From: a virus
Direction: 5' to 3' (one strand)
Length of the DNA: 64,000 nucleotides
Virus record (IMG/VR): IMGVR_UViG_3300022752_000022
Coordinates: 62,001 to 126,000 of that record
The notes beneath the pieces are model-generated. The model ran no database searches. It was not told the origin of the DNA and was given only the letters and a program-made list of their open reading frames with translations. Each line of letters begins with the position of its first letter. Position 1 is the first letter of the stretch. Positions 1 to 64,000 of this stretch are shown piece after piece. The position numbers and the translations under genes were made by a program.

Positions 1-522
1 ATGAAACAAATTTGTTCTTCGGTTGTGACTGAGGGTGGGTATGAACTCCGTGGAGCACAGCAAGCAATAGGTACAGCAATTAATGCAGCAAGAACGTTGA
101 CTACAGCAGGAACTTTTTATCCAATTGTTTCATTAAGATTAAAATCTACAGCATTAGATGCAGTTGTGATTCTTACAGCACTCTCTACGATAGCAGATAC
201 TTCCAGTAATTTTAATTGGCAAGTTCGTGCAAACTGTACAACAGGTGGAGGAGCATGGGTGAGTGCTGGAACAGATAGTGCTGTTGAATATAACATTACA
301 GGAACTAGCACATCAGGCGGAAAAACATTAGCATCTGGCTATTTTACTGCAACTCAGAGCACCAGTGTGTCTGTTGATATTCTTAAAGAAGCATTATTCA
401 AATTTCAACTAGAAAGAAATGGTTTGACTGAAACACCATATGAAATTTCTTTAGTGTTAGCATCAAAAACAGGTAATGAAGGTGTGTATGCTTCCATGGA
501 CTGGGAAGAAATTTCTAGGTAA
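1..522 (+). CDS. C-terminal part of a virion structural protein (probably 5'-truncated)
   Basis: The reading frame is open from base 1 and ends at a TAA, so the true start probably lies upstream and the ATG at base 1 may be internal. The 173 visible residues are rich in Thr, Ser, Ala and Gly with alternating hydrophobics, as in beta-rich tail or head-decoration domains. The opening KQICSSVVTEGGYELRG resembles a motif I associate with long structural proteins of aquatic T4-like phages; this is from memory. The next gene follows after 14 bases with a GGAG ribosome site. The exact virion location is unknown. Confidence 0.55.
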   Translation: MKQICSSVVTEGGYELRGAQQAIGTAINAARTLTTAGTFYPIVSLRLKSTALDAVVILTALSTIADTSSNFNWQVRANCTTGGGAWVSAGTDSAVEYNITGTSTSGGKTLASGYFTATQSTSVSVDILKEALFKFQLERNGLTETPYEISLVLASKTGNEGVYASMDWEEISR

Positions 523-536
523 TAAGGAGAGATAGT

Positions 537-1355
537 ATGGCAGCATCAGAAGGCGTAGATTTAGAATGGGCAATTGTAGAATATTCTAGAATTAGATTAA
601 ACAAACAAACGAAAACGACTAGAAATTATTCTTCAAAAATTGATACGCAGGCTAAAGAATGCGTAGATCATATATTTAAGAAAATGGGAAAGACGTTTGA
701 TATATATCACTCAGACGAACAAGTGCCAGGTATAGGTTCAATCTACGCCAAACCTGAGCCTAAGACTGATATTGTAATATTTACTAAATCAAATAAATAT
801 TTTGTATCAGTTAAAATGGAAGGTGGCATACAACTTGCATCCGGTCAGGGTGCATCAACAGCGGAACTTTTTGAGTCTGCTGCTGAATCATTAAAAAATG
901 CAAATCAGAGAAAAGTTCTCACTTCTATAGTGAAAGAATTAAAAACTATGCCGACAAGATTACTCTCTACGAGCAATTTTGATAGAATTGTGTCTGAAGG
1001 TAATGAAAAAATCATAAAAGAATTTATAAAGAATGGTAAGATTATCCAAGATAAAAGTTACGAGTATTGGTTAGAAAATAATAAACCGCATCTTCTAGGC
1101 GCACTACTTAAATTTGTTAAAGAAAATGACGAATACTACAGCGCAATCATATACGAAGCGTTGACAGGTGAAAAAACTCTTAAAAGTTTTAAAGGCGCCG
1201 TTGCAAATTCTATTATTTCACCATCTGGATTTTATGAAATTGATGATGCATACGTTAAAAAATTGAAACCTAAGATTAAAATGGATTTACGAGCCAAATC
1301 TAGAGGTGGTATTTCAAGTATCGCATTTAGAATTGAAACCAGAGGAAGCGTTTAG
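537..1355 (+). CDS. Conserved phage protein, possible PD-(D/E)xK-like fold
   Basis: 272 residues; the start is supported by AAGGAGAGATAGT just upstream. D78 lies at the start of a strand (TDIVIF), followed 13 residues later by FVSVKMEG with K93. This spacing resembles a PD-(D/E)xK nuclease core, but the acidic residue before the Lys is a Ser, so activity is doubtful. The rest is mixed helix. It sits between a structural gene and the late promoter of the next gene, so a virion or late role is possible. Function is otherwise unknown. Confidence 0.5.
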   Translation: MAASEGVDLEWAIVEYSRIRLNKQTKTTRNYSSKIDTQAKECVDHIFKKMGKTFDIYHSDEQVPGIGSIYAKPEPKTDIVIFTKSNKYFVSVKMEGGIQLASGQGASTAELFESAAESLKNANQRKVLTSIVKELKTMPTRLLSTSNFDRIVSEGNEKIIKEFIKNGKIIQDKSYEYWLENNKPHLLGALLKFVKENDEYYSAIIYEALTGEKTLKSFKGAVANSIISPSGFYEIDDAYVKKLKPKIKMDLRAKSRGGISSIAFRIETRGSV

Positions 1356-1363
1356 TATAAATA
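1356..1363 (+). promoter_or_regulatory. T4-type late promoter box TATAAATA
   Basis: An exact TATAAATA match directly after the stop codon of the preceding gene. In T4 this box is the sole conserved element of late promoters read by the gp55 sigma factor with gp33 and the clamp. It gives a leader of about 52 bases before the ATG at 1422. Confidence 0.75.
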
Positions 1364-1421
1364 AAACATCAGTTAGGCTAAGGCAAACCTGAACGGATAA
1401 GTCTAAGGAAAACTCCAGAGA

Positions 1422-4328
1422 ATGAAAGATAACGTTATTATATCATTTGGTCGTATGAATCCCATGACAAATGGTCATGAGAAACTTGCAACCAAACTTC
1501 AATCAGTAGCAAAGCAGAAACACGGTGATGCTATGCTCTATCTATCACATTCCACAAATCCAAAGAAAGATCCGCTAGATTTTGACACAAAAGTCAAATT
1601 CGCTAAGAAGGCCTTTGGTCCAATGGTAAAAAACTCACCAGCGAGAACAATTTTAGAAGTTGCAAAAGAATTGACAGGTAAGTATAAGAATCTCATTGTC
1701 GTTGTAGGCAGCGACAGAGTTTCAGAATTTCAATCTTTACTCACAAAATATAACGGTAAAGATTATAAGTTTGAGAACATAGAAGTCGTATCAGCAGGAG
1801 AGCGTGATCCAGATGCAGAAGGTGTTACAGGAATGTCTGGTTCAAAAATGAGAGCGTTCGCTTCCGCTAACGATTTTGAAAAGTTTAAACAAGGTGTACC
1901 GTCCAAACTATCCGACGCTGACGCAAAAGCGTTATTTACAGCAGTGAGAAAAGGTATGAAACTAGACGAACAAGTAGACGAATCAATTGTAAGTTTCGCA
2001 CAAAGAAGGCAGCGTTCCGCTAGATTTAAGCGTATGCAGCAAAAATTGCTTCGTACCAGAATGCTTCAAGCGAAACGTGCTGCTGATCCAGAAAGATTAA
2101 AACGTAGGGCTGGCAAACTCGCATATCAGTTTTTTAGAAATAGGGCCGCAGGTGGAAAAGATTATGCTTCGTTAAGTGCCGGCGAAAAAATTATGATTGA
2201 TACAAGACTGCAAAAAATGGTGCCAGCGATTCGAAAATTTGCTTCAAGACTTGTGCCGCTAGCAAGAAAGAAAGATATTCAGCGTAGACAATCTATGATG
2301 ATGCATCGGGCTGAAGAATTAAATCAAATTTTCGCTGAGTGTTTCATTGTAGAAGCAACTAAAGTGCCTCAAGATCCACACATTAAAGGCAAAGAAGGCA
2401 CACAACCTAAAGTTTATTACAAAGGCTTAGACAAAGATACAAAAGAAAAACGATTGGCCCATTTCCGTAAATATGGACCAATGTCAGACCGTGATCCAAA
2501 TGCGTATGTGGACGCACCAGGAGATAAAGAAGCAAGAGAAAAAGGTATGCCGCAATCTAAGCATACTCAAAAGTATAAGCAGATGTACGGTGAAGCAGTA
2601 GCACCACAAGAAAGACAAAAGAACTCAAGATTAGAACAGTTGGTTCGATTAGGTTTAGCAGATGCAAAAATGCTCTCTACAATTAAAAGAGCTGTCGCTA
2701 AATTAAACTCAGGTGACACAATGTCACCGCAAGAGCGTGATGCTACAAATAACCTTTTATCAACACTTCTAGATATGGTAACAAGTGCAGATGCTTTGTT
2801 TAGAATGACAAAGACGCAACTTCAGAAAGAATCTTATGTAGTAGAAAAAGGCGAATACGACGATTACGAAGAAATTGATGGCCTAGAAATGGCTCAAATT
2901 GAAATAGAAAACATCATTCAAGATTCTGAAGATTTGCTTGAAATGATGGATGAAATGGATGAAGAGCCTGAAGCATGGGTGCTATCTAAGATCACTAAAG
3001 CAGCAGATTATATTTCAAGTGTCAGAGACTATCTTCAGTTTGAAGATGATTATGATTATGAGAACGGTGAAGAAGAAGAGGATGACGGTGAGTATGGTAT
3101 GGAAGATGAAATGGAAGTTGAAGACTATCTTGCTTCTATGACACAAGAAGAATTTGAGGATGATGAAGATTTAAGAGCGATTTTTGAAGAAGTTGAAGGC
3201 TTAAAGAAGAAAGCGGAGAAGTCTGGTATTTCTTATAGCATTCTCAAACAAGTGTATAATCGTGGTATGGCTGCATGGCAAACAGGTCATAGACCAGGTA
3301 CAACAGCGCAACAGTGGGCTTTTGCAAGAGTCAATTCGTTTATCACAAAAGGTAAAGGCACATGGGGTGGTGCTGATAGCGATCTAGCAGCAAAAGTTAA
3401 AAAGACAAAAGACACTAACGAAGCATTCTCAAAATTCGCTGAAGCATTAGAATGGGGCACCGATGAATTAAGAAAAGCATATGCTACTGCTACGCCAGGT
3501 CAGTCGCAAGATATACTTATGGCTAAGTATTCAGCAAACTCTGCATTAGATGTGATGAATAATGCTAACACACAAAGACTTTATAAACTTTATAGCGAAG
3601 AACAAGAGTTGCTAGATATCTTTGCTGAAGTCTCGGATGTATCTGAAGCATTCAAATGGCACCAAGAAGAAAGCAAACCACTCCACGAAACAGTGTATCG
3701 TGTTGGTTCAGAAAAATATTTTGAATTCTGGCGTGTAGCAAGACAAATGTATAATGAAGGATTGATGGAGAACATTGATCCAATAGATAAAGCGATTCTT
3801 GAAGAAACGGATTTAGGTGAAATTGTAGAACATGAGGGTGGCTATGTGCCACTTGATTGCCCAATGCTTGAAGAAGGCCTTAACATTTGGAAATATAATC
3901 CTGTGACTGGTTTATGGAGAATTGAACGTGACGTAACTCCAGAAACAAAAGATAAATGGCTTGAAATTTATAGAAAAGATGATCCTAAAGGCAAGTATGT
4001 TGTTTCAGCAAAAAAGCCTTCAAGCAAAGCACACCTAAGAGAAGAAGACGAAAAGAATCCACCACTCAATGAACCAAAACGTGGTGGACCAAAGAAGTTC
4101 TATGTGTACGTTAAAGATCCTAGTACAGGTAATATAAAAAAGGTTACATGGGGCGATACGACAGGATTGTCGGTCAAATTGAATGATCCTGAAGCAAGAA
4201 AGTCATTTGCAGCAAGACATCAATGCTCTATGCAAAAAGATAGAACAAGCGCAGCATATTGGGCTTGCAATACTCCACGATATGCTAAACAACTAGGATT
4301 GTCAGGAGGTGGGGATTTCTACTGGTGA
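1422..4328 (+). CDS. Multi-domain late protein with N-terminal nucleotidyltransferase fold
   Basis: 968 residues. Residues 1-180 carry a cytidylyltransferase-like fold: FGRMNPMTNGHEK (9-21, an HxGH-type site with N17-G18-H19) and TGMSGSKMRAFA (an ISSTxxR-like site). A basic helical module follows (about 190-300), then a strongly acidic stretch (about 535-590, runs of D/E), then further globular segments; the C-terminal part has conserved Cys (HQCSM, WACNTP). (I/L)xE-type motifs such as KLDE and FIVE lie between segments, reminiscent of T4 prohead-protease sites. A late promoter precedes it. It may be an internal head protein or a packaged enzyme; that role is inferred. Confidence 0.6.
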   Translation: MKDNVIISFGRMNPMTNGHEKLATKLQSVAKQKHGDAMLYLSHSTNPKKDPLDFDTKVKFAKKAFGPMVKNSPARTILEVAKELTGKYKNLIVVVGSDRVSEFQSLLTKYNGKDYKFENIEVVSAGERDPDAEGVTGMSGSKMRAFASANDFEKFKQGVPSKLSDADAKALFTAVRKGMKLDEQVDESIVSFAQRRQRSARFKRMQQKLLRTRMLQAKRAADPERLKRRAGKLAYQFFRNRAAGGKDYASLSAGEKIMIDTRLQKMVPAIRKFASRLVPLARKKDIQRRQSMMMHRAEELNQIFAECFIVEATKVPQDPHIKGKEGTQPKVYYKGLDKDTKEKRLAHFRKYGPMSDRDPNAYVDAPGDKEAREKGMPQSKHTQKYKQMYGEAVAPQERQKNSRLEQLVRLGLADAKMLSTIKRAVAKLNSGDTMSPQERDATNNLLSTLLDMVTSADALFRMTKTQLQKESYVVEKGEYDDYEEIDGLEMAQIEIENIIQDSEDLLEMMDEMDEEPEAWVLSKITKAADYISSVRDYLQFEDDYDYENGEEEEDDGEYGMEDEMEVEDYLASMTQEEFEDDEDLRAIFEEVEGLKKKAEKSGISYSILKQVYNRGMAAWQTGHRPGTTAQQWAFARVNSFITKGKGTWGGADSDLAAKVKKTKDTNEAFSKFAEALEWGTDELRKAYATATPGQSQDILMAKYSANSALDVMNNANTQRLYKLYSEEQELLDIFAEVSDVSEAFKWHQEESKPLHETVYRVGSEKYFEFWRVARQMYNEGLMENIDPIDKAILEETDLGEIVEHEGGYVPLDCPMLEEGLNIWKYNPVTGLWRIERDVTPETKDKWLEIYRKDDPKGKYVVSAKKPSSKAHLREEDEKNPPLNEPKRGGPKKFYVYVKDPSTGNIKKVTWGDTTGLSVKLNDPEARKSFAARHQCSMQKDRTSAAYWACNTPRYAKQLGLSGGGDFYW

Positions 4329-4591
4329 AACCATATAACGATATTTTTCCTTTAGAGAATACATTTATTCGCACATTTTCAGAAAATGTGAACGAAGAGG
4401 AATTGATTTGGCATCGTGATAAAAAGAATAGAGAAATAAAAGTTATGGACGGAATTGGTTGGTTTTTACAATACGACAATCAACTTCCAATTCAAATGAT
4501 CATTGGAAAAACGTATTACATCAAAGCAGAAGAGTATCATAGAATTTTGAGAGGTAAAAACAATTTAATTTTAGAAATAAAGGAGAAATAG
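4325..4591 (+). CDS. Small cupin-like phage protein
   Basis: 88 residues. It starts with GTG inside the GTGA overlap with the upstream stop, so translation is coupled. The pattern WHRDKKNREIKV, then GWFLQYDNQLP, then YYIKAEEYHRI resembles a single small cupin barrel with conserved His residues. The next gene begins 2 bases after its stop. The substrate is unknown. Confidence 0.6.
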   Translation: MKPYNDIFPLENTFIRTFSENVNEEELIWHRDKKNREIKVMDGIGWFLQYDNQLPIQMIIGKTYYIKAEEYHRILRGKNNLILEIKEK

Positions 4592-4593
4592 AA

Positions 4594-7056
4594 ATGAGAG
4601 ACAATGCGAATTTATTTGGTTTGTCTCAGTCGCTTATTGATGCCGTAAAGAAAGTTCAACAAGAAGAGACTGAATATCAAGCTAAAGTAAGAGCACACAT
4701 GGCAAAGAAAGGCATCAAGTCCTTAGGTGACTTGTCGCCTGAAGAAAAGAAAAAATTCTTTAACGATCTAGATGCTGCACACAAAGCAAAGAATGAAGAA
4801 TTTGAATTAAATGAAGTCAAAGTTGGTGATAAGGTCAGTTTTGACCATGAAATGACATCTGCTCCAGGAAAAAAAATTAAGAAGTCTGGAACCGTTCATG
4901 AGATTGACGGTGAAATTGCACATATAAAAGTAAAAGACAAATATGGTGCAATGGTTCATAAGAAAAAAGTTAGTGAACTTCAAAAAGAAGAATTCAGTTT
5001 ATCTGAAGGTATGCTTTCTAAGTTTAAAAAGGCAGACGCTCAAACAAAAACTGATTTCAATAAGTATAACATGAAACCTTATGACGCAGTTTATACTGTG
5101 ACAATGGGCGCTAAAGGTGAACCGAAATATGATTTGACAATTCTCAAGCATGAGAATGGTAAATTCTTAGCAGCACATGGATCAGTTGTTGTGAAGCAAG
5201 AATTTGCTAAAGCGGAAGATGCTGCTAAGTGGCTGATGAATTGGTATGAAGAAAATAAGCGACCCGCAGCAAAGAATGAAGGCGTAGAAGAGTCCACTGG
5301 TGTAACAGATTACAATCCAAAAAGTCAAGGCGGCACACGAAAAGAATTAATCGCAAAGTATCACAAGACTAAGAATCCTAAAGATGCTGAGGCTGCTAGA
5401 AAAGCTGGTGCGACACAAAAAGAACTTCAGAGTGAAGAAGTTGAAATTGAAGAAGGCAAGTCTAGCACAGGTTATGAACTCTATCACAAAGACTTTTCTT
5501 CAGCAATGGCACACGCTTATGACTTTGCAAAGAAAAAATATAACATTGAGATTGATCCTTTTGAGATTGATCGCAAAGTTGCAATGGGTCCTAAGAAGCC
5601 GTCTTCAGGCAAATCAAACGCATATCGCTTGTTAGATAAAACTGGCAAGAAAGCGATTCAAGTACAAGTTGCAAATCTTGACAATCAACGGTATGAATTG
5701 AATATGTACAAAGAGGATTTGGATGAGCAAAAAAATGATCCGCCATTTGATCCAGATCCACCAAAGAAAAAATCGGATGTCGTTCCTGGTAAGCATGGTT
5801 CAGGTCCATCTATGGCTAAACACTTAGCAAAAATGGCACTGAAAAAACAGATGGATAAGAAGAAAGATGTAAAAGAAGATGCTGAACAAGTGGTCGAAAA
5901 AGTTGTCAAAGGCAAGGGATATGATAATCCTGAGAACGAACGCAAGAGTCCTGAAGGCAAAGTGCCCATGACAAGTCTCATGCCTGGCCATAGTGATAAA
6001 GCAGCACGATTCGCAGCAGTTCAAGCAAAAGGTAAACTAGTCAAAGGTAAAGCACAGAGCGCACCACAAAAAGAAGAATTTGATCCATCAGTTTTAGATG
6101 AAGCATTTTCTCCTGCAATGGTCGCAAAACTCAAAGCAGAGTATAGCAAGATTGATCGCATTGATCCATCAAGCAATAGTTATAAGAAATTGATCGCTAT
6201 GCTTGATAAAATGGACATGAAAGACTTAGAAAGTCTTGCTGATGCAGGAATCAAGTTTGTTTCTGGGCTTGCAAAGAATCGTGTAAGTCGTAATGCTATG
6301 AAGCGTGGCGAAGGCAGTAAAGGCAAAAACTATCTCATGTCAAAAAATGAAGAAGTTGAGATTGAAGAATCTGGTGACATGGGTCCAGTAAACAAAGGCA
6401 AAGAAAAACCTGTAATGATGCGTCATAAGACTTCGGGCAAAGAAATTTCTGTTGTTCCATCTGGTGTCAAAGAAAAACAAAAACTTGGCTATGAAGTCGT
6501 TAAAGAAGAAGTAGAACAAATTGATGAAGTCAAAGTCGGTGACACCGTTCACGTTGGCATGGCCAAAAAAGGTGGTGCAGGATTCAAAGGCACCGTCCAT
6601 AAGATTGATGGTGAAAAAGTTCATGTGAAAGTTGGCACAACAAAGTATGGTGACAGAATTGTTGCTGGTCAAATGAAGAACGTTACAAAAGAAGAACTGG
6701 AGATTGACGAAGCAAAAAAAGCTAAGCCTGCCTTCAAGGATGTGAAGAAGGCAGGCGAGGATATGAATGAAGCAGAAGGTAGTGGTACAGCTATACCTTC
6801 AGAAAAACAATCTATAGATCAAAAGAAACGAGCACAAATCGCTATGAAATCAGCCGATTTAAAAATAAAACATGATCGTGAACGTGAAAAATTGAAAAAA
6901 GAGCGTGCTGCTCTAAGAAATGAAATGTTTTCTGAAGCAATGAAAAAAGATAAAAAGAAAGAAGCGTCATCTAAAGATAAACTAAAAAAAGGTGAAGCAT
7001 TAAGTGGTAAAGCGGAGCCAATTGAAGTTTCTCCGGAGATGAATCCAACAAAATGA
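4594..7056 (+). CDS. Polyprotein-like late protein with repeated (I/L)xE junctions
   Basis: 820 very Lys/Glu-rich residues with ribosome site AAAGGAGAAATAGAA. Two SH3/KOW-like modules begin with VKVGDKVSF and VKVGDTVHV and share GTVH(E/K)IDGE. Between modules lie short acidic junctions such as EEFELNE, EEFSLSE, EEVEIEE (twice), EEVEQIDE and EELEIDE; each contains (L/I)xE, the consensus cut by the T4 prohead protease gp21. A natural reading is a string of internal head or scaffold-type domains released during prohead maturation. That is inference; no protease gene is visible in the window. Confidence 0.55.
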   Translation: MRDNANLFGLSQSLIDAVKKVQQEETEYQAKVRAHMAKKGIKSLGDLSPEEKKKFFNDLDAAHKAKNEEFELNEVKVGDKVSFDHEMTSAPGKKIKKSGTVHEIDGEIAHIKVKDKYGAMVHKKKVSELQKEEFSLSEGMLSKFKKADAQTKTDFNKYNMKPYDAVYTVTMGAKGEPKYDLTILKHENGKFLAAHGSVVVKQEFAKAEDAAKWLMNWYEENKRPAAKNEGVEESTGVTDYNPKSQGGTRKELIAKYHKTKNPKDAEAARKAGATQKELQSEEVEIEEGKSSTGYELYHKDFSSAMAHAYDFAKKKYNIEIDPFEIDRKVAMGPKKPSSGKSNAYRLLDKTGKKAIQVQVANLDNQRYELNMYKEDLDEQKNDPPFDPDPPKKKSDVVPGKHGSGPSMAKHLAKMALKKQMDKKKDVKEDAEQVVEKVVKGKGYDNPENERKSPEGKVPMTSLMPGHSDKAARFAAVQAKGKLVKGKAQSAPQKEEFDPSVLDEAFSPAMVAKLKAEYSKIDRIDPSSNSYKKLIAMLDKMDMKDLESLADAGIKFVSGLAKNRVSRNAMKRGEGSKGKNYLMSKNEEVEIEESGDMGPVNKGKEKPVMMRHKTSGKEISVVPSGVKEKQKLGYEVVKEEVEQIDEVKVGDTVHVGMAKKGGAGFKGTVHKIDGEKVHVKVGTTKYGDRIVAGQMKNVTKEELEIDEAKKAKPAFKDVKKAGEDMNEAEGSGTAIPSEKQSIDQKKRAQIAMKSADLKIKHDREREKLKKERAALRNEMFSEAMKKDKKKEASSKDKLKKGEALSGKAEPIEVSPEMNPTK

Positions 7057-7559
7057 ATCAGTTACCTCAAATCTATTGTGACTTAGATCAAGTTCTAGTC
7101 AATTTTCTAGGTGGTGCAAAAAAGGCTTTGCGTGACGCTGGTATTGAAGCTGAGTTTCACGCAAAGGATCAGCACCTAGAAAAAGATCAGAAATGGGAAA
7201 TACTTAAACAAGTTCCTAAGTTTTGGGCTAATCTAGAACCTATGCCAGATGGAATGACATTATGGAAATTCATTAAAAGATATGATCCTTATATTCTCTC
7301 TACACCTTCAAGAAGAATGCCCACAAGCATACCAGAAAAAAGAGAATGGATAAGAAAGCATTTAGGAAGTGTGAGTAAAATTTATCTTGTTTCTAGAGAA
7401 AAAAAACAAGACTATGCTAAAAATGAAAACGGAGAACCCAATCTACTGATAGATGATTATGCTAAAAATATTGAAGAGTGGGAAGCAAAAGGTGGAATTG
7501 GTATACGACATATAAATAGTCTGAATACGATTTCACAATTAAGAAAATTAGGATTTTAA
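7053..7559 (+). CDS. 5'(3')-deoxyribonucleotidase-like HAD phosphatase
   Basis: 168 residues, with ATGA overlap with the preceding gene. The HAD motif I is CDLDQVLVNF with D10 and D12 as nucleophile and general acid. ILSTPSRR fits motif II (S/T) and LLIDDYAKN fits the motif IV acidic pair. The family (NT5C-type) dephosphorylates deoxynucleoside monophosphates and is common in T4-like phages, where it may tune nucleotide pools. Cytoplasmic. Confidence 0.75.
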   Translation: MNQLPQIYCDLDQVLVNFLGGAKKALRDAGIEAEFHAKDQHLEKDQKWEILKQVPKFWANLEPMPDGMTLWKFIKRYDPYILSTPSRRMPTSIPEKREWIRKHLGSVSKIYLVSREKKQDYAKNENGEPNLLIDDYAKNIEEWEAKGGIGIRHINSLNTISQLRKLGF

Positions 7560-7575
7560 CAAAAGGGAGAAAATC

Positions 7576-8055
7576 ATGCCTTTATGGGGAACAAGAGATT
7601 CATTCTCAATCACAGGTACGGTAGCAGTAACAAATACAATAAATGATACTTGGGTTGTAGGAACTGGTACAGCATTTACAACAGAAGTTAATATCGGTGA
7701 TACACTTGTAATCGCTGGAATTAGAAGAAAAGTCGTATCAGTTTCAAACAATACATATTTGAATATTGATCCGGTATGGACTGCTGCTAATCAATCTGGC
7801 GCAACAATTACTGGTCAAGACACACCAAAATATTTGTACGCTACAGATGTGAGCGGCAATCTAATTTTTGGTGTTTCGAATGCTGAATCATTCATTGCAA
7901 ATAACAATGCAAACGGCATTTCAACACCAGGTTGGATTCGACACAAAAGATATACCGATATGCATGGTAATGCTAGAAAGAAAACAGAAATTATTGTGGC
8001 AATGACAAATCTTACTAGCGACGCACCGGATGATGATACGGTTCAAGATACTTAA
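7576..8055 (+). CDS. Virion structural protein (MPLWG family)
   Basis: 159 residues with ribosome site AAAAGGGAGAAAATC. It opens with MPLWGTRDSFSITGTV and ends with an acidic tail DAPDDDTVQDT. The central KYLYATD and the late segment GWIRHKRYTDMHGNARKK followed by EIIVAM match a structural family I associate with aquatic T4-like phages. Beta-rich composition with no membrane segment. Located among other particle genes; exact position in the virion is unknown. Confidence 0.6.
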   Translation: MPLWGTRDSFSITGTVAVTNTINDTWVVGTGTAFTTEVNIGDTLVIAGIRRKVVSVSNNTYLNIDPVWTAANQSGATITGQDTPKYLYATDVSGNLIFGVSNAESFIANNNANGISTPGWIRHKRYTDMHGNARKKTEIIVAMTNLTSDAPDDDTVQDT

Positions 8056-8128
8056 TTTAATTATTGGCCTGAGTCCCAGGAGTAGCATTCCTCTTCAATG
8101 AGGTTTATAAAATTTAGGAGAAGAAAAA

Positions 8129-8656
8129 ATGGCAGATAAAAAAGTCACACAGTTGACGGCACTTACAGCACCAGCAAATAACGACATATTACTTATTGTT
8201 GATGATCCATCCGGTGCTCCTGTAAGTAAAAAAATTACAATTGAAAATTTGCTAGGAAACACAACAAGACTTACCATAGCATCTGCTAATGTTGCATCAA
8301 ATTCAACATTTACTCTTGCTGCTGAAGATTTTGTATTTGATGCGAATGTAAGCACAACGTTCACACGTGGCTTAGTCATCAATGAAGATGGCGCTGATTC
8401 TGATACAAGAATCGAATCAGACAATTCAGCAAACGCACTTTTTGTTGATGCATCAACTGATAGAGTTGGAGTTTTATGCAATGATCCTAACACCGCTATA
8501 GATATAAATTCCAATTCAATTAGAATTAGAACATCATCTACACCTGCATCCTCATCAGATGCGTGGAAAGCTGGCACAATTAGATGGGATACAAATTACA
8601 TTTATGTTGCAGTTGCAGATGGTACAATCAAAAGGGCGTCTTTGTTGACATTCTAA
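8129..8656 (+). CDS. Tail-fibre or structural protein with VDDPSG N-terminus
   Basis: 175 residues with ribosome site AGGAGAAGAAAAA. The N-terminal VTQLTALTAPANND followed by LLIVDDPSG recurs at the start of phage fibre-like structural proteins. The C-terminal half (VDASTDRVGV, TIRWDTNYIYVAVADGTIKR) is a beta-rich segment typical of fibre or neck-appendage proteins. The 73-base gap before it contains no gene. Target receptor or partner unknown. Confidence 0.6.
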   Translation: MADKKVTQLTALTAPANNDILLIVDDPSGAPVSKKITIENLLGNTTRLTIASANVASNSTFTLAAEDFVFDANVSTTFTRGLVINEDGADSDTRIESDNSANALFVDASTDRVGVLCNDPNTAIDINSNSIRIRTSSTPASSSDAWKAGTIRWDTNYIYVAVADGTIKRASLLTF

Positions 8657-8661
8657 AATAA

Positions 8662-9021
8662 ATGATCATTGAATTGAATGAAGATACTTTTGATGAATAC
8701 GCAGTAAAAAATTATAGAAATCCTAATTGTACTTCGGTGTTAGAATTTTTAGATGATTTGAAAACTATAAAGTATGTCAAAAGATTAATAAACAAATATG
8801 TCGCACAAAAAGATTTGAAAGAAAGATTGATACTAAATCATATCATATCGTTATCAAATGTTTTTGGTGTAGAAGCTACCGTTAACATGCTTCATTATAA
8901 GATAGAAAAAAGAAATCATCATGTGCTTAATGCGTTTTTTCTTTTTCTTAATTATATTGAAACTGAGGATTTAGAGTTTTTAGATTTAAATTTATATAAC
9001 AGTCTAAAGAAGAAAATTTAA
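8662..9021 (+). CDS. Conserved T4-like phage protein of unknown function
   Basis: 119 residues, mostly helical with Asp/Lys-rich segments (FLDDLKTIKYVKRLINKY, LILNHIISLSNVFGVEA). No signal or membrane segment. It lies 5 bases after the preceding gene and shares one base with the next, so it belongs to the structural operon. I recognise the pattern from aquatic T4-like genomes but know no function. Confidence 0.6.
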   Translation: MIIELNEDTFDEYAVKNYRNPNCTSVLEFLDDLKTIKYVKRLINKYVAQKDLKERLILNHIISLSNVFGVEATVNMLHYKIEKRNHHVLNAFFLFLNYIETEDLEFLDLNLYNSLKKKI

Positions 9022-9698
9022 TGGCGAATTTAGTAGATTTATATATCGTTTACAGAATATTAAGAAAACTTACCACTCCGTTTGAAGAGTGGGAAGCATA
9101 TAAGCGCAAAATTATTGACATTGAGGGAAACATCATTAAGAAATCTGACGATAGACTTTCTGCTGAAGATAAATATGCATTGACAACTTTAGATGTATTG
9201 ATTTTAAATTTGAAAAAAATTCTTAGTAAATTGCCCTTCGGTAAAACTAAACTTGCGTCATACGGTGCAGCATTGTTTCTAATCAAAGAAGAGAAGAATT
9301 TAACTGAAGACAATTTAGAACAAAGATTTATCACATATCTAAACAGCCAACAACTAAAAGAAGAAATTTCAAATGTTACAGGATCTGGTATTGCTGGTAC
9401 AACAGGAGATCCACCTGTACCATCTAAAGTTATGATGAGAAGATTTGCTAATAATGATGTTTTTGTTGTTGACACGGAACGATATTTAAAAGCGAGATTA
9501 GGTAAAAGAAAATATCTCAAGTATGAAACTTATGTTGGAAATGACGATGTTGGTAATGCGATTCGTGAATTTGGTCGTAAGTATCCGAAGAAACCAATTA
9601 TTCTACAAGACGGTAAAACAGGATCAATGATTTTTCTCAGATATGGTAAGAAGGGTATGTTTAGAGAACAATTTGATCTTGATTTAAGAGGACTATAA
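9021..9698 (+). CDS. Conserved T4-like phage protein, possibly virion-associated
   Basis: 225 residues; the ATG overlaps the upstream stop by one base (TAATG). The N-terminal helical part contains RKLTTPFEEWEAYKRKIID and LPFGKTKLASYGAALFLIKE, a pairing I associate with aquatic T4-like phages. After a Gly/Pro linker near residues 120-135 comes a mixed C-terminal domain. Function unknown; the operon suggests a late, particle-related role. Confidence 0.6.
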   Translation: MANLVDLYIVYRILRKLTTPFEEWEAYKRKIIDIEGNIIKKSDDRLSAEDKYALTTLDVLILNLKKILSKLPFGKTKLASYGAALFLIKEEKNLTEDNLEQRFITYLNSQQLKEEISNVTGSGIAGTTGDPPVPSKVMMRRFANNDVFVVDTERYLKARLGKRKYLKYETYVGNDDVGNAIREFGRKYPKKPIILQDGKTGSMIFLRYGKKGMFREQFDLDLRGL

Positions 9699-9701
9699 AA
9701 T

Positions 9702-10178
9702 ATGGAACAACTACTCTGGATGCTTAGTTTCGTTCCTGCATGGATCTATCATTTGTTATTAATTTGTGCTATAATGAGCCTTGCAGGTATAAGTTTTCTT
9801 GGAAAACTACCATTTTTCAATCAATATAAATTACCATTTCAAGTTTTGATGGGATTGATTTTAATTTTTAGTATATGGATGGAAGGAGTAATTGCTAATG
9901 AAGAAAAGTGGCAAGCAAAAATAAAAGAGCTTGAGGATAAAGTTATTGTCGCTGAAGCAAAAGGACAAGAAAAAACTGTAGAGATTCAAGAAAAGATTGT
10001 AGAGAAAACGCGAGTTATTAAAGAGAAAGGTCAGGAAGTTATAAAATTTGTAGATCGTGTGATAACAAATAAGGAAGAAGTTGTGAAGTATGTAGAACAC
10101 TGTTCCATACCTAAAGATATCATTGAATTACATAATCAAGCAGTTATGATAAACTCTAAAGAAGGAGAGAAAAAATGA
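9702..10178 (+). CDS. Inner-membrane spanin-like protein (Rz-like)
   Basis: 158 residues. Two hydrophobic segments (about 5-30 and 45-63) anchor it in the inner membrane, followed by a long charged coiled coil (about 65-140, rich in KEK/EKI repeats) in the periplasm. Its 3' end overlaps the start of a small lipoprotein gene (ATGA), the classic Rz/Rz1 arrangement. i-spanins and o-spanins link both membranes and fuse them at lysis. Two transmembrane segments are more than the usual one. Confidence 0.6.
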   Translation: MEQLLWMLSFVPAWIYHLLLICAIMSLAGISFLGKLPFFNQYKLPFQVLMGLILIFSIWMEGVIANEEKWQAKIKELEDKVIVAEAKGQEKTVEIQEKIVEKTRVIKEKGQEVIKFVDRVITNKEEVVKYVEHCSIPKDIIELHNQAVMINSKEGEKK

Positions 10179-10495
10179 AATTTATAATTTTCTCCTTTAT
10201 TGTCATGCTTTCTGGATGTTCTATGTTTAATAAACAACCTGTACCAATTGCGCCAAAATGGCCAGATGCTCCAGCAGAATTAAGAAAAAAATGCGAAACA
10301 TTAAAAACAATTGTTGGTGACAAAGTTACTATAACAGACATGATGAAAGTTATTGTAGAGAACTATACACTTCATTATGAATGTTCAACTAAAGTTGACG
10401 GATGGAATGAGTGGTATGATTCTCAGAAAAAAGTTTACGAAACCATAATACCAGACAAAAAAACTAAGCCTTGGTATAATTTTTGGAGCAAATGA
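10175..10495 (+). CDS. Outer-membrane lipoprotein, o-spanin-like (Rz1-like)
   Basis: 106 residues with a short signal peptide ending in the lipobox LSGC (C15), so it should be lipidated and reach the outer membrane. Pro-rich just after the Cys (KQPVPIAPKWPDAP), as in Rz1. The remainder has helical NYTLHYECSTKVDGWNEWYD, resembling o-spanin-like proteins of T4-like phages. The preceding gene encodes the probable partner. Confidence 0.6.
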   Translation: MKFIIFSFIVMLSGCSMFNKQPVPIAPKWPDAPAELRKKCETLKTIVGDKVTITDMMKVIVENYTLHYECSTKVDGWNEWYDSQKKVYETIIPDKKTKPWYNFWSK

Positions 10496-11559
10496 TGAAA
10501 TATAAAACACTTGGATTTATTCTCTCATTCAGTTTATTACTCACGAGCTGTGCAAGCACAGGACCCAGCAATTATCAGCTTTATGCAGAAACGCAAAAAG
10601 CTATAGCACAAGCAAATGCTGTCACTGAAACTGCAAGATATAACGCTCTTTTAGAAATAGCAAAAAATGGAGATAGTGCATCTAAAGTAGCAGCGGTATT
10701 GAGTATTCAAATGGGTAATGGTGGTCAAGGTAGACAGCAACAGCAAGTCGCTGCTCCACCAAGTGCAGGCGATACTGCTCTAAAATGGGCAAGTGTTTTA
10801 CTACCGACATTCACCCAATTGTATGGCATTCATTCAAATAGGGAAATCGCCGTCACACAAAGCAACAATCAAGCGGCCATTGCTCAAAGCACAAATCAAA
10901 CTTTTGCTACAATGAGTTCAAATATGGGTACCAGCAACGCTAATATAGCACAGAATGGCTTCAATGCTATGAATTCTGTTGGCAGTTCACTTGCCACTGT
11001 AGCAACGACAGGATTTAATGCAATGAAAGACACTGCTGCTGTCGGTGCAACAGCTACACAAAATGTAGCTACAGCAGGCTTAACAGCAGCAACAAATTTA
11101 GGTACAGCTGGTATTACTGGTCTAGTTACTTCTGGAGCAAATGGACTTACAGCAGCAACAAATTTAGGTACAGCTGGTATTACTGGTGTAGTTACTTCTG
11201 GAGCAAATGGACTTACAGCAGCAACAAATTTAGGTACAGCTGGTATTACTGGTGTTAATAATACTGCTACAGCGGGCTTGACAGCAGCAACAAATTTAGG
11301 TACAGCTGGTATTACTGGTGTTACTAATACTGCTAATAATGGTTTAACAGCTATATCTGGTATTAATGCTAGCAATAATAATACTTTACAAATTCTAGGC
11401 ACTCAATCCAGCAATAATATTACAACATTAACAACAGCAAATAGGGCAATAATAGAAAATCTCGCAAATAAACTCACAGGAACGAATACGACAACTACCA
11501 CAACCACAACGACAAATACTACTAATACTACTACCACAACAGGTGGAAGCGGTAATTAA
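10495..11559 (+). CDS. Repeat-containing lipoprotein of unknown function
   Basis: About 354 residues. ATGs at 10492 and 10495 are both possible; GGAG at 10485 suits 10495. Signal peptide with lipobox LLTSC. A Gln-rich segment is followed by four tandem 22-residue units (core NLGTAGITG) and a Thr/Asn-rich tail near the C-terminus. The low-complexity Ala/Thr/Asn composition suggests an extended, surface-exposed or periplasmic protein. It directly follows the spanin pair, so a role in the envelope or lysis is possible but unproven. A virion-bound role cannot be excluded. Confidence 0.6.
   Translation: MKYKTLGFILSFSLLLTSCASTGPSNYQLYAETQKAIAQANAVTETARYNALLEIAKNGDSASKVAAVLSIQMGNGGQGRQQQQVAAPPSAGDTALKWASVLLPTFTQLYGIHSNREIAVTQSNNQAAIAQSTNQTFATMSSNMGTSNANIAQNGFNAMNSVGSSLATVATTGFNAMKDTAAVGATATQNVATAGLTAATNLGTAGITGLVTSGANGLTAATNLGTAGITGVVTSGANGLTAATNLGTAGITGVNNTATAGLTAATNLGTAGITGVTNTANNGLTAISGINASNNNTLQILGTQSSNNITTLTTANRAIIENLANKLTGTNTTTTTTTTTNTTNTTTTTGGSGN
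11083..11346 (+). repeat. Four tandem 66-bp coding repeats
   Basis: Repeat units begin at 11083, 11149, 11215 and 11281, an exact 66-bp period (22 codons). The first 39 bases of each unit are nearly identical; the last unit diverges at its 3' end. The array lies in frame inside the lipoprotein gene, so copy number can change without a frameshift. Confidence 0.9.
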
Positions 11560-11584
11560 AAAGTAAAATTGCGAGGAGCATGTA

Positions 11585-12019
11585 ATGCCTATGGCAGAAG
11601 ATACAACGCAACTTAAAGTTGACGTAGAGGTTCTCAAAACTCAAATAATCACAATCACACAGCTTTGTGAGAAAATGGATAAGGTGATTGATAGACTTAT
11701 AGAAAATCACGATAAAGTTGTCAATCAAATCTATAACGATATGCGAGACAGAGAAGAAGAAAAAGATAAAGATGTAAAGGAATTGCATCTAAAAATTAAT
11801 GGTGTAACTAAGGATCTTTCAGAAAAAGTTGAACTAACTGAAAGACGGATTATGGATAAAATTGAAGAACTAAAACGTGACATTGCTGACCATAATAAAA
11901 AAGAAGACAATGAACTCAAAAAGATTTTGGAATTCAAATGGATGACAGCAGGTGGTATCATAGCAGTTGCATGGTTACTTTCACATGTGAAATTGGAGGC
12001 TTTATCAAAATTATTTTAA
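11585..12019 (+). CDS. Coiled-coil protein with C-terminal membrane anchor (XhlA/holin-like)
   Basis: 144 residues with ribosome site GAGGAGCATGTA. Residues 10-115 are a charged coiled coil. One hydrophobic segment (about 121-137, WMTAGGIIAVAWLLSHV) anchors the C-terminus. This architecture resembles phage XhlA-type proteins that assist holins. It lies just after the spanin and lipoprotein genes and before a terminator-like hairpin, closing the membrane/lysis module. Role inferred from layout and topology. Confidence 0.5.
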   Translation: MPMAEDTTQLKVDVEVLKTQIITITQLCEKMDKVIDRLIENHDKVVNQIYNDMRDREEEKDKDVKELHLKINGVTKDLSEKVELTERRIMDKIEELKRDIADHNKKEDNELKKILEFKWMTAGGIIAVAWLLSHVKLEALSKLF

Positions 12020-12020
12020 C

Positions 12021-12049
12021 TTGACTTATTTGACTGCTTATACTACAAT
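12021..12049 (+). promoter_or_regulatory. Sigma70-like promoter before the primase operon
   Basis: TTGACT at 12021-12026 and TACAAT at 12044-12049 with a 17-base spacer. It would start transcription about 35 bases upstream of the primase ATG. The -10 box overlaps the stem-loop described separately. Confidence 0.55.
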
Positions 12050-12074
12050 AAGCAGTCATATTTGATTGTTTTTT
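12031..12074 (+). terminator. Stem-loop with T-rich tail after the lysis module
   Basis: An 11-bp perfect stem (12031-12041 with 12048-12058), 6-base loop, then a T-rich run including TTTTTT. It probably terminates the upstream operon. It overlaps the sigma70-like promoter for the next operon, so terminator and promoter share the same DNA. Confidence 0.65.
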
Positions 12075-12093
12075 ATAATGGAATACATTTACT

Positions 12094-13107
12094 ATGAGTA
12101 TGTGGTTAGATCAAAAGTACATTGGTACACTCTCTATTCGCTTAGACAAATTTGCAAGAAAAAGCGAATATCTCTACAACTTCCGATGCCCAATTTGCGG
12201 CGACAGTCAAACAAATCGTAACAAAGCTAGAGGATATCTTTTTGCTAAGAAAGGTGGTATGTTTTATAAGTGTCATAATTGCAGCGCAAGCATGTCTCTT
12301 GGTTCATTAATAAAGCAAATTGACCCATCACTATACAAAGAGTATTCTTTAGAACGATATAAAGATGGGCAGAATGGTGTTAAGGGAGCACATAAAACAA
12401 CTTTTGTGTTTAAACCGGTAACATTTACAACGAGAAATCTTTATCCGAACATTCTTACGCCACTGAGTAAATTAACTCAATCTCATGAAGCATGGATTTA
12501 TGTACTAACCAGGAAATTACCAGAAGAAAAAATCAATAGCCTATTTTATGTCAATGACGTCTCTCGATTGGCTGAAATTAATCCAAACTATAAAGATCGG
12601 ATTACAACTCACGAGCCAAGAATTGTTATTCCTTTTTATAATTCTGAAAAAGAATTGATCGGTGTGTCGGCCAGATCAATTTCAGAAAATCGTGTTCGCT
12701 ATATAACAATGCGAATCGTAGAAGATAACAATCAAATGTTATATAACATTGAGAATGTGAATATGCAAGAAAGATGTTATGTAACAGAAGGTCCGTTTGA
12801 TAGCATGTTTTTACCAAATTCAATTGCAGTCGGTAGTTCAAATCTAACGGTTGCACTTCATCATGTGAAAAATCATGTTTTGATTTACGATAATCAGCCT
12901 AGAAATAGAGAGATAGTTCATGAAATTAAAGCAGCAATTGCACATGATGCTAACGTATGTATTTGGCCTAACGACATTAAAGAAAAAGATATTAACGAAA
13001 TGATTCTTGCAGGAAAAACGCAAGATGAAATTTTCACTATAATAAATAAAAACACTTTTCATGGCCTTGAAGCGATGATCAACTTTAACAAATGGAAGAA
13101 AGTATGA
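12094..13107 (+). CDS. DNA primase, T4 gp61-like
   Basis: 337 residues. An N-terminal zinc-binding domain has CPIC (C32, C35) and CHNC (C60, C63). The TOPRIM domain shows YVTEGPFDSMF (E232, D236) and LIYDNQPRN (about 263-271), the metal-binding residues. The family makes RNA primers for the lagging strand with the replicative helicase. It overlaps the next gene by ATGA. Length is close to T4 gp61 (342). Confidence 0.85.
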   Translation: MSMWLDQKYIGTLSIRLDKFARKSEYLYNFRCPICGDSQTNRNKARGYLFAKKGGMFYKCHNCSASMSLGSLIKQIDPSLYKEYSLERYKDGQNGVKGAHKTTFVFKPVTFTTRNLYPNILTPLSKLTQSHEAWIYVLTRKLPEEKINSLFYVNDVSRLAEINPNYKDRITTHEPRIVIPFYNSEKELIGVSARSISENRVRYITMRIVEDNNQMLYNIENVNMQERCYVTEGPFDSMFLPNSIAVGSSNLTVALHHVKNHVLIYDNQPRNREIVHEIKAAIAHDANVCIWPNDIKEKDINEMILAGKTQDEIFTIINKNTFHGLEAMINFNKWKKV

Positions 13108-13790
13108 AAGTAAAATTAATTTCCTATTCACAAACTAACATAGGTGCATTCAGCGATGATGAATTTACCGACTACCCAAGAAGCGCACAAGACCTCGTGG
13201 CCTTCTGTGCGAGAGTATCAAATCCCTCCAATCAATTCAATCTCCAAACTTCAGAAAAATTACTCGCATACCTTATCAAACACAAACACTGGTCGCCATT
13301 TGAAATGGTCTCAGCATGTCTTGAAATCACAACCACAAGAGATATTGCAAGACAAATGCTCCGACATCGAAGTTTCTCATTTCAAGAATTCAGCCAGCGA
13401 TATGCTGATCCAGTTAAAGAACTCGATTTTGTTCTTAGAGAAGCGAGGTATCAAGACACCAATAACCGACAAAATTCTATAGAGTTGCCGCCAACGTTAG
13501 AGGGCGCAAATCTTCAGGAGAAATGGGATTGGGCGCAAAGGCGTGTTATACATGAAGCAAAAGCAGCATATGGATGGGCTATCAAAAATGGTATCGCAAA
13601 AGAAGTCGCACGATCAGTGCTGCCTGAAGGTAATACAATCAGTAAGATGTACATGAACGGCACAATCAGATCCTGGATACACTACATACAACTACGGTCA
13701 GCAAACGGAACACAAAAAGAGCACATGGAAATAGCAAAAGCGTGTGCAGAAATTATATCAAAAATTTTTCCAGTCGTTAAATCACTATAA
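13104..13790 (+). CDS. thyX: Flavin-dependent thymidylate synthase
   Basis: 228 residues from the ATG in the ATGA overlap at 13104 (an in-frame ATG at 13092 is less likely). The ThyX signature RHRSFSFQEFSQR (near residues 87-99) binds FAD and dUMP. SKMYMNGTIRSWIHYIQLR near the C-terminus is also typical. It methylates dUMP to dTMP with methylenetetrahydrofolate and NADPH. Clustered with ribonucleotide reductase, giving a dNTP synthesis module. Confidence 0.93.
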   Translation: MKVKLISYSQTNIGAFSDDEFTDYPRSAQDLVAFCARVSNPSNQFNLQTSEKLLAYLIKHKHWSPFEMVSACLEITTTRDIARQMLRHRSFSFQEFSQRYADPVKELDFVLREARYQDTNNRQNSIELPPTLEGANLQEKWDWAQRRVIHEAKAAYGWAIKNGIAKEVARSVLPEGNTISKMYMNGTIRSWIHYIQLRSANGTQKEHMEIAKACAEIISKIFPVVKSL

Positions 13791-13804
13791 TAAAAAGAGG
13801 TCGT

Positions 13805-15601
13805 ATGGCAGATATTGTTCACGGGATTAGGGTAGATTTCTCTAGAGATTCCTTATTTGATGAGTTGGGCATCAAACGTTTAAAAGAAAGTTACATGAAA
13901 GATGATGAAAAAAGTCCACAAGAAAGATTTGCGTATGTATCGAATGTTTTTGGTAGCAATGAGGCGCATTCGCAAAGATTATATGAATATAGTTCTAAGC
14001 ATTGGCTCAGTTATAGCACTCCTATTCTTTCTTTTGGTAGATCCAGAAGAGGTCTTCCTATCTCTTGTTTTCTACCTTATCTTGATGATTCTGCTGAAGG
14101 GCTTGTTAATACGTTATCGGAAGTAAATTGGTTATCAATGTTAGGAGGTGGAATTGGAATCGGTGTTGGTATTAGGTCTGCTGATGATAAGTCTACTGGC
14201 ATTATGCCTCACCTTAGGACTTATGATGCTTCGTCGCTTGCTTATAGACAGGGGCGTACTCGACGGGGTTCTTACGCTGCTTATTTGGATATCAGCCATC
14301 CCGACATTCTTATGTTTCTTGATATGCGGAAGCCTACTGGCGATCCTAATATGAGAGCATTAAATCTTCACCATGGTGTAAATATCACAGATGATTTCAT
14401 GCATATCATTGAAAGATGTATGGTAGATCCAGAAGCAAATGATGATTGGCCTCTCATTGATCCACACGATGGCGCAGTACGCGAAGTTGTATCTGCTAAA
14501 GAATTGTGGCAAAGAGTTTTAGAACTTAGAATGCAAACAGGAGAGCCATACATCCATTTCATTGATACAAGTAATAAAGCAATGCCTGAATTTCAAAAGA
14601 AACTTGGCCTTTCAATTAAACAATCTAATTTATGTAGCGAAATTATTCTGCCTACTGATAAAGAAAGAACAGCGGTGTGTTGTCTGTCTTCAGTGAATTT
14701 GGAGTACTATGATGAATGGAAAAATGATAAACATTTTCTTCGGGACGTTGCGGAGATGCTTGATAATGTTCTGTCTTACTTTATTGATCATGCACCTGAC
14801 ACCGTATCTAGGGCTAAATTTTCTGCTTCAAGGGAGCGTAGCATTGGTATTGGCGCTCTCGGCTTTCATGCTTACTTACAAAAGTGCGGATTACCTTTTG
14901 AATCTGCACTTGCAGTCAGCAAGAACAAACAAATCTTCAAGCACATTCGGCAAGGATTAGATCATGCAAATCTTGAAATCGGAAAAGAAAGGGGTGAAGC
15001 ACCTGATGCAAAAGACACGGGCCGTAGGTTCAGCCATCTTATGGCTATCGCTCCTAACGCCAGTTCTTCAATTATTATGGGCAATACATCTCCCTCAATT
15101 GAACCATACAGGGCAAATGCATATAGGCAAGACACCCTCAGTGGCGCGTGGTTAAACAAAAACAAATGGCTTGATAAAATTGTTAAAGATAAATGTGCTG
15201 CTGATTCTAAATTAGATTATAGTGAAATTTGGTCAAGTATTATTGCGAACGACGGAAGTGTTCAACATCTTGAATTTCTTGATGACTGGACAAAAGATGT
15301 ATTCAAAACTTCAATGGAAATTGACCAAAGATGGATTGTACAACATGCTGCTGATCGTCAACCATTTATTGATCAAGCGCAAAGTCTTAATCTCTTTTTT
15401 AGACCAGATTCAAACATCAAATATATTCATGCAGTACACTTCCTGGCATGGAAGCAAGGACTCAAAACGCTTTACTACTGCCGCAGCGAGAAGATTTCGA
15501 AGGCTGATAAAGTCTCTAAAAAAGTAGAACGTCAAGTCATTGAAGAATTAGATATGAAAGCATTAGTAACTGAAGAGGTATGTTTAGCATGTGAGGGATA
15601 G
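13805..15601 (+). CDS. nrdA: Ribonucleotide reductase large subunit, short class Ia form
   Basis: 598 residues with ribosome site AAAAGAGGTCGT. Recognisable elements are SCFLPYLDD, GGGIGIG, RRGSYAAYLDISHPDI, the catalytic segment NLCSEIILPT, and a C-terminal CLAC pair (C593, C596) for re-reduction. No N-terminal ATP-cone is present, so the dATP off-switch may be missing; the protein is shorter than the roughly 750 residues of E. coli or T4 NrdA. It reduces NDPs to dNDPs together with NrdB encoded 0.8 kb downstream. Confidence 0.9.
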   Translation: MADIVHGIRVDFSRDSLFDELGIKRLKESYMKDDEKSPQERFAYVSNVFGSNEAHSQRLYEYSSKHWLSYSTPILSFGRSRRGLPISCFLPYLDDSAEGLVNTLSEVNWLSMLGGGIGIGVGIRSADDKSTGIMPHLRTYDASSLAYRQGRTRRGSYAAYLDISHPDILMFLDMRKPTGDPNMRALNLHHGVNITDDFMHIIERCMVDPEANDDWPLIDPHDGAVREVVSAKELWQRVLELRMQTGEPYIHFIDTSNKAMPEFQKKLGLSIKQSNLCSEIILPTDKERTAVCCLSSVNLEYYDEWKNDKHFLRDVAEMLDNVLSYFIDHAPDTVSRAKFSASRERSIGIGALGFHAYLQKCGLPFESALAVSKNKQIFKHIRQGLDHANLEIGKERGEAPDAKDTGRRFSHLMAIAPNASSSIIMGNTSPSIEPYRANAYRQDTLSGAWLNKNKWLDKIVKDKCAADSKLDYSEIWSSIIANDGSVQHLEFLDDWTKDVFKTSMEIDQRWIVQHAADRQPFIDQAQSLNLFFRPDSNIKYIHAVHFLAWKQGLKTLYYCRSEKISKADKVSKKVERQVIEELDMKALVTEEVCLACEG

Positions 15602-15603
15602 AT

Positions 15604-15801
15604 ATGAGTAAAATTGTTCTATTAAAAGATTTTTATGAAACGAAAGAACAAAAGGAAAAAGAACTTTTGTTTTATAAAGAAAAATTAGAAGAACTTCAAG
15701 AAAAGATATATTGGTTAGAACGTGATCTAACACTAACAAAAAATATCATAAAGATGATAGAAGATGAAAAACTACAAAGCATACCGAAAAAGGAATCTTA
15801 A
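15604..15801 (+). CDS. Small coiled-coil protein between nrdA and nrdB
   Basis: 65 residues, almost entirely a charged helix (EQKEKELLFYKEKLEELQEK), starting 2 bases after nrdA and overlapping the next gene by one base. No domain recognised. Its placement suggests co-expression with ribonucleotide reductase, but no functional link can be shown. Confidence 0.6.
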   Translation: MSKIVLLKDFYETKEQKEKELLFYKEKLEELQEKIYWLERDLTLTKNIIKMIEDEKLQSIPKKES

Positions 15802-16439
15802 TGTCATTTTTAGTCGCAAACATACCACCAGTACATTGCTATGTAAGAAGAGAATTTCTTTATGATTTTACAAAAGGCGAAGGCGAATTTGAACCTTGCA
15901 TTTGGGTATCATTGAAATCAATTCGTGGCCAAGCATTCCGTATTGAAGCATACTTACCAAATTATGGAGCATTGTATGATAAGCTGCCACTCAATGCTTT
16001 TGTTTCCAGAACTGAGAATATAGAATGTATACCATTAGATCACTTGCAAATATGGGATTGTTTCAGTTATAATGTAGCAGTGATTCAGAAATCTTTTCTG
16101 AAAAATCTATCATGTAAATTTTTAGCTAAAGATAAACAGTGGTATCATGGCGACTATATGTTTACTGTTGACAATGCAGCACCAGATCCTAATGTTATAG
16201 ATACAACATTTAGTGAAGATCCTGAAGATCATAAGTCTTTCAACTTCATTCAATTGAATAATGGTCAATATGCAGCGCAACCAAATAATCGATGCATATT
16301 CTTTGATGCAGCGTCAAATCCAAAGGATTTAATTTTTCCAGATTTTAAAGTGTGCACCAAATTATATCGTGTAGAAACAAACCCTAAATGGGCCTTAGGA
16401 GATTCAACCGAAGTCATGTACGGAGATAAACAAGAATGA
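15801..16439 (+). CDS. Conserved phage protein between nrdA and nrdB
   Basis: 212 residues, mixed alpha/beta, beginning MSFLVANIPPVHCYVRREFL. WYHGDYMFTVDN and ALGDSTEVMYGDKQE stand out. No catalytic motif recognised. The stop overlaps the nrdB start by ATGA, so it is translationally coupled to nrdB. I recall similar genes near phage nrdA/nrdB but know no role. Confidence 0.6.
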   Translation: MSFLVANIPPVHCYVRREFLYDFTKGEGEFEPCIWVSLKSIRGQAFRIEAYLPNYGALYDKLPLNAFVSRTENIECIPLDHLQIWDCFSYNVAVIQKSFLKNLSCKFLAKDKQWYHGDYMFTVDNAAPDPNVIDTTFSEDPEDHKSFNFIQLNNGQYAAQPNNRCIFFDAASNPKDLIFPDFKVCTKLYRVETNPKWALGDSTEVMYGDKQE

Positions 16440-17431
16440 TAAAAAAAGTAAAAAAGAGCAATCTATTAGATACCAGAAATAATTTTAAGCCATTTAATTA
16501 CCCTTGGGCGTATGAGTATTGGTTGAAGCATGAACAAGCACATTGGCTACATACCGAAGTGCCGATGATTGAAGATGTGAAAGATTGGAAGAATAGGCTG
16601 TCTGAAGATGAAAAGAAATTTCTCACACATATTTTTCGATTCTTTACACAGGGTGACATTGATGTTGCTGGTGGTTATGTAAATAATTATTTACCTTATT
16701 TTCCACAACCAGAAGTTAGAATGATGTTAGCTGGCTTTGCTGGTCGTGAAGCGTTACACATTGCAGCGTATTCGCATTTGATTGAATCATTAGGTATGCC
16801 TGAAGCGACTTACTCTGAGTTTTTGGAATATGCAGAGATGAGAGAAAAGCATGATTACATTTTAAATTTAAGTTCGCAGAATTCAACAAAACAATCTACT
16901 GCTGAACACATTGCAGCATTCTCAGCATTCACTGAAGGTATGCAACTATTTTCTTCGTTCATCATGCTTCTTAATTTCCCACGCCACGGTATGATGAAAG
17001 GCATGGGTCAAATTGTGACATGGTCAATTGTAGATGAAACAATGCATGCCGAAGCAATGATCAAGTTATTTCGAACATACATAGAAGAAAACAGAGAGAT
17101 ATGGAATGACGATCTTAAATCTAAAATTTATACCATTGCAACTAAGATGGTTGATTTGGAAGATAAGTTTATTGACTTGGCATTTGGCATGGTACGCGTG
17201 GCTGACTTGGACGCTACTGACGTTAAACGGTATATCCGCTATATTGCTGATCGGCGCCTTATCAGTTTGGGTCTTAAAGGAATCATGAAAGTAAAAAAGA
17301 ATCCTTTGCCTTGGGTTGAAGAAATGATTAATGCGCCAACACACACTAACTTTTTTGAAAATCGTGCTACAGACTATGCTAAAGGCGCCTTGTCCGGTGA
17401 CTGGCAAGATGTGTGGGCTAAAGCAGCGTAG
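16436..17431 (+). CDS. nrdB: Ribonucleotide reductase small subunit
   Basis: 331 residues. Ferritin-like four-helix core with di-iron ligand motifs GREALHIAAYSHL (ExxH) and DETMHAEAM (ExxH). LTHIFRFFTQGDIDVAGGYV is characteristic of class I beta subunits. It generates and stores the tyrosyl radical needed by NrdA. Coupled by ATGA to the preceding gene. Confidence 0.92.
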   Translation: MIKKVKKSNLLDTRNNFKPFNYPWAYEYWLKHEQAHWLHTEVPMIEDVKDWKNRLSEDEKKFLTHIFRFFTQGDIDVAGGYVNNYLPYFPQPEVRMMLAGFAGREALHIAAYSHLIESLGMPEATYSEFLEYAEMREKHDYILNLSSQNSTKQSTAEHIAAFSAFTEGMQLFSSFIMLLNFPRHGMMKGMGQIVTWSIVDETMHAEAMIKLFRTYIEENREIWNDDLKSKIYTIATKMVDLEDKFIDLAFGMVRVADLDATDVKRYIRYIADRRLISLGLKGIMKVKKNPLPWVEEMINAPTHTNFFENRATDYAKGALSGDWQDVWAKAA

Positions 17432-17442
17432 AGGAGAAGATC

Positions 17443-17643
17443 ATGCCAATGTATAAATTTTATTGCAGTGTAGGATGTGAAGCCGATGGTGAAATATATA
17501 CCGATGATGAACCAGCATTTTGTCCATCTTGTGGTATTAGATTTGATACAGACGATGTAAGCGAAGGTGAAGATGATGATTGGGATGATGATTCTGAAAA
17601 TTGGAATGAAGATGATGAGGGTGAACCTTGGATTAAACGATGA
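17443..17643 (+). CDS. Small acidic zinc-ribbon-like protein
   Basis: 66 residues with ribosome site GAGGAGAAGATC. Cysteines in YCSVGC and FCPSCG could bind one zinc ion. The C-terminal half is strongly acidic (EDDDWDDDSENWNEDDE). The stop overlaps the next gene's ATG. Such proteins may mimic DNA or dock on polymerases; function here is unknown. Confidence 0.6.
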   Translation: MPMYKFYCSVGCEADGEIYTDDEPAFCPSCGIRFDTDDVSEGEDDDWDDDSENWNEDDEGEPWIKR

Positions 17644-18191
17644 TTGCGGGCGTAGACTATTCAATGACAAGCCCCGCAATATGCTTGTCACCATTGAGTG
17701 AATTTAAATATGAAACTTGCATATTCTCTTATTTAACCACACTTAAAAAATATGATATAGCGGCAGAGAATATTTTCGGTAAATATTTCGAATATGATAA
17801 TGAAATAAAACGGTACGATACCATTTCATCCCATTTTTTAAATATGCTTCTTGACTATAATGTAAGAACATGTTATATTGAAGGATATTCAATGGGATCT
17901 AAAGGTAGAACTTTTAATATTTCTGAAAACACAGGAATATTTAAGCACAGAATGTGGAATTTTGGAATCAATTTTATTGCGATACCACCAGCAACAATCA
18001 AAAAATTTGCTACAGGTAAAGGCAATGCAAATAAAGAAAAAATGCAACGAGCGTTTATTGAGGAGACAAGTAAAGACATTAAACAGATATTAAACATGAC
18101 TGAAAATCAATGGAATCCATCATCAGACATTATTGATTCATACTATGTTTGTAAATATGGATTTCATCAAGAGACTTTGAAAAATGAATGA
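17640..18191 (+). CDS. RuvC-like Holliday junction resolvase
   Basis: 183 residues. RNase H-like fold with D6 in MIAGVDYSMTSPAIC, E81 in CYIEGYS, and the C-terminal Asp pair in SSDIIDSYYVC. PPATIKKFATGKGNANKEKM is the RuvC-type region before the last acidic helix. It probably cuts branched DNA before packaging, in place of T4 endonuclease VII. Overlaps clpP by 8 bases. Confidence 0.8.
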   Translation: MIAGVDYSMTSPAICLSPLSEFKYETCIFSYLTTLKKYDIAAENIFGKYFEYDNEIKRYDTISSHFLNMLLDYNVRTCYIEGYSMGSKGRTFNISENTGIFKHRMWNFGINFIAIPPATIKKFATGKGNANKEKMQRAFIEETSKDIKQILNMTENQWNPSSDIIDSYYVCKYGFHQETLKNE

Positions 18192-18798
18192 CAATAAAAT
18201 TTTAGAACTTTTTAATTTTGATAGAAGCAATAATCAATTTCAGAGTAAATCATTAGCACATTTACACACATATTATTTGTCGGGTGAAATTAAATCTCCT
18301 GAAGATTATGTTGAAATATTTGATCTGATGAGAAATGCTTCAGAGCATGACATCATTAAAATTCACATCAATTCTTCAGGCGGTCAATTGTTTACCGCAA
18401 TTCAATTTATGAGAGTTATGGCTGAATGCCAAGCACAAATTATATGTTCAGTTGAAGGCGCTTGTATGTCGGCAGCCACAATGATTTTTTTATCGGCAAA
18501 TGCTTTTGAAATATCTGAACACTCCGTCTTCATGTTCCATAACTATTCTAGTATTGTGATGGGTAAAGGTGGCGAATTATACGACAACATCATGCATGAA
18601 AGAAAATGGTCAGAAAAAATTTTAAAAAGTATTTACAAAGATTTTTTAAGCGCCGAAGAAATTAATTCAATATTAGCAAACAAAGATATATGGATGGACG
18701 GAGAAGAAGTTCTTAAAAGATTAAAAAATAAACAAGATAGTATCAATAAAAAGGTGAAAAATTCAAATGGTAGAAAGTCTAGAAAACCTAAAGAGTGA
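18184..18798 (+). CDS. clpP: ClpP-like serine protease
   Basis: 204 residues. The S14 pattern is intact: IHINSSGGQLFTAIQFM (oxyanion region), GACMSAATMIFLSAN with the nucleophile Ser, and SEHSVFMFHNYS with the catalytic His. The C-terminal part is shorter and basic. Phage ClpP homologues occur in aquatic T4-like phages and may act with host Clp ATPases or in head maturation. The 3' end overlaps the next gene by 32 bases. Confidence 0.8.
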   Translation: MNDNKILELFNFDRSNNQFQSKSLAHLHTYYLSGEIKSPEDYVEIFDLMRNASEHDIIKIHINSSGGQLFTAIQFMRVMAECQAQIICSVEGACMSAATMIFLSANAFEISEHSVFMFHNYSSIVMGKGGELYDNIMHERKWSEKILKSIYKDFLSAEEINSILANKDIWMDGEEVLKRLKNKQDSINKKVKNSNGRKSRKPKE

Positions 18799-19501
18799 TG
18801 TGTTATTTTTATTATCATCTGCTATTCATGTGAAGCATGGCATATATAACACAGAACAAAGATTAGTTCAAACAACTAGAACGTGTAGATCAATTAGATC
18901 CTATGTCCCTGATGCTAAAATTTATGTCTTAGACGGTGGTTATAAAAATATAACAGATGAAGAGGGGTTTATTTTAGATCAATTTATTGATAAGTTTTAT
19001 AACTTTTCTGAAAATCAAAATGTTATTAATGTTCAGGCAATAGATAATCACGATGTTGTTAAAAATTTTATTGAACTTTATATGTTCTCAATATTCTTAA
19101 ATGATTACGCCGAAATTTTTTCTAGAAATCATAAAAGAATTTTTAAGATTAGTGGCAGATACAGATTGAATAATGCTTTTAATCTTGATGATCATATGAA
19201 AGAGGCTGATAAAATTGTCATTCGAGGACCATTTAAAAGCCAATTTAGTTCAAAAATTACAGGAGATGTTACTCAACAATATATGAGCAGACTTTGGAGT
19301 TTCGATGCGAGTTTGACATCATACATCAAAGAATGCTACCATAACATGCTAAAAAATATGATGGATAAAGTCAATGAGGGTGGTTATATAGATATTGAAC
19401 ATCTTCTTTTTAAACATTTAGATTCTAAACTAGTCTATAACATACCACAAATTGGTATTGAGGGTAACATAGCACCAAATGGAATGATGGTACAAGAATG
19501 A
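18767..19501 (+). CDS. Sugar-transferase-like protein 1
   Basis: 244 residues with ribosome site AAAAGGTGAAAAATTCAA, starting inside the end of clpP. The N-terminus DVLFLLSSAIHV and RTCRSIRSYVPDAKIYVLDGG resembles the first Rossmann strand region of nucleotide-sugar transferases. No DxD motif can be assigned with confidence. It forms an ATGA-coupled pair with the next gene. Possible glycan or DNA-glycosylation role, unproven. Confidence 0.45.
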   Translation: MVESLENLKSDVLFLLSSAIHVKHGIYNTEQRLVQTTRTCRSIRSYVPDAKIYVLDGGYKNITDEEGFILDQFIDKFYNFSENQNVINVQAIDNHDVVKNFIELYMFSIFLNDYAEIFSRNHKRIFKISGRYRLNNAFNLDDHMKEADKIVIRGPFKSQFSSKITGDVTQQYMSRLWSFDASLTSYIKECYHNMLKNMMDKVNEGGYIDIEHLLFKHLDSKLVYNIPQIGIEGNIAPNGMMVQE

Positions 19502-20322
19502 ATCCAACACTATATCAAATATGCTTTGAAAAACATCAACTTGATCAAGTTAAATCACCAATGGTGCCATTTGACAATATTGAAAATTTAAGGCCTGAAC
19601 TCAGAGAATATCATTCTTTTAAAAGAATCATAGATGAGAATAATGCATCGAAACTTTACGGTGTGTTTGGTCCAAGATTTCAAGAAAAATTAAGATACGA
19701 CGGACAAGATATCTATGATTTTATTGTTGCCAATCCTGATCAAAAAGGAGTGTACATATTTAATCATGCACGAATTCAAAGTGTTATATTTTTAAATGTT
19801 TGGGAACAAGGCGAATATTTTCATCCAGGCATTAAAAAAATTATGCTGTATGCATTAGACAAAAATGGATACGATCATACTGTTATTGATAGTATCATGA
19901 CTGAAAAGCACATGTGTTTTTGTAGTTACTTTGTTACATCTGATATTGTATGGCGTGATTACATGCATTTTGTTGAAACAATCAAAATAACTCTTGATCG
20001 TTTACCTGACGAACTAAATGTTATATATCATGGCAGTGCTAATTATTCCAGAGATAAATCGCTTGGCATGTTTCCATTTATTGTTGAAAGATTGTTTTCA
20101 ACATATATGAAATTGTTTACTTTTGATAATTTTGGATTAAACGTTTATGTTAGGCCGTACGATTATTCACTATATACGACTGATAGTGATTTCATAAATT
20201 ATTTTCAAACACTACATAGATTAAAAGAGGCTAGCATCGACGATTCAGATTCTTTTGATTCTTGGCAATATTTAAGGAACGACACTTTGCTCAAATATCC
20301 ACATTTGCTTCATTTGGACTGA
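19498..20322 (+). CDS. Sugar-transferase-like protein 2
   Basis: 274 residues, ATGA-coupled to the preceding gene. KLYGVFGPRFQEKLRYDGQDIYDFI and YIFNHARIQSVIFLNVWEQGE resemble polysaccharide-biosynthesis transferases that act on nucleotide sugars. NVYVRPYDYSLY and DSWQYLRNDTLLKYPHLLHLD close the protein. Assignment rests on general pattern only; the acceptor is unknown. Confidence 0.4.
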   Translation: MNPTLYQICFEKHQLDQVKSPMVPFDNIENLRPELREYHSFKRIIDENNASKLYGVFGPRFQEKLRYDGQDIYDFIVANPDQKGVYIFNHARIQSVIFLNVWEQGEYFHPGIKKIMLYALDKNGYDHTVIDSIMTEKHMCFCSYFVTSDIVWRDYMHFVETIKITLDRLPDELNVIYHGSANYSRDKSLGMFPFIVERLFSTYMKLFTFDNFGLNVYVRPYDYSLYTTDSDFINYFQTLHRLKEASIDDSDSFDSWQYLRNDTLLKYPHLLHLD

Positions 20323-20323
20323 A

Positions 20324-20461
20324 ATGAAAAACTTTTTGCCTGGTATGTTTTTTATTCTTTTGCTACTTGCTAGTATCATTTCAACAACACAAGTCTTGAC
20401 ACTGGAGACGCATCATGTTAAAGTACAGAGTGTAGCAAATGCATCAGCCATTCCACGATGA
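20324..20461 (+). CDS. Small secreted or membrane peptide
   Basis: 45 residues starting with an ATG right after the preceding stop. MKNFLPGMFFILLLLASII is a signal-peptide or transmembrane segment, followed by about 25 polar residues. Too short to assign to a family. A weakly supported but plausible membrane peptide. Confidence 0.4.
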   Translation: MKNFLPGMFFILLLLASIISTTQVLTLETHHVKVQSVANASAIPR

Positions 20462-20614
20462 AGAATTTAGAAGGAGCATTGATGAAATGTCTTCGAATGA
20501 ACTTAGAGTATTATGGTTAAATTTGACGATGCAATTGTTAAATGACATTGATGATTTAGTAGAGATCGAAGGAGTAAAAGATGCAGCAGATTATTTAAAT
20601 CGTTTTTTTGAATA

Positions 20615-20615
<1 letters not shown>
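20439..20615 (+). CDS. Small helical protein ending at the tRNA
   Basis: 58 residues, starting inside the 3' end of the preceding small gene. Helical and acidic (EEFRRSIDEMSSNEL, MQLLNDIDDLVEIEGVKDAADYLNRFFE). The G of its TAG stop is the first base of the following tRNA, so the transcript must be processed. Unknown function. Confidence 0.5.
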
Positions 20616-20693
<78 letters not shown>

Positions 20694-20715
20694 CCACTTA
20701 CTTTATGGAGATATT

Positions 20716-21012
20716 ATGGAAACCGAATTTGTTTTAGTTGAAACTATTTCAATGTTTAGAATCAGATATGTGATTGAAGTGCCCAAAGGAGAAAAAAACA
20801 TTGCTTTAGACATTGTAGCAATGGATAAACCAAAAGAGTTTAGTCAAAAACATCTAGATGAAATCATTGTTTCAGATAGGGTCTTAACCAGAGAAGAAGT
20901 TTTGAAACAATGTGATGAAGATAATGATTATCTTGAAACTTGGTCTGAAGACAAGAAATTTGAAAATTTAGTTGTAACACTTGACGGAGTTGAGAATGCA
21001 AAAGTTGACTGA
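20716..21012 (+). CDS. Conserved T4-like phage protein
   Basis: 98 residues. The start is taken at METEFVLVETISMFRIRY with a GGAG upstream at 20706; frames extending further upstream run through the tRNA. The pattern ISMFRIRYVIEVP and EFSQKHLDEIIVSDRVLTREE is familiar from T4-like genomes with no known function. Cytoplasmic, mixed alpha/beta. Confidence 0.65.
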   Translation: METEFVLVETISMFRIRYVIEVPKGEKNIALDIVAMDKPKEFSQKHLDEIIVSDRVLTREEVLKQCDEDNDYLETWSEDKKFENLVVTLDGVENAKVD

Positions 21013-21196
21013 GTTTAAATTGGGTGATGTTGAAGATCCGCATTTGTATGCACAATTACATATTCAGACGTTAAAAACTTCAGGTGAAATACCAAATTGT
21101 GATACATACAATATTTACTACAAACTTAATGCAGCGCAAGACTATTGGCGTGTAGACGTTTACAAAGAGGAGACAGAAAATGCATGTAACGCTTAA
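20996..21196 (+). CDS. Small hypothetical protein
   Basis: 66 residues from ATG 20996, overlapping the preceding gene by 17 bases; a TTG at 20981 is a less likely start. TEFKLGDVEDPHLYAQLHIQ and NIYYKLNAAQDYWRVDVYKEE suggest a small alpha/beta fold. It overlaps the next gene by 17 bases. Not recognised. Confidence 0.5.
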   Translation: MQKLTEFKLGDVEDPHLYAQLHIQTLKTSGEIPNCDTYNIYYKLNAAQDYWRVDVYKEETENACNA

Positions 21197-21383
21197 TGAA
21201 CTTAAAAGAGCAATTGCTCTCATGGAATCTTTGAATGAACAAGATGGTCACTTCGTACTTCACAATGAATGGCCTCATGATGATGGTCTAGTGCTTGTTC
21301 TAAATGTTGAACATTCAGGTGTGCGTGGTGATTTGCATATAAAATTATTTGATGAGAGTGATGATGACATTACAGGCGCATGA
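21180..21383 (+). CDS. Small hypothetical protein
   Basis: 67 residues with ribosome site AAAGAGGAGACAGAAA. MHVTLNELKRAIALMESL forms a helix; the rest is strand-like (GLVLVLNVEHSGVRGDLHI) and acidic at the end. Overlaps the preceding gene. No family recognised. Confidence 0.55.
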   Translation: MHVTLNELKRAIALMESLNEQDGHFVLHNEWPHDDGLVLVLNVEHSGVRGDLHIKLFDESDDDITGA

Positions 21384-21390
21384 GTGATAT

Positions 21391-22125
21391 ATGAAAGTAT
21401 ACATTGGTCCTTATAAAAACTGGTTAGGTCCTTATCAACTTGCTGAGAAACTTTGTTTCTGGGCAAAAAAAGAAAAGGACGAATACGGATTTCCTAAGAC
21501 ACCAGATTGGGTTCATAATTTTGGTGAGTGGTTAGCACACGGCGACATAGAACCTGAACCAACAAAAGAAAATCCTAAGAGCCTTTTCAATAAGAAACGA
21601 AAAACAACTTTATTGTACAAGTTTTTGATATGGTTAGAATCAAAAAGAAGTCGTAGCATCTATATCAAAATTGATAAGTATGATACATGGAGTATGGATA
21701 GTACACTCTCTATGATCATACTTCCGATGCTGAAGCAACTCAAAGAAACTAAACACGGTTCACACATGGTAGATGATGAAGACGTTCCAGACGAAATCAA
21801 ATCTACTTCAGCGCCACCAAGAGAAAATGAATGGGACAGTGACGATAATCTACACAAACGTTGGGACTATGTTCTTAATGAAATGATATGGGCTTTTGAA
21901 CAATTAAACGATAACACATGGGAAGATCAGTATCATACAGGAGAATATGATTTACAGAGCGAAGTTTGTGAATGGAATGAAAATGATAAACCAAAGTTAT
22001 ATCGAATGATAGAAGGACCAAATCACACTTCAAAATTTGACTATGAGGGTCATAAAAAGCATAATGATAGAATCAATCGTGGACTTGTTCTTTTCGGTAA
22101 ATATTATCGTGGACTCTGGGACTAA
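21391..22125 (+). CDS. Conserved phage protein of unknown function
   Basis: 244 residues. The N-terminal MKVYIGPYKNWLGPYQLAEK and several Trp-rich segments (HKRWDYVLNEMIWAFEQL, DNTWEDQYHTGEYD) characterise a family found in many myoviruses. Acidic DDEDVPDE loop mid-protein. Probably cytoplasmic. It is the last gene before the late promoter of the endolysin. Confidence 0.65.
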   Translation: MKVYIGPYKNWLGPYQLAEKLCFWAKKEKDEYGFPKTPDWVHNFGEWLAHGDIEPEPTKENPKSLFNKKRKTTLLYKFLIWLESKRSRSIYIKIDKYDTWSMDSTLSMIILPMLKQLKETKHGSHMVDDEDVPDEIKSTSAPPRENEWDSDDNLHKRWDYVLNEMIWAFEQLNDNTWEDQYHTGEYDLQSEVCEWNENDKPKLYRMIEGPNHTSKFDYEGHKKHNDRINRGLVLFGKYYRGLWD

Positions 22126-22128
22126 AAT

Positions 22129-22136
22129 TATAAATA
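22129..22136 (+). promoter_or_regulatory. T4-type late promoter box TATAAATA before endolysin
   Basis: An exact TATAAATA just after the upstream stop codon and 30 bases before the endolysin ATG. A late promoter for a lysis enzyme agrees with T4 biology. Confidence 0.8.
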
Positions 22137-22166
22137 CTCTCCATACATATTACAGGGAGTTTTTAT

Positions 22167-22790
22167 ATGGAATTCTTTACTGAAGATAGAGTTAGAAGTC
22201 TTATACCAAAAGTTAAAAACTTTGATGACTGGTATGCTAATCTACTTGAAATTCTTCCTCTTTATGAAATAGATTCTCCGCATAGAGTAGCAGCGTTCAT
22301 GGCACAATGTGGTCATGAATCTGGTGGATTTACAATTATGCAAGAGAATCTAAATTACTCCGCTGACGGTTTGAGAAAAATATTTGGTAAGTATTTTCCC
22401 TCAGTAGAGTTAGCAAATCAATACGCAAGAAAACCACAAATGATTGCCAATCGTGTCTATGCGAATCGCATGGGCAACGGGCCAGAATCATCAGGTGATG
22501 GATGGAATTATCGTGGACGTGGTATAATTCAAATTACAGGAAAGAACAATTACGTTAGATGTTCTCAATCAATGTTTGAAGATAATCTTTTAGTTGAACA
22601 GCCTGAATTATTGTTAGATACATACTATGCGATTCATTCTGCATGTTGGTTCTGGACAGCAACTAGATTGAATGAGTTGGCTGATGTCCAAGATTTAAAA
22701 CTTATGACAAAGAGAATTAACGGCGGATTTATTGGTCTTCAAGATCGCATTAATCACTATAATCATGCAGTACACATTCTGAAAGGATAA
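22167..22790 (+). CDS. Endolysin, GH19 chitinase-like fold
   Basis: 207 residues with ribosome site ACAGGGAGTTTTTAT. The GH19 lysozyme pattern is clear: VAAFMAQCGHESGGFTIM with the catalytic Glu in GHESGGF, NLNYSADGLRKIFGKYFP, then YRGRGIIQITGKNNY. No signal peptide, so release needs a holin. It cleaves peptidoglycan glycan strands at lysis and is driven by the late promoter at 22129. Confidence 0.88.
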   Translation: MEFFTEDRVRSLIPKVKNFDDWYANLLEILPLYEIDSPHRVAAFMAQCGHESGGFTIMQENLNYSADGLRKIFGKYFPSVELANQYARKPQMIANRVYANRMGNGPESSGDGWNYRGRGIIQITGKNNYVRCSQSMFEDNLLVEQPELLLDTYYAIHSACWFWTATRLNELADVQDLKLMTKRINGGFIGLQDRINHYNHAVHILKG

Positions 22791-22793
22791 ATT

Positions 22794-23087
22794 ATGTTTA
22801 AATGGCTCAGAAATTTATTTGTAGGCGAGAAAGGTGTAGCATCTACACCAGAAGATGTGACACCTGTTCACCCGACAGTTTCGCAAGAAGAAGTCAATAG
22901 AATTAATAAAGAATTGGAAAAGATTTTAGATGAAACGTCAAATAAAGAACCTATTCCTGTAAAGGAACAAAATAAAGAGTTGACTAAAGCGCAGGAATCA
23001 GACATTAAAAATAAACAGTCTTCTGAAATCCAATCTATTTCTGCTAAAAAATCTAGATCAAAAAAATCTAGAGCGAAAGCTGTTTAA
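22794..23087 (+). CDS. Hypothetical protein with basic C-terminus
   Basis: 97 residues starting 3 bases after the endolysin stop. The N-terminal MFKWLRNLFVGEK is amphipathic; the middle is a charged helix; the end is a Lys/Ser/Arg-rich tail (AKKSRSKKSRAKAV). Possibly membrane-peripheral or nucleic-acid-binding. Probably expressed late with the endolysin. Its last bases overlap the convergent minus-strand gene. Confidence 0.5.
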   Translation: MFKWLRNLFVGEKGVASTPEDVTPVHPTVSQEEVNRINKELEKILDETSNKEPIPVKEQNKELTKAQESDIKNKQSSEIQSISAKKSRSKKSRAKAV

Positions 23088-23386
23088 TTACAGAATCTTT
23101 CTCTAACTATAACGCCATTTGGTTGCATCACTTCTTTCCATTCGGTGCAATTTACAACTGACCCAATAATTACAGGCTGTTGTTGAACAATCACCGGTGC
23201 AGATTGCTGTGATATTGTATATCCAATAACGCCACCAATGATCACTGGAGCAATCCAACGCCCAGGATATGTATAATTCCAATGATGATGACCATATCCA
23301 TGACTGTGATGCCTATGGTGGTGTGGACCCGCAAATGCTGGAATTGCGGATACTATTAATAGTAAAGCGATTAAATATTTCTTCAT
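23084..23386 (-). CDS. Secreted His-rich protein
   Basis: 100 residues on the minus strand with AAGGA about 10 bases upstream. Signal peptide MKKYLIALLLIVSAIPAFA, then a His/Gly/Tyr-rich stretch (HHHRHHSHGYGHHH), a hydrophobic Gly-zipper-like segment (IIGGVIGYTISQQ), a Gln/Val segment and a C-terminal part with two Cys. Similar small His-rich envelope proteins occur in Proteobacteria, so host origin is likely. It might bind metal in the periplasm. A minus-strand TATAAATA lies upstream at 23520-23527. Confidence 0.6.
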   Translation of the reverse strand: MKKYLIALLLIVSAIPAFAGPHHHRHHSHGYGHHHWNYTYPGRWIAPVIIGGVIGYTISQQSAPVIVQQQPVIIGSVVNCTEWKEVMQPNGVIVRERFCN

Positions 23387-23504
23387 TTTTTGACATTCCT
23401 TGCATAAGAATATATGGAGTATAGCACATCATAATAAAATATGCAACATACAAATCGTATAAATTTTCGTATTTCTTTTCTTCAGTCATAAATTCTCTTG
23501 TTTT

Positions 23505-23527
23505 CTAAATAAGTCGTTCTATTTATA
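23505..23527. promoter_or_regulatory. Divergent late-promoter-like boxes
   Basis: CTAAATAA at 23505-23512 on the plus strand faces the cyclase gene 29 bases downstream. TATAAATA on the minus strand (TATTTATA at 23520-23527) faces the His-rich gene 133 bases away. Both resemble T4 late boxes; the CTAAATAA form recurs at 24985 (minus), 47102 and 52962. Confidence 0.4.
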
Positions 23528-23540
23528 AATTTGGAAAAAT

Positions 23541-24776
23541 ATGGAAACTAAACTCGCCACAATTATTTGTTCAGATGTAATTGGATATAGTAGTCTCATG
23601 CAAGCCGATGAAATAGGAACGTTGCATAAATTAGACGCATGTAGGGCAATCATTGATCCGTTAATTACTCAATTTAAAGGCCGACTGTTTAATACGGGTG
23701 GTGATAGTGTTTTAATTGAATTTCCTAGTGCAGTTGATGCTGTTAAATTTGGTGTTGAAATGCAAGCACAAATTGGTAAATTAAATAATGGTATGCGCTG
23801 GAGAATTGGTATACATATGGGTGAAGTCTGGATTTATGGCACTAATTTAATGGGAGATGCTGTGAATCTTGCTGCAAGAACTGAAAGTTTAGCAGACTAT
23901 GGTGGTGTGACAATGACTGATACAGTTTATAAAATGATTGTAGGTAAAATGAAAACTTTAGAATTTGTAAGTCGTGGTGTACAAGAATTTAAAAATGTGA
24001 ATTCAATGGAAATCTGGAGTGTAGTAATTCCCGGCGCAACACCAAATCCATATCTAAACAAAGCACCTAAGCAAGAAACTTCAGCAGATACAATTAAAAG
24101 CCATCAAGATTTATTAAAAACTGTAATCAATGATCAAGCTGCAAGAAATAAAACACTTCATGATGCACAAACACTAAAAAGAGATGGCAAATTAGGACCA
24201 GCAACTAGAGTGTTGATGTGGCGCGTGACTAAGCAAGACAAAGCGGCCGTTGATGAATTAATTAGTCTTGGCATCAAAAATTTAATTCCTAATGAACTTA
24301 AAGTTTATGCTTCAGCAGTCATTAGAGAGTTTTGTACTAAGTTAGATAGCAATAGATTACTTACTATAGCAGACTTAATGGAAAATTGGAACTATAATTC
24401 AGCAGCACTAGATTTTGTAAAGATAGCAGCAAAAGTCGACGATAAAGCGCAGCAGAGATATGCACTTATGATATTCAATGATCCAACAAGTAGTGATGCT
24501 GAGATCAATGCCATTCTTGATGATTTAAAAGAATTAGCTATGAAAAAGAATGTTGATGCTATGATTAAACTGGGCGAATATTATACTAAAATTAATGACA
24601 AAAAGAATGCGTTCAGATGGCTCTATGCTGCGAGGGCACAACATAACAATCACGCACAAAAATTAATTGAAGAATTAAATAAAACAATCAGTAGAACTGA
24701 TTTTCAAAACTTTAAAACGGACGCAGATGCGCTCGTAGATCAAATCAAATTTATAGATGATAATTTGATGAGATGA
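23541..24776 (+). CDS. Class III adenylate/guanylate cyclase with C-terminal helical repeats
   Basis: 411 residues. The N-terminal class III cyclase domain is complete for metal and transition-state residues: D12 in CSDVIGYSSLM, D55 in NTGGDSVLIEF, N109 and R113 in MGDAVNLAARTES. Position 51, where many adenylyl cyclases have a purine-selecting Lys, is Asn, so the base preference is uncertain. Residues about 195-411 are helical; NVDAMIKLGEYYTKINDKK and AFRWLYAARAQ look like a SEL1-type repeat. No membrane segment. Probably makes a cyclic nucleotide in the cytoplasm. A host-derived, unusual phage gene. Confidence 0.82.
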   Translation: METKLATIICSDVIGYSSLMQADEIGTLHKLDACRAIIDPLITQFKGRLFNTGGDSVLIEFPSAVDAVKFGVEMQAQIGKLNNGMRWRIGIHMGEVWIYGTNLMGDAVNLAARTESLADYGGVTMTDTVYKMIVGKMKTLEFVSRGVQEFKNVNSMEIWSVVIPGATPNPYLNKAPKQETSADTIKSHQDLLKTVINDQAARNKTLHDAQTLKRDGKLGPATRVLMWRVTKQDKAAVDELISLGIKNLIPNELKVYASAVIREFCTKLDSNRLLTIADLMENWNYNSAALDFVKIAAKVDDKAQQRYALMIFNDPTSSDAEINAILDDLKELAMKKNVDAMIKLGEYYTKINDKKNAFRWLYAARAQHNNHAQKLIEELNKTISRTDFQNFKTDADALVDQIKFIDDNLMR

Positions 24777-24777
24777 A

Positions 24778-24951
24778 TCATCTCTCTTTATTCAATTTGT
24801 TTATTTGATCCCAAAGTGCTGTAATTTGTTTATCATAATTTTTTTCCAAATAGTCTAATCGTACTTTGATTGTGACTGCATATGCAGCGATTGCAACAAC
24901 GCCTGCGCCTAAAAACCATAATTTACCTAGTCCATCGGCTAATGTTTCCAC
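24778..24951 (-). CDS. Small membrane protein with coiled-coil tail
   Basis: 57 residues on the minus strand, GTG start with AAAGGA 6 bases upstream. The N-terminal hydrophobic segment KLWFLGAGVVAIAAYAV is followed by a charged helix (RLDYLEKNYDKQITALWDQ). Convergent with the cyclase gene, ending one base after it. A CTAAATAA late-like box lies upstream on the same strand (24985-24992). A holin-like or spanin-like accessory role is possible. Confidence 0.55.
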   Translation of the reverse strand: METLADGLGKLWFLGAGVVAIAAYAVTIKVRLDYLEKNYDKQITALWDQINKLNKER

Positions 24952-24995
24952 TATGAATCCTTTATGGTTGTTGTAGAACTACACTTATTTAGTAA

Positions 24996-25043
24996 TGTTG
25001 CATAAAAACAACATCTTGACAATACCGGATTTCCTCGTATAAT
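24996..25043 (+). promoter_or_regulatory. Stem-loop plus sigma70 promoter cassette, copy 1
   Basis: Inverted repeat TGTTG-(CATAAAAA)-CAACA at 24996-25013, then TTGACA at 25016-25021, a 16-base spacer and a perfect TATAAT at 25038-25043. It drives the small gene at 25085. Same layout as eight other copies in this window; it resembles the PeSL mobile early-promoter cassettes of T4-type phages. Confidence 0.85.
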
Positions 25044-25084
25044 GGCTGTGTGGTGATTGATAAACTCTTCTATATAGGTGTAGT

Positions 25085-25261
25085 ATGAAAAACACAATTG
25101 AGACTTATCTTGAAAACGGTGTCTTGGTAACAATTCTTCCGACATATGCACCGAGAAAGTCTGAAAAGACTTTCACAGCAAAACGCTATTCTATAGCGAA
25201 TACGGGTAGAAAACAAGTAACTATGAAAAATATTGGTTTGAAAGGGTATGGTGCGATATGA
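25085..25261 (+). CDS. Small basic hypothetical protein
   Basis: 58 residues behind promoter cassette 1, starting MKNTIETYLENGVLVTILP and ending in a basic segment (RKQVTMKNIGLKGYGAI). Weak ribosome site (AGGTGTAGT). Its stop overlaps the next ATG (ATGA). No family recognised. Confidence 0.55.
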   Translation: MKNTIETYLENGVLVTILPTYAPRKSEKTFTAKRYSIANTGRKQVTMKNIGLKGYGAI

Positions 25262-25464
25262 GCGATAAAGTAAAAGGTCTGATGTTAGTCGTTTTTACTA
25301 TATTTTTGATAGCATTGATTGGATCATGGCTAACGATTCTTTCTATCAATATTGTGTTTGATCTAAATATACCGGTAACATTTGAAACAATCATAGCAGT
25401 GACATGGTTGACAATGACGCTTAAAGGGATTTTTTCAGCAAACACTTTAAATACCGGAAAATGA
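25258..25464 (+). CDS. Small protein with two membrane segments
   Basis: 68 residues with hydrophobic segments at about 7-30 and 36-58 and a short polar tail. ATGA-coupled to both neighbours. Holin-like size, but no diagnostic motif; it sits in an early accessory operon, which argues against a lysis role. Confidence 0.55.
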   Translation: MSDKVKGLMLVVFTIFLIALIGSWLTILSINIVFDLNIPVTFETIIAVTWLTMTLKGIFSANTLNTGK

Positions 25465-25796
25465 AACATTTAATTGCAAGTTTTATAGCGGCAACTACGC
25501 TAACAGCAAATGCTAGTAATTTTCAAGAGATGGCATATGGCCGTGTTTTATCAGTAGAGCCGTTAATTCAAACTATTTACCATCGTGTGCCTCAACAATC
25601 ATGTAGTGTTACGACGGAAGGAAATCGTCAGATTGAGAGGTGTCAGAATTATACTGATAAAGTCTTCAATCAAAGAATTACTGGATATCGTGTTAAATTT
25701 GAATATCGTGACACAGTACAAACTTTGATTATGGAACGTGATCCTGGAAGTCATGTTACTCTTAAAATTGTAACCACCCTTCATGTATTGGAATAA
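25461..25796 (+). CDS. Secreted envelope protein (surface-antigen-like)
   Basis: 111 residues. A signal peptide of about 18 residues ends near TANAS. The mature part YGRVLSVEPLIQ, YHRVPQQSC, then YRVKFEYRDTVQTLIME resembles the C-terminal beta domain of small proteobacterial outer-membrane/17-kDa antigen-like proteins. Two Cys could form a disulphide. Likely acquired from a host. Confidence 0.55.
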   Translation: MKHLIASFIAATTLTANASNFQEMAYGRVLSVEPLIQTIYHRVPQQSCSVTTEGNRQIERCQNYTDKVFNQRITGYRVKFEYRDTVQTLIMERDPGSHVTLKIVTTLHVLE

Positions 25797-25800
25797 GCGT

Positions 25801-26079
25801 ATGTTTTTCGTATACGGAGCAGAGGGTGGCAGAGGCACTGAAAAAGCTGAATATTTATTGACAATGACAGGATTTCCGTATAGACTCTTTCTTTTAGATA
25901 AGGACTATACAAGAGATCAATTAGAAAGATTAATTCCAGGAACTAGAGTTGTACCACACATATTTCATAATACAAAATATGTAGGAACAGTCAAAGATTT
26001 ATATGATTATCTTTATAATGAAGTAAAGGAGCGTGAATATGGCGAAAACGACGACAAAAACGACAGTGAACCAAAATGA
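25801..26079 (+). CDS. Glutaredoxin-like protein lacking the active-site cysteines
   Basis: 92 residues from ATG 25801. MFFVYGAEGGRGTEKAEYLL occupies the first strand and helix of a glutaredoxin, but the CPxC site is replaced by GAEGGRGTE. The cis-Pro loop VVPHIF and YVGTVKDLYDYL are preserved. No Cys at all is present, so it cannot be a classical redox enzyme and may be a binding protein. Confidence 0.6.
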   Translation: MFFVYGAEGGRGTEKAEYLLTMTGFPYRLFLLDKDYTRDQLERLIPGTRVVPHIFHNTKYVGTVKDLYDYLYNEVKEREYGENDDKNDSEPK

Positions 26080-26380
26080 ATCATCTCAATATTCAACATG
26101 GGGTGAAGAAGACAGGGCAGCATTTCGGAGTTGGCTCAAATCGTTGCTAAAAAGCGACATTGTAAATTTGACATTCCGAAAGAATGATGGTACAATGAGA
26201 GAAATGAGATGTACTCTACGGGATGAATACTTGATTGAGTCCAAGTCCACCACTGAACCAAAGAAGCCTCGCAAAGTGAGCGAAGACTCTATTGCAGTGA
26301 TTGATTTGGATAAAAATGAGTGGCGATCCTTTCGATACGATTCAGTGAAGCGGGTTAATTTTACGATAGCACAGGAGTAA
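26039..26380 (+). CDS. Phage SH3 beta-barrel protein (DUF2693-like)
   Basis: 113 residues from ATG 26039, with AAGGAG about 8 bases upstream; overlaps the preceding gene by 41 bases. VNLTFRKNDGTMREMRCTL and AVIDLDKNEWRSFRYDSV are the two halves of the small SH3-like barrel common in phages. The N-terminus is a polar tail. Function unknown, possibly nucleic-acid or protein binding. Confidence 0.65.
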   Translation: MAKTTTKTTVNQNESSQYSTWGEEDRAAFRSWLKSLLKSDIVNLTFRKNDGTMREMRCTLRDEYLIESKSTTEPKKPRKVSEDSIAVIDLDKNEWRSFRYDSVKRVNFTIAQE

Positions 26381-26383
26381 ATC

Positions 26384-27484
26384 GTGGCCAATCCAGGCAT
26401 TGATGTGAAGTATATTGGTGATGAACCTACCTTTTCAAATTTTGAGATGTTGAATGAGTTGGATCAGCGGATTGCAATTTCAAAAGCGTTCAACTGGTAT
26501 TCTTATTTCTATAGCAATACTGAAGCAAAAGAATTTATTCTTACATACTCAAAAAGCATTGGTCGAACCAAAGATGAGTTAGCGTCCATCAAGTCATTGC
26601 CTGATAACGCATTCAACAAGCAAGCAGGTTGGATTGCAAGGATGATGATTCGTGGTTTGACACCGACACCACGTTTGAAAAGTCATTTTGTGAATCACTA
26701 CAAGCAATTGCTAACTCTGGTGAAACCACAGCCGATCGCTACGGAAATTGCACCGACAACTTCAGTTGTCAATGTTCAGCAACGAATCCAAGACAAAGCA
26801 TCCGAACATGCAGGTGAGATTGAAGGCTTGCTTGACGATTTCATGCTTTGCGGTTGTAAAGAACCGTTTAGTGTGGAAGCGTATTTAAAATCTAATAATG
26901 TTACAGCAATTGTAGCAAGTAAAATTTGTGAAAAGTTTGTCCCTAAAGCAAAAGAAATTTCTAATGCACTGACGGATAAAGAGTTGGCCGAGGGGTACAG
27001 CAACTTTACTAAAGTCCAACTGAAGCGATATCGTGACATGCTGGATGCTATTGTTGAGCAGTGCAATACCTTTTCTCAGCAGAATAAGCCTGTGCGGAAA
27101 CTTCGCAAGAAAAAAGATAAGTCTCCTGACGTTCTGGTTTCTAAGATGAAATTTCTTAAAGAGGATGGTGCATTCAAGAGTATTGCCCCAGAAAAGGTGG
27201 TTGGTGCAAATCAACTGTGGACATATAACGTGAAGACAAAGGTCCTTGCAGTGTATCATTCCGACAATGCAAAAGGATTGACTGTCAAAGGTAGCACACT
27301 CCAGAATTTTGACGAGAAAACATCCATCGGCAAACGATTGCGAAAGCCTGAAGTGGTGTTGCCAAACGTGTTGAATTTTGGTAAAGTGAAGTTGAAGAAG
27401 ATCATAGAAGAGTTGACAACAATGGAATTGAACTTGACAGGAAGGATGAACGATGATACACTGATCCTTCGTGTGGAGAAATAA
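26384..27484 (+). CDS. Conserved T4-like phage protein near RNase H
   Basis: 366 residues, GTG start with AGGAG 7 bases upstream. The N-terminal helical domain includes EAKEFILTYSKSIG and AGWIARMMIRGL, a family I recognise from aquatic T4-like phages. Middle region helical with a Lys-rich linker (RKLRKKKDKSPD), then a beta-rich C-terminal domain (WTYNVKTKVLAVYHSDNAKG). Located in the replication region; function unknown. Confidence 0.65.
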   Translation: MANPGIDVKYIGDEPTFSNFEMLNELDQRIAISKAFNWYSYFYSNTEAKEFILTYSKSIGRTKDELASIKSLPDNAFNKQAGWIARMMIRGLTPTPRLKSHFVNHYKQLLTLVKPQPIATEIAPTTSVVNVQQRIQDKASEHAGEIEGLLDDFMLCGCKEPFSVEAYLKSNNVTAIVASKICEKFVPKAKEISNALTDKELAEGYSNFTKVQLKRYRDMLDAIVEQCNTFSQQNKPVRKLRKKKDKSPDVLVSKMKFLKEDGAFKSIAPEKVVGANQLWTYNVKTKVLAVYHSDNAKGLTVKGSTLQNFDEKTSIGKRLRKPEVVLPNVLNFGKVKLKKIIEELTTMELNLTGRMNDDTLILRVEK

Positions 27485-27643
27485 ATGTCTATTTTAAATG
27501 ATGAAGATAAAGATTTCGTAGAACAGTGGATTCGGAATTTAGATTCTGAAATTCGATTTGGCGTGAAAAGTGATTATGAAAAAGCACAAATGCAATATAT
27601 GATTTCCATTTTAAAAAAGATTTTAACAAATGATATTGATTGA
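27485..27643 (+). CDS. Small acidic helical protein
   Basis: 52 residues starting at the base after the preceding stop. MSILNDEDKDFVEQWIRNL and YEKAQMQYMISILKKIL are two helices. Overlaps the RNase H start by 14 bases. Not recognised, but tight packing and lack of internal stops support it. Confidence 0.5.
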   Translation: MSILNDEDKDFVEQWIRNLDSEIRFGVKSDYEKAQMQYMISILKKILTNDID

Positions 27644-28490
27644 CTTAAATCAGGTCATGATTTCCAATCTGATGATGCAGATTGGTCAAAATGGCAATCA
27701 AGTGGACGAGAATCTGATCCGACATATGATTCTCAATAGTCTACGAATGTATAACGTCAAATTCCGTGAGGAGTTTGGTGAGATTGTCATATGCGCTGAC
27801 GATAAGCAATATTGGCGCAGAGACTTGTTTCCCTATTATAAAGCTAGTCGCAAAAAAGCGAGGGAAGCATCTCCTTTAGATTGGAATCTAATCTTTGAAA
27901 CGTTGAACAAAGTCCGTGATGAATTGAAAGAAAACTTTCCTTACAAAGTCATTCAGATTCATAAAGCTGAAGCGGATGATGTCATTGGTACATTGTGCTA
28001 TAAGTATGGTGTAGAATTGTCGAGTGAGGGTGTGGAGAAAATTTTGATTTTGTCGAGCGATAAAGATTTTCTCCAGTTGCAAAAGTTTGCAAATGTGTAT
28101 CAGTACAGTACAATGGCCAAGAAATTCCTCAAAGAATCTAGCCCATCAAAATTCTTGCAAGAGCATATTATTCGTGGAGATACTGGTGATGGGATTCCTA
28201 ATTTTCTTAGCGGTGATGATTGCTTTGTTACTGAAACTCGGCAGAAACCGATAACAGAGAAAAAGCTAAATACATTCATCGGCAAGAATCCAGAAGATTT
28301 TTGCGATGAAATCATGCTGAAGCGTTATCGAAGAAACGAATCATTGATTGATTTGTCTAAGGTGCCTGAAGATATTCAATCAAAAGTTTATATCGCTTAT
28401 GATGCGCCAAAGCGTGGTAGGGATAAATTGTTAAACTATTTCATTAAGCATCGGATGAAACTGATGATGGAACACATACAGGAATTCTAA
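27630..28490 (+). CDS. rnh: RNase H / 5'-3' flap exonuclease, T4 Rnh-like
   Basis: 286 residues. FEN-1-type acidic residues appear in MILIDLNQVM, IVICADDKQYWRRDLFP, KAEADDVIGTL, LILSSDKDFLQLQ and GDTGDGIPNFL. The YYKASRKKAR region is the helical-arch Lys/Arg. T4 Rnh removes RNA primers and short flaps behind the fork with gp32. Ends 4 bases before the next gene. Confidence 0.88.
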   Translation: MILIDLNQVMISNLMMQIGQNGNQVDENLIRHMILNSLRMYNVKFREEFGEIVICADDKQYWRRDLFPYYKASRKKAREASPLDWNLIFETLNKVRDELKENFPYKVIQIHKAEADDVIGTLCYKYGVELSSEGVEKILILSSDKDFLQLQKFANVYQYSTMAKKFLKESSPSKFLQEHIIRGDTGDGIPNFLSGDDCFVTETRQKPITEKKLNTFIGKNPEDFCDEIMLKRYRRNESLIDLSKVPEDIQSKVYIAYDAPKRGRDKLLNYFIKHRMKLMMEHIQEF

Positions 28491-28494
28491 TTTT

Positions 28495-28935
28495 ATGGAC
28501 ATTTCAAAATGGACGGTACATGAAACGCTGAAACATATCTCAGAGTTGCCAGCAAAAGACCGTGTCGATGCGATTCAGCAAATTTCAAAGTTGAAGCCTA
28601 TACTCAGAGAAGTTTTGGGCTACACTTATCACAAAAATTATAACTTTACTCTACCTGAAGGTGATCCTCCATTCAAAACAATGGAAGTGCCACCAAACAT
28701 GGGATTAAACAGATTACCCCATGAAATTCGAAAGTTTAAATACTTTGTAAACAACACCGAACTTCATGCGATTAAACGTGAGAAGATTTTCATTGAAATG
28801 TTAGAAGCATTATCGCCAGAAGAAGCAGTCCTGGTACTCATGATAAAAAACAAAAAACTTATCGGTCCTTACAAAAATATCACACGTAAACTTGTAGAGG
28901 AAGCACTGCCCGATCTTTTCAGAGGAGAAAATTGA
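28495..28935 (+). CDS. Conserved T4-like protein downstream of rnh
   Basis: 146 residues, helical: TVHETLKHISELPAKDRVDA, LREVLGYTYHKNYNFTLPEG, and ALSPEEAVLVLMIKNKKL. The family appears next to rnh in aquatic T4-like phages and may correspond to a DUF6433-type protein; function unknown. No catalytic motif. Confidence 0.65.
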   Translation: MDISKWTVHETLKHISELPAKDRVDAIQQISKLKPILREVLGYTYHKNYNFTLPEGDPPFKTMEVPPNMGLNRLPHEIRKFKYFVNNTELHAIKREKIFIEMLEALSPEEAVLVLMIKNKKLIGPYKNITRKLVEEALPDLFRGEN

Positions 28936-28941
28936 TTTCAA

Positions 28942-29127
28942 ATGTCTAAAACCATTCTTAAATCTAACAATAAGTATAAAAAGTTTAAAGACTTTTATGA
29001 GGAAGATGAGTCTTCAACAAACAAACGTCAAAAACAAAGATTCAATGAATCCAAGAAGCACAAAGACAGGTTGCGGCACGAGTTGCGAAAAGGAAACTTC
29101 CAGATCGCTGAGGAGTACGATTCCTAA
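28942..29127 (+). CDS. Small basic protein
   Basis: 61 residues, strongly charged (KYKKFKDFYEEDE, NKRQKQRFNESKKHKDRLRH). Probably disordered, nucleic-acid-binding or partner-binding. Follows the preceding gene by 6 bases, with AGAGGAG upstream. Ends just before promoter cassette 2. Confidence 0.55.
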   Translation: MSKTILKSNNKYKKFKDFYEEDESSTNKRQKQRFNESKKHKDRLRHELRKGNFQIAEEYDS

Positions 29128-29128
29128 C

Positions 29129-29177
29129 TGTTGTTTTTATGCAACACGCTTGACTTTCTCCGTGATCAGAGTACAAT
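29129..29177 (+). promoter_or_regulatory. Stem-loop plus sigma70 promoter cassette, copy 2
   Basis: TGTTG-(TTTTTATG)-CAACA at 29129-29146; here the 8-base loop is the reverse complement of the common CATAAAAA. Then TTGACT at 29150-29155, a 16-base spacer and TACAAT at 29172-29177. Drives the gene at 29208. Confidence 0.85.
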
Positions 29178-29207
29178 AGAACTATGTTGAAAGAGAAAGG
29201 AAACGAA

Positions 29208-29525
29208 ATGATTGACGTATTAGATACGTACCTGAACTTCATCAAAGAAAACTTTGCAGCACATTATGCAAATCGGACTGACGATGTTGCCAAGAGCATG
29301 GTTGAAAATTTCAATAATGGCCTTCGGGTTGAAGAGGGTAGCAAGTATCTTAAGATCGTTACCCATGGCGGTTCAGCACACACTTTCATTTGCAAAAAAG
29401 ACACTGGCAAATTTAAGAAAGGTGACATTCTAATGGCTGCAAGTTGGAATGCACCCGCTCGAAATTTTGCACGAGGTAATGTGATTGCGAAAGAGTTTGG
29501 TTCAATCAATTGTTATGGAGCTTAG
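29208..29525 (+). CDS. Hypothetical early protein
   Basis: 105 residues; ATG 29208 is chosen because GAAAGGAAACGAA precedes it (an in-frame ATG at 29184 would lie too near the promoter). LDTYLNFIKENFAAHYANR is a helix; YLKIVTHGGSAHTFICKKDTG and GDILMAASWNAPARNFARGNV look beta-rich. The pattern is common among phage accessory genes; function unknown. Confidence 0.6.
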   Translation: MIDVLDTYLNFIKENFAAHYANRTDDVAKSMVENFNNGLRVEEGSKYLKIVTHGGSAHTFICKKDTGKFKKGDILMAASWNAPARNFARGNVIAKEFGSINCYGA

Positions 29526-29532
29526 TGATAAA

Positions 29533-29619
29533 ATGAATGACGGTGATGTTTTTGTTGGTTTGATTGTAGCTTTTATTGTAGTTGTAGCACTAATCATGGG
29601 CGGTATAATTCAACTTTGA
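29533..29619 (+). CDS. Tiny single-span membrane peptide
   Basis: 28 residues: MNDGDVF followed by one hydrophobic helix (VGLIVAFIVVVALIMGGII). It lies between two good genes. The ribosome site is weak, so expression is uncertain. Confidence 0.35.
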   Translation: MNDGDVFVGLIVAFIVVVALIMGGIIQL

Positions 29620-29633
29620 CGGAGTAAAAAATT

Positions 29634-30011
29634 ATGGGATTAGATATGTATGCATTTTCTCTTGATGAGAAAGATGCCATTTCTGACGTTGAATATGCTG
29701 AAGAGCCGGATACTAAAACGGAAATTTTTTACTGGCGAAAGCATCACAATCTTCATGGTTGGATGAAACAACTTTATGAGAAAAAAGGTGGAACGGAAGA
29801 ATTCAATTGTGTGCCTGTCCGACTTCGGCAAAGTGATTTGTTTGAACTTCAGTCCGTGATTCTAGCGCATGGTTTGCCTGAGACTACAGGTTTTTTCTTT
29901 GGTATCAGGCCTCCTGATGAGGATTCGGATGAGCAAGATTTGTTGTTCATTGCGAAAGCATTGTCGGAAATCAATCGTGGTCGTGCAGTCTATTACTCTT
30001 CATGGTGGTAA
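29634..30011 (+). CDS. Conserved phage protein (MGLDMY family)
   Basis: 125 residues with ribosome site ACGGAGTAAAAAATT. MGLDMYAFSL, IFYWRKHHNLHGWMKQLY, LPETTGFFFGIRPPDE and RGRAVYYSSWW are the landmarks of a family widespread in phages, sometimes mislabelled phosphoglycerate kinase. No kinase motif is visible. Function unknown. Confidence 0.7.
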   Translation: MGLDMYAFSLDEKDAISDVEYAEEPDTKTEIFYWRKHHNLHGWMKQLYEKKGGTEEFNCVPVRLRQSDLFELQSVILAHGLPETTGFFFGIRPPDEDSDEQDLLFIAKALSEINRGRAVYYSSWW

Positions 30012-30014
30012 AAT

Positions 30015-30329
30015 ATGGTGAATAAACTGATTCGGGATGGCAGAGTTGCTGTCCTTGTTTCTCACGGCTTCGGTGCTGGTTGGTACTCATGGCATTACGA
30101 TGAACGCCTATTATTTGAACCGACGATTGCTGAAATGTTGGAGAAGAATGTTGATATATATGAAATTGAAAAATACTGTGAAAAAACATACGGTGATGAA
30201 ATCTATTACGGTGGCTTAGATGGCCTATCAATTGTCTGGGTGCCAGTAGGAATGCAGTTTCGGATTGAAGAATATGACGGCTCAGAAAGTTTGAAGATGG
30301 AACAAGAAATGCATTGGATTACTGCGTAG
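30015..30329 (+). CDS. Conserved phage protein
   Basis: 104 residues starting 3 bases after the preceding stop. VAVLVSHGFGAGWYSWHYDE, YCEKTYGDEIYYGGLDGLSIVWVPVG and FRIEEYDGSES mark a family common in phages. The GFGAGW loop is Gly-rich but not a Walker motif. Function unknown. Last gene before the tRNA cluster. Confidence 0.65.
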   Translation: MVNKLIRDGRVAVLVSHGFGAGWYSWHYDERLLFEPTIAEMLEKNVDIYEIEKYCEKTYGDEIYYGGLDGLSIVWVPVGMQFRIEEYDGSESLKMEQEMHWITA

Positions 30330-30339
30330 AGAAGTTCTT

Positions 30340-30347
30340 TATAAATA
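30340..30347 (+). promoter_or_regulatory. Late promoter box TATAAATA at the tRNA cluster
   Basis: An exact TATAAATA ending 5 bases before the tRNA-Ile 5' end. In T4 the late box spans about -13 to -6, so transcription would begin at or within a base of the tRNA's first nucleotide. Confidence 0.6.
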
Positions 30348-30351
30348 GTTT

Positions 30352-30426
30352 CCCGGATTAGCTCAGAGGTAGAGCAACGTCTTGATAAGGCGGAGGCGAA
30401 TGGATCGTTACCATTATTCGGGACCA
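30352..30426 (+). tRNA. tRNA-Ile (GAT)
   Basis: 75 bases with encoded CCA. Acceptor stem CCCGGAT/ATTCGGG, D-stem GCTC/GAGC, anticodon loop TTGATAA (anticodon 30384-30386), T-stem AATGG/CCATT. The T-loop is ATCGTTA, unusual in lacking the initial TT, and the outermost anticodon-stem pair is A-G. The CCA overlaps the first arm of the next RNA element. Confidence 0.85.
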
Positions 30427-30507
30427 TATTGAAGCACATTTTGATGCCTATAAGCAGTCAGAGTTGATCGCCTGTCTGACGGTGTGAGATGAATGTGCTT
30501 CAATATG
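30425..30507 (+). ncRNA. Structured RNA element A between tRNAs
   Basis: A perfect 16-bp stem joins 30425-30440 and 30492-30507, enclosing 51 bases with an inner hairpin (GTCAGA at 30457-30462 with TCTGAC at 30475-30480). No open reading frame of note. It shares its stem sequence with element B. A stable RNA of unknown function, comparable in position to the T4 stable RNAs in its tRNA cluster. Confidence 0.6.
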
Positions 30508-30568
30508 ATAAAGGTCGAGGTGCACCAGATCATTTCTAAAGGTCACTGACACATCGGAAAGACGATGG

Positions 30569-30693
30569 CCATATTGAAGCACATTTAATCGAAAGCATCC
30601 TCAGAACGGAAGTGACTCGCCGGTGAGTATGCAGGTAGAGAGGTGTAAAAAGCCCCCGCTTGTCACGGTTACCTCAAGTGTGTTTCAATATGG
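30569..30693 (+). ncRNA. Structured RNA element B between tRNAs
   Basis: The arm at 30569-30585 pairs with 30677-30693 over 17 bp. Compared with element A, the right arm has two changes (at 30678 and 30683), and both create G-U pairs, so RNA pairing is kept. The interior of about 90 bases has further potential helices (GTGAC 30612-30616 with GTCAC 30662-30666). A hairpin CATCG/CGATG lies just upstream at 30552-30567. Function unknown. Confidence 0.6.
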
Positions 30694-30700
30694 GAATTAT

Positions 30701-30776
30701 TCCGGTCGAGCAAGCTAGGTGTAGGCAGTGGACTGTTAATCCATGAAGCCTGGTTCGAATCCAGGGACCGGAGCCA
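30701..30776 (+). tRNA. tRNA-Asn (GTT)
   Basis: 76 bases with CCA. Acceptor TCCGGTC/GACCGGA, discriminator G, anticodon stem GTGGA/TCCAT with loop CTGTTAA (anticodon 30735-30737), T-arm CCTGG TTCGAAT CCAGG. All stems are good. Confidence 0.92.
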
Positions 30777-30783
30777 GATGTAT

Positions 30784-30861
30784 CTCGGATTAGTTCAGCC
30801 CGGTTAGAATGCCTGCTTTGGGAGCAGGAGGTCGTGAGTTCAAATCCCACATCCGAGACCA
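30784..30861 (+). tRNA. tRNA-Pro (TGG)
   Basis: 78 bases with CCA. Acceptor CTCGGAT/ATCCGAG, anticodon stem CCTGC/GCAGG with loop TTTGGGA (anticodon 30819-30821), T-arm with TTCAAAT loop. Starts 7 bases after tRNA-Asn. Confidence 0.92.
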
Positions 30862-30866
30862 GTTTT

Positions 30867-30940
30867 GCCCTCTTAGTTAAATGGCATAACGGTTGATTTG
30901 TAATCATCAATTGGCAGTTCGATTCTGTCAGAGGGCACCA
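30867..30940 (+). tRNA. tRNA-Thr (TGT)
   Basis: 74 bases with CCA. Acceptor GCCCTCT/AGAGGGC, anticodon loop TTTGTAA (anticodon 30899-30901), T-stem GGCAG/CTGTC. The anticodon stem has one T-T mismatch. Its 3' part shares 15 bases with the chimeric tRNA relic at 31600. Confidence 0.88.
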
Positions 30941-30947
30941 GTTTTAT

Positions 30948-31022
30948 CTGATCGTGGTGAAATGGAGATCACAGTAGCCTTCTAAGATTCTATTCCGGGT
31001 TCGAATCCTGGCGGTCAGGCCA
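30948..31022 (+). tRNA. tRNA-Arg (TCT), weak anticodon stem
   Basis: 75 bases with CCA. Acceptor CTGATCG/CGGTCAG, D-stem GTGA/TCAC and T-arm CCGGG TTCGAAT CCTGG are sound. The anticodon stem GTAGC/GATTC pairs at only three of five positions around loop CTTCTAA (anticodon 30981-30983), so it may be a decaying copy. A second, intact Arg-TCT tRNA lies at 32430. Confidence 0.75.
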
Positions 31023-31036
31023 GTAAGGAGATTAAC

Positions 31037-31600
31037 ATGCCAGCGACATGGCTTATTAGCGATACACATTTCGGGCATGACAAAACCTGTACTGTGTTCA
31101 AAAGAGACGATGGTTACCCTCTTAGGCCCTTTAAAGATGCCGAAGAGATGGACGAGGAAATGATTAAGCGTTGGAACGAACGTGTTGATAAGAATGACAA
31201 AGTATATCACTTGGGAGACGTAGTCATTGCTCGTAAAAGTCTTGCTACTCTTAGTAGACTTAACGGAGACAAAGTTCTTATTAAAGGTAACCATGATATC
31301 TTTAAACTTCATGATTACACCGTACACTTTAGAGATATCAGAGGTTATCATGTGATGTCTGGTCTTATTCTTAGTCACGTTCCAGTACATGCTGATTCCA
31401 TCGAAAGATTTGGGTGCAATGTTCATGGACATCTTCACCATAGAAGAGTGATGAAAGATAATAAGATTGATCCGAGATACTTTAATGTGAGTGTAGAGTG
31501 TATCGACTTTGCTCCTATTCTTCTTGAAGATCTGAAGAAAAGAATTATGGAGCAGGGTGGGGGTGTCGAGATGAAAAAGTCTCGACACGAAGTAGATTAG
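31037..31600 (+). CDS. Calcineurin-like metallophosphoesterase
   Basis: 187 residues with ribosome site AAGGAGATTAAC. All family motifs are present: D9 and H11 in ISDTHFGHD, VYHLGDVV, KGNHD, ILSHVPVH and HGHLHHRR. Phosphodiesterase or phosphatase with two metals; the substrate is unknown. It sits inside the tRNA cluster, and its TAG stop ends on the first base of the tRNA relic. The 3' end encodes a perfect 8-bp hairpin (31563-31570 with 31581-31588) that could guide transcript processing. Confidence 0.82.
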   Translation: MPATWLISDTHFGHDKTCTVFKRDDGYPLRPFKDAEEMDEEMIKRWNERVDKNDKVYHLGDVVIARKSLATLSRLNGDKVLIKGNHDIFKLHDYTVHFRDIRGYHVMSGLILSHVPVHADSIERFGCNVHGHLHHRRVMKDNKIDPRYFNVSVECIDFAPILLEDLKKRIMEQGGGVEMKKSRHEVD

Positions 31601-31675
31601 CTGATGTAGATCAGTGGTAGATCGCTTTCTTGGTAAGAAAGAAGTCATGAGTTCGATTCTGTCAAGAGGTTACCA
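31600..31675 (+). pseudogene. Degenerate chimeric tRNA, Thr (GGT) anticodon arm
   Basis: 76 bases with CCA. The D-stem GATC/GATC and anticodon stem CTTTC/GAAAG around TTGGTAA (anticodon 31632-31634) are perfect. The acceptor arms (GCTGATG against AAGAGGT) pair at only about four of seven positions, and the T-stem (ATGAG against CTGTC) at two of five. The 3' half shares 15 bases with tRNA-Thr(TGT). It looks like a fusion of two tRNA halves and is probably nonfunctional. Confidence 0.65.
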
Positions 31676-31688
31676 AAAAGGAGTTTGT

Positions 31689-32225
31689 ATGAGACTTACT
31701 GATTTAATTAAAATATATGATAATGTTTTGAGTAAAGACTCTTGCAATAATATCATTGGGGAGTTTGAAGCAAGAAAAGAATTGGTAGATCATCATCATA
31801 ATGATGTTTACAAATTTGATCAATTAAACTTAAATCAGACTGATCTAAAACCTTTAGCGACAATTTTCATAAGGCAAATTATTCCGCTCATTAAATATTA
31901 TTCAGCGGAATTCAATGTTGATCGATTCATTAAAATGAATGCTTTTGAAGATGTTAGAATTAAAAAATACTTGAAGAATTCTGACTATCAATTTAAAACA
32001 CATATCGATAGTGCCGATAAAGAGTCTGCGGTACGATATTTGGTTTTCATTTTGTATTTGAATGATAACAACGGCAACACATTTTTTCCAACACTTGATT
32101 ACTCATGTAGACCAAAACAAGGAAGCATGATTTTGTTTCCACCTTTTTGGATGTATCCACATTCTGGTGTGATACCTACAGATAATGATAAGTATATTAT
32201 GATGAGCGCATTACATCATACATAA
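31689..32225 (+). CDS. 2-oxoglutarate/Fe(II)-dependent oxygenase
   Basis: 178 residues; ATG 31689 is chosen because AAAAAGGAGTTTGT precedes it, and upstream frames run through the tRNA relic. The prolyl-4-hydroxylase-like iron site is H105 and D107 in FKTHIDS and H158 in YPHSG, with K168 in place of the usual Arg/Lys that binds 2-oxoglutarate. VFILYLNDNNGNTFFP is the typical core strand. Such oxygenases are frequent in aquatic T4-like phages; the target is unknown. Confidence 0.8.
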   Translation: MRLTDLIKIYDNVLSKDSCNNIIGEFEARKELVDHHHNDVYKFDQLNLNQTDLKPLATIFIRQIIPLIKYYSAEFNVDRFIKMNAFEDVRIKKYLKNSDYQFKTHIDSADKESAVRYLVFILYLNDNNGNTFFPTLDYSCRPKQGSMILFPPFWMYPHSGVIPTDNDKYIMMSALHHT

Positions 32226-32230
32226 TTCTA

Positions 32231-32417
32231 TAGAATCCCCGGTCCTACGCCGGTTAGCGAGTGGGCGGTTAGACTTCCGTGAGTAGTCTAGGTTAGCCAT
32301 GCAACCTCCCTCCGGGCTTTTCATCCGGCAGGGTAAAAGATAATGGCAAAGTTGACCATCCTAAGATGGTACGGACAGGGTAACAACTCAATTCGGGGCT
32401 TATGGGAATAAGTAGCC
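32231..32417 (+). ncRNA. Structured RNA candidate C before tRNA-Arg
   Basis: About 190 GC-richer bases without an open frame but with many helices: CCCCG 32237-32241 with CGGGG 32394-32398 (closing), TAGAC/GTCTA (32270/32286), CCCTCCGG 32308-32315 with CCGGCAGGG 32325-32333, ACCATC-CTAA-GATGGT 32355-32370, and CTTAT-GGGA-ATAAG 32399-32412. I do not recognise a known RNA class; RNase P, SRP and group I signatures were looked for and not found. Confidence 0.5.
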
Positions 32418-32429
32418 GATCCTAATTTT

Positions 32430-32504
32430 ATCACCGTCGTTCAACGGAAAGGACATAGGTCTTCTAAACCTAGAATAGGGGTTCGACTCCTCTCGGTGGT
32501 GCCA
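32430..32504 (+). tRNA. tRNA-Arg (TCT)
   Basis: 75 bases with CCA. Acceptor ATCACCG/CGGTGGT (one T-G pair), D-stem GTTC/GGAC, anticodon stem TAGGT/ACCTA with loop CTTCTAA (anticodon 32463-32465), T-arm AGGGG TTCGACT CCTCT. Second Arg-TCT tRNA of the window and the better folded one; it reads AGA/AGG, frequent in this AT-rich phage. Confidence 0.9.
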
Positions 32505-32615
32505 ATAACTATCAGCGCAATAAAAAAATTTCATTGAAATGCCTATGACAATTGATATACATCTTAGAGGACTTCGGTGATTGATAAATAAGATGATATT
32601 TACATTGGAGGTATT

Positions 32616-32810
32616 ATGGCGACAAAGAAAAAACTTGACAGAGGTAGTGAAATAAAACCTAAACCTTTAAAAGTGAAGAAGACTGAATCCATCGAAGTTA
32701 AAAATGGTGTCTTTGAAGGCGAATACAGTAAAAGTCTTTATAATAACGGTGAATTAGTCAGTTTTGACATTGACTGGGACAAATTGAAAGAGTACATGAA
32801 GAAAATTTGA
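32616..32810 (+). CDS. Small basic hypothetical protein
   Basis: 64 residues with ribosome site TTGGAGGTATT. The Lys-rich N-terminus (ATKKKLDRGSEIKPKPLKVK) is followed by NGVFEGEYSKSLYNNGELVS. The 111 bases before it hold no gene but include GATAAATA near 32584, a possible late-like box. Function unknown. Confidence 0.5.
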   Translation: MATKKKLDRGSEIKPKPLKVKKTESIEVKNGVFEGEYSKSLYNNGELVSFDIDWDKLKEYMKKI

Positions 32811-32868
32811 TGATTCGCCTAAGACAAATCGGATGATCTTGCTTGAAAGAAATCTTAGTCAATTGGCG

Positions 32869-32921
32869 TGTTGCATAAAAACAACAGGGCGCTTGACAGC
32901 GCATCTTTTTTATTGTAGAAT
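32869..32921 (+). promoter_or_regulatory. Stem-loop plus sigma70 promoter cassette, copy 3
   Basis: TGTTG-(CATAAAAA)-CAACA at 32869-32886, TTGACA at 32893-32898, a 17-base spacer, TAGAAT at 32916-32921. Drives the Api92-like gene at 32948 and probably the following run of short genes. Confidence 0.85.
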
Positions 32922-32947
32922 TAAATCAAATATGAAGGAGATATCTC

Positions 32948-33475
32948 ATGCCCAACTGGTGTTATAATAATATTACGATTCATGGAAGCAGTGCGGAGAT
33001 CGCAAAGATTGAAAAGTTTCTTGAAGAACGAAAAGGTGAAAATTGGTTTGATTATTTTCTTCCGATGCCTGAAGAAATTAAGAAAACAGATGGCGCATGG
33101 TATGAATGGGCAATTAATAATTGGGGCACTAAGTGGAATTGTAATGCAGTTGATTGGACGGCTTTTGAGGGCGAAATCTCATTTACTTTTGATTCAGCAT
33201 GGGGTCCACCGATTACTTTGTACGAGTATATTTCAAATGAATTTGAAGACTTATCAATTCAAGCAGAATACTTAGAAGAAGGTATGGGTTTTGTTGGTGA
33301 ATTTATTGATGGTGAAGATAATTGTTACGAATACGAAGACTTAGAAGATTTAGATTACATTCCAGAACATCTAGTGGAGAATTGGAATCTCCGAGAAATG
33401 TTAGAGGACAGAGAAAGTGAATACGACGAATATCAAGAAGAGGAATCCGATAGCGAAGGATCTCAAAAGTCCTAA
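32948..33475 (+). CDS. Api92-like ferredoxin-fold protein (MPNWC family)
   Basis: 175 residues with ribosome site AAGGAGATATCTC. MPNWCYNNITIHG, then WYEWAINNWGTKWNCNAVDW and FDSAWGPPITLYEYIS, define a family widespread on phages and plasmids (YubB/Api92-like). Very acidic C-terminal tail (EDRESEYDEYQEEESDSE). Function unknown. Confidence 0.75.
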   Translation: MPNWCYNNITIHGSSAEIAKIEKFLEERKGENWFDYFLPMPEEIKKTDGAWYEWAINNWGTKWNCNAVDWTAFEGEISFTFDSAWGPPITLYEYISNEFEDLSIQAEYLEEGMGFVGEFIDGEDNCYEYEDLEDLDYIPEHLVENWNLREMLEDRESEYDEYQEEESDSEGSQKS

Positions 33476-33482
33476 GTATCGG

Positions 33483-33551
33483 ATGCGCGTTGTTGAAAGC
33501 AAATTGAGAAAACCACCTAAGCATAAGGAACGGTATGAGTTTGTATCTTGA
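33483..33551 (+). CDS. Possible 22-residue basic peptide
   Basis: A short frame MRVVESKLRKPPKHKERYE... overlapping the next gene by 17 bases. No clear ribosome site. It could be real or a chance frame in a 59-base gap. Confidence 0.2.
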   Translation: MRVVESKLRKPPKHKERYEFVS

Positions 33552-33840
33552 AAACATGGGTCCTCGACAAAGCATTGCATCGGAAATTCTAGACACCATT
33601 CGATTCGGAGATTTGGATAGAATCAAAAGCGCAGGCACTTATGTAAAGAAAAAACTAGACGCAACATCGGATGCTTATGTGTTGCATTTCGGCCGATCTA
33701 AAGATTTTTACGGTGCTGTCCTTGTTCACAAGCCAAATAGCATTGAAGTGAAACTTGTAAATGCTGGCCGAAAAAAGTCTATGAAGTTTAAGCGATTGGC
33801 TGAAGTCAAACAATACTTTTGTAAGACTTTAATTCTATAA
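33535..33840 (+). CDS. Hypothetical protein
   Basis: 101 residues with ribosome site AAGGAACGGT. N-terminal helix (RQSIASEILDTIRFGDLDRI), then a beta-rich part (AYVLHFGRSKDFYGAVLVHK, NSIEVKLVNAGRKKSMKF). Its stop overlaps the next ATG by one base. Unknown function. Confidence 0.5.
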   Translation: MSLYLENMGPRQSIASEILDTIRFGDLDRIKSAGTYVKKKLDATSDAYVLHFGRSKDFYGAVLVHKPNSIEVKLVNAGRKKSMKFKRLAEVKQYFCKTLIL

Positions 33841-34175
33841 TGAATAGCACTGAGAATAATTATTTGGACGAAGATGGCTATCCTACTGAAGAGTTTTTAA
33901 CAAGTATTGAAATCTGGCGAGATAGACCTTTTACTGAATTGATGGATATGATTAAGCCATACTGGAGGTTTTCGGACTTCGGTTATTGGACTCAGCAGGC
34001 TGTGCTGGTAAAAGAAGATTGGATAATGGAATACAGATTGAGTACAGGTGGTTGGTCCGGCAATGAGAGTATCATTAGAGCACTAAAGGACAATCATATT
34101 TTTTGGAGTCTCTGCTGGTACAGTAGCCAACGAGGCGGTCATTATGTGTTTGAGGTGAAACATGAAAAAGCGTAA
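33840..34175 (+). CDS. Conserved phage protein (YLDEDGYPT family)
   Basis: 111 residues. NNYLDEDGYPTEEFLTSIEI and several aromatic motifs (YWRFSDFGYWTQQ, STGGWSGNESIIRAL, FWSLCWYSSQRGGHYVFEV) match a family common in phages. No catalytic motif recognised. Overlaps the next gene by 14 bases. Confidence 0.6.
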   Translation: MNSTENNYLDEDGYPTEEFLTSIEIWRDRPFTELMDMIKPYWRFSDFGYWTQQAVLVKEDWIMEYRLSTGGWSGNESIIRALKDNHIFWSLCWYSSQRGGHYVFEVKHEKA

Positions 34176-34485
34176 CCAAAAATCATTGTTAACACAAATC
34201 GGTGAAAAGATTAAACAACGCCGATCACAAATGCTGATTCATTCTTGTCTTTATTATGAAATGAATGAGAGCATTGTTGACGATCATACATGGCAAAAAT
34301 GGGCCAATGAACTCGCAGAATTGCAAAAAAATCATCCTGATGAATGCAATATGGATTTTTATGATGAACACTTTAAAGATTGGGATGGTTCATCGGGTTA
34401 TCATTTGCCTTTGAGAGATCCTTGGGTCTACGGCAAAGCAAAGTACATTCTAGAATTGACGAGGAACGGTTATGGGAATGTTTGA
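34162..34485 (+). CDS. Conserved phage protein (LigA-related label in databases)
   Basis: 107 residues. RRSQMLIHSCLYYEMNES, WQKWANELAELQKNHPDE and DWDGSSGYHLPLRDPWVYGK mark a widespread phage family that databases often call DNA ligase LigA-related; no ligase motif is visible. Overlaps both neighbours. Function unknown. Confidence 0.65.
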   Translation: MKKRNQKSLLTQIGEKIKQRRSQMLIHSCLYYEMNESIVDDHTWQKWANELAELQKNHPDECNMDFYDEHFKDWDGSSGYHLPLRDPWVYGKAKYILELTRNGYGNV

Positions 34486-34792
34486 TTACATTACTTATAA
34501 TGGTAATAAATATCAGACAAAGAATACTCCATCACAAAGCATAGATAATTATGAAATTCGTAACAATCAATTGTGGTATGAAGATTATGATGCTGAGTGG
34601 ATTGATGCAGAAAGAGGCAGTTTTTTGGGGCACATAGAAAAGAAAAATCTTCGTTGGACATTTTGCGAAAAGTTTATCGGTGAGATTCGGTTCTATAGAT
34701 TATTAAACAGGAAAACTAGCACCTTGGAAGAGTATTCTTCTTACTTTTATAAAGGGCAGTTGAAAGAACTTCATCTGTTAGAAAATGAGTGA
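34472..34792 (+). CDS. Conserved phage protein (MGMFDYI family)
   Basis: 106 residues with AGGAACGGTT upstream. MGMFDYITYNGNKYQTKNTP and NNQLWYEDYDAEWIDAERGS match a small family common in phage accessory regions. Overlaps both neighbours. Function unknown. Confidence 0.65.
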   Translation: MGMFDYITYNGNKYQTKNTPSQSIDNYEIRNNQLWYEDYDAEWIDAERGSFLGHIEKKNLRWTFCEKFIGEIRFYRLLNRKTSTLEEYSSYFYKGQLKELHLLENE

Positions 34793-34994
34793 TATAGCAA
34801 AGCGTCGGGAACAAATGAAAGTATGGATTGATCCGCCGAGTGGATGGAAATATGGTTTCCCTAAAATCTACGATCCTGATTGTGGCTTGAATGTCATGGA
34901 ATGGTTAGTGAAAGAAGGATATCCACAAAAAGAGATAGACTACATAGGGAGATTGTTCTACATCAGAAAGTGGAAAGTCAAGAACGATGAATGA
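34785..34994 (+). CDS. Small hypothetical protein
   Basis: 69 residues, Pro/Trp-rich (VWIDPPSGWKYGFPKIYDPD), overlapping both neighbours by 8 bases. The pattern is a short phage accessory protein with no known role. Confidence 0.5.
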   Translation: MSDIAKRREQMKVWIDPPSGWKYGFPKIYDPDCGLNVMEWLVKEGYPQKEIDYIGRLFYIRKWKVKNDE

Positions 34995-35229
34995 TTGGAA
35001 ACACACAAATAGCATGGACTACTTTTATAGAAAAGATGACGGTCGTGTTTTAGGTGCTGTATGGCATAAAGCATTAGATTCTTCAGTATGGACCTCAAAG
35101 ATATACACAGAGGACTTTCCATTTACAAACGAAAGCGAAAAGTTTTTAGGCCATTTCATTGACGAGTATTCAGCAAAGAAATCAGTTGAACTTTTCTGGC
35201 TTAAAGAGTATAATACACTTTTAACTTAA
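34987..35229 (+). CDS. Small hypothetical protein
   Basis: 80 residues. YFYRKDDGRVLGAVWHKAL and FLGHFIDEYSAKKSVELFWL suggest a compact alpha/beta fold. ATGA-type overlap upstream. Not recognised. Confidence 0.5.
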   Translation: MNDWKHTNSMDYFYRKDDGRVLGAVWHKALDSSVWTSKIYTEDFPFTNESEKFLGHFIDEYSAKKSVELFWLKEYNTLLT

Positions 35230-35246
35230 AATAAAAAAGGAACGCA

Positions 35247-35447
35247 ATGAAGATACTTAAATCTTATTGGTCAACAAATAGCACAGGTACGATTGGAATC
35301 GTGCAAGTTGAAACATTAACTAATGAAATTAAATATTATATTGGAGTTGGTTCAGGAAAAAGTGAATCTGAAGACCGTGAACGTATCGCTTACTACGGCA
35401 GTAAATTTTTAAATGAAGCAGGTGATATAATTTTTAAGGATATGTAA
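35247..35447 (+). CDS. Small hypothetical protein
   Basis: 66 residues with ribosome site AAAAAAGGAACGCA. Strand-rich (TGTIGIVQVETLTNEIKYYI) then GVGSGKSESEDRERIAYYG; the GSGKS resembles a P-loop end by chance but the protein is too small for an NTPase. Similar short proteins recur in phages. Confidence 0.5.
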   Translation: MKILKSYWSTNSTGTIGIVQVETLTNEIKYYIGVGSGKSESEDRERIAYYGSKFLNEAGDIIFKDM

Positions 35448-35597
35448 ATGTTTTGGGCAATTTTTAACTTTATCGGTGCGTGGTACTTATGGAACGTTTC
35501 GCAGAACGCATTTGAAATGAAAATCGATCATATAGGTTGGTTAGCCCTTTTCTTCAGTGCTGTCAATTTTGCAGCAGGTTTGAATGGTATAATATAA
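35448..35597 (+). CDS. Small membrane protein
   Basis: 49 residues starting at the base after the preceding stop. Two hydrophobic stretches (WAIFNFIGAWYLW and GWLALFFSAVNFAAGL). Ribosome site TAAGGATATGTAA. Unknown role. Confidence 0.45.
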   Translation: MFWAIFNFIGAWYLWNVSQNAFEMKIDHIGWLALFFSAVNFAAGLNGII

Positions 35598-35610
35598 AGG
35601 AGTTTATCTA

Positions 35611-35781
35611 ATGAAAGAAGTGAGGGGTTGGCTAGAGAATCGTGTCACAGCATTGCGTGAAGGTAAAGATTCAATTCCTAAAATTGAAATTGATTATTAT
35701 GATACATTTTTTGAAGTTCATTCAGACATTCTAGAAACGATTTGGGTCCAAGTAATGGAGAATGATTTTGTAAAGGAATAA
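35611..35781 (+). CDS. Small acidic hypothetical protein
   Basis: 56 residues with a good ribosome site (AAAGGAGTTTATCTA). EVRGWLENRVTALREGKD and SIPKIEIDYYDTFFEV. Tightly packed with its neighbours. Unknown role. Confidence 0.5.
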   Translation: MKEVRGWLENRVTALREGKDSIPKIEIDYYDTFFEVHSDILETIWVQVMENDFVKE

Positions 35782-35783
35782 AA

Positions 35784-35990
35784 GTGGAATTTGATAAGGA
35801 AACCGATATAGTATATGCTGATACGATTGACTACATCAACCGAGCACTGTATCAGCATAATCCTTTAGCACTTGCTGCAAGTCTTGTAACTTTAGGACTA
35901 GCAATGTATAGAACATCATTGTCTGACGAAGATTATGATAAGATGTGCACCGCAATTTATGATACAAGATTTAGAATTAAGAAGATTTAA
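35784..35990 (+). CDS. Small helical phage protein
   Basis: 68 residues, GTG start with AAAGGAATAAAA upstream. IDYINRALYQHNPLALAAS and LVTLGLAMYRTSLSDEDYD are helices. Last gene before a strong terminator hairpin. Unknown role. Confidence 0.5.
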   Translation: MEFDKETDIVYADTIDYINRALYQHNPLALAASLVTLGLAMYRTSLSDEDYDKMCTAIYDTRFRIKKI

Positions 35991-36055
35991 ACTGTCATCA
36001 AATCTTCATGAAAATTTAATGCAAATGTAATCAGTTTTATATCATTTTTATGTTA

Positions 36056-36102
36056 AATACATACGAGAGTATAGGGAACTCTCGTATGTATTAATCTTTT
36101 TA
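36056..36102 (+). terminator. Strong rho-independent terminator
   Basis: A perfect 15-bp stem (36056-36070 with 36078-36092) with a 7-base loop, followed within five bases by TTTTT. It ends the run of short genes and separates them from the operon at 36114. The same hairpin could also act as a processing or stability element. Confidence 0.8.
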
Positions 36103-36113
36103 AGGGGAATGGT

Positions 36114-36359
36114 ATGAAACTAGAGATGCGTGTATGGGATATGGATGTTCGTTTAGAGCTAGAAGATGATGACACTGAAGATCAACTTTCAGTTTTGACA
36201 ACAGTTAGAGACCTTTTGGATATGTTGAGTCGGTTTGAAAAAGTAAATGTTAGCATCACACAAATTGAAGATGCTGATGAAGAAGTTGCAGAAGAAGACG
36301 AAGAAGAAAATCACACTGAAGTTGTACAAGATCATGCAGAGGAAAATCAAGTAATCTGA
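36114..36359 (+). CDS. Small acidic protein
   Basis: 81 residues with ribosome site TTAAGGGGAATGGT. The N-terminal half is strand/helix (EMRVWDMDVRLELEDDD, LSVLTTVRDLLDMLSRFEK), the C-terminal half is almost all Glu/Asp. Directly upstream of the PlcP-like gene. Unknown function. Confidence 0.55.
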   Translation: MKLEMRVWDMDVRLELEDDDTEDQLSVLTTVRDLLDMLSRFEKVNVSITQIEDADEEVAEEDEEENHTEVVQDHAEENQVI

Positions 36360-36366
36360 TGAGAAA

Positions 36367-37140
36367 ATGGATTACCGTACCATCTTTATATCGGATGTAC
36401 ATTTAGGTAGTAAGGGTTGTAAAGCAGAAATATTAAGTAATTTTCTTAAAAACAGCAATGCACATAAATTATATCTTATAGGCGATATAGTAGACGGTTG
36501 GAAAATTCAGCAAAATAAGTGGGCTTGGAGACAAGCCCACTCCAACGTAGTGAGAAGAATTCTAGGTTACGCCAAACGTGGCACTGAAGTTGTTTACATA
36601 GCAGGGAATCATGATGAGTTTTTAAGACCAATGATACCTTACGGTTTAACCTTCGGTCGCATCCAAGTAGCAAATCAATGTACGCATGTAGGACTAGATG
36701 GCAAAAAATATCTAGTGATACATGGCGATCTTTTTGACGGTATCACTAGATTAGCACCGTGGATTAGTTTTCTCGGTGATAAATCTTATGACATGCTCAT
36801 TTCAATCAATACTAAATTTAACTGGTGGAGGCACAAACTTGGATTCGGGTATTGGAGTTTATCTAAGTATCTTAAACACAGAGTCAAGCGGGCTATTGAT
36901 TTTATGTTTCAGTTTGAGCGTAATCTTGCTGACTATTGTAGTAAGCGTGGTTTTGACGGAGTTATTTGTGGACACATCCACAAAGCAGAAATCAAAACAA
37001 TAAATGGCGTCATCTACATGAACGACGGTGATTGGGTTGAATCGTGTTCAGCATTAGTTGAGCATTTAGATGGCCGTTGGGAAATTGTGTATTGGGACAA
37101 GAGTGAAGACGATGTGGATTCTGTTTCTGATAGTCGTTAA
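36367..37140 (+). CDS. PlcP-like metallophosphoesterase (LpxH/COG2908 relative)
   Basis: 257 residues. Complete calcineurin-type site: D10 and H12 in ISDVHLGSKG, D40 in LIGDIVDGW, AGNHDEF (N81, H82, D83), VIHGDLFDG and GVICGHIHKAEI. TFGRIQ and YMNDGDWVESCSALVEH are typical of the proteobacterial branch annotated UDP-2,3-diacylglucosamine diphosphatase. That branch includes PlcP, a phospholipase C that turns phospholipids into diacylglycerol under phosphate starvation. A glycosyltransferase gene 0.1 kb downstream strengthens the PlcP reading over LpxH. Host-derived. Confidence 0.75.
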   Translation: MDYRTIFISDVHLGSKGCKAEILSNFLKNSNAHKLYLIGDIVDGWKIQQNKWAWRQAHSNVVRRILGYAKRGTEVVYIAGNHDEFLRPMIPYGLTFGRIQVANQCTHVGLDGKKYLVIHGDLFDGITRLAPWISFLGDKSYDMLISINTKFNWWRHKLGFGYWSLSKYLKHRVKRAIDFMFQFERNLADYCSKRGFDGVICGHIHKAEIKTINGVIYMNDGDWVESCSALVEHLDGRWEIVYWDKSEDDVDSVSDSR

Positions 37141-37315
37141 CATATACGATCCATCGGATGTGCCGGGCCGTATACAATTACAATTCAAAGATCAAGCTAG
37201 CTGTGAACTAGCGTTACAAAACACAAACTATTGGGTAAAATTCCCGTGGTTCAAAGTGGAGGGGAAGTGTGAAAAAAATACTGATCATAACAGACAATTT
37301 ACCAGACCAAATTAA
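37112..37315 (+). CDS. Small membrane-anchored protein in the PlcP-like operon
   Basis: 67 residues from ATG 37112, overlapping the preceding gene by 29 bases and the next by 47. MWILFLIVVNIYDPSDVPGR opens with a signal anchor; KDQASCELALQNTNYWVKFP with two Cys could be periplasmic. Unknown role. Confidence 0.45.
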   Translation: MWILFLIVVNIYDPSDVPGRIQLQFKDQASCELALQNTNYWVKFPWFKVEGKCEKNTDHNRQFTRPN

Positions 37316-38270
37316 CGGTGTTGTTACCACATACAAAAATATTGAGGCGTGTGCGGTTCGTGATGATTATAACTTTGTTTACATTACTCCCGATGAGTTC
37401 CGCCACTTTGATTGCCCTGTATACAACGAAGTCAAGATTGCCTATCCAAGGAATATGGGCGAGAAGATTGCGGAGATACGTCCGGATCATATCCATATCG
37501 CCACAGAGGGTCCTGTTGGTTTGTGGGCTAGAGCATATCTTACAAAACATCATTATCGTTACAATACTGCTTATCATACTAAATTTCCTGAAGGGCTCAA
37601 AACTCTGGTTGGACTTCCTGAGTCTATTACCTGGCGTTACATAAAGTGGTTTCATAAACATACAGGCAAAGTGCTGACAACAACGGAATCAATGAAAGAA
37701 CAATTGAAAGCTAAAGGTTTAGTTGCTGACATTGTGCCGTGGACTAGAGGAGTTGATCGGACCATTTTTCATCCAGAGCATAGAACAAAAACAAACGGGC
37801 AACCAACTTTGCTTTGTGTGAGCCGAGTCAGTAAAGAAAAGAACCTGGAAGATTTTTGTAGTCTAGACTATTTTGGTGCAAAGAAAATTATGGTCGGTGA
37901 TGGTCCATATCGTGAAGAATTGGAAGAAAAGTATCCTGATGTGGAATTTGTCGGCTTCAAAACCGGTGTAGAATTAGCAACATATTTCGCAAATGCAGAT
38001 GTGTTCGTATTTCCTTCAAGATGGGAAACATTCGGCATTGTTATGATTGAAGCAATTGCATGTGGAACTCCTGTTGCAGCATATCCTTGCCAGGGCCCAG
38101 AGGATATCATTGAAAACGGTAAGACTGGCTACCTTAGAGAAAATCTTAAACAAGCAATTACCGAATGCCTGGTCATGGACCGAAACGTAGTCCATCAGCA
38201 TAGTCTGAAGTGGTCATGGGAAGAAGCGTGGGAAATCTTCCGGAACAATCTAGTTCCTCTCAAAAACTGA
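37269..38270 (+). CDS. GT4-family glycosyltransferase, Agt-like
   Basis: 333 residues, with GGAGGGGAAGTGT upstream, so the codon at 37269 (GTG) is the likely start. N-terminal Rossmann domain LIITDNLPDQINGVVTTYKN; middle TAYHTKFPE; C-terminal domain LLCVSRVSKEKNLEDF, KIMVGDGPYREELEEKYP, VFVFPSRWETFGIVMIEA with the nucleotide-sugar ExxxxxxxE motif. Related enzymes (Agt, SqdX-like) glycosylate diacylglycerol. Next to a PlcP-like gene, the pair could replace phospholipids with glycolipids. Confidence 0.8.
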   Translation: MKKILIITDNLPDQINGVVTTYKNIEACAVRDDYNFVYITPDEFRHFDCPVYNEVKIAYPRNMGEKIAEIRPDHIHIATEGPVGLWARAYLTKHHYRYNTAYHTKFPEGLKTLVGLPESITWRYIKWFHKHTGKVLTTTESMKEQLKAKGLVADIVPWTRGVDRTIFHPEHRTKTNGQPTLLCVSRVSKEKNLEDFCSLDYFGAKKIMVGDGPYREELEEKYPDVEFVGFKTGVELATYFANADVFVFPSRWETFGIVMIEAIACGTPVAAYPCQGPEDIIENGKTGYLRENLKQAITECLVMDRNVVHQHSLKWSWEEAWEIFRNNLVPLKN

Positions 38271-38273
38271 TTT

Positions 38274-38322
38274 GTTGTTTTCATACAACACAGTTGACAA
38301 TTATCAGGACCAGCGTATAATT
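38274..38322 (+). promoter_or_regulatory. Stem-loop plus sigma70 promoter cassette, copy 4
   Basis: TGTTG-(TTTTCATA)-CAACA at 38274-38291, a perfect TTGACA at 38295-38300, a 16-base spacer and a perfect TATAAT at 38317-38322. Drives the gene at 38358. Confidence 0.88.
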
Positions 38323-38357
38323 AATTCTGTAGTGATTAATTAACAAAGGAATCTGAA

Positions 38358-38645
38358 ATGAGAATGAAGCGAATGATTGATGGTCTTGACAACGGTCAGA
38401 AAATCCGTGTTATCGTTGATGGTGTTGGTTTCCACACCACAGTCAAGGGTGCTTTTGATCTGGTTTACTACCACCATCGTGTGGCCGCGGTCCAAGCTCT
38501 CACCAATCTCGCTCTGAAGCGTATTCTAGCCAGGACTGAAAAGCCTACAGGTTTCGCCACCACTTATGATGTCCGTAAACTACCGGATGTGACTGGCGAT
38601 GAAGGCAAGCTGATCCGTGTGGATGTTCAAGTTGACTTGTTGTAA
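38358..38645 (+). CDS. Small early accessory protein
   Basis: 95 residues with ribosome site AAAGGAATCTGAA. DNGQKIRVIVDGVGFHTTVK and VAAVQALTNLALKRILART. GC content is higher than in the core genes. Located directly behind promoter cassette 4. Function unknown. Confidence 0.55.
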   Translation: MRMKRMIDGLDNGQKIRVIVDGVGFHTTVKGAFDLVYYHHRVAAVQALTNLALKRILARTEKPTGFATTYDVRKLPDVTGDEGKLIRVDVQVDLL

Positions 38646-38660
38646 TTAAACAACTTTTTT
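38638..38660 (+). terminator. Promoterless variant of the cassette stem-loop
   Basis: TGTTG-(TAATTAAA)-CAAC, the same geometry as the cassettes, but followed by TTTTTT instead of a -35 box. The stop codon of the upstream gene lies at the loop start. This variant suggests the stem-loop also ends transcripts. Confidence 0.55.
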
Positions 38661-38680
38661 ATTCTTCTGGAGTTTTTATC

Positions 38681-38887
38681 ATGCGTACCACGACAATCTA
38701 CCATCTCCTCGGAGTGTCAAAAGCCAAGACTGCTAAAGCAGTCCTATTCCTTGACCCAGAAACCGACCGGCAAGCGTGGATTCCGCTTTCCATTGCTACT
38801 GTCAAGTTTATCGGTGCTAACTTTCGCGTGAAAGTCTCGATTCCTGACTGGTTTTTCAACAAAATCTCCTGGACTCCTGTTGCGTAA
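38681..38887 (+). CDS. Small early accessory protein
   Basis: 68 residues with TTCTGGAGTTTTTATC upstream. MRTTTIYHLLGVSKAKTAKA then AWIPLSIATVKFIGANFRVK and VSIPDWFFNKISW. Ends in VA-stop inside the next cassette stem-loop. Unknown function. Confidence 0.5.
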   Translation: MRTTTIYHLLGVSKAKTAKAVLFLDPETDRQAWIPLSIATVKFIGANFRVKVSIPDWFFNKISWTPVA

Positions 38888-38926
38888 ATACAACGGGGTT
38901 GACACCAATCCCGTTTAGTGTATAAT
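38878..38926 (+). promoter_or_regulatory. Stem-loop plus sigma70 promoter cassette, copy 5
   Basis: TGTTG-(CGTAAATA)-CAAC at 38878-38894, TTGACA at 38899-38904, a 16-base spacer, TATAAT at 38921-38926. The upstream gene's stop codon is in the loop. Confidence 0.88.
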
Positions 38927-38956
38927 TAAACCATGATGATTCAAAAGGAAACCGAA

Positions 38957-39133
38957 ATGAAAGTAGTAATGATTACCAAAGCCCAGCCCTTCGGCAACGA
39001 AGTCCTTGCAATCTTCGCAAACCCTGCTGATGCAGCAGCTTTTGCAGCCGATCTTGCTGATCCCGCAGTCAACCTGGTTGAATGCAACCTTGTGGTTGGT
39101 CCGTTCGGCATGAAAATGGTTCCTGTTGTTTAA
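38957..39133 (+). CDS. Small early accessory protein
   Basis: 58 residues from ATG 38957 with AAAAGGAAACCGAA upstream (an in-frame ATG at 38933 lies too close to the promoter). MKVVMITKAQPFGNEVLAIF and ANPADAAAFAADLADPAVN, Ala-rich. Unknown function. Confidence 0.5.
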   Translation: MKVVMITKAQPFGNEVLAIFANPADAAAFAADLADPAVNLVECNLVVGPFGMKMVPVV

Positions 39134-39172
39134 TTACAACAGGGTTGACAAATGGCCAAGGCCTGCTACAAT
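39124..39172 (+). promoter_or_regulatory. Stem-loop plus sigma70 promoter cassette, copy 6
   Basis: TGTTG-(TTTAATTA)-CAACA at 39124-39141, TTGACA at 39145-39150, a 16-base spacer, TACAAT at 39167-39172. The upstream gene's stop codon is in the loop. Confidence 0.87.
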
Positions 39173-39211
39173 GAAGTTATGGTGATTGATAAAGAATTGA
39201 AAGGAAAGAAA

Positions 39212-39466
39212 ATGATTGATTTTATCGCTGCTGAGAATGGTTGCATTGAACTCTACGCTAGTGTCGGCAACTTGGTTGTCAAGTCTGCTGATCCTGAGGT
39301 GCTTGCTGATGCAGCCCTTGCAGTCGGCGGTTTTGCTCGGAATTTGATGGCTTCGTCTTCGTGTGATTTTGCTGAAGAATATGGCTTTGAAAGCCAGGCT
39401 GCCTTTGATGCACTTTTGGATGAAATGTTTGATTGTGCTACCGCTGGTACGATGTTGGAAGGATAA
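39212..39466 (+). CDS. Small early accessory protein
   Basis: 84 residues from ATG 39212 with TGAAAGGAAAGAAA upstream. IDFIAAENGCIELYASVGNL, then an Ala-rich helix (VLADAALAVGGFARNLMA). The overall pattern is common among phage early genes; function unknown. Confidence 0.5.
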   Translation: MIDFIAAENGCIELYASVGNLVVKSADPEVLADAALAVGGFARNLMASSSCDFAEEYGFESQAAFDALLDEMFDCATAGTMLEG

Positions 39467-39472
39467 TATAGA

Positions 39473-39628
39473 ATGAAAGAGGATATCAAAGCCAAGTTGG
39501 AAGAAGTCCGTAGTCTGTTGAAGCAGGCTACAATGAATGGAAACAGTTTAGAGTGTACGGCTGTCCTCGTGGTGATGGAACGCAATTTGAACAAATTGCT
39601 AGAGTACAATGATACATATGTGGATTAG
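39473..39628 (+). CDS. Small helical protein
   Basis: 51 residues: MKEDIKAKLEEVRSLLKQAT, then CTAVLVVMERNLNKLLEY, two amphipathic helices. Starts 6 bases after the preceding stop. Unknown function. Confidence 0.45.
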   Translation: MKEDIKAKLEEVRSLLKQATMNGNSLECTAVLVVMERNLNKLLEYNDTYVD

Positions 39629-39642
39629 TGTAGGTGTGGGCA

Positions 39643-39849
39643 ATGAAACACTGTTGGCCTAAAAAAATGTACTATGTAGCACTAAACAAGCCCCATACCT
39701 TCCCCGACGGTGGCTGGCGTGATTTTATTTCCACGCCAAGTCTAGGTAGGGCGAGGTACTATGCCAAGAAGCTTAAACGAAAGTATAGGCAAATTGATGT
39801 TTATGAAAAAGGTAATGAACCGTATGTGCTGTTTGGGAGTTGGTTATAA
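39643..39849 (+). CDS. Small basic hypothetical protein
   Basis: 68 residues from ATG 39643 (GTG 39634 is an alternative). YYVALNKPHTFPDGGWRDF and ARYYAKKLKRKYRQIDVYEK. Ends one base before the next gene. Unknown function. Confidence 0.45.
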   Translation: MKHCWPKKMYYVALNKPHTFPDGGWRDFISTPSLGRARYYAKKLKRKYRQIDVYEKGNEPYVLFGSWL

Positions 39850-40473
39850 ATGATTACGATTGAGTGCCCGAAGTGTAAAAACATCTATGATGGCACTAAA
39901 ACTTATTTTCAAGCCACAAGACTAAATTCCGTTCTTAGAAACAAACGGAAGGTTTGTATATGTCTAAAATGCCTTGAAGACAAACCTTCAAATAAGAAAT
40001 GCCTTGAAGACAAATCTTCAAATAAGTCTAAATCTTTAAAATCTAAGAAATTGAAAACCTCAGATTTTCTTTTATCAGATGGTAATGTTATACAGATGCC
40101 GGATCATAGATTTCATTCAACAAATGTGTATCGACATTTAAATAGTTTTGATAAAGACTATAAAGATAGGGGCTTCATTTATGTCATAGGTCCCGAAGAC
40201 GGACCATTTAAAATAGGTATTACCAAAGATGTCAAAACTAGATTAAGAGAATTGCAGGTTGGATGTTGGTTTAAGATTAAAGTCCATTTTATATTAGAGT
40301 CTATTGACCCCAGACACACCGAAGAAATTGTTCATAGCTTTTTAAGTCAATATAGGCTAAACGGAGAATGGTTTAAATGTCCACTAAATGGAATAATTCA
40401 TACAATTGAAATGATATATGAAAAAATGTTAGTTATTTCTAGAAAAGATTTTTTAAGCTGTGTTTATGATTGA
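39850..40473 (+). CDS. GIY-YIG-like nuclease (T5orf172/MUG113 type) with zinc ribbon
   Basis: 207 residues. An N-terminal zinc-binding element (CPKC, CICLKC) and a Lys/Ser-rich linker precede the domain RGFIYVIGPEDGPFKIGITK, DVKTRLRELQVGCWFKIKVH, IVHSFLSQYRLNGEWFKC. This matches the T5orf172-type GIY-YIG fold with YVIG/FKIGIT as strand pair, Arg in TRLRELQ and Glu in NGEWF. The linker contains a 30-bp tandem duplication (39969-40028). Possibly a homing or defence-type nuclease. Confidence 0.7.
   Translation: MITIECPKCKNIYDGTKTYFQATRLNSVLRNKRKVCICLKCLEDKPSNKKCLEDKSSNKSKSLKSKKLKTSDFLLSDGNVIQMPDHRFHSTNVYRHLNSFDKDYKDRGFIYVIGPEDGPFKIGITKDVKTRLRELQVGCWFKIKVHFILESIDPRHTEEIVHSFLSQYRLNGEWFKCPLNGIIHTIEMIYEKMLVISRKDFLSCVYD
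39969..40028 (+). repeat. 30-bp tandem duplication in the GIY-YIG gene
   Basis: Two adjacent 30-bp units (39969-39998, 39999-40028) differing at only a few positions, encoding KCLEDKPSNK and KCLEDKSSNK. In frame, so it lengthens the linker without breaking the gene. Confidence 0.85.
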
Positions 40474-40499
40474 ATTAACCAACAGATACGGATCTCAAA

Positions 40500-40685
40500 A
40501 TGAACGAACGAATTCGAAAACTTGCTGAACAGGCTAAATTATATAATGGTTGGTTTTGTGGGCAAGGTAATATAGAAAAGTTCGCCGAGTTGATTGTTAA
40601 AGAATGTATTGCTAATTGCGATGACTTGAATAGCATGAAGTATATTGCTGATCACTTTGGCATCAAGATAGAGGGTTTGGAATGA
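40500..40685 (+). CDS. MNERI-family small protein 1
   Basis: 61 residues. MNERIRKLAEQA at the start, EKFAELIVKEC in the middle and HFGI near the end define a family with five members here. Its first ~95 bases are essentially identical to member 3 (41163). ATGA overlap with the next gene. Function unknown; common in phage accessory regions. Confidence 0.65.
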   Translation: MNERIRKLAEQAKLYNGWFCGQGNIEKFAELIVKECIANCDDLNSMKYIADHFGIKIEGLE

Positions 40686-40900
40686 ACGAACGAATTCAAG
40701 AACTTGCTGAACAATGTTGGGATCAGCGATTAGATGGTCGGCATTTCGATCAGGAAATGTTCGCCGAGTTAGTTGTTCAAGAATGCTTACTATCCCTAGA
40801 ACCAGATTTATATAGTAAAGAAATTGATTATGAGTTTGAACAAAGATTCTACAAACGTTGCAGAGACAAAATCATAAAACACTTCGGAGTTGAACAATGA
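40682..40900 (+). CDS. MNERI-family small protein 2
   Basis: 72 residues: MNERIQELAEQCWD, MFAELVVQEC, KHFGVEQ. ATGA overlaps on both sides. The middle of the protein is unrelated to its neighbours while both ends are conserved. Confidence 0.65.
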   Translation: MNERIQELAEQCWDQRLDGRHFDQEMFAELVVQECLLSLEPDLYSKEIDYEFEQRFYKRCRDKIIKHFGVEQ

Positions 40901-41160
40901 ATAGCCAAGAAATCAGTGATGCTGTGTATAACTACGCAATGAGTCGTAGCGACTTTACAGCACCTTATGGCGTATTACAAGGTGAGCATATCAATCGAAA
41001 AGGCACCAAGTTTAAGAGTGTGACTTTTGGTCGTGCTCGTACACTTGATGCTACAGTGGAAATCTATAATAGGAATTTTATGATTCTTCGGTGTAGTGGT
41101 GTTGCTAACCGAGTATATGAAAATTATGATGATTTAATGGTCGCATTGCGGGAGCTATAA
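40897..41160 (+). CDS. Unrelated small protein inside the MNERI array
   Basis: 87 residues: NSQEISDAVYNYAMSRSDFT, FKSVTFGRARTLDATVEIYN, NFMILRCSGVANRVYENYDD. Strand-rich; no similarity to the flanking paralogues. Overlaps upstream by ATGA and downstream by one base. Confidence 0.55.
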   Translation: MNSQEISDAVYNYAMSRSDFTAPYGVLQGEHINRKGTKFKSVTFGRARTLDATVEIYNRNFMILRCSGVANRVYENYDDLMVALREL

Positions 41161-41162
41161 TG

Positions 41163-41387
41163 ATGAACGAACGAATTCGAAAACTTGCTGAACAGGCTAA
41201 ATTATATAATGGTTGGTTTTGTGGGCAAGGTAATATAGAAAAGTTCGCCGAGTTGATTTTGAAGGATGTATTCGACCGCTTCGGTGATGAAATTTTGAGC
41301 TTACACTATCTTAAACAGGAATGTTGCCAAGATTCGGTGCATTTGCTGAAATCAAAAATACAAGAACATTTCGGAGTTGAAGAATGA
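41163..41387 (+). CDS. MNERI-family small protein 3
   Basis: 74 residues from the second of two adjacent ATGs, matching the other members. The first 32 residues are identical to member 1, then the sequence diverges completely (LKDVFDRFGDEILSLHYLKQ) and ends EHFGVEE. Suggests recent duplication with module exchange. Confidence 0.65.
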   Translation: MNERIRKLAEQAKLYNGWFCGQGNIEKFAELILKDVFDRFGDEILSLHYLKQECCQDSVHLLKSKIQEHFGVEE

Positions 41388-41623
41388 ACGAACGAATTCG
41401 AGAACTTGCTGAACAGGCTTGGGACGAAACTAAAGAAGAGTTTGGCAGTTTTGTCGATGACAGTGGAGAAATAGATTTTACTTTCCTACATGCTTATACG
41501 GAGAAGTTCGCCGAGTTGATTGTGTTAGAGGTTTTGGCAGTACAGGAGAATCTCATCAGTAATGGTCATAATGCCTGGCATTTGCACAAACCTACGAAAA
41601 AACATTTCGGAATTAGATTATGA
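41384..41623 (+). CDS. MNERI-family small protein 4
   Basis: 79 residues: MNERIRELAEQAWDETKEEF, EKFAELIVLEV, KHFGIRL. ATGA overlaps on both sides. Confidence 0.65.
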   Translation: MNERIRELAEQAWDETKEEFGSFVDDSGEIDFTFLHAYTEKFAELIVLEVLAVQENLISNGHNAWHLHKPTKKHFGIRL

Positions 41624-41829
41624 ACCAACGTATCCAAAAATTATTCCTTGAGGCACAGAAGTCTGTGCAGTTTCTCGCCAACTCCGAGGAATCCAAACAG
41701 CGTATTGTAATGGAACGATTCGCCGAGTTGATTGTTGATGAATGTGCCAATTGGATCAACGAAAATGTTGGAATGATAGATGAGGATGCTAGGGCTGATT
41801 TACATAAACATTTTGGAGTTGAAAAATGA
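41620..41829 (+). CDS. MNERI-family small protein 5 (divergent)
   Basis: 69 residues: MNQRIQKLFLEAQKS, ERFAELIVDEC, HKHFGVEK. The most diverged N-terminus of the array. ATGA overlaps on both sides. Confidence 0.65.
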   Translation: MNQRIQKLFLEAQKSVQFLANSEESKQRIVMERFAELIVDECANWINENVGMIDEDARADLHKHFGVEK

Positions 41830-42035
41830 TGTGGAAAGCGAAACCAAATTTACTAAATGAGAATGATTCTCGGACCTTTGAGACTGAACAGGAAGCCATT
41901 TCATACTTAGAAAAACTGACTGGCCAGATGCTGGAGCGGGACTACCGGCGAGTCCGGAAGGCTGGGAAGATGGTTACCATCAAGGGAAAATCTGATTGGG
42001 AGCTGATTGGAAAACTCCAGCAGGTTGTTGCATAA
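41826..42035 (+). CDS. Small basic protein before cassette 7
   Basis: 69 residues: MMWKAKPNLLNENDSRTFET, EAISYLEKLTGQMLERDYRR, then TIKGKSDWELIGKLQQVVA. Its terminal VVA-stop codons lie within the next cassette stem-loop. Unknown function. Confidence 0.5.
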   Translation: MMWKAKPNLLNENDSRTFETEQEAISYLEKLTGQMLERDYRRVRKAGKMVTIKGKSDWELIGKLQQVVA

Positions 42036-42074
42036 AAACAACATGGTTGACACCGAGTTTGGTCCTGCTATACT
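42026..42074 (+). promoter_or_regulatory. Stem-loop plus sigma70 promoter cassette, copy 7
   Basis: TGTTG-(CATAAAAA)-CAACA at 42026-42043, TTGACA at 42047-42052, a 16-base spacer, TATACT at 42069-42074. Followed by the leader ATGGTGAACGAAAGGGG shared in part with copies 8 and 9. Confidence 0.88.
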
Positions 42075-42104
42075 AGAGCCATGGTGAACGAAAGGGGAAA
42101 AATG

Positions 42105-42269
42105 ATGAAAGTAGCAGAGCTGATAGCAGTGCTTCAAAAGATGGACCAGGATCTGGACGTGGAAATGGCAATGAACATGGAGTATCAGTGTCCGGTAAAG
42201 GCTGACATGGTGCAGGTTGTAGAGCACGATGGTTACCGTTATGTCTGCATAGACACGGATCATGAATAA
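42105..42269 (+). CDS. Small early accessory protein (KVAELIAVLQKMD family)
   Basis: 54 residues from ATG 42105 (42102 also possible), with AAAGGGGAAAAATG upstream. KVAELIAVLQKMDQDLDVEM is a widespread opening among phage small proteins. Overlaps the next gene by 8 bases. Unknown function. Confidence 0.55.
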   Translation: MKVAELIAVLQKMDQDLDVEMAMNMEYQCPVKADMVQVVEHDGYRYVCIDTDHE

Positions 42270-42543
42270 GGACCAGAATATGGATAAGGCAATCTATGTG
42301 ATTGATGGTTTCGGTGAGTATGGGCTTGATGTTAATCATAGCCCAGGAGTTGGTGGCTACTATGTTAAATTGTACGATGGCTCTTATGATGCATCAGGCT
42401 TTTACAATGAAAAGGACGCACGAGAGGAGCTGGAATTCCTTGTTTCCATATCAAGCCACAGCGTCTGGCATCATGTAGATCGTAGCATTAAGGGTGATCC
42501 GCACTTCAATGCCGGCTTTGATAATTATCGAGATGTTGCATAA
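42262..42543 (+). CDS. Small early accessory protein
   Basis: 93 residues: MDKAIYVIDGFGEYGLDVNH, GGYYVKLYDGSYDASGFYNE, DAREELEFLVSISSHSVWHH. The better start may be MDKAI at 42280. Ends DVA-stop inside the next cassette. Unknown function. Confidence 0.5.
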   Translation: MNKDQNMDKAIYVIDGFGEYGLDVNHSPGVGGYYVKLYDGSYDASGFYNEKDAREELEFLVSISSHSVWHHVDRSIKGDPHFNAGFDNYRDVA

Positions 42544-42582
42544 AAACAACACGCTTGACATTGGTCCGAGTCCTGTTATTAT
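42534..42582 (+). promoter_or_regulatory. Stem-loop plus sigma70 promoter cassette, copy 8
   Basis: TGTTG-(CATAAAAA)-CAACA at 42534-42551, TTGACA at 42555-42560, a 16-base spacer, TATTAT at 42577-42582. Confidence 0.87.
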
Positions 42583-42615
42583 ATACCTGTGATGAACGAA
42601 AAAAAGGAGCGAATG

Positions 42616-42837
42616 ATGTGGAATCTTGAAGGAATGCATGTTACCGGTACTTATCTTGGTGGTGACTATACCGTTTCCGGCTATGTTGAGTCTAGCCGTG
42701 TTAAGTACGGTGGTGGTGTCCAGCACACCGTAATTCTGGATGAGCCAATCAAGTTTCGCTGGCGAGCTGAGCCTACCAGTCGGTTGTTGATTGACCATGA
42801 AAACGTGGTTTCCGTTCGGGACCATGCTGTTGCATAA
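42616..42837 (+). CDS. Small early accessory protein
   Basis: 73 residues from ATG 42616 (42613 possible) with AAAAAGGAGCGAATG upstream. GMHVTGTYLGGDYTVSGYVE and HTVILDEPIKFRWRAEPTSR are beta-rich, like a small barrel. Ends HAVA-stop in the next cassette. Unknown function. Confidence 0.55.
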   Translation: MWNLEGMHVTGTYLGGDYTVSGYVESSRVKYGGGVQHTVILDEPIKFRWRAEPTSRLLIDHENVVSVRDHAVA

Positions 42838-42877
42838 AAACAACACGCTTGACTCTGGTCCAGGTCCCTGCTATACT
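42828..42877 (+). promoter_or_regulatory. Stem-loop plus sigma70 promoter cassette, copy 9
   Basis: TGTTG-(CATAAAAA)-CAACA at 42828-42845, TTGACT at 42849-42854, a 17-base spacer, TATACT at 42872-42877. Confidence 0.87.
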
Positions 42878-42895
42878 GAATTCATGGTGAACGAA

Positions 42896-43078
42896 ATGGA
42901 TGATTTTGATATGTTGACACCCGAAGATTTGGCTGACTATGATCGCTGGAATGCTGAAGTTGAACTTGCGTACCGGCACTGGTTGACAGAATCCGATGAT
43001 GGTATTGCTTTGATTAATGAATGGGCCGCTGCTGCTGCACTGGCCGATGCCGCTGACATTGAAATGGAGAATGTATAA
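42896..43078 (+). CDS. Small acidic protein
   Basis: 60 residues from ATG 42896; ATGs at 42884 and 42911 are alternatives. MDDFDMLTPEDLADYDRWNA and an Ala-rich C-terminus (EWAAAAALADAADIEME). No strong ribosome site. The stop overlaps the next ATG by one base. Unknown function. Confidence 0.5.
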   Translation: MDDFDMLTPEDLADYDRWNAEVELAYRHWLTESDDGIALINEWAAAAALADAADIEMENV

Positions 43079-43479
43079 TGGCTTATATGAACCAAGAGAA
43101 AAAAGCGAAGATTGCCGCACTGCTGAAGCCAGTCTTAGCTAAGTATGGTCTGAAAGGCAGCCTTGCAGTCCACAATCATTCCACGATCCGCCTCACGGTA
43201 AAGTCTGGTAAAATTGACTTCATTGAGAATTATCTCGAGGATGGCAAGTGTACGGACGAAGCCTTTGTTCGGAAGTACGGAACCCTTGATGTGAATCCCT
43301 ACTGGTTCCAGGATCACTTCACCGGCGATGCTAAAGCATTCCTGACTGAAGCATTCGCAGCACTAAAGGGTGCCGATTACTACGATGAATCCGACATCCA
43401 AACGGACTATTTTAACACCGCTTATTTCTTTGGTTTGCAAGTCGGCAAATGGTCCAAACCGTATGTGTTGACAGCTTGA
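43078..43479 (+). CDS. Conserved mobile-element protein (LAVHNHSTI family)
   Basis: 133 residues. MNQEKKAKIAALLKPVLAKY, SLAVHNHSTIRLTVKSGKID and DVNPYWFQDHFTGDAKAFL define a family widespread on phages and plasmids. Mixed alpha/beta; no known activity. GC-richer than the phage core. Confidence 0.7.
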   Translation: MAYMNQEKKAKIAALLKPVLAKYGLKGSLAVHNHSTIRLTVKSGKIDFIENYLEDGKCTDEAFVRKYGTLDVNPYWFQDHFTGDAKAFLTEAFAALKGADYYDESDIQTDYFNTAYFFGLQVGKWSKPYVLTA

Positions 43480-43518
43480 TTTGGTTATGTTAAATTTTAA
43501 TTTGATTAGGAGATAATT

Positions 43519-44055
43519 ATGGCACGTACCGCTACCACTCGCATGTTTCACCGTCTTGTTCGGTTTCTTGCTGATAATCCGGGTATGAAGACTCTACCGG
43601 AGATTTCCGCTGGGTTGAACTATACTTATACTTATGTAATCGCACCAGACCTCTGGAGAGCAAAGCAATTCGGCGCTGATATCGTACCACACAAAAGTGG
43701 CCGGGAAGTGCTTGGATACGAACTCCTGAACGGTCCGGCTATGCTGACAGCACTGGTTGCATTTGATACCAGCACCGTCAAAACACCGAAGGTCAAGAAA
43801 AACGCTAAGGCTGCACTGGTTCCTTTGGCTACTCCAGCGACACCGGCGGCCGCAGTACCGGTCCCGGCACCGGCTAAGCCAAAAGCAGCGAAAGCTAAAC
43901 CTGCTAAGACTAAGCTGCCGAAGCCGGTAGAGATGGAATCCGACGAGATTTCGACGGTTTCAACGAAGCCAGTGGACATCCTGGACGAGATTGACATCGA
44001 CTTAGTGACATTTGAAGATCGGTCGTTTGCTGAAGATTATGTAAAGGCTTTGTGA
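43519..44055 (+). CDS. Possible winged-helix protein with Pro/Ala/Lys linker
   Basis: 178 residues with ribosome site TTAGGAGATAATT. The N-terminal RMFHRLVRFLADNPGMKTLP and YVIAPDLWRAKQFGADIVPH could form a winged-helix DNA-binding domain; a Pro/Ala/Lys-rich linker (about 95-135) precedes an acidic C-terminal tail. Probably GC-rich transferred DNA. Function unknown. Confidence 0.5.
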   Translation: MARTATTRMFHRLVRFLADNPGMKTLPEISAGLNYTYTYVIAPDLWRAKQFGADIVPHKSGREVLGYELLNGPAMLTALVAFDTSTVKTPKVKKNAKAALVPLATPATPAAAVPVPAPAKPKAAKAKPAKTKLPKPVEMESDEISTVSTKPVDILDEIDIDLVTFEDRSFAEDYVKAL

Positions 44056-44059
44056 CATC

Positions 44060-44227
44060 ATGAACATCTCTGGCCTGATTCCTCTCATTTTAGAAGCATG
44101 GGGTTTAGGTTTGACGGGCGACAACGTTGTGAATTATGTTTGCGCCCGGTCTGGCTTTTGTAGTAAACTATCAAGAAATGAAATTGAAACCACAGTCCGC
44201 AATTTGATAAAGGAAATGTCTGAATGA
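44060..44227 (+). CDS. Small hypothetical protein
   Basis: 55 residues: MNISGLIPLILEAWGLGLTG, NVVNYVCARSGFCSKLSRNE. The stop overlaps the next ATG (ATGA). No clear ribosome site. Unknown function. Confidence 0.4.
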   Translation: MNISGLIPLILEAWGLGLTGDNVVNYVCARSGFCSKLSRNEIETTVRNLIKEMSE

Positions 44228-44625
44228 AACACTACGAGAGATTGAACTTACTTGAAACTGAAGTGATGCATATGCGAGAAAACTTAGCGATTTTTAAATC
44301 CGTTATGGAAGCGCACATGAACGATTTCGCAAAATCACAAACCGATGAAGGCTTAGCACTCTGGCGAATTCTCCAATTGATGAAAACAAACACTGAACAA
44401 ACTTATGATCTATTCTATGAATTGTTTGATGATATCAAAAAAGACTCACAAGAGCAAGAAGCTAAACAAACCAATCTTTATCCTGGATGGACTGTAAAAT
44501 TTCCTGAAGAACCATTGAAGCCATTGCCACCAGAGCAAATGGATCTATTTCAAGAAAATAACACAATGGCAGGAGATCATGTATGGAATCATATCGTTAC
44601 TGATATCAGGAATTCTTCGCAATGA
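44224..44625 (+). CDS. Hypothetical helical protein
   Basis: 133 residues, helical (YERLNLLETEVMHMRENLAI, ALWRILQLMKTNTEQTYDLF) with a Pro-rich segment (FPEEPLKPLPPEQMDLFQE). The LPPEQMDLF is a possible clamp-binding-type peptide (QxxLF-like). ATGA overlap with the next gene. Unknown function. Confidence 0.5.
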   Translation: MKHYERLNLLETEVMHMRENLAIFKSVMEAHMNDFAKSQTDEGLALWRILQLMKTNTEQTYDLFYELFDDIKKDSQEQEAKQTNLYPGWTVKFPEEPLKPLPPEQMDLFQENNTMAGDHVWNHIVTDIRNSSQ

Positions 44626-45272
44626 ACATCTTTTATCTTTCCGACAATCCCGAATCTGCTGCTAGGCAGCACTGTGATAAACATATTGTAAAAATGGTGA
44701 TTGAATATGCACAGTTGTTGTCTACGGCGCATCGGATGCTCGACGGAAAAGAATATATAGATGTTACTGCTAACAATCGTAAAATCAAACGATGGAGGAT
44801 GGGAGATGACAGAGAAGCGATTCTGTATAAAGCATCTCATATCAATCATCCTTCAGCAGTTTGGGTTCGGCAATCTGTATGGAATTATCGTTGGCTACAT
44901 GATTTGCTTACTTGTTGTCTTGATGAGTATACATTTCGTTATGAAAAGATCCACGTGATCCGAAGGTCAGGATTAGAAGAAGCATTATTTTTTAATCCTA
45001 TGAATGTTCCTAAAAGTGTATCATTCTTTGAACCGCCACCTGCAATGCCCGATGAATATAAAGTAAAAGGTAATGCTATCCAGTCGTATCGGGAGTACTA
45101 TATACATAGCAAGAGCCGATTTGCAAAATGGACTAAACGAATGGTCCCTCAATGGTATACTGAAGGAATTAATTTAAAGGTTAAACATGCCAACATATAC
45201 GTTTCAACACAAGACAACTGGAGAGATCATAGAACGGTTGATGAAAATCTCCGAGCAGAAGGATTGGCTTGA
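44622..45272 (+). CDS. Conserved phage protein (CDKHIVKM family)
   Basis: 216 residues. MNIFYLSDNPESAARQHCDK, HIVKMVIEYAQLLSTAHRML, SHINHPSAVWVRQSVWNYRW and PPAMPDEYKVKGNAIQSYRE are landmarks of a family common in T4-like phages. Conserved His, Asp and Arg suggest an enzyme, but no activity is established. Its 3' end overlaps the next gene by 86 bases. Confidence 0.7.
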   Translation: MNIFYLSDNPESAARQHCDKHIVKMVIEYAQLLSTAHRMLDGKEYIDVTANNRKIKRWRMGDDREAILYKASHINHPSAVWVRQSVWNYRWLHDLLTCCLDEYTFRYEKIHVIRRSGLEEALFFNPMNVPKSVSFFEPPPAMPDEYKVKGNAIQSYREYYIHSKSRFAKWTKRMVPQWYTEGINLKVKHANIYVSTQDNWRDHRTVDENLRAEGLA

Positions 45273-45420
45273 TGCGAATCCTGATTTTGAAATAGCACAC
45301 TTGGGAATGACTTTAGGCGATCCTATTCGCTTAGGGTTGAGGAAGCCTGACGCTGGTTTCCGTGAAGTCTTACAGAAAGCAAAGGCTGCACATCCAAGAG
45401 GCAACATCAACACCTTCTAA
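45187..45420 (+). CDS. Conserved small T4-like protein (FmdB-like N-terminus)
   Basis: 77 residues with ribosome site TTAAAGGTTAAAC. PTYTFQHKTTGEIIERLMKI, GDPIRLGLRKPDAGFREVLQ and AAHPRGNINTF match a family common in aquatic T4-like phages. It lacks the zinc cysteines of FmdB. Unknown function. Confidence 0.65.
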   Translation: MPTYTFQHKTTGEIIERLMKISEQKDWLDANPDFEIAHLGMTLGDPIRLGLRKPDAGFREVLQKAKAAHPRGNINTF

Positions 45421-46100
45421 TGCGTAGCATCTATTTTGATCATGTAGGCGTTGACATTGATTACGAACTACAAACAAGACAAGTAGACGGGCGAAGATTT
45501 TATCTTACGCCTGAGGGCTATGCTTATCCGTCTGTTACAACAATTACATCGTTACATGGAAAAGAAGGGATTCTTGAATGGCGAAAACGTGTAGGTGAAG
45601 AAGAAGCAAATCGGATATCTACTCAAGCAGCAAGAAGAGGAACTCGCATTCATACCATATGTGAGAATTATCTGAAAAATGAAGAAGATTATATCAAAGG
45701 CCATATGCCATCATCTGTTGCATTGTTTAAGACTGTGCAACCAATTCTTGATGAACGGATCAATAATATTCATGCGATTGAAGTCCCACTATATTCTCAC
45801 CATCTAGAAGTTGCGGGCCGTGTAGACTGCATCGGTGAATTTGATGGTAAGTTATCTGTGATAGATTTCAAAACTTCAAGCAAACCAAAACAAGAAGATT
45901 GGATTGTCAACTATTTCATGCAATGCGCTGCATATGCTGTGATGTATGAAGAGCGTACCAAAATACCAGTTTCAAGACTTGCGGTTGTGATAGCAGTTGA
46001 AAATGATGAACCGCAAGTCTTTGTCAAAAAGCGGAATGATTACATCGAATTGTTTAGAGAATACAGGAAAAAATTTGAAGAGGCGACTCATACTTTTTAG
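45420..46100 (+). CDS. PD-(D/E)xK exonuclease (RecB/Cas4-like)
   Basis: 226 residues. YPSVTTITSLHGKEGILEWR is the typical opening. RRGTRIHTICENYL (GxxxH), EVPLYSHHLEVAGRVDCIGE (active-site Asp in GRVD) and LSVIDFKTSSKPKQEDWIVN (DxK) complete the catalytic core, with QCAAYAVMYEE as the QxxxY element. Probably processes DNA ends in recombination. One-base overlap with the upstream gene. Confidence 0.8.
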   Translation: MRSIYFDHVGVDIDYELQTRQVDGRRFYLTPEGYAYPSVTTITSLHGKEGILEWRKRVGEEEANRISTQAARRGTRIHTICENYLKNEEDYIKGHMPSSVALFKTVQPILDERINNIHAIEVPLYSHHLEVAGRVDCIGEFDGKLSVIDFKTSSKPKQEDWIVNYFMQCAAYAVMYEERTKIPVSRLAVVIAVENDEPQVFVKKRNDYIELFREYRKKFEEATHTF

Positions 46101-46743
46101 TGGCGGTGTTGAAAGCACAGCACTTCTCACGATAGCAGATAAAAAAGATTTGTTATTGATATGTGGTGTACCTAGAAAAAATTACACATACGGGCTAGAT
46201 TATGCTAAGTGTAAAAAAATAGCATCTGTATACGGAAATGAAATTATGGAATTTGATTTTCCCAATCAAATTGATGGATCTAAATGGACGAATCAATTGA
46301 TGTGGTTTGTATTTACATCATATCTAATTGTAGCATCAAGAGATGATATCAATGAAGTTTGGTGGGGAATGCATTATAACGAATCCCATAGAAATTTTAA
46401 TCATCCGATAGAAAGAAAAAAAAATTTTGAAAGAATCATGACAGCATGGTATACACTTCATCCAACAATTAAGTTTTGGGCGCCATTAGAATTTGAAACA
46501 AAGACGCAACAATGGCAAAGAATACCAGACGATGTGAAAAAGTATGTGAGCTGGTGCAATACAAATAACGATTGTGGTGTATGTAGAAAGTGCTTAGAAT
46601 TTAAGAAATATTGTGGCGATATACCAAAGAACCGACCTATCTTTGTACCGCCAAAAAAAGAATTGAAAGAAGTCCAACAATATAGTGATAGTAACGGAAA
46701 GAAATTTCTTTCAAATTTTTTAAACATAAAGGGGAATGCATGA
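46075..46743 (+). CDS. QueC-like PP-loop ATPase
   Basis: About 222 residues if started at TTG 46075 (AGGA 7 bases upstream); ATG 46036 is an alternative, and either overlaps the nuclease gene. The PP-loop is RRLILFSGGVESTALL. CNTNNDCGVCRKCLEF resembles the zinc site of QueC. QueC makes preQ0, the base for queuosine and 7-deazaguanine DNA modification. No other pathway gene is in the window, so it may work with host enzymes or have another substrate. Confidence 0.65.
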   Translation: MKRRLILFSGGVESTALLTIADKKDLLLICGVPRKNYTYGLDYAKCKKIASVYGNEIMEFDFPNQIDGSKWTNQLMWFVFTSYLIVASRDDINEVWWGMHYNESHRNFNHPIERKKNFERIMTAWYTLHPTIKFWAPLEFETKTQQWQRIPDDVKKYVSWCNTNNDCGVCRKCLEFKKYCGDIPKNRPIFVPPKKELKEVQQYSDSNGKKFLSNFLNIKGNA

Positions 46744-47093
46744 GTCAACAAATGGTTCACGATGTAGTAAGGTTTATTCAAGCGTGTGAGCAACTTCGCA
46801 CACCTAAAAATATAGAATTGTATGATAAACTAATTCATGAGGAATTTGAAGAATACATAGATGCAAAGAATGACGCAGAGAAATTGGATGCATGTATGGA
46901 CATGATTTGGGTGATTATTGGTTATTGTCATATGAAAGGTTGGAATGTAGAACGTGCATGGGAAGAAGTTGCAAGAAGTAATTTAGATAAGATTGATCCT
47001 GATACAGGATATGTTCTAAAAAATTCTGATGGTAAAGTGATGAAACCTAAGCATTGGAAAGCACCTGCACTTGAACAATTTGTTGAAGCATGA
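46740..47093 (+). CDS. mazG: MazG-like nucleotide pyrophosphohydrolase
   Basis: 117 residues, ATGA overlap. Metal-binding helices show IHEEFEEYIDAKND (EExxE) and EKLDACMDMIWVIIG (ExxD). RSNLDKIDPDTGYVLKNSDG follows. Phage MazG proteins hydrolyse dNTPs/NTPs or ppGpp-like nucleotides and are frequent in aquatic phages. The 3' end of the gene contains the promoter for the tmRNA. Confidence 0.82.
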   Translation: MSQQMVHDVVRFIQACEQLRTPKNIELYDKLIHEEFEEYIDAKNDAEKLDACMDMIWVIIGYCHMKGWNVERAWEEVARSNLDKIDPDTGYVLKNSDGKVMKPKHWKAPALEQFVEA

Positions 47094-47099
47094 TATAAT
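47071..47099 (+). promoter_or_regulatory. Promoter region of the tmRNA
   Basis: TTGAAC at 47071-47076, a 17-base spacer and a perfect TATAAT at 47094-47099, inside and just after the mazG end. A CTAAATAA late-like box follows at 47102-47109. Both would start transcription at about 47106-47115, where the first tmRNA helix begins. Confidence 0.65.
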
Positions 47100-47109
47100 C
47101 ACTAAATAA

Positions 47110-47465
47110 AATATTGTTGTATGAAGTTGAAGGAAACATGTTGCGGACGGCGGTTCAAATCCGCCCAGGTCCACCAAAAGCATGGCAGCGAAAGACGCCT
47201 AACCAGCGACCCTACCTACAAGGGAGAATACGGTGAATGATCAATTGTTGTGGTGACGATTGTATGTGTTCACGCCGCAGTAGGATGCTTTTGATGGGCC
47301 TGTACTGGTTTCGACGGAGCAAAGAGTACGGAAATGGACAACACGACAGGCGAAGGACGTAATCCTAGCAAAACGTTAAACGCAAACGACGAAAGATTTG
47401 CATTAGCCGCCTAAACACGGCTTAGGGTTTCGGTGAGTTTCCTCGTAACAGAATAACTCACCACA
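47110..47465 (+). ncRNA. ssrA: Circularly permuted (two-piece) tmRNA
   Basis: The acceptor piece comes first: T-arm GGCGG TTCAAAT CCGCC (47149-47165), acceptor strand CAGGTCC (47166-47172), discriminator A and CCA (47174-47176). The coding piece begins at 47296 with GGGCCTG, which pairs fully with CAGGTCC (one G-U), followed by the tmRNA signature TGGTTTCGACGG. The tag frame at 47382-47411 reads ANDERFALAA then TAA (47412-47414). CCTAA/TTAGG around the stop and an 8-bp hairpin (47432-47439 with 47455-47462) follow. ACAACA 47338-47343 pairs with TGTTGT 47115-47120 (helix 2). The intervening segment 47177-47295 closes by AAAAGCAT/ATGCTTTT. tmRNA rescues stalled ribosomes and tags peptides for proteolysis. 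Confidence 0.93.
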
Positions 47466-47493
47466 CACTCACACACATTTAAAGGAGACTATT

Positions 47494-47730
47494 ATGAGTG
47501 ATACGGCGTTTGGTATACGATTAGAAATTCTCAAAATGGCAAAAGATATAGTTGATCATGACTATTTTACAATGAGAGATTTTGAACAACAAATTTGGAA
47601 TACTAAAGCAGATGATGCTAGAGCAAAAGGCAAAGAAATACCACCATTTACTTTTACACCATATCCATCTGTTGATACTATCATAGCAAAAGCAAAAGAA
47701 CTTAATCGTTTTATTAGTGAAAGACAGTGA
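47494..47730 (+). CDS. Conserved small phage protein after the tmRNA
   Basis: 78 residues with ribosome site [54 protein letters not shown] helical pattern known from T4-like phages; function unknown. Overlaps the gmd frame slightly. Confidence 0.6.
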
Positions 47731-47735
47731 ATTTG

Positions 47736-48734
47736 ATGAAAGCATTTATTACTGGTATCACGGGGCAAGATGGCTCTTACTTAGCGGAACTTCTTTTGTC
47801 TAAAGGTTACGATGTGCATGGGCTTGTTAGACGCACTAGTACATATAATCTTCAAAACATTGAACATATTAAATCACAATTAAATCTTCATTACGGAGAT
47901 TTATCAGACGCATCAAATGTACACAATATCATTATGGACATTAAACCAAATGAAGTGTATAATCTCGGTGCACAATCACATGTTTCGGTTAGTTTTAAAT
48001 CACCTGCATATACTGCTGACGCAAATGGTGTTGGTGTTCTTCATATGCTTGAAGCTGTTAGAAAACTATCTGAACATCAAATCTGCAAATTCTATCAAGC
48101 ATCAACAAGTGAACTCTTTGGCAAAGTTCAACAAGTTCCACAAACAGAAAGCACACCGTTTTATCCACGAAGCCCTTATGCTGTAGCGAAACTATACGGC
48201 TACTGGATCACAGTCAACTATCGTGAAAGTTATAATTTATTTGCTTGTAACGGTATTCTATTCAATCACGAAAGTCCACGAAGAGGTGTAGATTTTGTTA
48301 CGAGAAAAATCACACATGGTTTAGTGAGAGCAATTCGTGGTGAAGGCCCAGTTCAATTAGGCAATCTAGATGCGAGACGAGATTGGGGCCATGCAAAAGA
48401 TTTTGTAAAAGCAATGTGGCTTATGCTTCAACAAACAAGAGCGGATGATTATGTGATTGCAACCGGTGTTCAACAAAGTGTCCGTGATTTCTGTGAAGTT
48501 GCCGCTAAGATTTTAGGAAAAGAAATTATTTGGACTGGCGTTGGATCATCCGAAAAAGGCATAGATAGATTAACTGGCAATGTTCTTATTGAAGTATCAG
48601 AAAAATTCTATAGACCAGCTGAAGTGAATACTTTATTAGGCAATTCAATGAAAGCAAGATCAGTTTTACAATGGAAACCTGAATATACATTTTATGATTT
48701 AGTGAAAGAAATGGTCATGGAGGACATGAAATGA
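47736..48734 (+). CDS. gmd: GDP-mannose 4,6-dehydratase
   Basis: 332 residues from ATG 47736 (GTG 47727 is an alternative). NAD(P)-binding [37 protein letters not shown], the catalytic [12 protein letters not shown] (YxxxK), and [16 protein letters not shown] are diagnostic. It makes GDP-4-keto-6-deoxymannose, precursor of fucose, rhamnose and perosamine-type sugars. First gene of a glycan cluster; ATGA overlap with the next gene. Confidence 0.92.
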
Positions 48735-49210
48735 ATTATGTATATGAAAGTCCGGATAAAGGCAAAACAATTTATCAAAGAGAATTTGGTTCAAATGAAA
48801 AAATTTTAATATCAAAGGAAAAATCTTCAATGATTTATGTGCCGATTAGCTTAGGGGAATTGATTGACAAACTCACCATTCTTCAGATAAAATTACAGCA
48901 GATTGATGATTCTGAAAAATTGAAGAATGTAAAGAATGAATGGGATCTTTTATCTAAACTTCCTGAGTACAGAGATGTTGCATATGAAATTGCACCATAT
49001 TTTACTGAGCTTTATAACATTAATATGGAACTTTGGGAGATTGAAGATGAAATTCGTGAGCATGAACTAAATCATGTTTTTGATTTCAAATTTATTCGTT
49101 TGGCTAGAAAAGTATATACGACAAATGATAAACGTGCAGCAATTAAAAAAGAAATCAATCTAAAATATGGATCAAAAATTATAGAAGAAAAATCTTATAA
49201 GGAATATTGA
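48731..49210 (+). CDS. DUF6165-like protein with an extra N-terminal module
   Basis: 159 residues. Residues about 1-33 ([19 protein letters not shown]) look like a separate small phage protein. From about 34 onward, [20 protein letters not shown] and [15 protein letters not shown] match a family found in surface-polysaccharide clusters (DUF6165-like). The fusion is in frame with no frameshift. Function unknown. Confidence 0.55.
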
Positions 49211-49211
49211 T

Positions 49212-50435
49212 ATGGCAAAATTAGTAAGTATGGGCGAACACTACGTAAGTGATTTCGTAAAGAGCGAAGAAGATACAAAAAATCGTTCCAGATACAGTTT
49301 AGATTTATGGTTAGATGGTACGCTAGGCGCCGTACGACTGCATGATTTAGCGCCGCACGATTCTATGTGGGGTCAGTATTGGTATAGAAGTGGTATCAAT
49401 TCTAGTATGAAAGCTGAACTGAATAGAATCGTCGGTGAAATTCTTCAGCGAATGAATCTTGAAAAAGATGATATTTGGTTAGATATTGCATGTAATGACG
49501 GCACACTTTTGAGTTATGTGCCACCTTATGTGAAACGAGTCGGCATTGATCCTTGCAATGATGAATATCTAAAAGAATCGAAACTACATGGTGAAATTGT
49601 TCAAGATTACTTTTCAAAAAATGCGTGGAATAAAACGACTGTCGCACATAAGAAAGCAAAAGTCATTACGTGTATTGCAATGTTTTATGATTTAGATGAT
49701 CCGAAACCATTCGTACAAGATATGTACGATATTTTGGATGATGATGGTGTTATCGTTCTTCAGATGAGTTACACACCATTGATGCTCAAACAAATGGCTT
49801 TTGATAATATTTGCCACGAGCATGTATATTATTATGATCTTACATCATTGCTTGGTTTGTTTGGCAGAGTTGGATTTAGATGTGTTGATTGTTCTTTGAA
49901 CGACACTAACGGCGGTAGTTTTAGAATTTATTTCAGAAAAGAGAAAGCAAATCCAGCGAAGTTTGGTTCAGCACCTTTGCGTGACGTATGTGAAACACGA
50001 GTCGCAAGTATTTTAGCATATGAGGGTAACGTTCTGAATATTCGCAAAGCAAGTGTATGGGATAACTTTGAAAAGCGCCTTAAGATTATGAAGCGTGATT
50101 TAACTAAACTCATTAAAGACATCAAAGCAGAAGGCAAAACAATCTACGGCTACGGCGCAAGTACAAAGGGTAATACATTACTTCAATACTTTGGATTGAC
50201 TGCAAACGAAATTACGGCCATTGCTGAACGAAGCCCATATAAGTTTGGATTGAAAACGATTGGCACACATATTCCTATTGTGAGTGAAGAAGAAATGCGG
50301 GCAGCAAAGCCTGATTATCTTTTGGTGCTACCCTGGCATTTCATTGACGAATTTTTAAATCGTGAACAAGAATATCTCAATGCTGGAGGAAAAATGATTG
50401 TTCCGTGTCCGGAAGTTAAAATATATGGAAATTAA
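49212..50435 (+). CDS. Sugar C-methyltransferase-like SAM enzyme
   Basis: 407 residues. SAM-binding core IWLDIACNDGTLLSYVPPYV and VGIDPC; FDNICHEHVYYYDLTSLLGL is the conserved active-site region of nucleotide-sugar C-methyltransferases. The C-terminal domain IYGYGASTKGNTLLQYFGL and LPWHFIDEFLNREQEYLNAG is also typical. The usual N-terminal zinc domain is missing. Probably methylates a keto-deoxysugar made downstream of Gmd. Confidence 0.78.
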   Translation: MAKLVSMGEHYVSDFVKSEEDTKNRSRYSLDLWLDGTLGAVRLHDLAPHDSMWGQYWYRSGINSSMKAELNRIVGEILQRMNLEKDDIWLDIACNDGTLLSYVPPYVKRVGIDPCNDEYLKESKLHGEIVQDYFSKNAWNKTTVAHKKAKVITCIAMFYDLDDPKPFVQDMYDILDDDGVIVLQMSYTPLMLKQMAFDNICHEHVYYYDLTSLLGLFGRVGFRCVDCSLNDTNGGSFRIYFRKEKANPAKFGSAPLRDVCETRVASILAYEGNVLNIRKASVWDNFEKRLKIMKRDLTKLIKDIKAEGKTIYGYGASTKGNTLLQYFGLTANEITAIAERSPYKFGLKTIGTHIPIVSEEEMRAAKPDYLLVLPWHFIDEFLNREQEYLNAGGKMIVPCPEVKIYGN

Positions 50436-51357
50436 TAAATTAATTTTCTTCAATCACTGGAGAAACGGTGATGTTTTTATCAATCGTGAGTATGTAAAAT
50501 ATTTTATCAATAAAATTGATGCGCCAGCTTACTACGCCCACAACAACCATTTTTCTACAACTCAAGATTTACCGTGTGAATTAATTAAAATGGAGCAACT
50601 TCCTTATGCATGTATGAATACATTCATGAAAAAAGGATATGATGCTGAGAAAAAAACTTTGTATATCAATACTTGGGTTGGTGCATGGATTGGTCAGTAT
50701 TTAAATCATGGTGAACACGCAAATTTCATGACACTGCGTAGAATTTGGAATGATCTTCATCAGTCTGTTTTTAAAACTGATATCGTAGGAAATCATTTTG
50801 ATTTTCTTCCTACGATAACATATAAATCTACCGATGCAAATTATATCATCGCAAATGCTTGGTGTGATAAACATAAAAATCATAAAATTGTAATGTTTTG
50901 TAATGGTAAGCAACACAGTGAACAAAGTGATATGGGTGATATGAAAAGAATTATAGATATCATCACATCAGACTATAGTGAAATTCTTTTTGTTGTTTGT
51001 GATAAATTAAATCTTAAAAAGAACAACATTGTTTATACTGATGACATTTTTGGCTCTTCAGTTGGTAATTTACCACACATATCTTATATCAGTACATTTG
51101 CTGATAAGATCATTGGTAAAAATAGTGGACCATTTAGTTATGCTCACACCAGAGCAAACAATCAAGATGCACAGAAAACCTTTTTTTGCTTTAGTAAAGA
51201 AATGAAATCTTGTTTGACTGGTGAAGGAAAATACTACGCAAAACACTGTTTTAGTGATACAATAGATGATGATGTTGCGATCCAATTATTAATCAATGAA
51301 TTGGAAACTTACGAGTATAATCCAAATCTAAAACCTATAAGGCATGTACATTTATGA
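50425..51357 (+). CDS. Glycosyltransferase-like protein in the glycan cluster
   Basis: 310 residues from ATG 50425, overlapping the preceding gene by 11 bases. LIFFNHWRNGDVFINREYVK is reminiscent of the N-terminal Gly-rich loop of GT9/heptosyltransferase-like enzymes, and KIIGKNSGPFSYAHTRANNQ of their C-terminal nucleotide-binding part. Assignment is by layout; substrate unknown. Confidence 0.5.
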   Translation: MEINKLIFFNHWRNGDVFINREYVKYFINKIDAPAYYAHNNHFSTTQDLPCELIKMEQLPYACMNTFMKKGYDAEKKTLYINTWVGAWIGQYLNHGEHANFMTLRRIWNDLHQSVFKTDIVGNHFDFLPTITYKSTDANYIIANAWCDKHKNHKIVMFCNGKQHSEQSDMGDMKRIIDIITSDYSEILFVVCDKLNLKKNNIVYTDDIFGSSVGNLPHISYISTFADKIIGKNSGPFSYAHTRANNQDAQKTFFCFSKEMKSCLTGEGKYYAKHCFSDTIDDDVAIQLLINELETYEYNPNLKPIRHVHL

Positions 51358-52286
51358 AAGTTCTTATCATCAATGGACCAAAAGAAAAGTGTGGAATTTA
51401 TCAATACTCACAATCATTATATGATGCATTATCATCTGTAAAATCAAAATATCAGTATGAATTTTTTCCAACAGGAAGTAGAGATGAAGCTAAAAATAGA
51501 ATTGCTGCGGAAGATATTCATGCTGTAATATACAACCATCATCCAATGGCACTCGAATGGTTAGACTCAGGATTTACGAGACCGATTAAAAACGATTTCG
51601 GTATAAAACAAATTATGATCACAGGCCATGAACACGAAACACGATACATTGGCGTTGATCAATACGTTTACACTGATCCAAATCATCCAACAAAAGATAA
51701 TGTACATTCTGGAATGCCACCATTACTTTATTATGATGACATTCAATACACTGCGCCGCAATCTGATGTTATTAAGATTGGAACAAGTGGTATCGGCAAT
51801 TCAACTAAAAATTTACATGAACTTGTTGAAAAAGTAAATAAAGATTTCGCTAATGAAAATGTGTTATTAAATGTCCATATTACAGATGGAGCTTATGTAG
51901 ATTCTACAGGCAAATTTTCAAATATGTTAGGTAACATATGTAAAGAAATCGCCGCTGAAAATGTCGAAGTGAATATTGTGCGTGAATTCTTTACAAAAAG
52001 AAATCTTGTTCAATGGCTTAATATCAACGATATCAACATTTATTACCATACTGTAGGTCCTCCGCTCGGTGTGAGTAGTTCTATAGACAGGGCAATTGAA
52101 TCAAAAAAACCTTTTGGTATAAACGAATCAAACTTTTTTAAACATGTAATTAGAGATTACAATAATTTAAACAAAACAAGCATCAAAGAAATTCTTGCGA
52201 TTGGCATTGATCCGTACAAAGAATTTTATGACGCATGGAATCCAGTAAAATTGGTAGAATTATACGAGAAAATTATTGGCGAATAA
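51354..52286 (+). CDS. Glycosyltransferase-like protein
   Basis: 310 residues, ATGA overlap. MKVLIINGPKEKCGIYQYSQ is a GT4-type first strand and loop (CGIYxYSxxL). IKIGTSGIGNSTKNLHELVE and IYYHTVGPPLGVSSSIDRAIESKKP resemble the donor-binding half. Donor and acceptor unknown. Confidence 0.55.
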   Translation: MKVLIINGPKEKCGIYQYSQSLYDALSSVKSKYQYEFFPTGSRDEAKNRIAAEDIHAVIYNHHPMALEWLDSGFTRPIKNDFGIKQIMITGHEHETRYIGVDQYVYTDPNHPTKDNVHSGMPPLLYYDDIQYTAPQSDVIKIGTSGIGNSTKNLHELVEKVNKDFANENVLLNVHITDGAYVDSTGKFSNMLGNICKEIAAENVEVNIVREFFTKRNLVQWLNINDINIYYHTVGPPLGVSSSIDRAIESKKPFGINESNFFKHVIRDYNNLNKTSIKEILAIGIDPYKEFYDAWNPVKLVELYEKIIGE

Positions 52287-52287
52287 A

Positions 52288-52965
52288 ATGTTACCTAGTG
52301 ATAGATTCTATACTAAAATTCAAAATAAAACTTTTAGATATCCTTTTTCAAGATGTGATGTTATCAATCGAAGCTATTCTCAAGCAATGCAAGATATAAT
52401 GATTCTTTCTTTAACAAAAGGTAAAACTAATGGCACATATCTTGAAATAGGATGTAACGTGCCTGACCATACAAATAACACTTATGTTATTGCTGAACTT
52501 TATGGATGGAAAGGTATAAGTTTAGACTATTTGCAAGAAATGAAATTTCCATGGAAGGTTTTACGCCCAGAGAGCTACTTTGTGTGCGAAAATGCATTAA
52601 CTGTAAATTACAATAAACTTTTAGGTGATTACTTTAAAGAAAATAAAACAATAGATTATCTTCAATTAGATGTTGATCCAAGTATCAATACATTAAAAAC
52701 TTTAGAAAGACTTCCAATGAAAGATTACAGATTTGGTTTTATTTCTTATGAAACAGACGTATACTTAGGAAATCAAAAAATTCGTGAGAAAAGCAGAAAA
52801 ATCTTTAGTGATTTAGGCTATACTCTACTTGTCGGTGATGTGATTGTTGAAGGTGATAAACCGTATGAAGATTGGTGGGTTGATATAAATTTGGTTGATT
52901 CTGAAATCGCAAATGATATTATTCATAGAAAAACTTCGCTGCCAGAAGAAATTTTGTTCGTCTAA
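52288..52965 (+). CDS. FkbM-like SAM methyltransferase
   Basis: 225 residues from ATG 52288. SQAMQDIMILSL then GTYLEIGCNVPDHTNNTYVI (SAM motif I) and LYGWKGISLDY fit the FkbM family; YLQLDVDPSINTLKTLERLP is the post-motif region. FkbM enzymes O-methylate sugars and related hydroxyls. Last gene of the glycan cluster. Confidence 0.65.
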   Translation: MLPSDRFYTKIQNKTFRYPFSRCDVINRSYSQAMQDIMILSLTKGKTNGTYLEIGCNVPDHTNNTYVIAELYGWKGISLDYLQEMKFPWKVLRPESYFVCENALTVNYNKLLGDYFKENKTIDYLQLDVDPSINTLKTLERLPMKDYRFGFISYETDVYLGNQKIREKSRKIFSDLGYTLLVGDVIVEGDKPYEDWWVDINLVDSEIANDIIHRKTSLPEEILFV

Positions 52966-52969
52966 ATAA
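52962..52969 (+). promoter_or_regulatory. Late-like box CTAAATAA before the SleB-like gene
   Basis: CTAAATAA overlaps the preceding stop codon and lies 28 bases before the ATG at 52998. Same variant box as at 23505 and 47102. Confidence 0.4.
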
Positions 52970-52997
52970 AAAATGTTTCACGTTACGGAGAGCAAAT

Positions 52998-53522
52998 ATG
53001 AAAACCTTACAGAAGGTTGTAGTTTTACTCTTTTCTCTAACTTTTTGTAAAGCGGTGTATGCGATTGATCCACAAACACTCTTGAAGAGCAAAGACGCAA
53101 GCAAAACAGACTTATACTGGATGGCACTCAATATATATCACGAAGCAGGAAATCAGCCATCAGTTGGTAAGATTGCTGTTGGTATGGTAGTTCTTAATCG
53201 TTTAAGTGACAAGGAAAACAGATTTCCTAAAACAATCAAAGGAATTGTAACACAAAATTGTCAGTTCTCTTGGTATTGCATTGTAAAAGATCATAAACCT
53301 AAGAACGATGACATGTGGAAACAATCATACAAAGTTGCAGAATTTCTCTTGACAAAATACAAAAAAGATGTTATGATAGACGTTGTAGAAGGTGCAACAC
53401 ACTTTCATGCGATATATGTGAAACCGCCGTGGATTAATACTGCGACAAAAGTTGTACAAATTGGTGATCACATTTTCTATCGTTGGGAAAAAGATGTCCA
53501 AAAAATCAAAATGCGAATCTAA
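52998..53522 (+). CDS. Secreted SleB-like cell-wall hydrolase
   Basis: 174 residues with ribosome site ACGGAGAGCAAAT. Signal peptide of about 23 residues (VVLLFSLTFCKAVYA). The Hydrolase_2/SleB pattern is clear: WMALNIYHEAGNQPSVGKIA with the catalytic Glu in YHEAGNQ, VGMVVLNRL, CQFSWYCI and GATHFHAIYVKPPW. It would act on peptidoglycan in the periplasm and could serve lysis together with the GH19 endolysin. Confidence 0.8.
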   Translation: MKTLQKVVVLLFSLTFCKAVYAIDPQTLLKSKDASKTDLYWMALNIYHEAGNQPSVGKIAVGMVVLNRLSDKENRFPKTIKGIVTQNCQFSWYCIVKDHKPKNDDMWKQSYKVAEFLLTKYKKDVMIDVVEGATHFHAIYVKPPWINTATKVVQIGDHIFYRWEKDVQKIKMRI

Positions 53523-53772
53523 AGAAATGAATTTAAATATATTAACTGCTAAAGAATTTGAACGAAGCATTATTACCATTATGCGTGATAAAAAACCAAT
53601 CAGCATGATTGATGCCATTGTTTTATATTGTGAAGAGAGAAAAATTGAAGTTGAAACCGCAGCAGCACTAGTTTCTCCTCGTATGAAAAGCCGAATTGAA
53701 ACTGAAGCGATTGATCTAAACATGATTGCAAGAAAAGCGAGATTACCAATTGACGAAGATGGAAGCTATTGA
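53494..53772 (+). CDS. 33: Late transcription coactivator, gp33-like
   Basis: 92 residues from ATG 53494 (ATG 53527 is an alternative; both follow weak sites). ILTAKEFERSIITIMRD, SMIDAIVLYCEERKIEVETA and KSRIETEAIDLNMIARKARL match the pattern I know for gp33-like proteins of aquatic T4-like phages. It directly precedes gp59 and gp32, as in T4. gp33 links RNA polymerase to the sliding clamp at late promoters. Confidence 0.7.
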   Translation: MSKKSKCESKEMNLNILTAKEFERSIITIMRDKKPISMIDAIVLYCEERKIEVETAAALVSPRMKSRIETEAIDLNMIARKARLPIDEDGSY

Positions 53773-54349
53773 AGCATACAGAATTTATTTAGCACTTAAA
53801 CATCACTTTACACTTGACAATTACGATTATTTCAAGTACAATAAGAAGACTAAAGTTACACTGGATAGTTTTCTAAAACGAAAAGACAGAATATTTTTTG
53901 CTAAACTTGGTAATCGCAAAGACAAATATCTTGAAGACTTTCTTGTTGCAAACTTTCTATATCAGACAAATATCTGGGTTGGTGAACTTTTGTCTGATGA
54001 ATGTGAAGAGCGGTATAAAGAATGGAAAAGAAAACAAGAATCACTTTCTTACCATTTCAAATCAGAAATGGAGTTTATTTCTGAGTTAGATATTGATGAA
54101 TTCAATAAATTATTTCAAACTATTAACGGAAATCATCCACGAATCATTCAAAAATATTTACACAAAGAAATCAGTATTGAATCGTTATGTATTTTAGATT
54201 CAATACTAAAGTTTACACACAAATCTGACAAACTTTTATTTGATCCAATTTATACCGATATTAGTAAATTATGCAAAAAATACCAGCCATTCTTAAAAGT
54301 AGACATAGTGAAGCAAAAGCAGACGTTAAAGCAGTTAGTACAGAAATAA
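53759..54349 (+). CDS. 59: Replicative helicase loader, gp59-like
   Basis: 196 residues from ATG 53759, overlapping gp33 by 14 bases. AYRIYLALKHHFTLDNYDYF, KRKDRIFFAKLGNRK, DFLVANFLYQTNIWVGELLS and KYLHKEISIESLCILDSILK correspond in order to T4 gp59 (YKLYLMIKQHM, KRRDKYFFQKLS, NLVANQDAWIGD). gp59 loads the gp41 helicase on gp32-coated forks. Confidence 0.85.
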   Translation: MEAIEAYRIYLALKHHFTLDNYDYFKYNKKTKVTLDSFLKRKDRIFFAKLGNRKDKYLEDFLVANFLYQTNIWVGELLSDECEERYKEWKRKQESLSYHFKSEMEFISELDIDEFNKLFQTINGNHPRIIQKYLHKEISIESLCILDSILKFTHKSDKLLFDPIYTDISKLCKKYQPFLKVDIVKQKQTLKQLVQK

Positions 54350-54444
54350 AAAAAGTTGTAAAAAGAAAAATTTGTGCTTTACTTATGCCAAAAAAGCATG
54401 TAGAATTGCTATATACACATGTAGATAATGAAATATGTGGATAA
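54271..54444 (+). CDS. Possible small basic protein overlapping the gp59 end
   Basis: 57 residues in another frame: MQKIPAILKSRHSEAKADVK, TEIKKVVKRKICALLMPKKH. It overlaps gp59 by 79 bases and lacks a clear ribosome site. The last 95 bases are the only coding candidate in the gp59-gp32 gap. Confidence 0.25.
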   Translation: MQKIPAILKSRHSEAKADVKAVSTEIKKVVKRKICALLMPKKHVELLYTHVDNEICG

Positions 54445-54501
54445 CAGTAATACACAAAGTAATATATTTTTTAATACATTTTAAATACGAGGTAATACAA
54501 C
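54445..54501 (+). other. AT-rich leader of the gp32 gene
   Basis: A very AT-rich stretch (TATATTTTTTAATACATTTT) before ribosome site CGAGGTAATACAAC. T4 gp32 represses its own mRNA by coating an unstructured AU-rich leader; this leader has that character. CATGTAG occurs twice just upstream (54398, 54419). No terminator or promoter stands out. Confidence 0.35.
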
Positions 54502-55386
54502 ATGGCAAATTCATTCGCTGATCTTAAAAAATCACGCACCCAAGCACTGGAAAAACTTTCAGGCGAACTCTCAAAGTTGACTGACAAAGAGAGTAGCAAA
54601 AAATCATATGAAGATGATCGATTCTGGAAACCAACTGTTGACAAAGCAGGCAACGGCATGGCGACGATTCGATTTCTGCCTTCACCTGAGGGTGAAGATA
54701 TGCCCTGGATTCAAATCTTTTCTCATTCCATTCAGGGACCCACGGGTCAATGGTTGATCGATAATTGTTTGACAACAATTAACAAAAAGTGTCCTGTGTG
54801 CGAACACAACACCGTTCTCTGGAATTCAGGTATTGAAGCAAATAAAGAGATTGTTCGCAAACAAAAGCGGAAACTTCAGTATATCTCTAACATCTATGTT
54901 GTTAAAGATCCGAGCAATCCTGACAATGATGGTAAAGTTTTTCTCTTCAAATTCGGAAAGAAAATTTTTGATAAATTGAATGACTTGATGAATCCTGAAT
55001 TTGAAGATGAAACACCCGTCAATCCTTTTGACTTGTGGGAAGGCGCAAACTTCAAATTGAAGATTCGTAAAGTTGAAGGTTATCAAAATTATGATAAATC
55101 AGAATTTGATAGCCCAAGCCCGCTTTCAAAAGATGATGATGATCTTGAACGCATTTGGAAATCCGAATACAAACTCGGTGAGTTTCTAGATCATACAAAC
55201 TTCAAATCGTATGATCAAATCAAAGAACGTTTAAATGTTGTCTTGGGAATTGCTGGTGCAACTGTTGCTGTTGCTGCTACATCAATTGAAAGGCCTGTTA
55301 CAAAATCTGCACCAATCGCAAAGATTGCCGAAGACGATGATGATGAAGACTTGAGCTATTTTGAAAAATTAGCTGAAGATGATTGA
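54502..55386 (+). CDS. 32: Single-stranded DNA-binding protein gp32
   Basis: 294 residues. N-terminal basic cooperativity domain (FADLKKSRTQALEKL), OB-fold core with the zinc site H75, C89, C97, C100 (FSHSI, DNCLTT, KCPVCEHN), and an acidic C-terminal tail (EDDDDEDLSYFEKLAEDD) that contacts replication partners. Coats single strands in replication and recombination. Follows gp33 and gp59 as in T4. Confidence 0.93.
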   Translation: MANSFADLKKSRTQALEKLSGELSKLTDKESSKKSYEDDRFWKPTVDKAGNGMATIRFLPSPEGEDMPWIQIFSHSIQGPTGQWLIDNCLTTINKKCPVCEHNTVLWNSGIEANKEIVRKQKRKLQYISNIYVVKDPSNPDNDGKVFLFKFGKKIFDKLNDLMNPEFEDETPVNPFDLWEGANFKLKIRKVEGYQNYDKSEFDSPSPLSKDDDDLERIWKSEYKLGEFLDHTNFKSYDQIKERLNVVLGIAGATVAVAATSIERPVTKSAPIAKIAEDDDDEDLSYFEKLAEDD

Positions 55387-55419
55387 TTAATTTCTCCTTG
55401 GTTCCCATAGTGGTACTTT

Positions 55420-55446
55420 AGGTGACAGAAATGTCACCTTTTTTTA
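55420..55446 (+). terminator. Rho-independent terminator after gp32
   Basis: Perfect stem AGGTGACA/TGTCACCT (55420-55427 with 55432-55439), GAAA tetraloop, then a run of T. Ends the plus-strand replication operon where it meets the minus-strand tail module; the complementary A-run may partly serve the other strand. Confidence 0.92.
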
Positions 55447-55493
55447 TCTATTTGTCGTTGCACACGGCTTGTTATCTGATTTGCGTTATTCCG

Positions 55494-58400
55494 TCACGGA
55501 ATCATTTCATAAGCTGTTCTACCATATCTTTGAGATTCGTCTACTGAATTATTATTAATTATTGTCGTGTTGTTATTAACATTTCCGCTATTTACGACAG
55601 CAGAATTATTATTTATTGCCGCACCTTGTGCTAAAACTGAACTAACAGTTTCTAATGCATACCCCTTTGCTGCTGAAATTTCCTCGGCTGAAACGCTAAA
55701 TGTTGGAGCATTTTTCGCCACATCTACACCATATTCGTTTTGATATCTTTTAACATCATCTATTGTAAAACCACTACCCCTTTGTAAATTTAAAGTTGGT
55801 AATATTTTAGGTGTTGGTAAACCGGCACCCTCCATCAACTGTTTATATTTGACTGGATCTCCCGATGCTCTTAAAACATTTTCTGCATCCTGTTGCGTTA
55901 TCTTATAGCCATTTTTTGATAAAAGAATTATGTCTGAAAGAGGAAATTTATCCAGTAACATGCTTGGTGTAATACTATTATCATTAAACCACTGAGCTTT
56001 TTCACGCAGAGTCATTTTTTTCCAGTCAAGTCCTCCAGGAACATAATTTCCCGTAGAATCACGAGTAACGCCATTCGGAACTGATATTATTCTACCATCA
56101 CCCGGCATAATATAAAATCCCCAAGATTTATTAATATCCAATACTTCTTGCTCACTCCAGTTGTTTTTGGTTAGAGGATTAAAAAACTTGACGGGCCCAC
56201 TTACTTCCATCAGTGCGCTATCTAACTGATCAACATCATATTGACTAAAACCAAGAGATTGTCTAAGATCGTCTCCGGTAAATCCATTACTTGAATACCA
56301 TAGAGCCCGCTGCGACAAATCCATAGTATTCCAATTTATAGGAAGTTCAAAAGTTTTTTTGAGTCTCTTATTTTCTATCGTTCCGCGTTTTAATGTGCTG
56401 CTATTCTGTGCAACTGACGTTGTTGGTGCAACTGACGTTGTTGGTACAACTGACGTTGTTGGTGCTGCTGATTTCGATAATCCACCGTCTGTTACACCAA
56501 CACCGTCAGTTGCACCGAAGAAATACATTTTTATCTCCGGCGGAGTACCGGGCAGCGGTTTATAGGTAGCCGATAACGCTCTTTTTCTTGTGGATGGATC
56601 TTGCAGTTCAACAAACTCTTCTGTATTCTCTTGAATTTTGGAAAGAGGCTGCGTATTGTCTGCTATTTTTTGAATATTTTCTGTTATACTTTTACCGAAA
56701 CTAACAGGTATTGTTTTTCCATCAGGCAGCGGAACGACAGCTTCAGTGCCATGAAGAATCGCTGGATAACCGGAATCTGGGCCAGAAAGAATTCCTCCAG
56801 TTTTTCCTTGTGGCACTTTTGGTCCACTAATGCTTGAAACTTTACCTTCTTTATCTATACTAATTTGAAAAATATCATTACTAAGCCTTGTGAGTACAGT
56901 TCCTTGTGTTGACTGATATTCAGGATTATACATAAAGTCGCCAATTTTTAGCGATGAACCATAATTGGTCCACCATTCATTGGCAATCTGTGCGGTGTCC
57001 TTGCCGGTAGTATTGCCGGTAGAATTGCGATTAATTTGATAATTCATTAAAGCACTATAAGCGCCGCTCGGCTGATTCGCCCGCGCATAATCCCTCGCAT
57101 TTCTATCCTCTTCCTCAGACCAATTATAAGTTCCATATAAATTTTGCTGCTGGCTTGTTTTAGCATTATTTCCTGTTGGCGTCACCGGAGATGATGATGT
57201 TACTTGCACTTGTAACTGCTTATTAAGAAAACCTTTTGTATATTTTTCAATGTTCGCTAGACTATCAACTATTTTAACTATTGGATCTTCAGGATCAGCG
57301 TCAGAAGATGTCGTAGATGACGCCCGTGCGGGACCAGAAGAAACGCTTCCTGGTTCACCCTTCATAATTTTTAATATATCAGATAGTGAAGAGAGGAATT
57401 TTGAATTTTTTTCAATAGATTTTAATAACTTAGCTGATTTTTCAATATTTTCAGAATCATCTTTAGTTGTATCATCAATAATTGATTTGCCACTGAATTT
57501 AACGGGTATTGTTTTTCCATCAGGAAGTGGAACGACAGCTTCAGTGCCATGGAGAACCGCTGGATAACCTTTTTCTGATCCCGAAAATACACCACCACTC
57601 TTAGCTTTAATAACTGCGTTACCTTCTCTATCATAACCAACAATTTTTAAATTCTCTTCTTCTTGATATTTTCCTGTTTTTACATTGAAAACTTTTCGTG
57701 CGTAGTAATTTGTGCCACCGGCGTCTTCGCCACTTCCTATGTAATCTTCTTTATACGCTTCTTTAACTGCTGTTGATCCAGTAAATCCAGCAGCAGTAGC
57801 ATACTTACTAAAATCTACTACATTACCTTGTAGATCAACTGCTTGGCCCTCTTTATTATATCCAAAGATTAATGGACTTTCTTCATCAACCATTGAATCC
57901 AGCGCAGCATTGTAAACTTGTCTAGGAACATACATACCAGGCATAGAACCGCCTTCAGGATCGTAACCGCCACCATCATAACCGGCTTCTCTAAACTTTG
58001 CTTGGAACTTATTTGCAAACGTTTGGCCAGTAACTGTTTTAACTTCTTCACCTGTGCCAATAACATTGCCAGTTTCAAGTTCAGGTTTCGTTAATTTACT
58101 TACAGACGCTTTTGCTGTTTTTGCTTTGTCTGCTGCTGTCTGTTCAGTCATTGCAGTCAATAGAGCATCTGCCATTGAATTAAATACTTCTTTTTTACTT
58201 ATATCTTCAATTGGCGCTTTCCATATTTCTTTATCACCGTGTTTTCTAACAGTACCGTTACCAACAAACAGATATGCTGTTTTAGCTTTCCCATGCAATT
58301 CAAGAACAAAATAATCGTATGCTAAAGGACCACCACCAAGAGTAAGTTGAACTCTTTTGACCATTGCAAAAAGCATAATACCTATTTTTTGAGCGCCAGT

Positions 58401-61400
58401 ATACATCTCATCTGGTGTTTTATTGCCAGAATCAATAGCACCGCCCGCAGTGGGATCACTATTACCGTTTACATAAATTGCCCAAGTAACTCTTGGATCT
58501 GCTTTACTACCACCTATGAAGCTTCCTAAGAAACTTCCTACAATTGGTCCAAGTGGTCCTAGCCACGGAGTTAAGAATGTTCCTAGATATCCACCGAGTG
58601 CTGAACCCGCAGCACCTAAAATGTCGCCTTGGAAAAGTTTAATGATTGCGCCAGCATAAGGAAGAATCCCACCTGCGCTAGCTGCTAAATCTCCAAAAAC
58701 GCTTGATCCTGCTGATGCTATAGCATCACCGCCAATATCATATGCAACGCCAGCAACGGTACTAGCATCTATAGCTGCTGCACTTAAAATCGCAGATTCT
58801 GCCGCTGTGCCAATATACGAATCTAGTGCTTCTACTGCATTGAAAGTTGCATCATCGGCTATATCATATACTGCACTAGAGGCCGCCGCGCCCGTATTTC
58901 CAAATATTGACGTTGTTCCAGGTTCTATATAACCCGTTAAATCAGTCGTCGCTGTTGTGGTTCCAAAATCATTGTACGGAGTTAAAATGCCAGTTGAAGT
59001 CGGCATCGTTATATTCGTCCCTGGACCAGCTAATCCGACTTCGCCTGGACCATAGCCGGATGGACCACCAGTCTTAAATGGATTAAGATTACTAAAATCT
59101 CCAGTTTTGAGTGCTGTAGTAAGCCCTGTATCTTTTCCTAAAAATTTACTTGCAACATCACCGTAACCTAATGCGCCCGCACCAAATTGTAAACCACTCT
59201 TTATGAGGTAATTTGCGCCCTGTTGTGCTGCAAGTTTAACATAAGGATTCTTTATATTTTTTGTAAGTGCATATGCTGCATAATTTGTAGCTAAATTTCC
59301 ACCAACTTTCATTCCTGTGTTCAGAATAGCGTCACCCCACGACATTTCTCCTGACCATGCTTTTCCTAAATCTTCAAAGAAACCGCCACCACCAAACATA
59401 CCTCCACCAGTTCCACCACCCATACCGCTGAATAAACTTGCAAGTAAATTAAATCCCCATTGCAGTATTCCACCTAAGCCACCGCCGCCCATCAAACTAC
59501 CCATCACATTCGCTAATCCACCACCAACTGAGTTGAAAACATTACTTAAACCGGTTCCTAGTTGGTTAAAAAATCCTTCTTGTTGATTTGTTGCTGTTTC
59601 AGAAAAGTTTTCATGAGCTTTTAAAACGTTTGCATCACGGCGCGTCATCGGAAGACCGTCGTAAGTCGTAACTTTGTTTAAATTGTTTGCGCCAACGGGA
59701 GCATATCCATAAATATTTGTATCTTGAGATGATTTAGAGCCAAAAAGAAAATCTAATATACCGCCGCGGCCCTGTGCTTGCGAAGCGGAGCCTGGAATCA
59801 TGCCCATTGCACCGCCTAAAATTCCACTAAAATATTTTCCTGGATCAATTCGCCCAGTTATGAAATTTGTCAACTCTGCAATTTGATTAGTTGGTGAAGC
59901 ACCAGGACCCAATGTACCAAATAAACTTGGAAATTCTTTTTGTAGGAATGCTAATCCTGAGGTTGCGCCTGTAGGAATTCCAAGCATTGAATAGATTGCT
60001 TGTTCACGACCAAGTTTTCTTTGCGCTTTTGCTTCTTTACCCCTACCTTTTGTAAGGATGTTTCCTAAAACTTGCTGAAAGCTATAAGGCTTACTATCAT
60101 CAAAACCTAACATTGAACCAAGTGCATTTGCACCTTTATCCAAAATTAAACTGCCAGCTTGAGAAAATATGTTTGCGTATTGACCACCAAACTGCTTACC
60201 GAAAATTTTATTCGCCGTTGGTGTTATTTTTTTCTGAAGATCAATGTATTGAGAGATTCTATTTCCTAAGAATCCTGGGCGCCTATCTCTTTCTGTTTCC
60301 CTTGCTATACCACTTGGTATACCTCTTGGAAATATCGCTTTAGTGATGGTTGTTTTAATTAAGTCGTTAGTTGTTTTTTCAAACTGCTCTGTTAAACTTT
60401 TTTGTCTTTTCTGATAGTATTCTGAAAATTGATCTTGTTTTGGTGGAATTTCTTTTCCAAGCACTGCCAATTTAAAACTACGGGAGTTAGTTTCTAAATT
60501 TTTGTTTTGATTTTCAATACCTTTAGCAGTTATTTTAGTATTTACTGCAATTTCTTTTGAAAATTTTACAATATCTAACAGCGGATCTTCTAAAAGAAGT
60601 GTTCCTCTTCCGATCGGAGCCACTGGATATCTTGCTGAAAGTCTAGATGTCTCATCTCCAGTATCTATTGATGCGCCTGGATATCTTGCTGAAAGTCTAG
60701 ATGTCTCATCTCCAGTATCTATTGATGCGCCTGGATATCTTGCTGAAAGTCTAGATGTCTCATCTCCAGTATCTAAAACTCTTGATGTTGGCCCATCTGA
60801 TCCACCACCGCCAGGTGGTGGAGGTGGTCCTGAACCATATCGCTGTGCTGAGCCTCTATTATCACCGTAAAAATATTGAACCGCTTTTTTACCGCCTTCC
60901 ATTTCTGTGATTGCTCTTGCAATCGCAGGTATATCTTTTGGCGTTAATTTTTTATCAGGAGGAATACCAGTTTTTTCTGAAACAAAATTAATATAACTTT
61001 TAACGTCATTTTTATCACTTTTAGGTGCATATACAGGTATTATTTTTTCAATGGTATCAAGTTTTTTATATCCAGCTGCCTGTGATTTTCCTGTTAAATA
61101 AAGATACAACTGCCTCTCTAATGCGCTTACACCCTCTTGTGGTGTTTTATATGTTTGAAATCCTGTGTTTGCGCCGGGAGATCTCATAGCACCAGGATTA
61201 TTTTGACGTACATTCAGAGGAACTTTTTCTCCTGACTTAAACATCGATTTTGTGTCATGTTCACCAGAACCTGAACCATATCGCTGTGCTGAGCCTTTAT
61301 CTGAAGAAGGCGGCTCATCCCAACCACCCCACTTGGGACTTTTCCACCAATCTTTAATATCTTTTATAAATTCAGGAACTTCTAATATCGCACCTATTGC

Positions 61401-62213
61401 TAGTCCTGCCCAACCCAAAACTCTTGCTATACTTCCTAAACCTTTTAAAATTCCACCGCCTCCACTAGGTAAATCGGGTGGCGATGGAATTTTCTGATTT
61501 GGAAATTGTATTACTTTACCAGGCGGCTTTGGTGGTTGTTGTGGTTTTGGTTGAGTTGATGGCGCAGGCTGAGGTATTGGTGATGTTGTTGGAGCAGGCG
61601 CTCTAGGCTGCGATGGAGGTGTTGGAGGTGTTCTTCCTGATGGACCACCTGGTAAAGGAATTCTGTTTAATACGGATCTACCGAGACCGTAAGCTGCGGC
61701 AGCTTCCGCTACTCTTTTAAGAACATCAGGTGTTATAACATTTGATAATAATTTTCCAAAAAATCCGGAGTCTTTATCACCATCAACACCAAATTGCCCA
61801 CCCATTGATCTGCCCTGCAACTTTTTAATTGCATCAATCAGTTCTTTATCACGAAGTGCTTTTTCTCTTTCGTTCTCTTCAGTAAATGCTGCTGCTGCAT
61901 TTGCTCTTTGTTCCGCTTTTGCAGCAAATCTTATTTGATTTGATAAATTTGCATTCACAGCACGAAGCTGTTTTACCATTTCAAGACTTATAACATTATT
62001 AGTTCTCTGTTCTCTGACGGATTCAACTTCCGCTATTGCTTCTTTATCTTTTGATCCAGCATATTTTTTAAGGGTTGAAGCAAATCCAACAGCACCAGTT
62101 AATGCTGGCATTTCTGAAAGGACTGCCTGTTTAGCACCTCTAGCAAATCCTGAAACAGTTTCTGAACTTTTTTCGGCAGCGAGTTTACCTAATGCTGCTG
62201 CGTAATTAGCCAT
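55494..62213 (-). CDS. Tape-measure-like tail protein with lysozyme-like domain
   Basis: 2239 residues on the minus strand. N-terminal helical part, Pro-rich linker (about 195-240), hydrophobic GLGSIARVLGWAGLAIGAIL, then a structural-lysozyme-like domain near residues 335-450 (VRQNNPGAMRSPGANTGFQT, TIEKIIPVYAPKSDKND). Three 18-residue repeats (DTGDETSRLSARYPGASI), helical coil, Gly-rich hydrophobic stretches, and two copies of YPA(V/I)LHGTEAVVPLPDGKT typical of tape measures. Sets tail length and probably helps pierce the envelope. Far longer than T4 gp29 (590). Starts 5 bases after the upstream gene. Confidence 0.75.
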   Translation of the reverse strand: MANYAAALGKLAAEKSSETVSGFARGAKQAVLSEMPALTGAVGFASTLKKYAGSKDKEAIAEVESVREQRTNNVISLEMVKQLRAVNANLSNQIRFAAKAEQRANAAAAFTEENEREKALRDKELIDAIKKLQGRSMGGQFGVDGDKDSGFFGKLLSNVITPDVLKRVAEAAAAYGLGRSVLNRIPLPGGPSGRTPPTPPSQPRAPAPTTSPIPQPAPSTQPKPQQPPKPPGKVIQFPNQKIPSPPDLPSGGGGILKGLGSIARVLGWAGLAIGAILEVPEFIKDIKDWWKSPKWGGWDEPPSSDKGSAQRYGSGSGEHDTKSMFKSGEKVPLNVRQNNPGAMRSPGANTGFQTYKTPQEGVSALERQLYLYLTGKSQAAGYKKLDTIEKIIPVYAPKSDKNDVKSYINFVSEKTGIPPDKKLTPKDIPAIARAITEMEGGKKAVQYFYGDNRGSAQRYGSGPPPPPGGGGSDGPTSRVLDTGDETSRLSARYPGASIDTGDETSRLSARYPGASIDTGDETSRLSARYPVAPIGRGTLLLEDPLLDIVKFSKEIAVNTKITAKGIENQNKNLETNSRSFKLAVLGKEIPPKQDQFSEYYQKRQKSLTEQFEKTTNDLIKTTITKAIFPRGIPSGIARETERDRRPGFLGNRISQYIDLQKKITPTANKIFGKQFGGQYANIFSQAGSLILDKGANALGSMLGFDDSKPYSFQQVLGNILTKGRGKEAKAQRKLGREQAIYSMLGIPTGATSGLAFLQKEFPSLFGTLGPGASPTNQIAELTNFITGRIDPGKYFSGILGGAMGMIPGSASQAQGRGGILDFLFGSKSSQDTNIYGYAPVGANNLNKVTTYDGLPMTRRDANVLKAHENFSETATNQQEGFFNQLGTGLSNVFNSVGGGLANVMGSLMGGGGLGGILQWGFNLLASLFSGMGGGTGGGMFGGGGFFEDLGKAWSGEMSWGDAILNTGMKVGGNLATNYAAYALTKNIKNPYVKLAAQQGANYLIKSGLQFGAGALGYGDVASKFLGKDTGLTTALKTGDFSNLNPFKTGGPSGYGPGEVGLAGPGTNITMPTSTGILTPYNDFGTTTATTDLTGYIEPGTTSIFGNTGAAASSAVYDIADDATFNAVEALDSYIGTAAESAILSAAAIDASTVAGVAYDIGGDAIASAGSSVFGDLAASAGGILPYAGAIIKLFQGDILGAAGSALGGYLGTFLTPWLGPLGPIVGSFLGSFIGGSKADPRVTWAIYVNGNSDPTAGGAIDSGNKTPDEMYTGAQKIGIMLFAMVKRVQLTLGGGPLAYDYFVLELHGKAKTAYLFVGNGTVRKHGDKEIWKAPIEDISKKEVFNSMADALLTAMTEQTAADKAKTAKASVSKLTKPELETGNVIGTGEEVKTVTGQTFANKFQAKFREAGYDGGGYDPEGGSMPGMYVPRQVYNAALDSMVDEESPLIFGYNKEGQAVDLQGNVVDFSKYATAAGFTGSTAVKEAYKEDYIGSGEDAGGTNYYARKVFNVKTGKYQEEENLKIVGYDREGNAVIKAKSGGVFSGSEKGYPAVLHGTEAVVPLPDGKTIPVKFSGKSIIDDTTKDDSENIEKSAKLLKSIEKNSKFLSSLSDILKIMKGEPGSVSSGPARASSTTSSDADPEDPIVKIVDSLANIEKYTKGFLNKQLQVQVTSSSPVTPTGNNAKTSQQQNLYGTYNWSEEEDRNARDYARANQPSGAYSALMNYQINRNSTGNTTGKDTAQIANEWWTNYGSSLKIGDFMYNPEYQSTQGTVLTRLSNDIFQISIDKEGKVSSISGPKVPQGKTGGILSGPDSGYPAILHGTEAVVPLPDGKTIPVSFGKSITENIQKIADNTQPLSKIQENTEEFVELQDPSTRKRALSATYKPLPGTPPEIKMYFFGATDGVGVTDGGLSKSAAPTTSVVPTTSVAPTTSVAQNSSTLKRGTIENKRLKKTFELPINWNTMDLSQRALWYSSNGFTGDDLRQSLGFSQYDVDQLDSALMEVSGPVKFFNPLTKNNWSEQEVLDINKSWGFYIMPGDGRIISVPNGVTRDSTGNYVPGGLDWKKMTLREKAQWFNDNSITPSMLLDKFPLSDIILLSKNGYKITQQDAENVLRASGDPVKYKQLMEGAGLPTPKILPTLNLQRGSGFTIDDVKRYQNEYGVDVAKNAPTFSVSAEEISAAKGYALETVSSVLAQGAAINNNSAVVNSGNVNNNTTIINNNSVDESQRYGRTAYEMIP
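60625..60786 (-). repeat. Three 54-bp tandem repeats in the tape-measure gene
   Basis: Three nearly identical 54-bp units encode an 18-residue motif (TGDETSRLSARYPGASID). In frame. A second short array of 18-bp units (APTTSV-type) occurs near 56405-56460 in the same gene. Confidence 0.88.
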
Positions 62214-62218
62214 GAGTA

Positions 62219-62764
62219 TTATCCGCGGTCAAGTACGTTATCTGGATCCGCTTGTCTCATTCTTTCTAAATTTGGTACACCAGTTGCTGACACGGAAGAT
62301 TGTCTCGGTGATGACGGTGCATATGAAGACTGCGAAGACACAATTGGTGTAACGGTATCGTATGTTCTAGTCATTGATACGTTAGACGATGTTGAATTTG
62401 ACATCATTCCACTTATAGCACTACCGCCAATTCCACCGCCAACATTAACCCCCACGCTACTTGAAGATGAATTTACACCAGCCATTTTTTCTTGGCCTCG
62501 TGACCACGCTGTAATACCAAGAACAGCGCCCATCGCTAAATGATATAATCCGCCGTTACTGAGTGTGAGTGGAACCCATTGTCTGAAAGCATCATTTGCG
62601 GCTTGTGTTTCCCAAAACTGAACAATTGTAAACATGATAGGAAACACAACAAAGTCAAAAACACAAACAAACATATATTGCCAACCCATCATAGGACGCC
62701 ATTTCTTTTGCATCCAATCTTCAGCTGGTTTTTCTCCTTCTGCAAGTTTTTTTTCTTCAGCCAT
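62219..62764 (-). CDS. Membrane protein upstream of the tape measure, holin_3TM-like
   Basis: 181 residues, minus strand. Acidic/basic N-terminus, then WRPMMGWQYMFVCVFDFVVF and FPIMFTIVQFW as membrane segments and GGLYHLAMGAVLGITAWSRGQEK as another, resembling 3-TM holin-type proteins. The last 85 residues are Ser/Val/Gly-rich and polar. Conserved beside tape-measure genes in aquatic T4-like phages; a tail or injection role is as likely as a holin role. Overlaps the upstream stop by one base. Confidence 0.55.
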   Translation of the reverse strand: MAEEKKLAEGEKPAEDWMQKKWRPMMGWQYMFVCVFDFVVFPIMFTIVQFWETQAANDAFRQWVPLTLSNGGLYHLAMGAVLGITAWSRGQEKMAGVNSSSSSVGVNVGGGIGGSAISGMMSNSTSSNVSMTRTYDTVTPIVSSQSSYAPSSPRQSSVSATGVPNLERMRQADPDNVLDRG

Positions 62765-62967
62765 TAACTTCCCCCTCTCATTTTCATTTTTTGATTTTGA
62801 TCTTGTATTTTTTTATTTTCTTCTTCTATGAATTGAGAAAGTAACATAATATAAATATCACGTTCAAACGGAATCATTTCTTCCAATTCTCGTATACTAT
62901 ATTTATGATGTTGCATGAGAGAGAAATTTATCTTGTAGTGATTCAGAAGTGTCTCATGCCCCATCAA
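62764..62967 (-). CDS. Small baseplate-hub assembly protein in gp51 position
   Basis: 67 residues, minus strand, ATGA overlap with gp26. MQHHKYSIRELEEMIPFERD and IYIMLLSQFIEEENKKIQDQ match small proteins found between gp26 and the tape measure in T4-like phages, where T4 has gp51. Helical, soluble. An internal start at MQHH is possible. Confidence 0.55.
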   Translation of the reverse strand: MMGHETLLNHYKINFSLMQHHKYSIRELEEMIPFERDIYIMLLSQFIEEENKKIQDQNQKMKMRGGS

Positions 62968-63710
62968 AAGGCGAAAAAATTTGACATACCTTCAACTTCA
63001 ACGGTGTCTTTTTCACCACATTTTTTACATGTCCAACTTACACTATGTTTTAATTTTGGCATTGTTTCAAAAAATTCAGCTAATTTTTCAAATTGTTTTT
63101 GTGAAAGATTATCAATAAAGTCCATAATTTCTTCTTCGGTTTGATCTTCTTTTTTATAGATTTCTTCTTTATCAAAAATATAGTCAATCGAATTCATAAT
63201 TGAAATTGTTGCTAAATCCAAATCAGTTTTAGCATCTGTCTTATTCAATGGATTCATGGTAAGATATTTCATTTTTACACCGATGCCAGTTTCTTCATCA
63301 AGAATAATTTTATCTGTATGATTATCTTTTTTCGAAACCTCAATTTCCATCAGATTTACACTTATTTTCGTTTCACCATTACATTCTTTTCCACTTTTGT
63401 TTTTGAGGTTTTTATGTCTCATGATTAAATCAACAGTTTCTCCGATTGATTTAGCCCTTAATCTTGTAAAAAAGTATTCAACATCAAATGTAGGAAGTTT
63501 ATCAACGTCTATATCATCAACTGAACAATTATTAATGATTTGTTTTATTGCATTATTAATGTCATTTTCTTCACCACTTTCTAAAGCGATCATCAGAATT
63601 TTTTGTTCTTTGACAAGAAATGGTCGATATTTAATTGATTTACTTGTTGATGGTAAAATCAATTCAAAAATTGGTGCACTAATTTTAGGTAAAGGCATAA
63701 TATTCTCCAA
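62964..63710 (-). CDS. 26: Baseplate hub subunit gp26-like
   Basis: 248 residues, minus strand, with GGAG 7-10 bases upstream of the start. MPLPKISAPIFELILPSTSK follows four extra residues; YRPFLVKEQKILMIALESGE, DVDKLPTFDVEYFFTRLRAK and WTCKKCGEKDTVEVE (zinc-binding Cys pair) fit the gp26 family. Part of the T4 baseplate hub. Fits the tail-tube, gp26, gp51, tape-measure order seen in related phages. Confidence 0.82.
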   Translation of the reverse strand: MENIMPLPKISAPIFELILPSTSKSIKYRPFLVKEQKILMIALESGEENDINNAIKQIINNCSVDDIDVDKLPTFDVEYFFTRLRAKSIGETVDLIMRHKNLKNKSGKECNGETKISVNLMEIEVSKKDNHTDKIILDEETGIGVKMKYLTMNPLNKTDAKTDLDLATISIMNSIDYIFDKEEIYKKEDQTEEEIMDFIDNLSQKQFEKLAEFFETMPKLKHSVSWTCKKCGEKDTVEVEGMSNFFAF

Positions 63711-63727
63711 AAATAATTAAAAATTTA

Positions 63728-64000
63728 CTACTTTTTTGCTATATTTGATCCTGATAAATCAACATCATAATATCTGTAATTAAGTGTTACACTAAATCGC
63801 TGATAAGTATTTATCTCTTCCCAAGAAAGATTCATCGAACTAATAGATACAGGATATATATCATTGAGTTTATAAGTTATGAGAGACTCTCCTGAATCAT
63901 TAATTTGTTCTAATGTAAGTACATTACCTTTAGCATAATCATTATAATATCGTAAAAGACCGGAATTACTGTCATCGGTTTTTGTTTTTACGATGCTTTC
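63728..64000 (-). CDS. 19: Tail tube protein gp19-like, C-terminal part
   Basis: 90 residues plus stop, open to the window edge, minus strand. SGLLRYYNDYAKGNVLTLEQ, YKLNDIYPVSISSMNLSWEE and FSVTLNYRYYDVD are the C-terminal hallmarks of contractile-tail tube proteins. A gp54-type tube-like baseplate protein is an alternative. The N-terminal half lies beyond the window. Confidence 0.75.
   Translation of the reverse strand, partial: ESIVKTKTDDSNSGLLRYYNDYAKGNVLTLEQINDSGESLITYKLNDIYPVSISSMNLSWEEINTYQRFSVTLNYRYYDVDLSGSNIAKK

Follow-up and report, generated by a model that had tools for sequence, protein, structure and literature searches.

The locus studied here is a circularly permuted tmRNA gene on the forward strand, at about positions 47115-47462 of the window, the 64,000-nucleotide stretch that was analysed from an IMG/VR virus record of 149,598 bases (G000). 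ARAGORN reports it as a permuted tmRNA (tmRNA*), and two Rfam covariance models agree with this call: RF01850 beta_tmRNA matches positions 47069-47471 with 132 bits (E 5e-40; cut-off 84 bits), and RF04321 tmRNA_permuted matches positions 47115-47414 with 131 bits (E 2e-25; cut-off 47 bits). Both matches lie far over their cut-offs and bear out the permuted tmRNA proposed in the initial annotation; the tag peptide that it had read, ANDERFALAA, is confirmed as well. The acceptor half comes first in the gene, followed by a 119-nt intervening segment (IVS) and then by the coding half (Table 1).

Table 1. Features of the tmRNA locus, in positions of the window.
Feature	Positions	Strand	Remarks
Exonuclease, phrog_298	45420-46100	+	PDDEXK nuclease in Melnitz; marks the tmRNA locus in related phages and Melnitz
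MazG-like nucleotide pyrophosphohydrolase	46740-47093	+	Directly upstream; 3' end overlaps the -35 box
Sigma-70-like promoter, TTGAAC-N17-TATAAT	47071-47099	+	Extended -10 TG; 10 of 12 matches
tmRNA acceptor half	47115-47176	+	5' end approximate; sequence, ARAGORN, Rfam
T-arm of acceptor half	47149-47165	+	
Acceptor-stem 3' strand, CAGGTCC	47166-47172	+	Followed by a single A
Encoded CCA	47174-47176	+	
IVS, 119 nt	47177-47295	+	Better conserved than both tmRNA halves
Inner RNA, conserved and structured	47178-47290	+	Multi-branched, pseudoknotted; no Rfam match
P1, closes inner RNA	47178-47183/47285-47290	+	
P2	47196-47208	+	
P3	47210-47224	+	
Pseudoknot	47215-47219/47280-47284	+	
P4 arm	47231-47277	+	Terminal loop UGUGGUG at 47249-47255
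tmRNA coding half	47296-47462	+	3' end approximate; sequence, ARAGORN, Rfam
Acceptor-stem 5' strand, GGGCCTG	47296-47302	+	GGTTTCGAC comes next in the coding half
Tag frame, GCA...TAA	47382-47414	+	ANDERFALAA and TAA stop; sequence, ARAGORN
3' hairpin of coding half	47432-47462	+	
78-aa protein	47494-47730	+	Directly follows the tmRNA; good ribosome-binding site

The two strands of the 7-bp acceptor stem reside on separate halves of the molecule, and helix 2 can form between UGUUGU (47115-47120) and ACAACA (47338-47343). The third pair of the acceptor stem is a G-U pair (G47298 with U47170). This G3-U70 pair is the alanine identity pair of tRNA-Ala, and it is present in every one of 49 distinct phage permuted tmRNAs. 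Position 55 of the T-loop and position 18 of the D-loop occur in two combinations in the same set, T55-G18 in 40 molecules and G55-A18 in 9, with no mixed combination; a T-loop TTC is accompanied by a D-loop GG and a T-loop TGC by a D-loop AG (40:9, exceptionless; e.g., L144, L161, L151 and L281). As judged from these sequences, the 18-55 tertiary contact covaries in phage permuted tmRNAs.

The promoter claimed directly upstream of the gene, with its extended -10 TG, proved credible. Promoter scores equal to or higher than that of the window were found just upstream of 13 of the 49 distinct phage permuted tmRNAs, compared with 1.0% of shuffled windows, and scores of at least 11.5 in 10 of the 49, compared with 0.06%. 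The initial annotation had suggested that the tmRNA may serve translation late in infection; the tmRNA promoter looks host-type rather than T4-late. L144/L145 differ from the other relatives and their host-type promoters in carrying TATAAATA, the T4 late promoter consensus, upstream of a stand-alone copy of the inner RNA and the tmRNA. No terminator was found between the tmRNA and the gene of the 78-aa protein. A QueC-like gene (45997-46743) precedes the tmRNA, and genes for a GDP-mannose 4,6-dehydratase (47727-48734), a DUF6165 protein and a C-methyltransferase follow it within 47727-50435, a set of flanking genes that suggests nucleoside and sugar modification functions. Elsewhere in the window, near the phage tRNA cluster at 30352-32504, positions 31600-31670 gave a weak tRNA match in Rfam (32.8 bits) and no ARAGORN call.

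The record encodes a terminase, a portal (phrog_213), a major head protein (phrog_138), a tail sheath, a DNA polymerase and a recombination nuclease, and is therefore assigned to a T4-like myovirus. At the protein level the nearest deposited relatives share only about 48-55% identity with it, one gene being closest to those of a Stenotrophomonas phage and Melnitz and another to those of cyanophages, and no DNA similarity to deposited phages was detectable over the stretches tested. The Rfam models and this gene content together support the proposed beta-type permuted tmRNA in a T4-like phage. SmpB is absent from the phage record, so tmRNA function would need the SmpB of the host. A betaproteobacterial host group is plausible, judged only by the Rfam model and the tag; a scan of GTDB genomes with an exact 20-mer of the coding half found no betaproteobacterial host.

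Permuted tmRNAs are established in this T4-like group of phages. Melnitz, a Methylophilales phage, carries a two-piece ssrA, and two-piece tmRNAs of deposited phages were reported in 2022, when the Melnitz authors counted 53 of them among 133 distinct tmRNA structures (PMC9004378). A permuted tmRNA also occurs in 40 of the 80 IMG/VR loci with a gene related to the upstream exonuclease, where both alpha-type and beta-type tmRNAs are found, and the same kind of nuclease lies upstream of ssrA in Melnitz. The published forms (PMC9004378) and the loci in IMG/VR contradict the suggestion that permuted tmRNAs are rare in T4-type phages, and rarity is consequently no point of interest here.

What appears to be new is the content between the tmRNA halves and not the permuted tmRNA itself. 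The initial annotation had seen in the IVS a fold-back for processing; the closing stem beside the CCA (AAAAGCAT/ATGCTTTT) does exist, but the segment that it encloses is more than a processing spacer, being an independent conserved RNA that had been missed. After P1, GAAAGACG runs into a short hairpin with the loop UAACCA, the third pair of which is C-G, G-C, A-U, U-A or U-G according to lineage. The next hairpin, CCC(C/U)/(G/A)GGG, forms the pseudoknot with its loop. In all seven lineages one strand of this pseudoknot directly abuts the 3' strand of P1, although both helices vary in sequence: the pseudoknot strands are CCUAC/GUAGG in the window, UCUACAA/UUGUAGA in L144, CUGUGU/ACACAG in L309, GCCGAC/GUCGGC in L310, ACCACAC/GUGUGGU in L311 and AUGCCG/CGGCAU in L315. 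The loop UGUGGUG of the longer arm, judged by eye, is kept in most lineages.

The single-sequence fold of the IVS in the window was no better than that of shuffles (z -0.8), so that the structural case rests on comparison. Over six compact sequences the 33 pairs of the structure were 98% paired, and 10 of the 33 pairs had changed on both sides, in a structure drawn partly from the same sequences that were used for these counts. None of 500 shuffles matched the pair-preserving signal, and slid versions of the structure gave at most one such pair. Pair-preserving changes in independent sequences thus indicate that the inner RNA is a structured RNA family.

The same RNA fills the IVS of L095, L078, L287 (with five near-identical contigs) and L312. 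In all ten pairs among the window and these four relatives, the identity of the IVS exceeded that of either tmRNA half; between the window and L287, for example, it was 93% for the IVS, 82% for the acceptor half and 57% for the coding half. Recent module-like spread between phages could raise the identity of the IVS without constraint; the pair-preserving changes argue for selection on the structure of the inner RNA despite this possibility. The RNA also occurs outside tmRNA genes. It stands alone in L144/L145, just upstream of a tmRNA whose own IVS measures only 46 nt, and it is found in L309, L310, L311 and L315, contigs of unrelated phages, with no tmRNA on the contig stretch examined. Away from the tmRNA, copies were seen following a tRNA-Ser gene, preceding a terminase gene and among other phage genes. 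All of the roughly nine distinct forms known come from metagenome contigs, with no deposited phage among their sources, and searches of IMG/VR with further degenerate patterns yielded only one additional form, that of L315.

Searches elsewhere returned no further copies: the inner RNA was not found in deposited phages, nor the L311 form in plasmids, nor a second copy in this phage with a model of the 5' core, nor any copy in 794 cellular genomes of two phyla, where the 5'-core model was run without a positive control. The 4227 covariance models of Rfam 15 gave no match to the IVS of the window up to E 10, a result on which a known riboswitch or ribozyme was rejected as the inner RNA, and the element in L309-L312 had no match up to E 0.5 besides the surrounding tmRNA. 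Two other candidates were discarded. An open reading frame in the IVS of the window (ATG 47236, MINCCGDDC...) covers too little of the segment, and its ATG is missing in L078 and L287. The UGUGGUG loop of the window could pair with CACCACA, which lies at the coding half's 3' end, but this complementarity is unconserved in relatives. That the UGGU of the loop touches tRNA-type ACCA ends is only a lead, given that L144 has UGUAGUG.

Across phage permuted tmRNAs the IVS ranges from 3 to 186 nt and its content is very variable, whereas most begin with AAAAGCA or similar and end with TGCTTTTGAT or similar, forming a stem that adjoins both cut sites. These two patterns are what would be expected if the gene were an ordinary phage permuted tmRNA and its IVS a folded spacer that joins the halves for RNase P and 3'-end processing, with a sequence that matters for folding only. 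We consider this unlikely, since the inner RNA keeps the unpaired GAAAGACG, UAACCA and UGUGGUG together with a pseudoknot, is better conserved than the tmRNA halves and is present outside tmRNA genes.

Longer segments in other phages hold small open reading frames (ORFs). No ORF fills any IVS from 100 up to 136 nt, while an ATG frame fills most of the IVS in five of the seven segments of at least 136 nt (Melnitz, L082, L163, L128 and L076), four of these five frames being preceded by a Shine-Dalgarno-like sequence. Shuffles reached equal ORF coverage in 0.2-3.2% of cases, and never with a Shine-Dalgarno-like site. The product of the L076 frame aligns with the C-terminal portion of phrog_4098 (E 4.6e-11), and the frame of Melnitz (MZ577097.1, L314:1584) comprises 54 codons and is unannotated. 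Small ORFs are also seen in the IVS of L131/L208/L209, which group with L128. The 136-nt IVS of L059 has an open frame that lacks a start codon (KSTKTGIPYEKLNSKGISWIRTDRHTSKNNLKGLHIDVLC) and matches nothing in Pfam and PHROG, and may perhaps be a gene remnant. L056 and L180/L184/L185/L187 share another IVS sequence of 117 nt, despite acceptor stems of GGGGATG and GGGCCTG, which is perhaps another structured RNA. A tRNA-like T-loop (GGTTCGAATCC, GGTTCGATC) occurs in the IVS of L127/L207 (82 nt) and L071 (104 nt), and could be the remnant of a tRNA located between the two halves.

This diversity of inserts in the slot is in keeping with a second alternative, which takes the inner RNA for a selfish or mobile element that has the tmRNA gap as a harmless landing site. 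The same element is found inside the tmRNA, just upstream of it (L144) and in unrelated contexts, and it is shared by phages whose tmRNA coding halves are only 49-68% identical in most pairs, all of which would suit such an element. However, no open frame fills the inner RNA, no transposase was seen alongside, the genome of this phage has only one copy of the RNA, and the copies away from the tmRNA sit between ordinary phage genes; we therefore regard a mobile element as quite improbable. A cis-acting, riboswitch-like element that regulates how the tmRNA matures or how genes downstream are expressed is the least probable explanation and highly doubtful, for although the fold is compact and aptamer-like with a pseudoknot, and riboswitch-like elements do occur in T4-like phages (a glutamine riboswitch lies just downstream of the tmRNA of Melnitz), no terminator is present nearby and the copies away from the tmRNA have no obvious common downstream gene.

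Comparison with known systems, made through the Rfam models, places the tmRNA closest to the betaproteobacterial permuted tmRNAs (RF01850/RF04321), with which it shares the order of the halves, the G3-U70 acceptor stem, the T-arm, the encoded CCA, GGUUUCGAC, an ANDxxFALAA-type tag and helix 2. Unlike these, it is encoded by a T4-like phage that lacks SmpB, it leaves the last helix of RF01850 unmatched, and its IVS is a conserved pseudoknotted RNA. The two-piece ssrA of Melnitz is likewise permuted, belongs to a T4-like phage, lies downstream of the same exonuclease and has IVS cargo of its own (PMC9004378), but it is alpha-type according to Rfam and its IVS carries an ORF, whereas the tmRNA of the window is beta-type and its IVS carries a structured RNA. 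Structured RNAs are also known from T4-like cyanophages, where the manA and wcaG motifs often lie near sugar genes (PMC2864571). The locus of the window resembles these in having a sugar gene downstream, that of the GDP-mannose 4,6-dehydratase, but the inner RNA matches neither Rfam model and sits in a tmRNA gene instead of a 5' UTR.

Beyond the anatomy of the gene, the conservation and covariation of both RNAs, the conserved locus and the absence of SmpB from the record, we infer how the gene would be transcribed and cleaved, how the tmRNA would act, and how the inner RNA would be released and used. In our judgement the gene rather likely encodes a functional phage tmRNA with an IVS that serves as a cargo slot, which here frees a separate structured small RNA in processing. 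The phage would make its own two-piece tmRNA from a precursor of acceptor half, IVS and coding half, transcribed from the host-type promoter. Host RNase P would generate the 5' end of the coding half at G47296 and 3'-end nucleases would trim the acceptor half back to the CCA that ends at 47176, leaving two halves that base pairing in the acceptor stem and in helix 2 keeps together. Host AlaRS would then charge the tmRNA with alanine, and together with host SmpB it would rescue stalled ribosomes and tag their products with ANDERFALAA. The same two cuts would free the 119-nt pseudoknotted RNA with a function of its own, most likely that of a trans-acting phage small RNA, which fits its occurrence outside tmRNA genes.

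Phage tmRNAs are known, and the usual view of the IVS in permuted tmRNA genes is that of a discarded spacer. Here the IVS is the best-conserved part of the tmRNA gene and a member of an RNA family outside Rfam, and in other phages small ORFs are hidden by annotation beneath the tmRNA feature. Whether phage permuted tmRNA genes in general use their gap as a cargo slot, with an unlisted pseudoknotted RNA family here and complete small protein genes in other phages that are co-transcribed with the tmRNA and freed by its maturation enzymes, is in our view evenly balanced. The RNAs and ORFs described here form a short, defined list for phage-infection tests. If this proposal is true, one precursor would give rise to three stable products.
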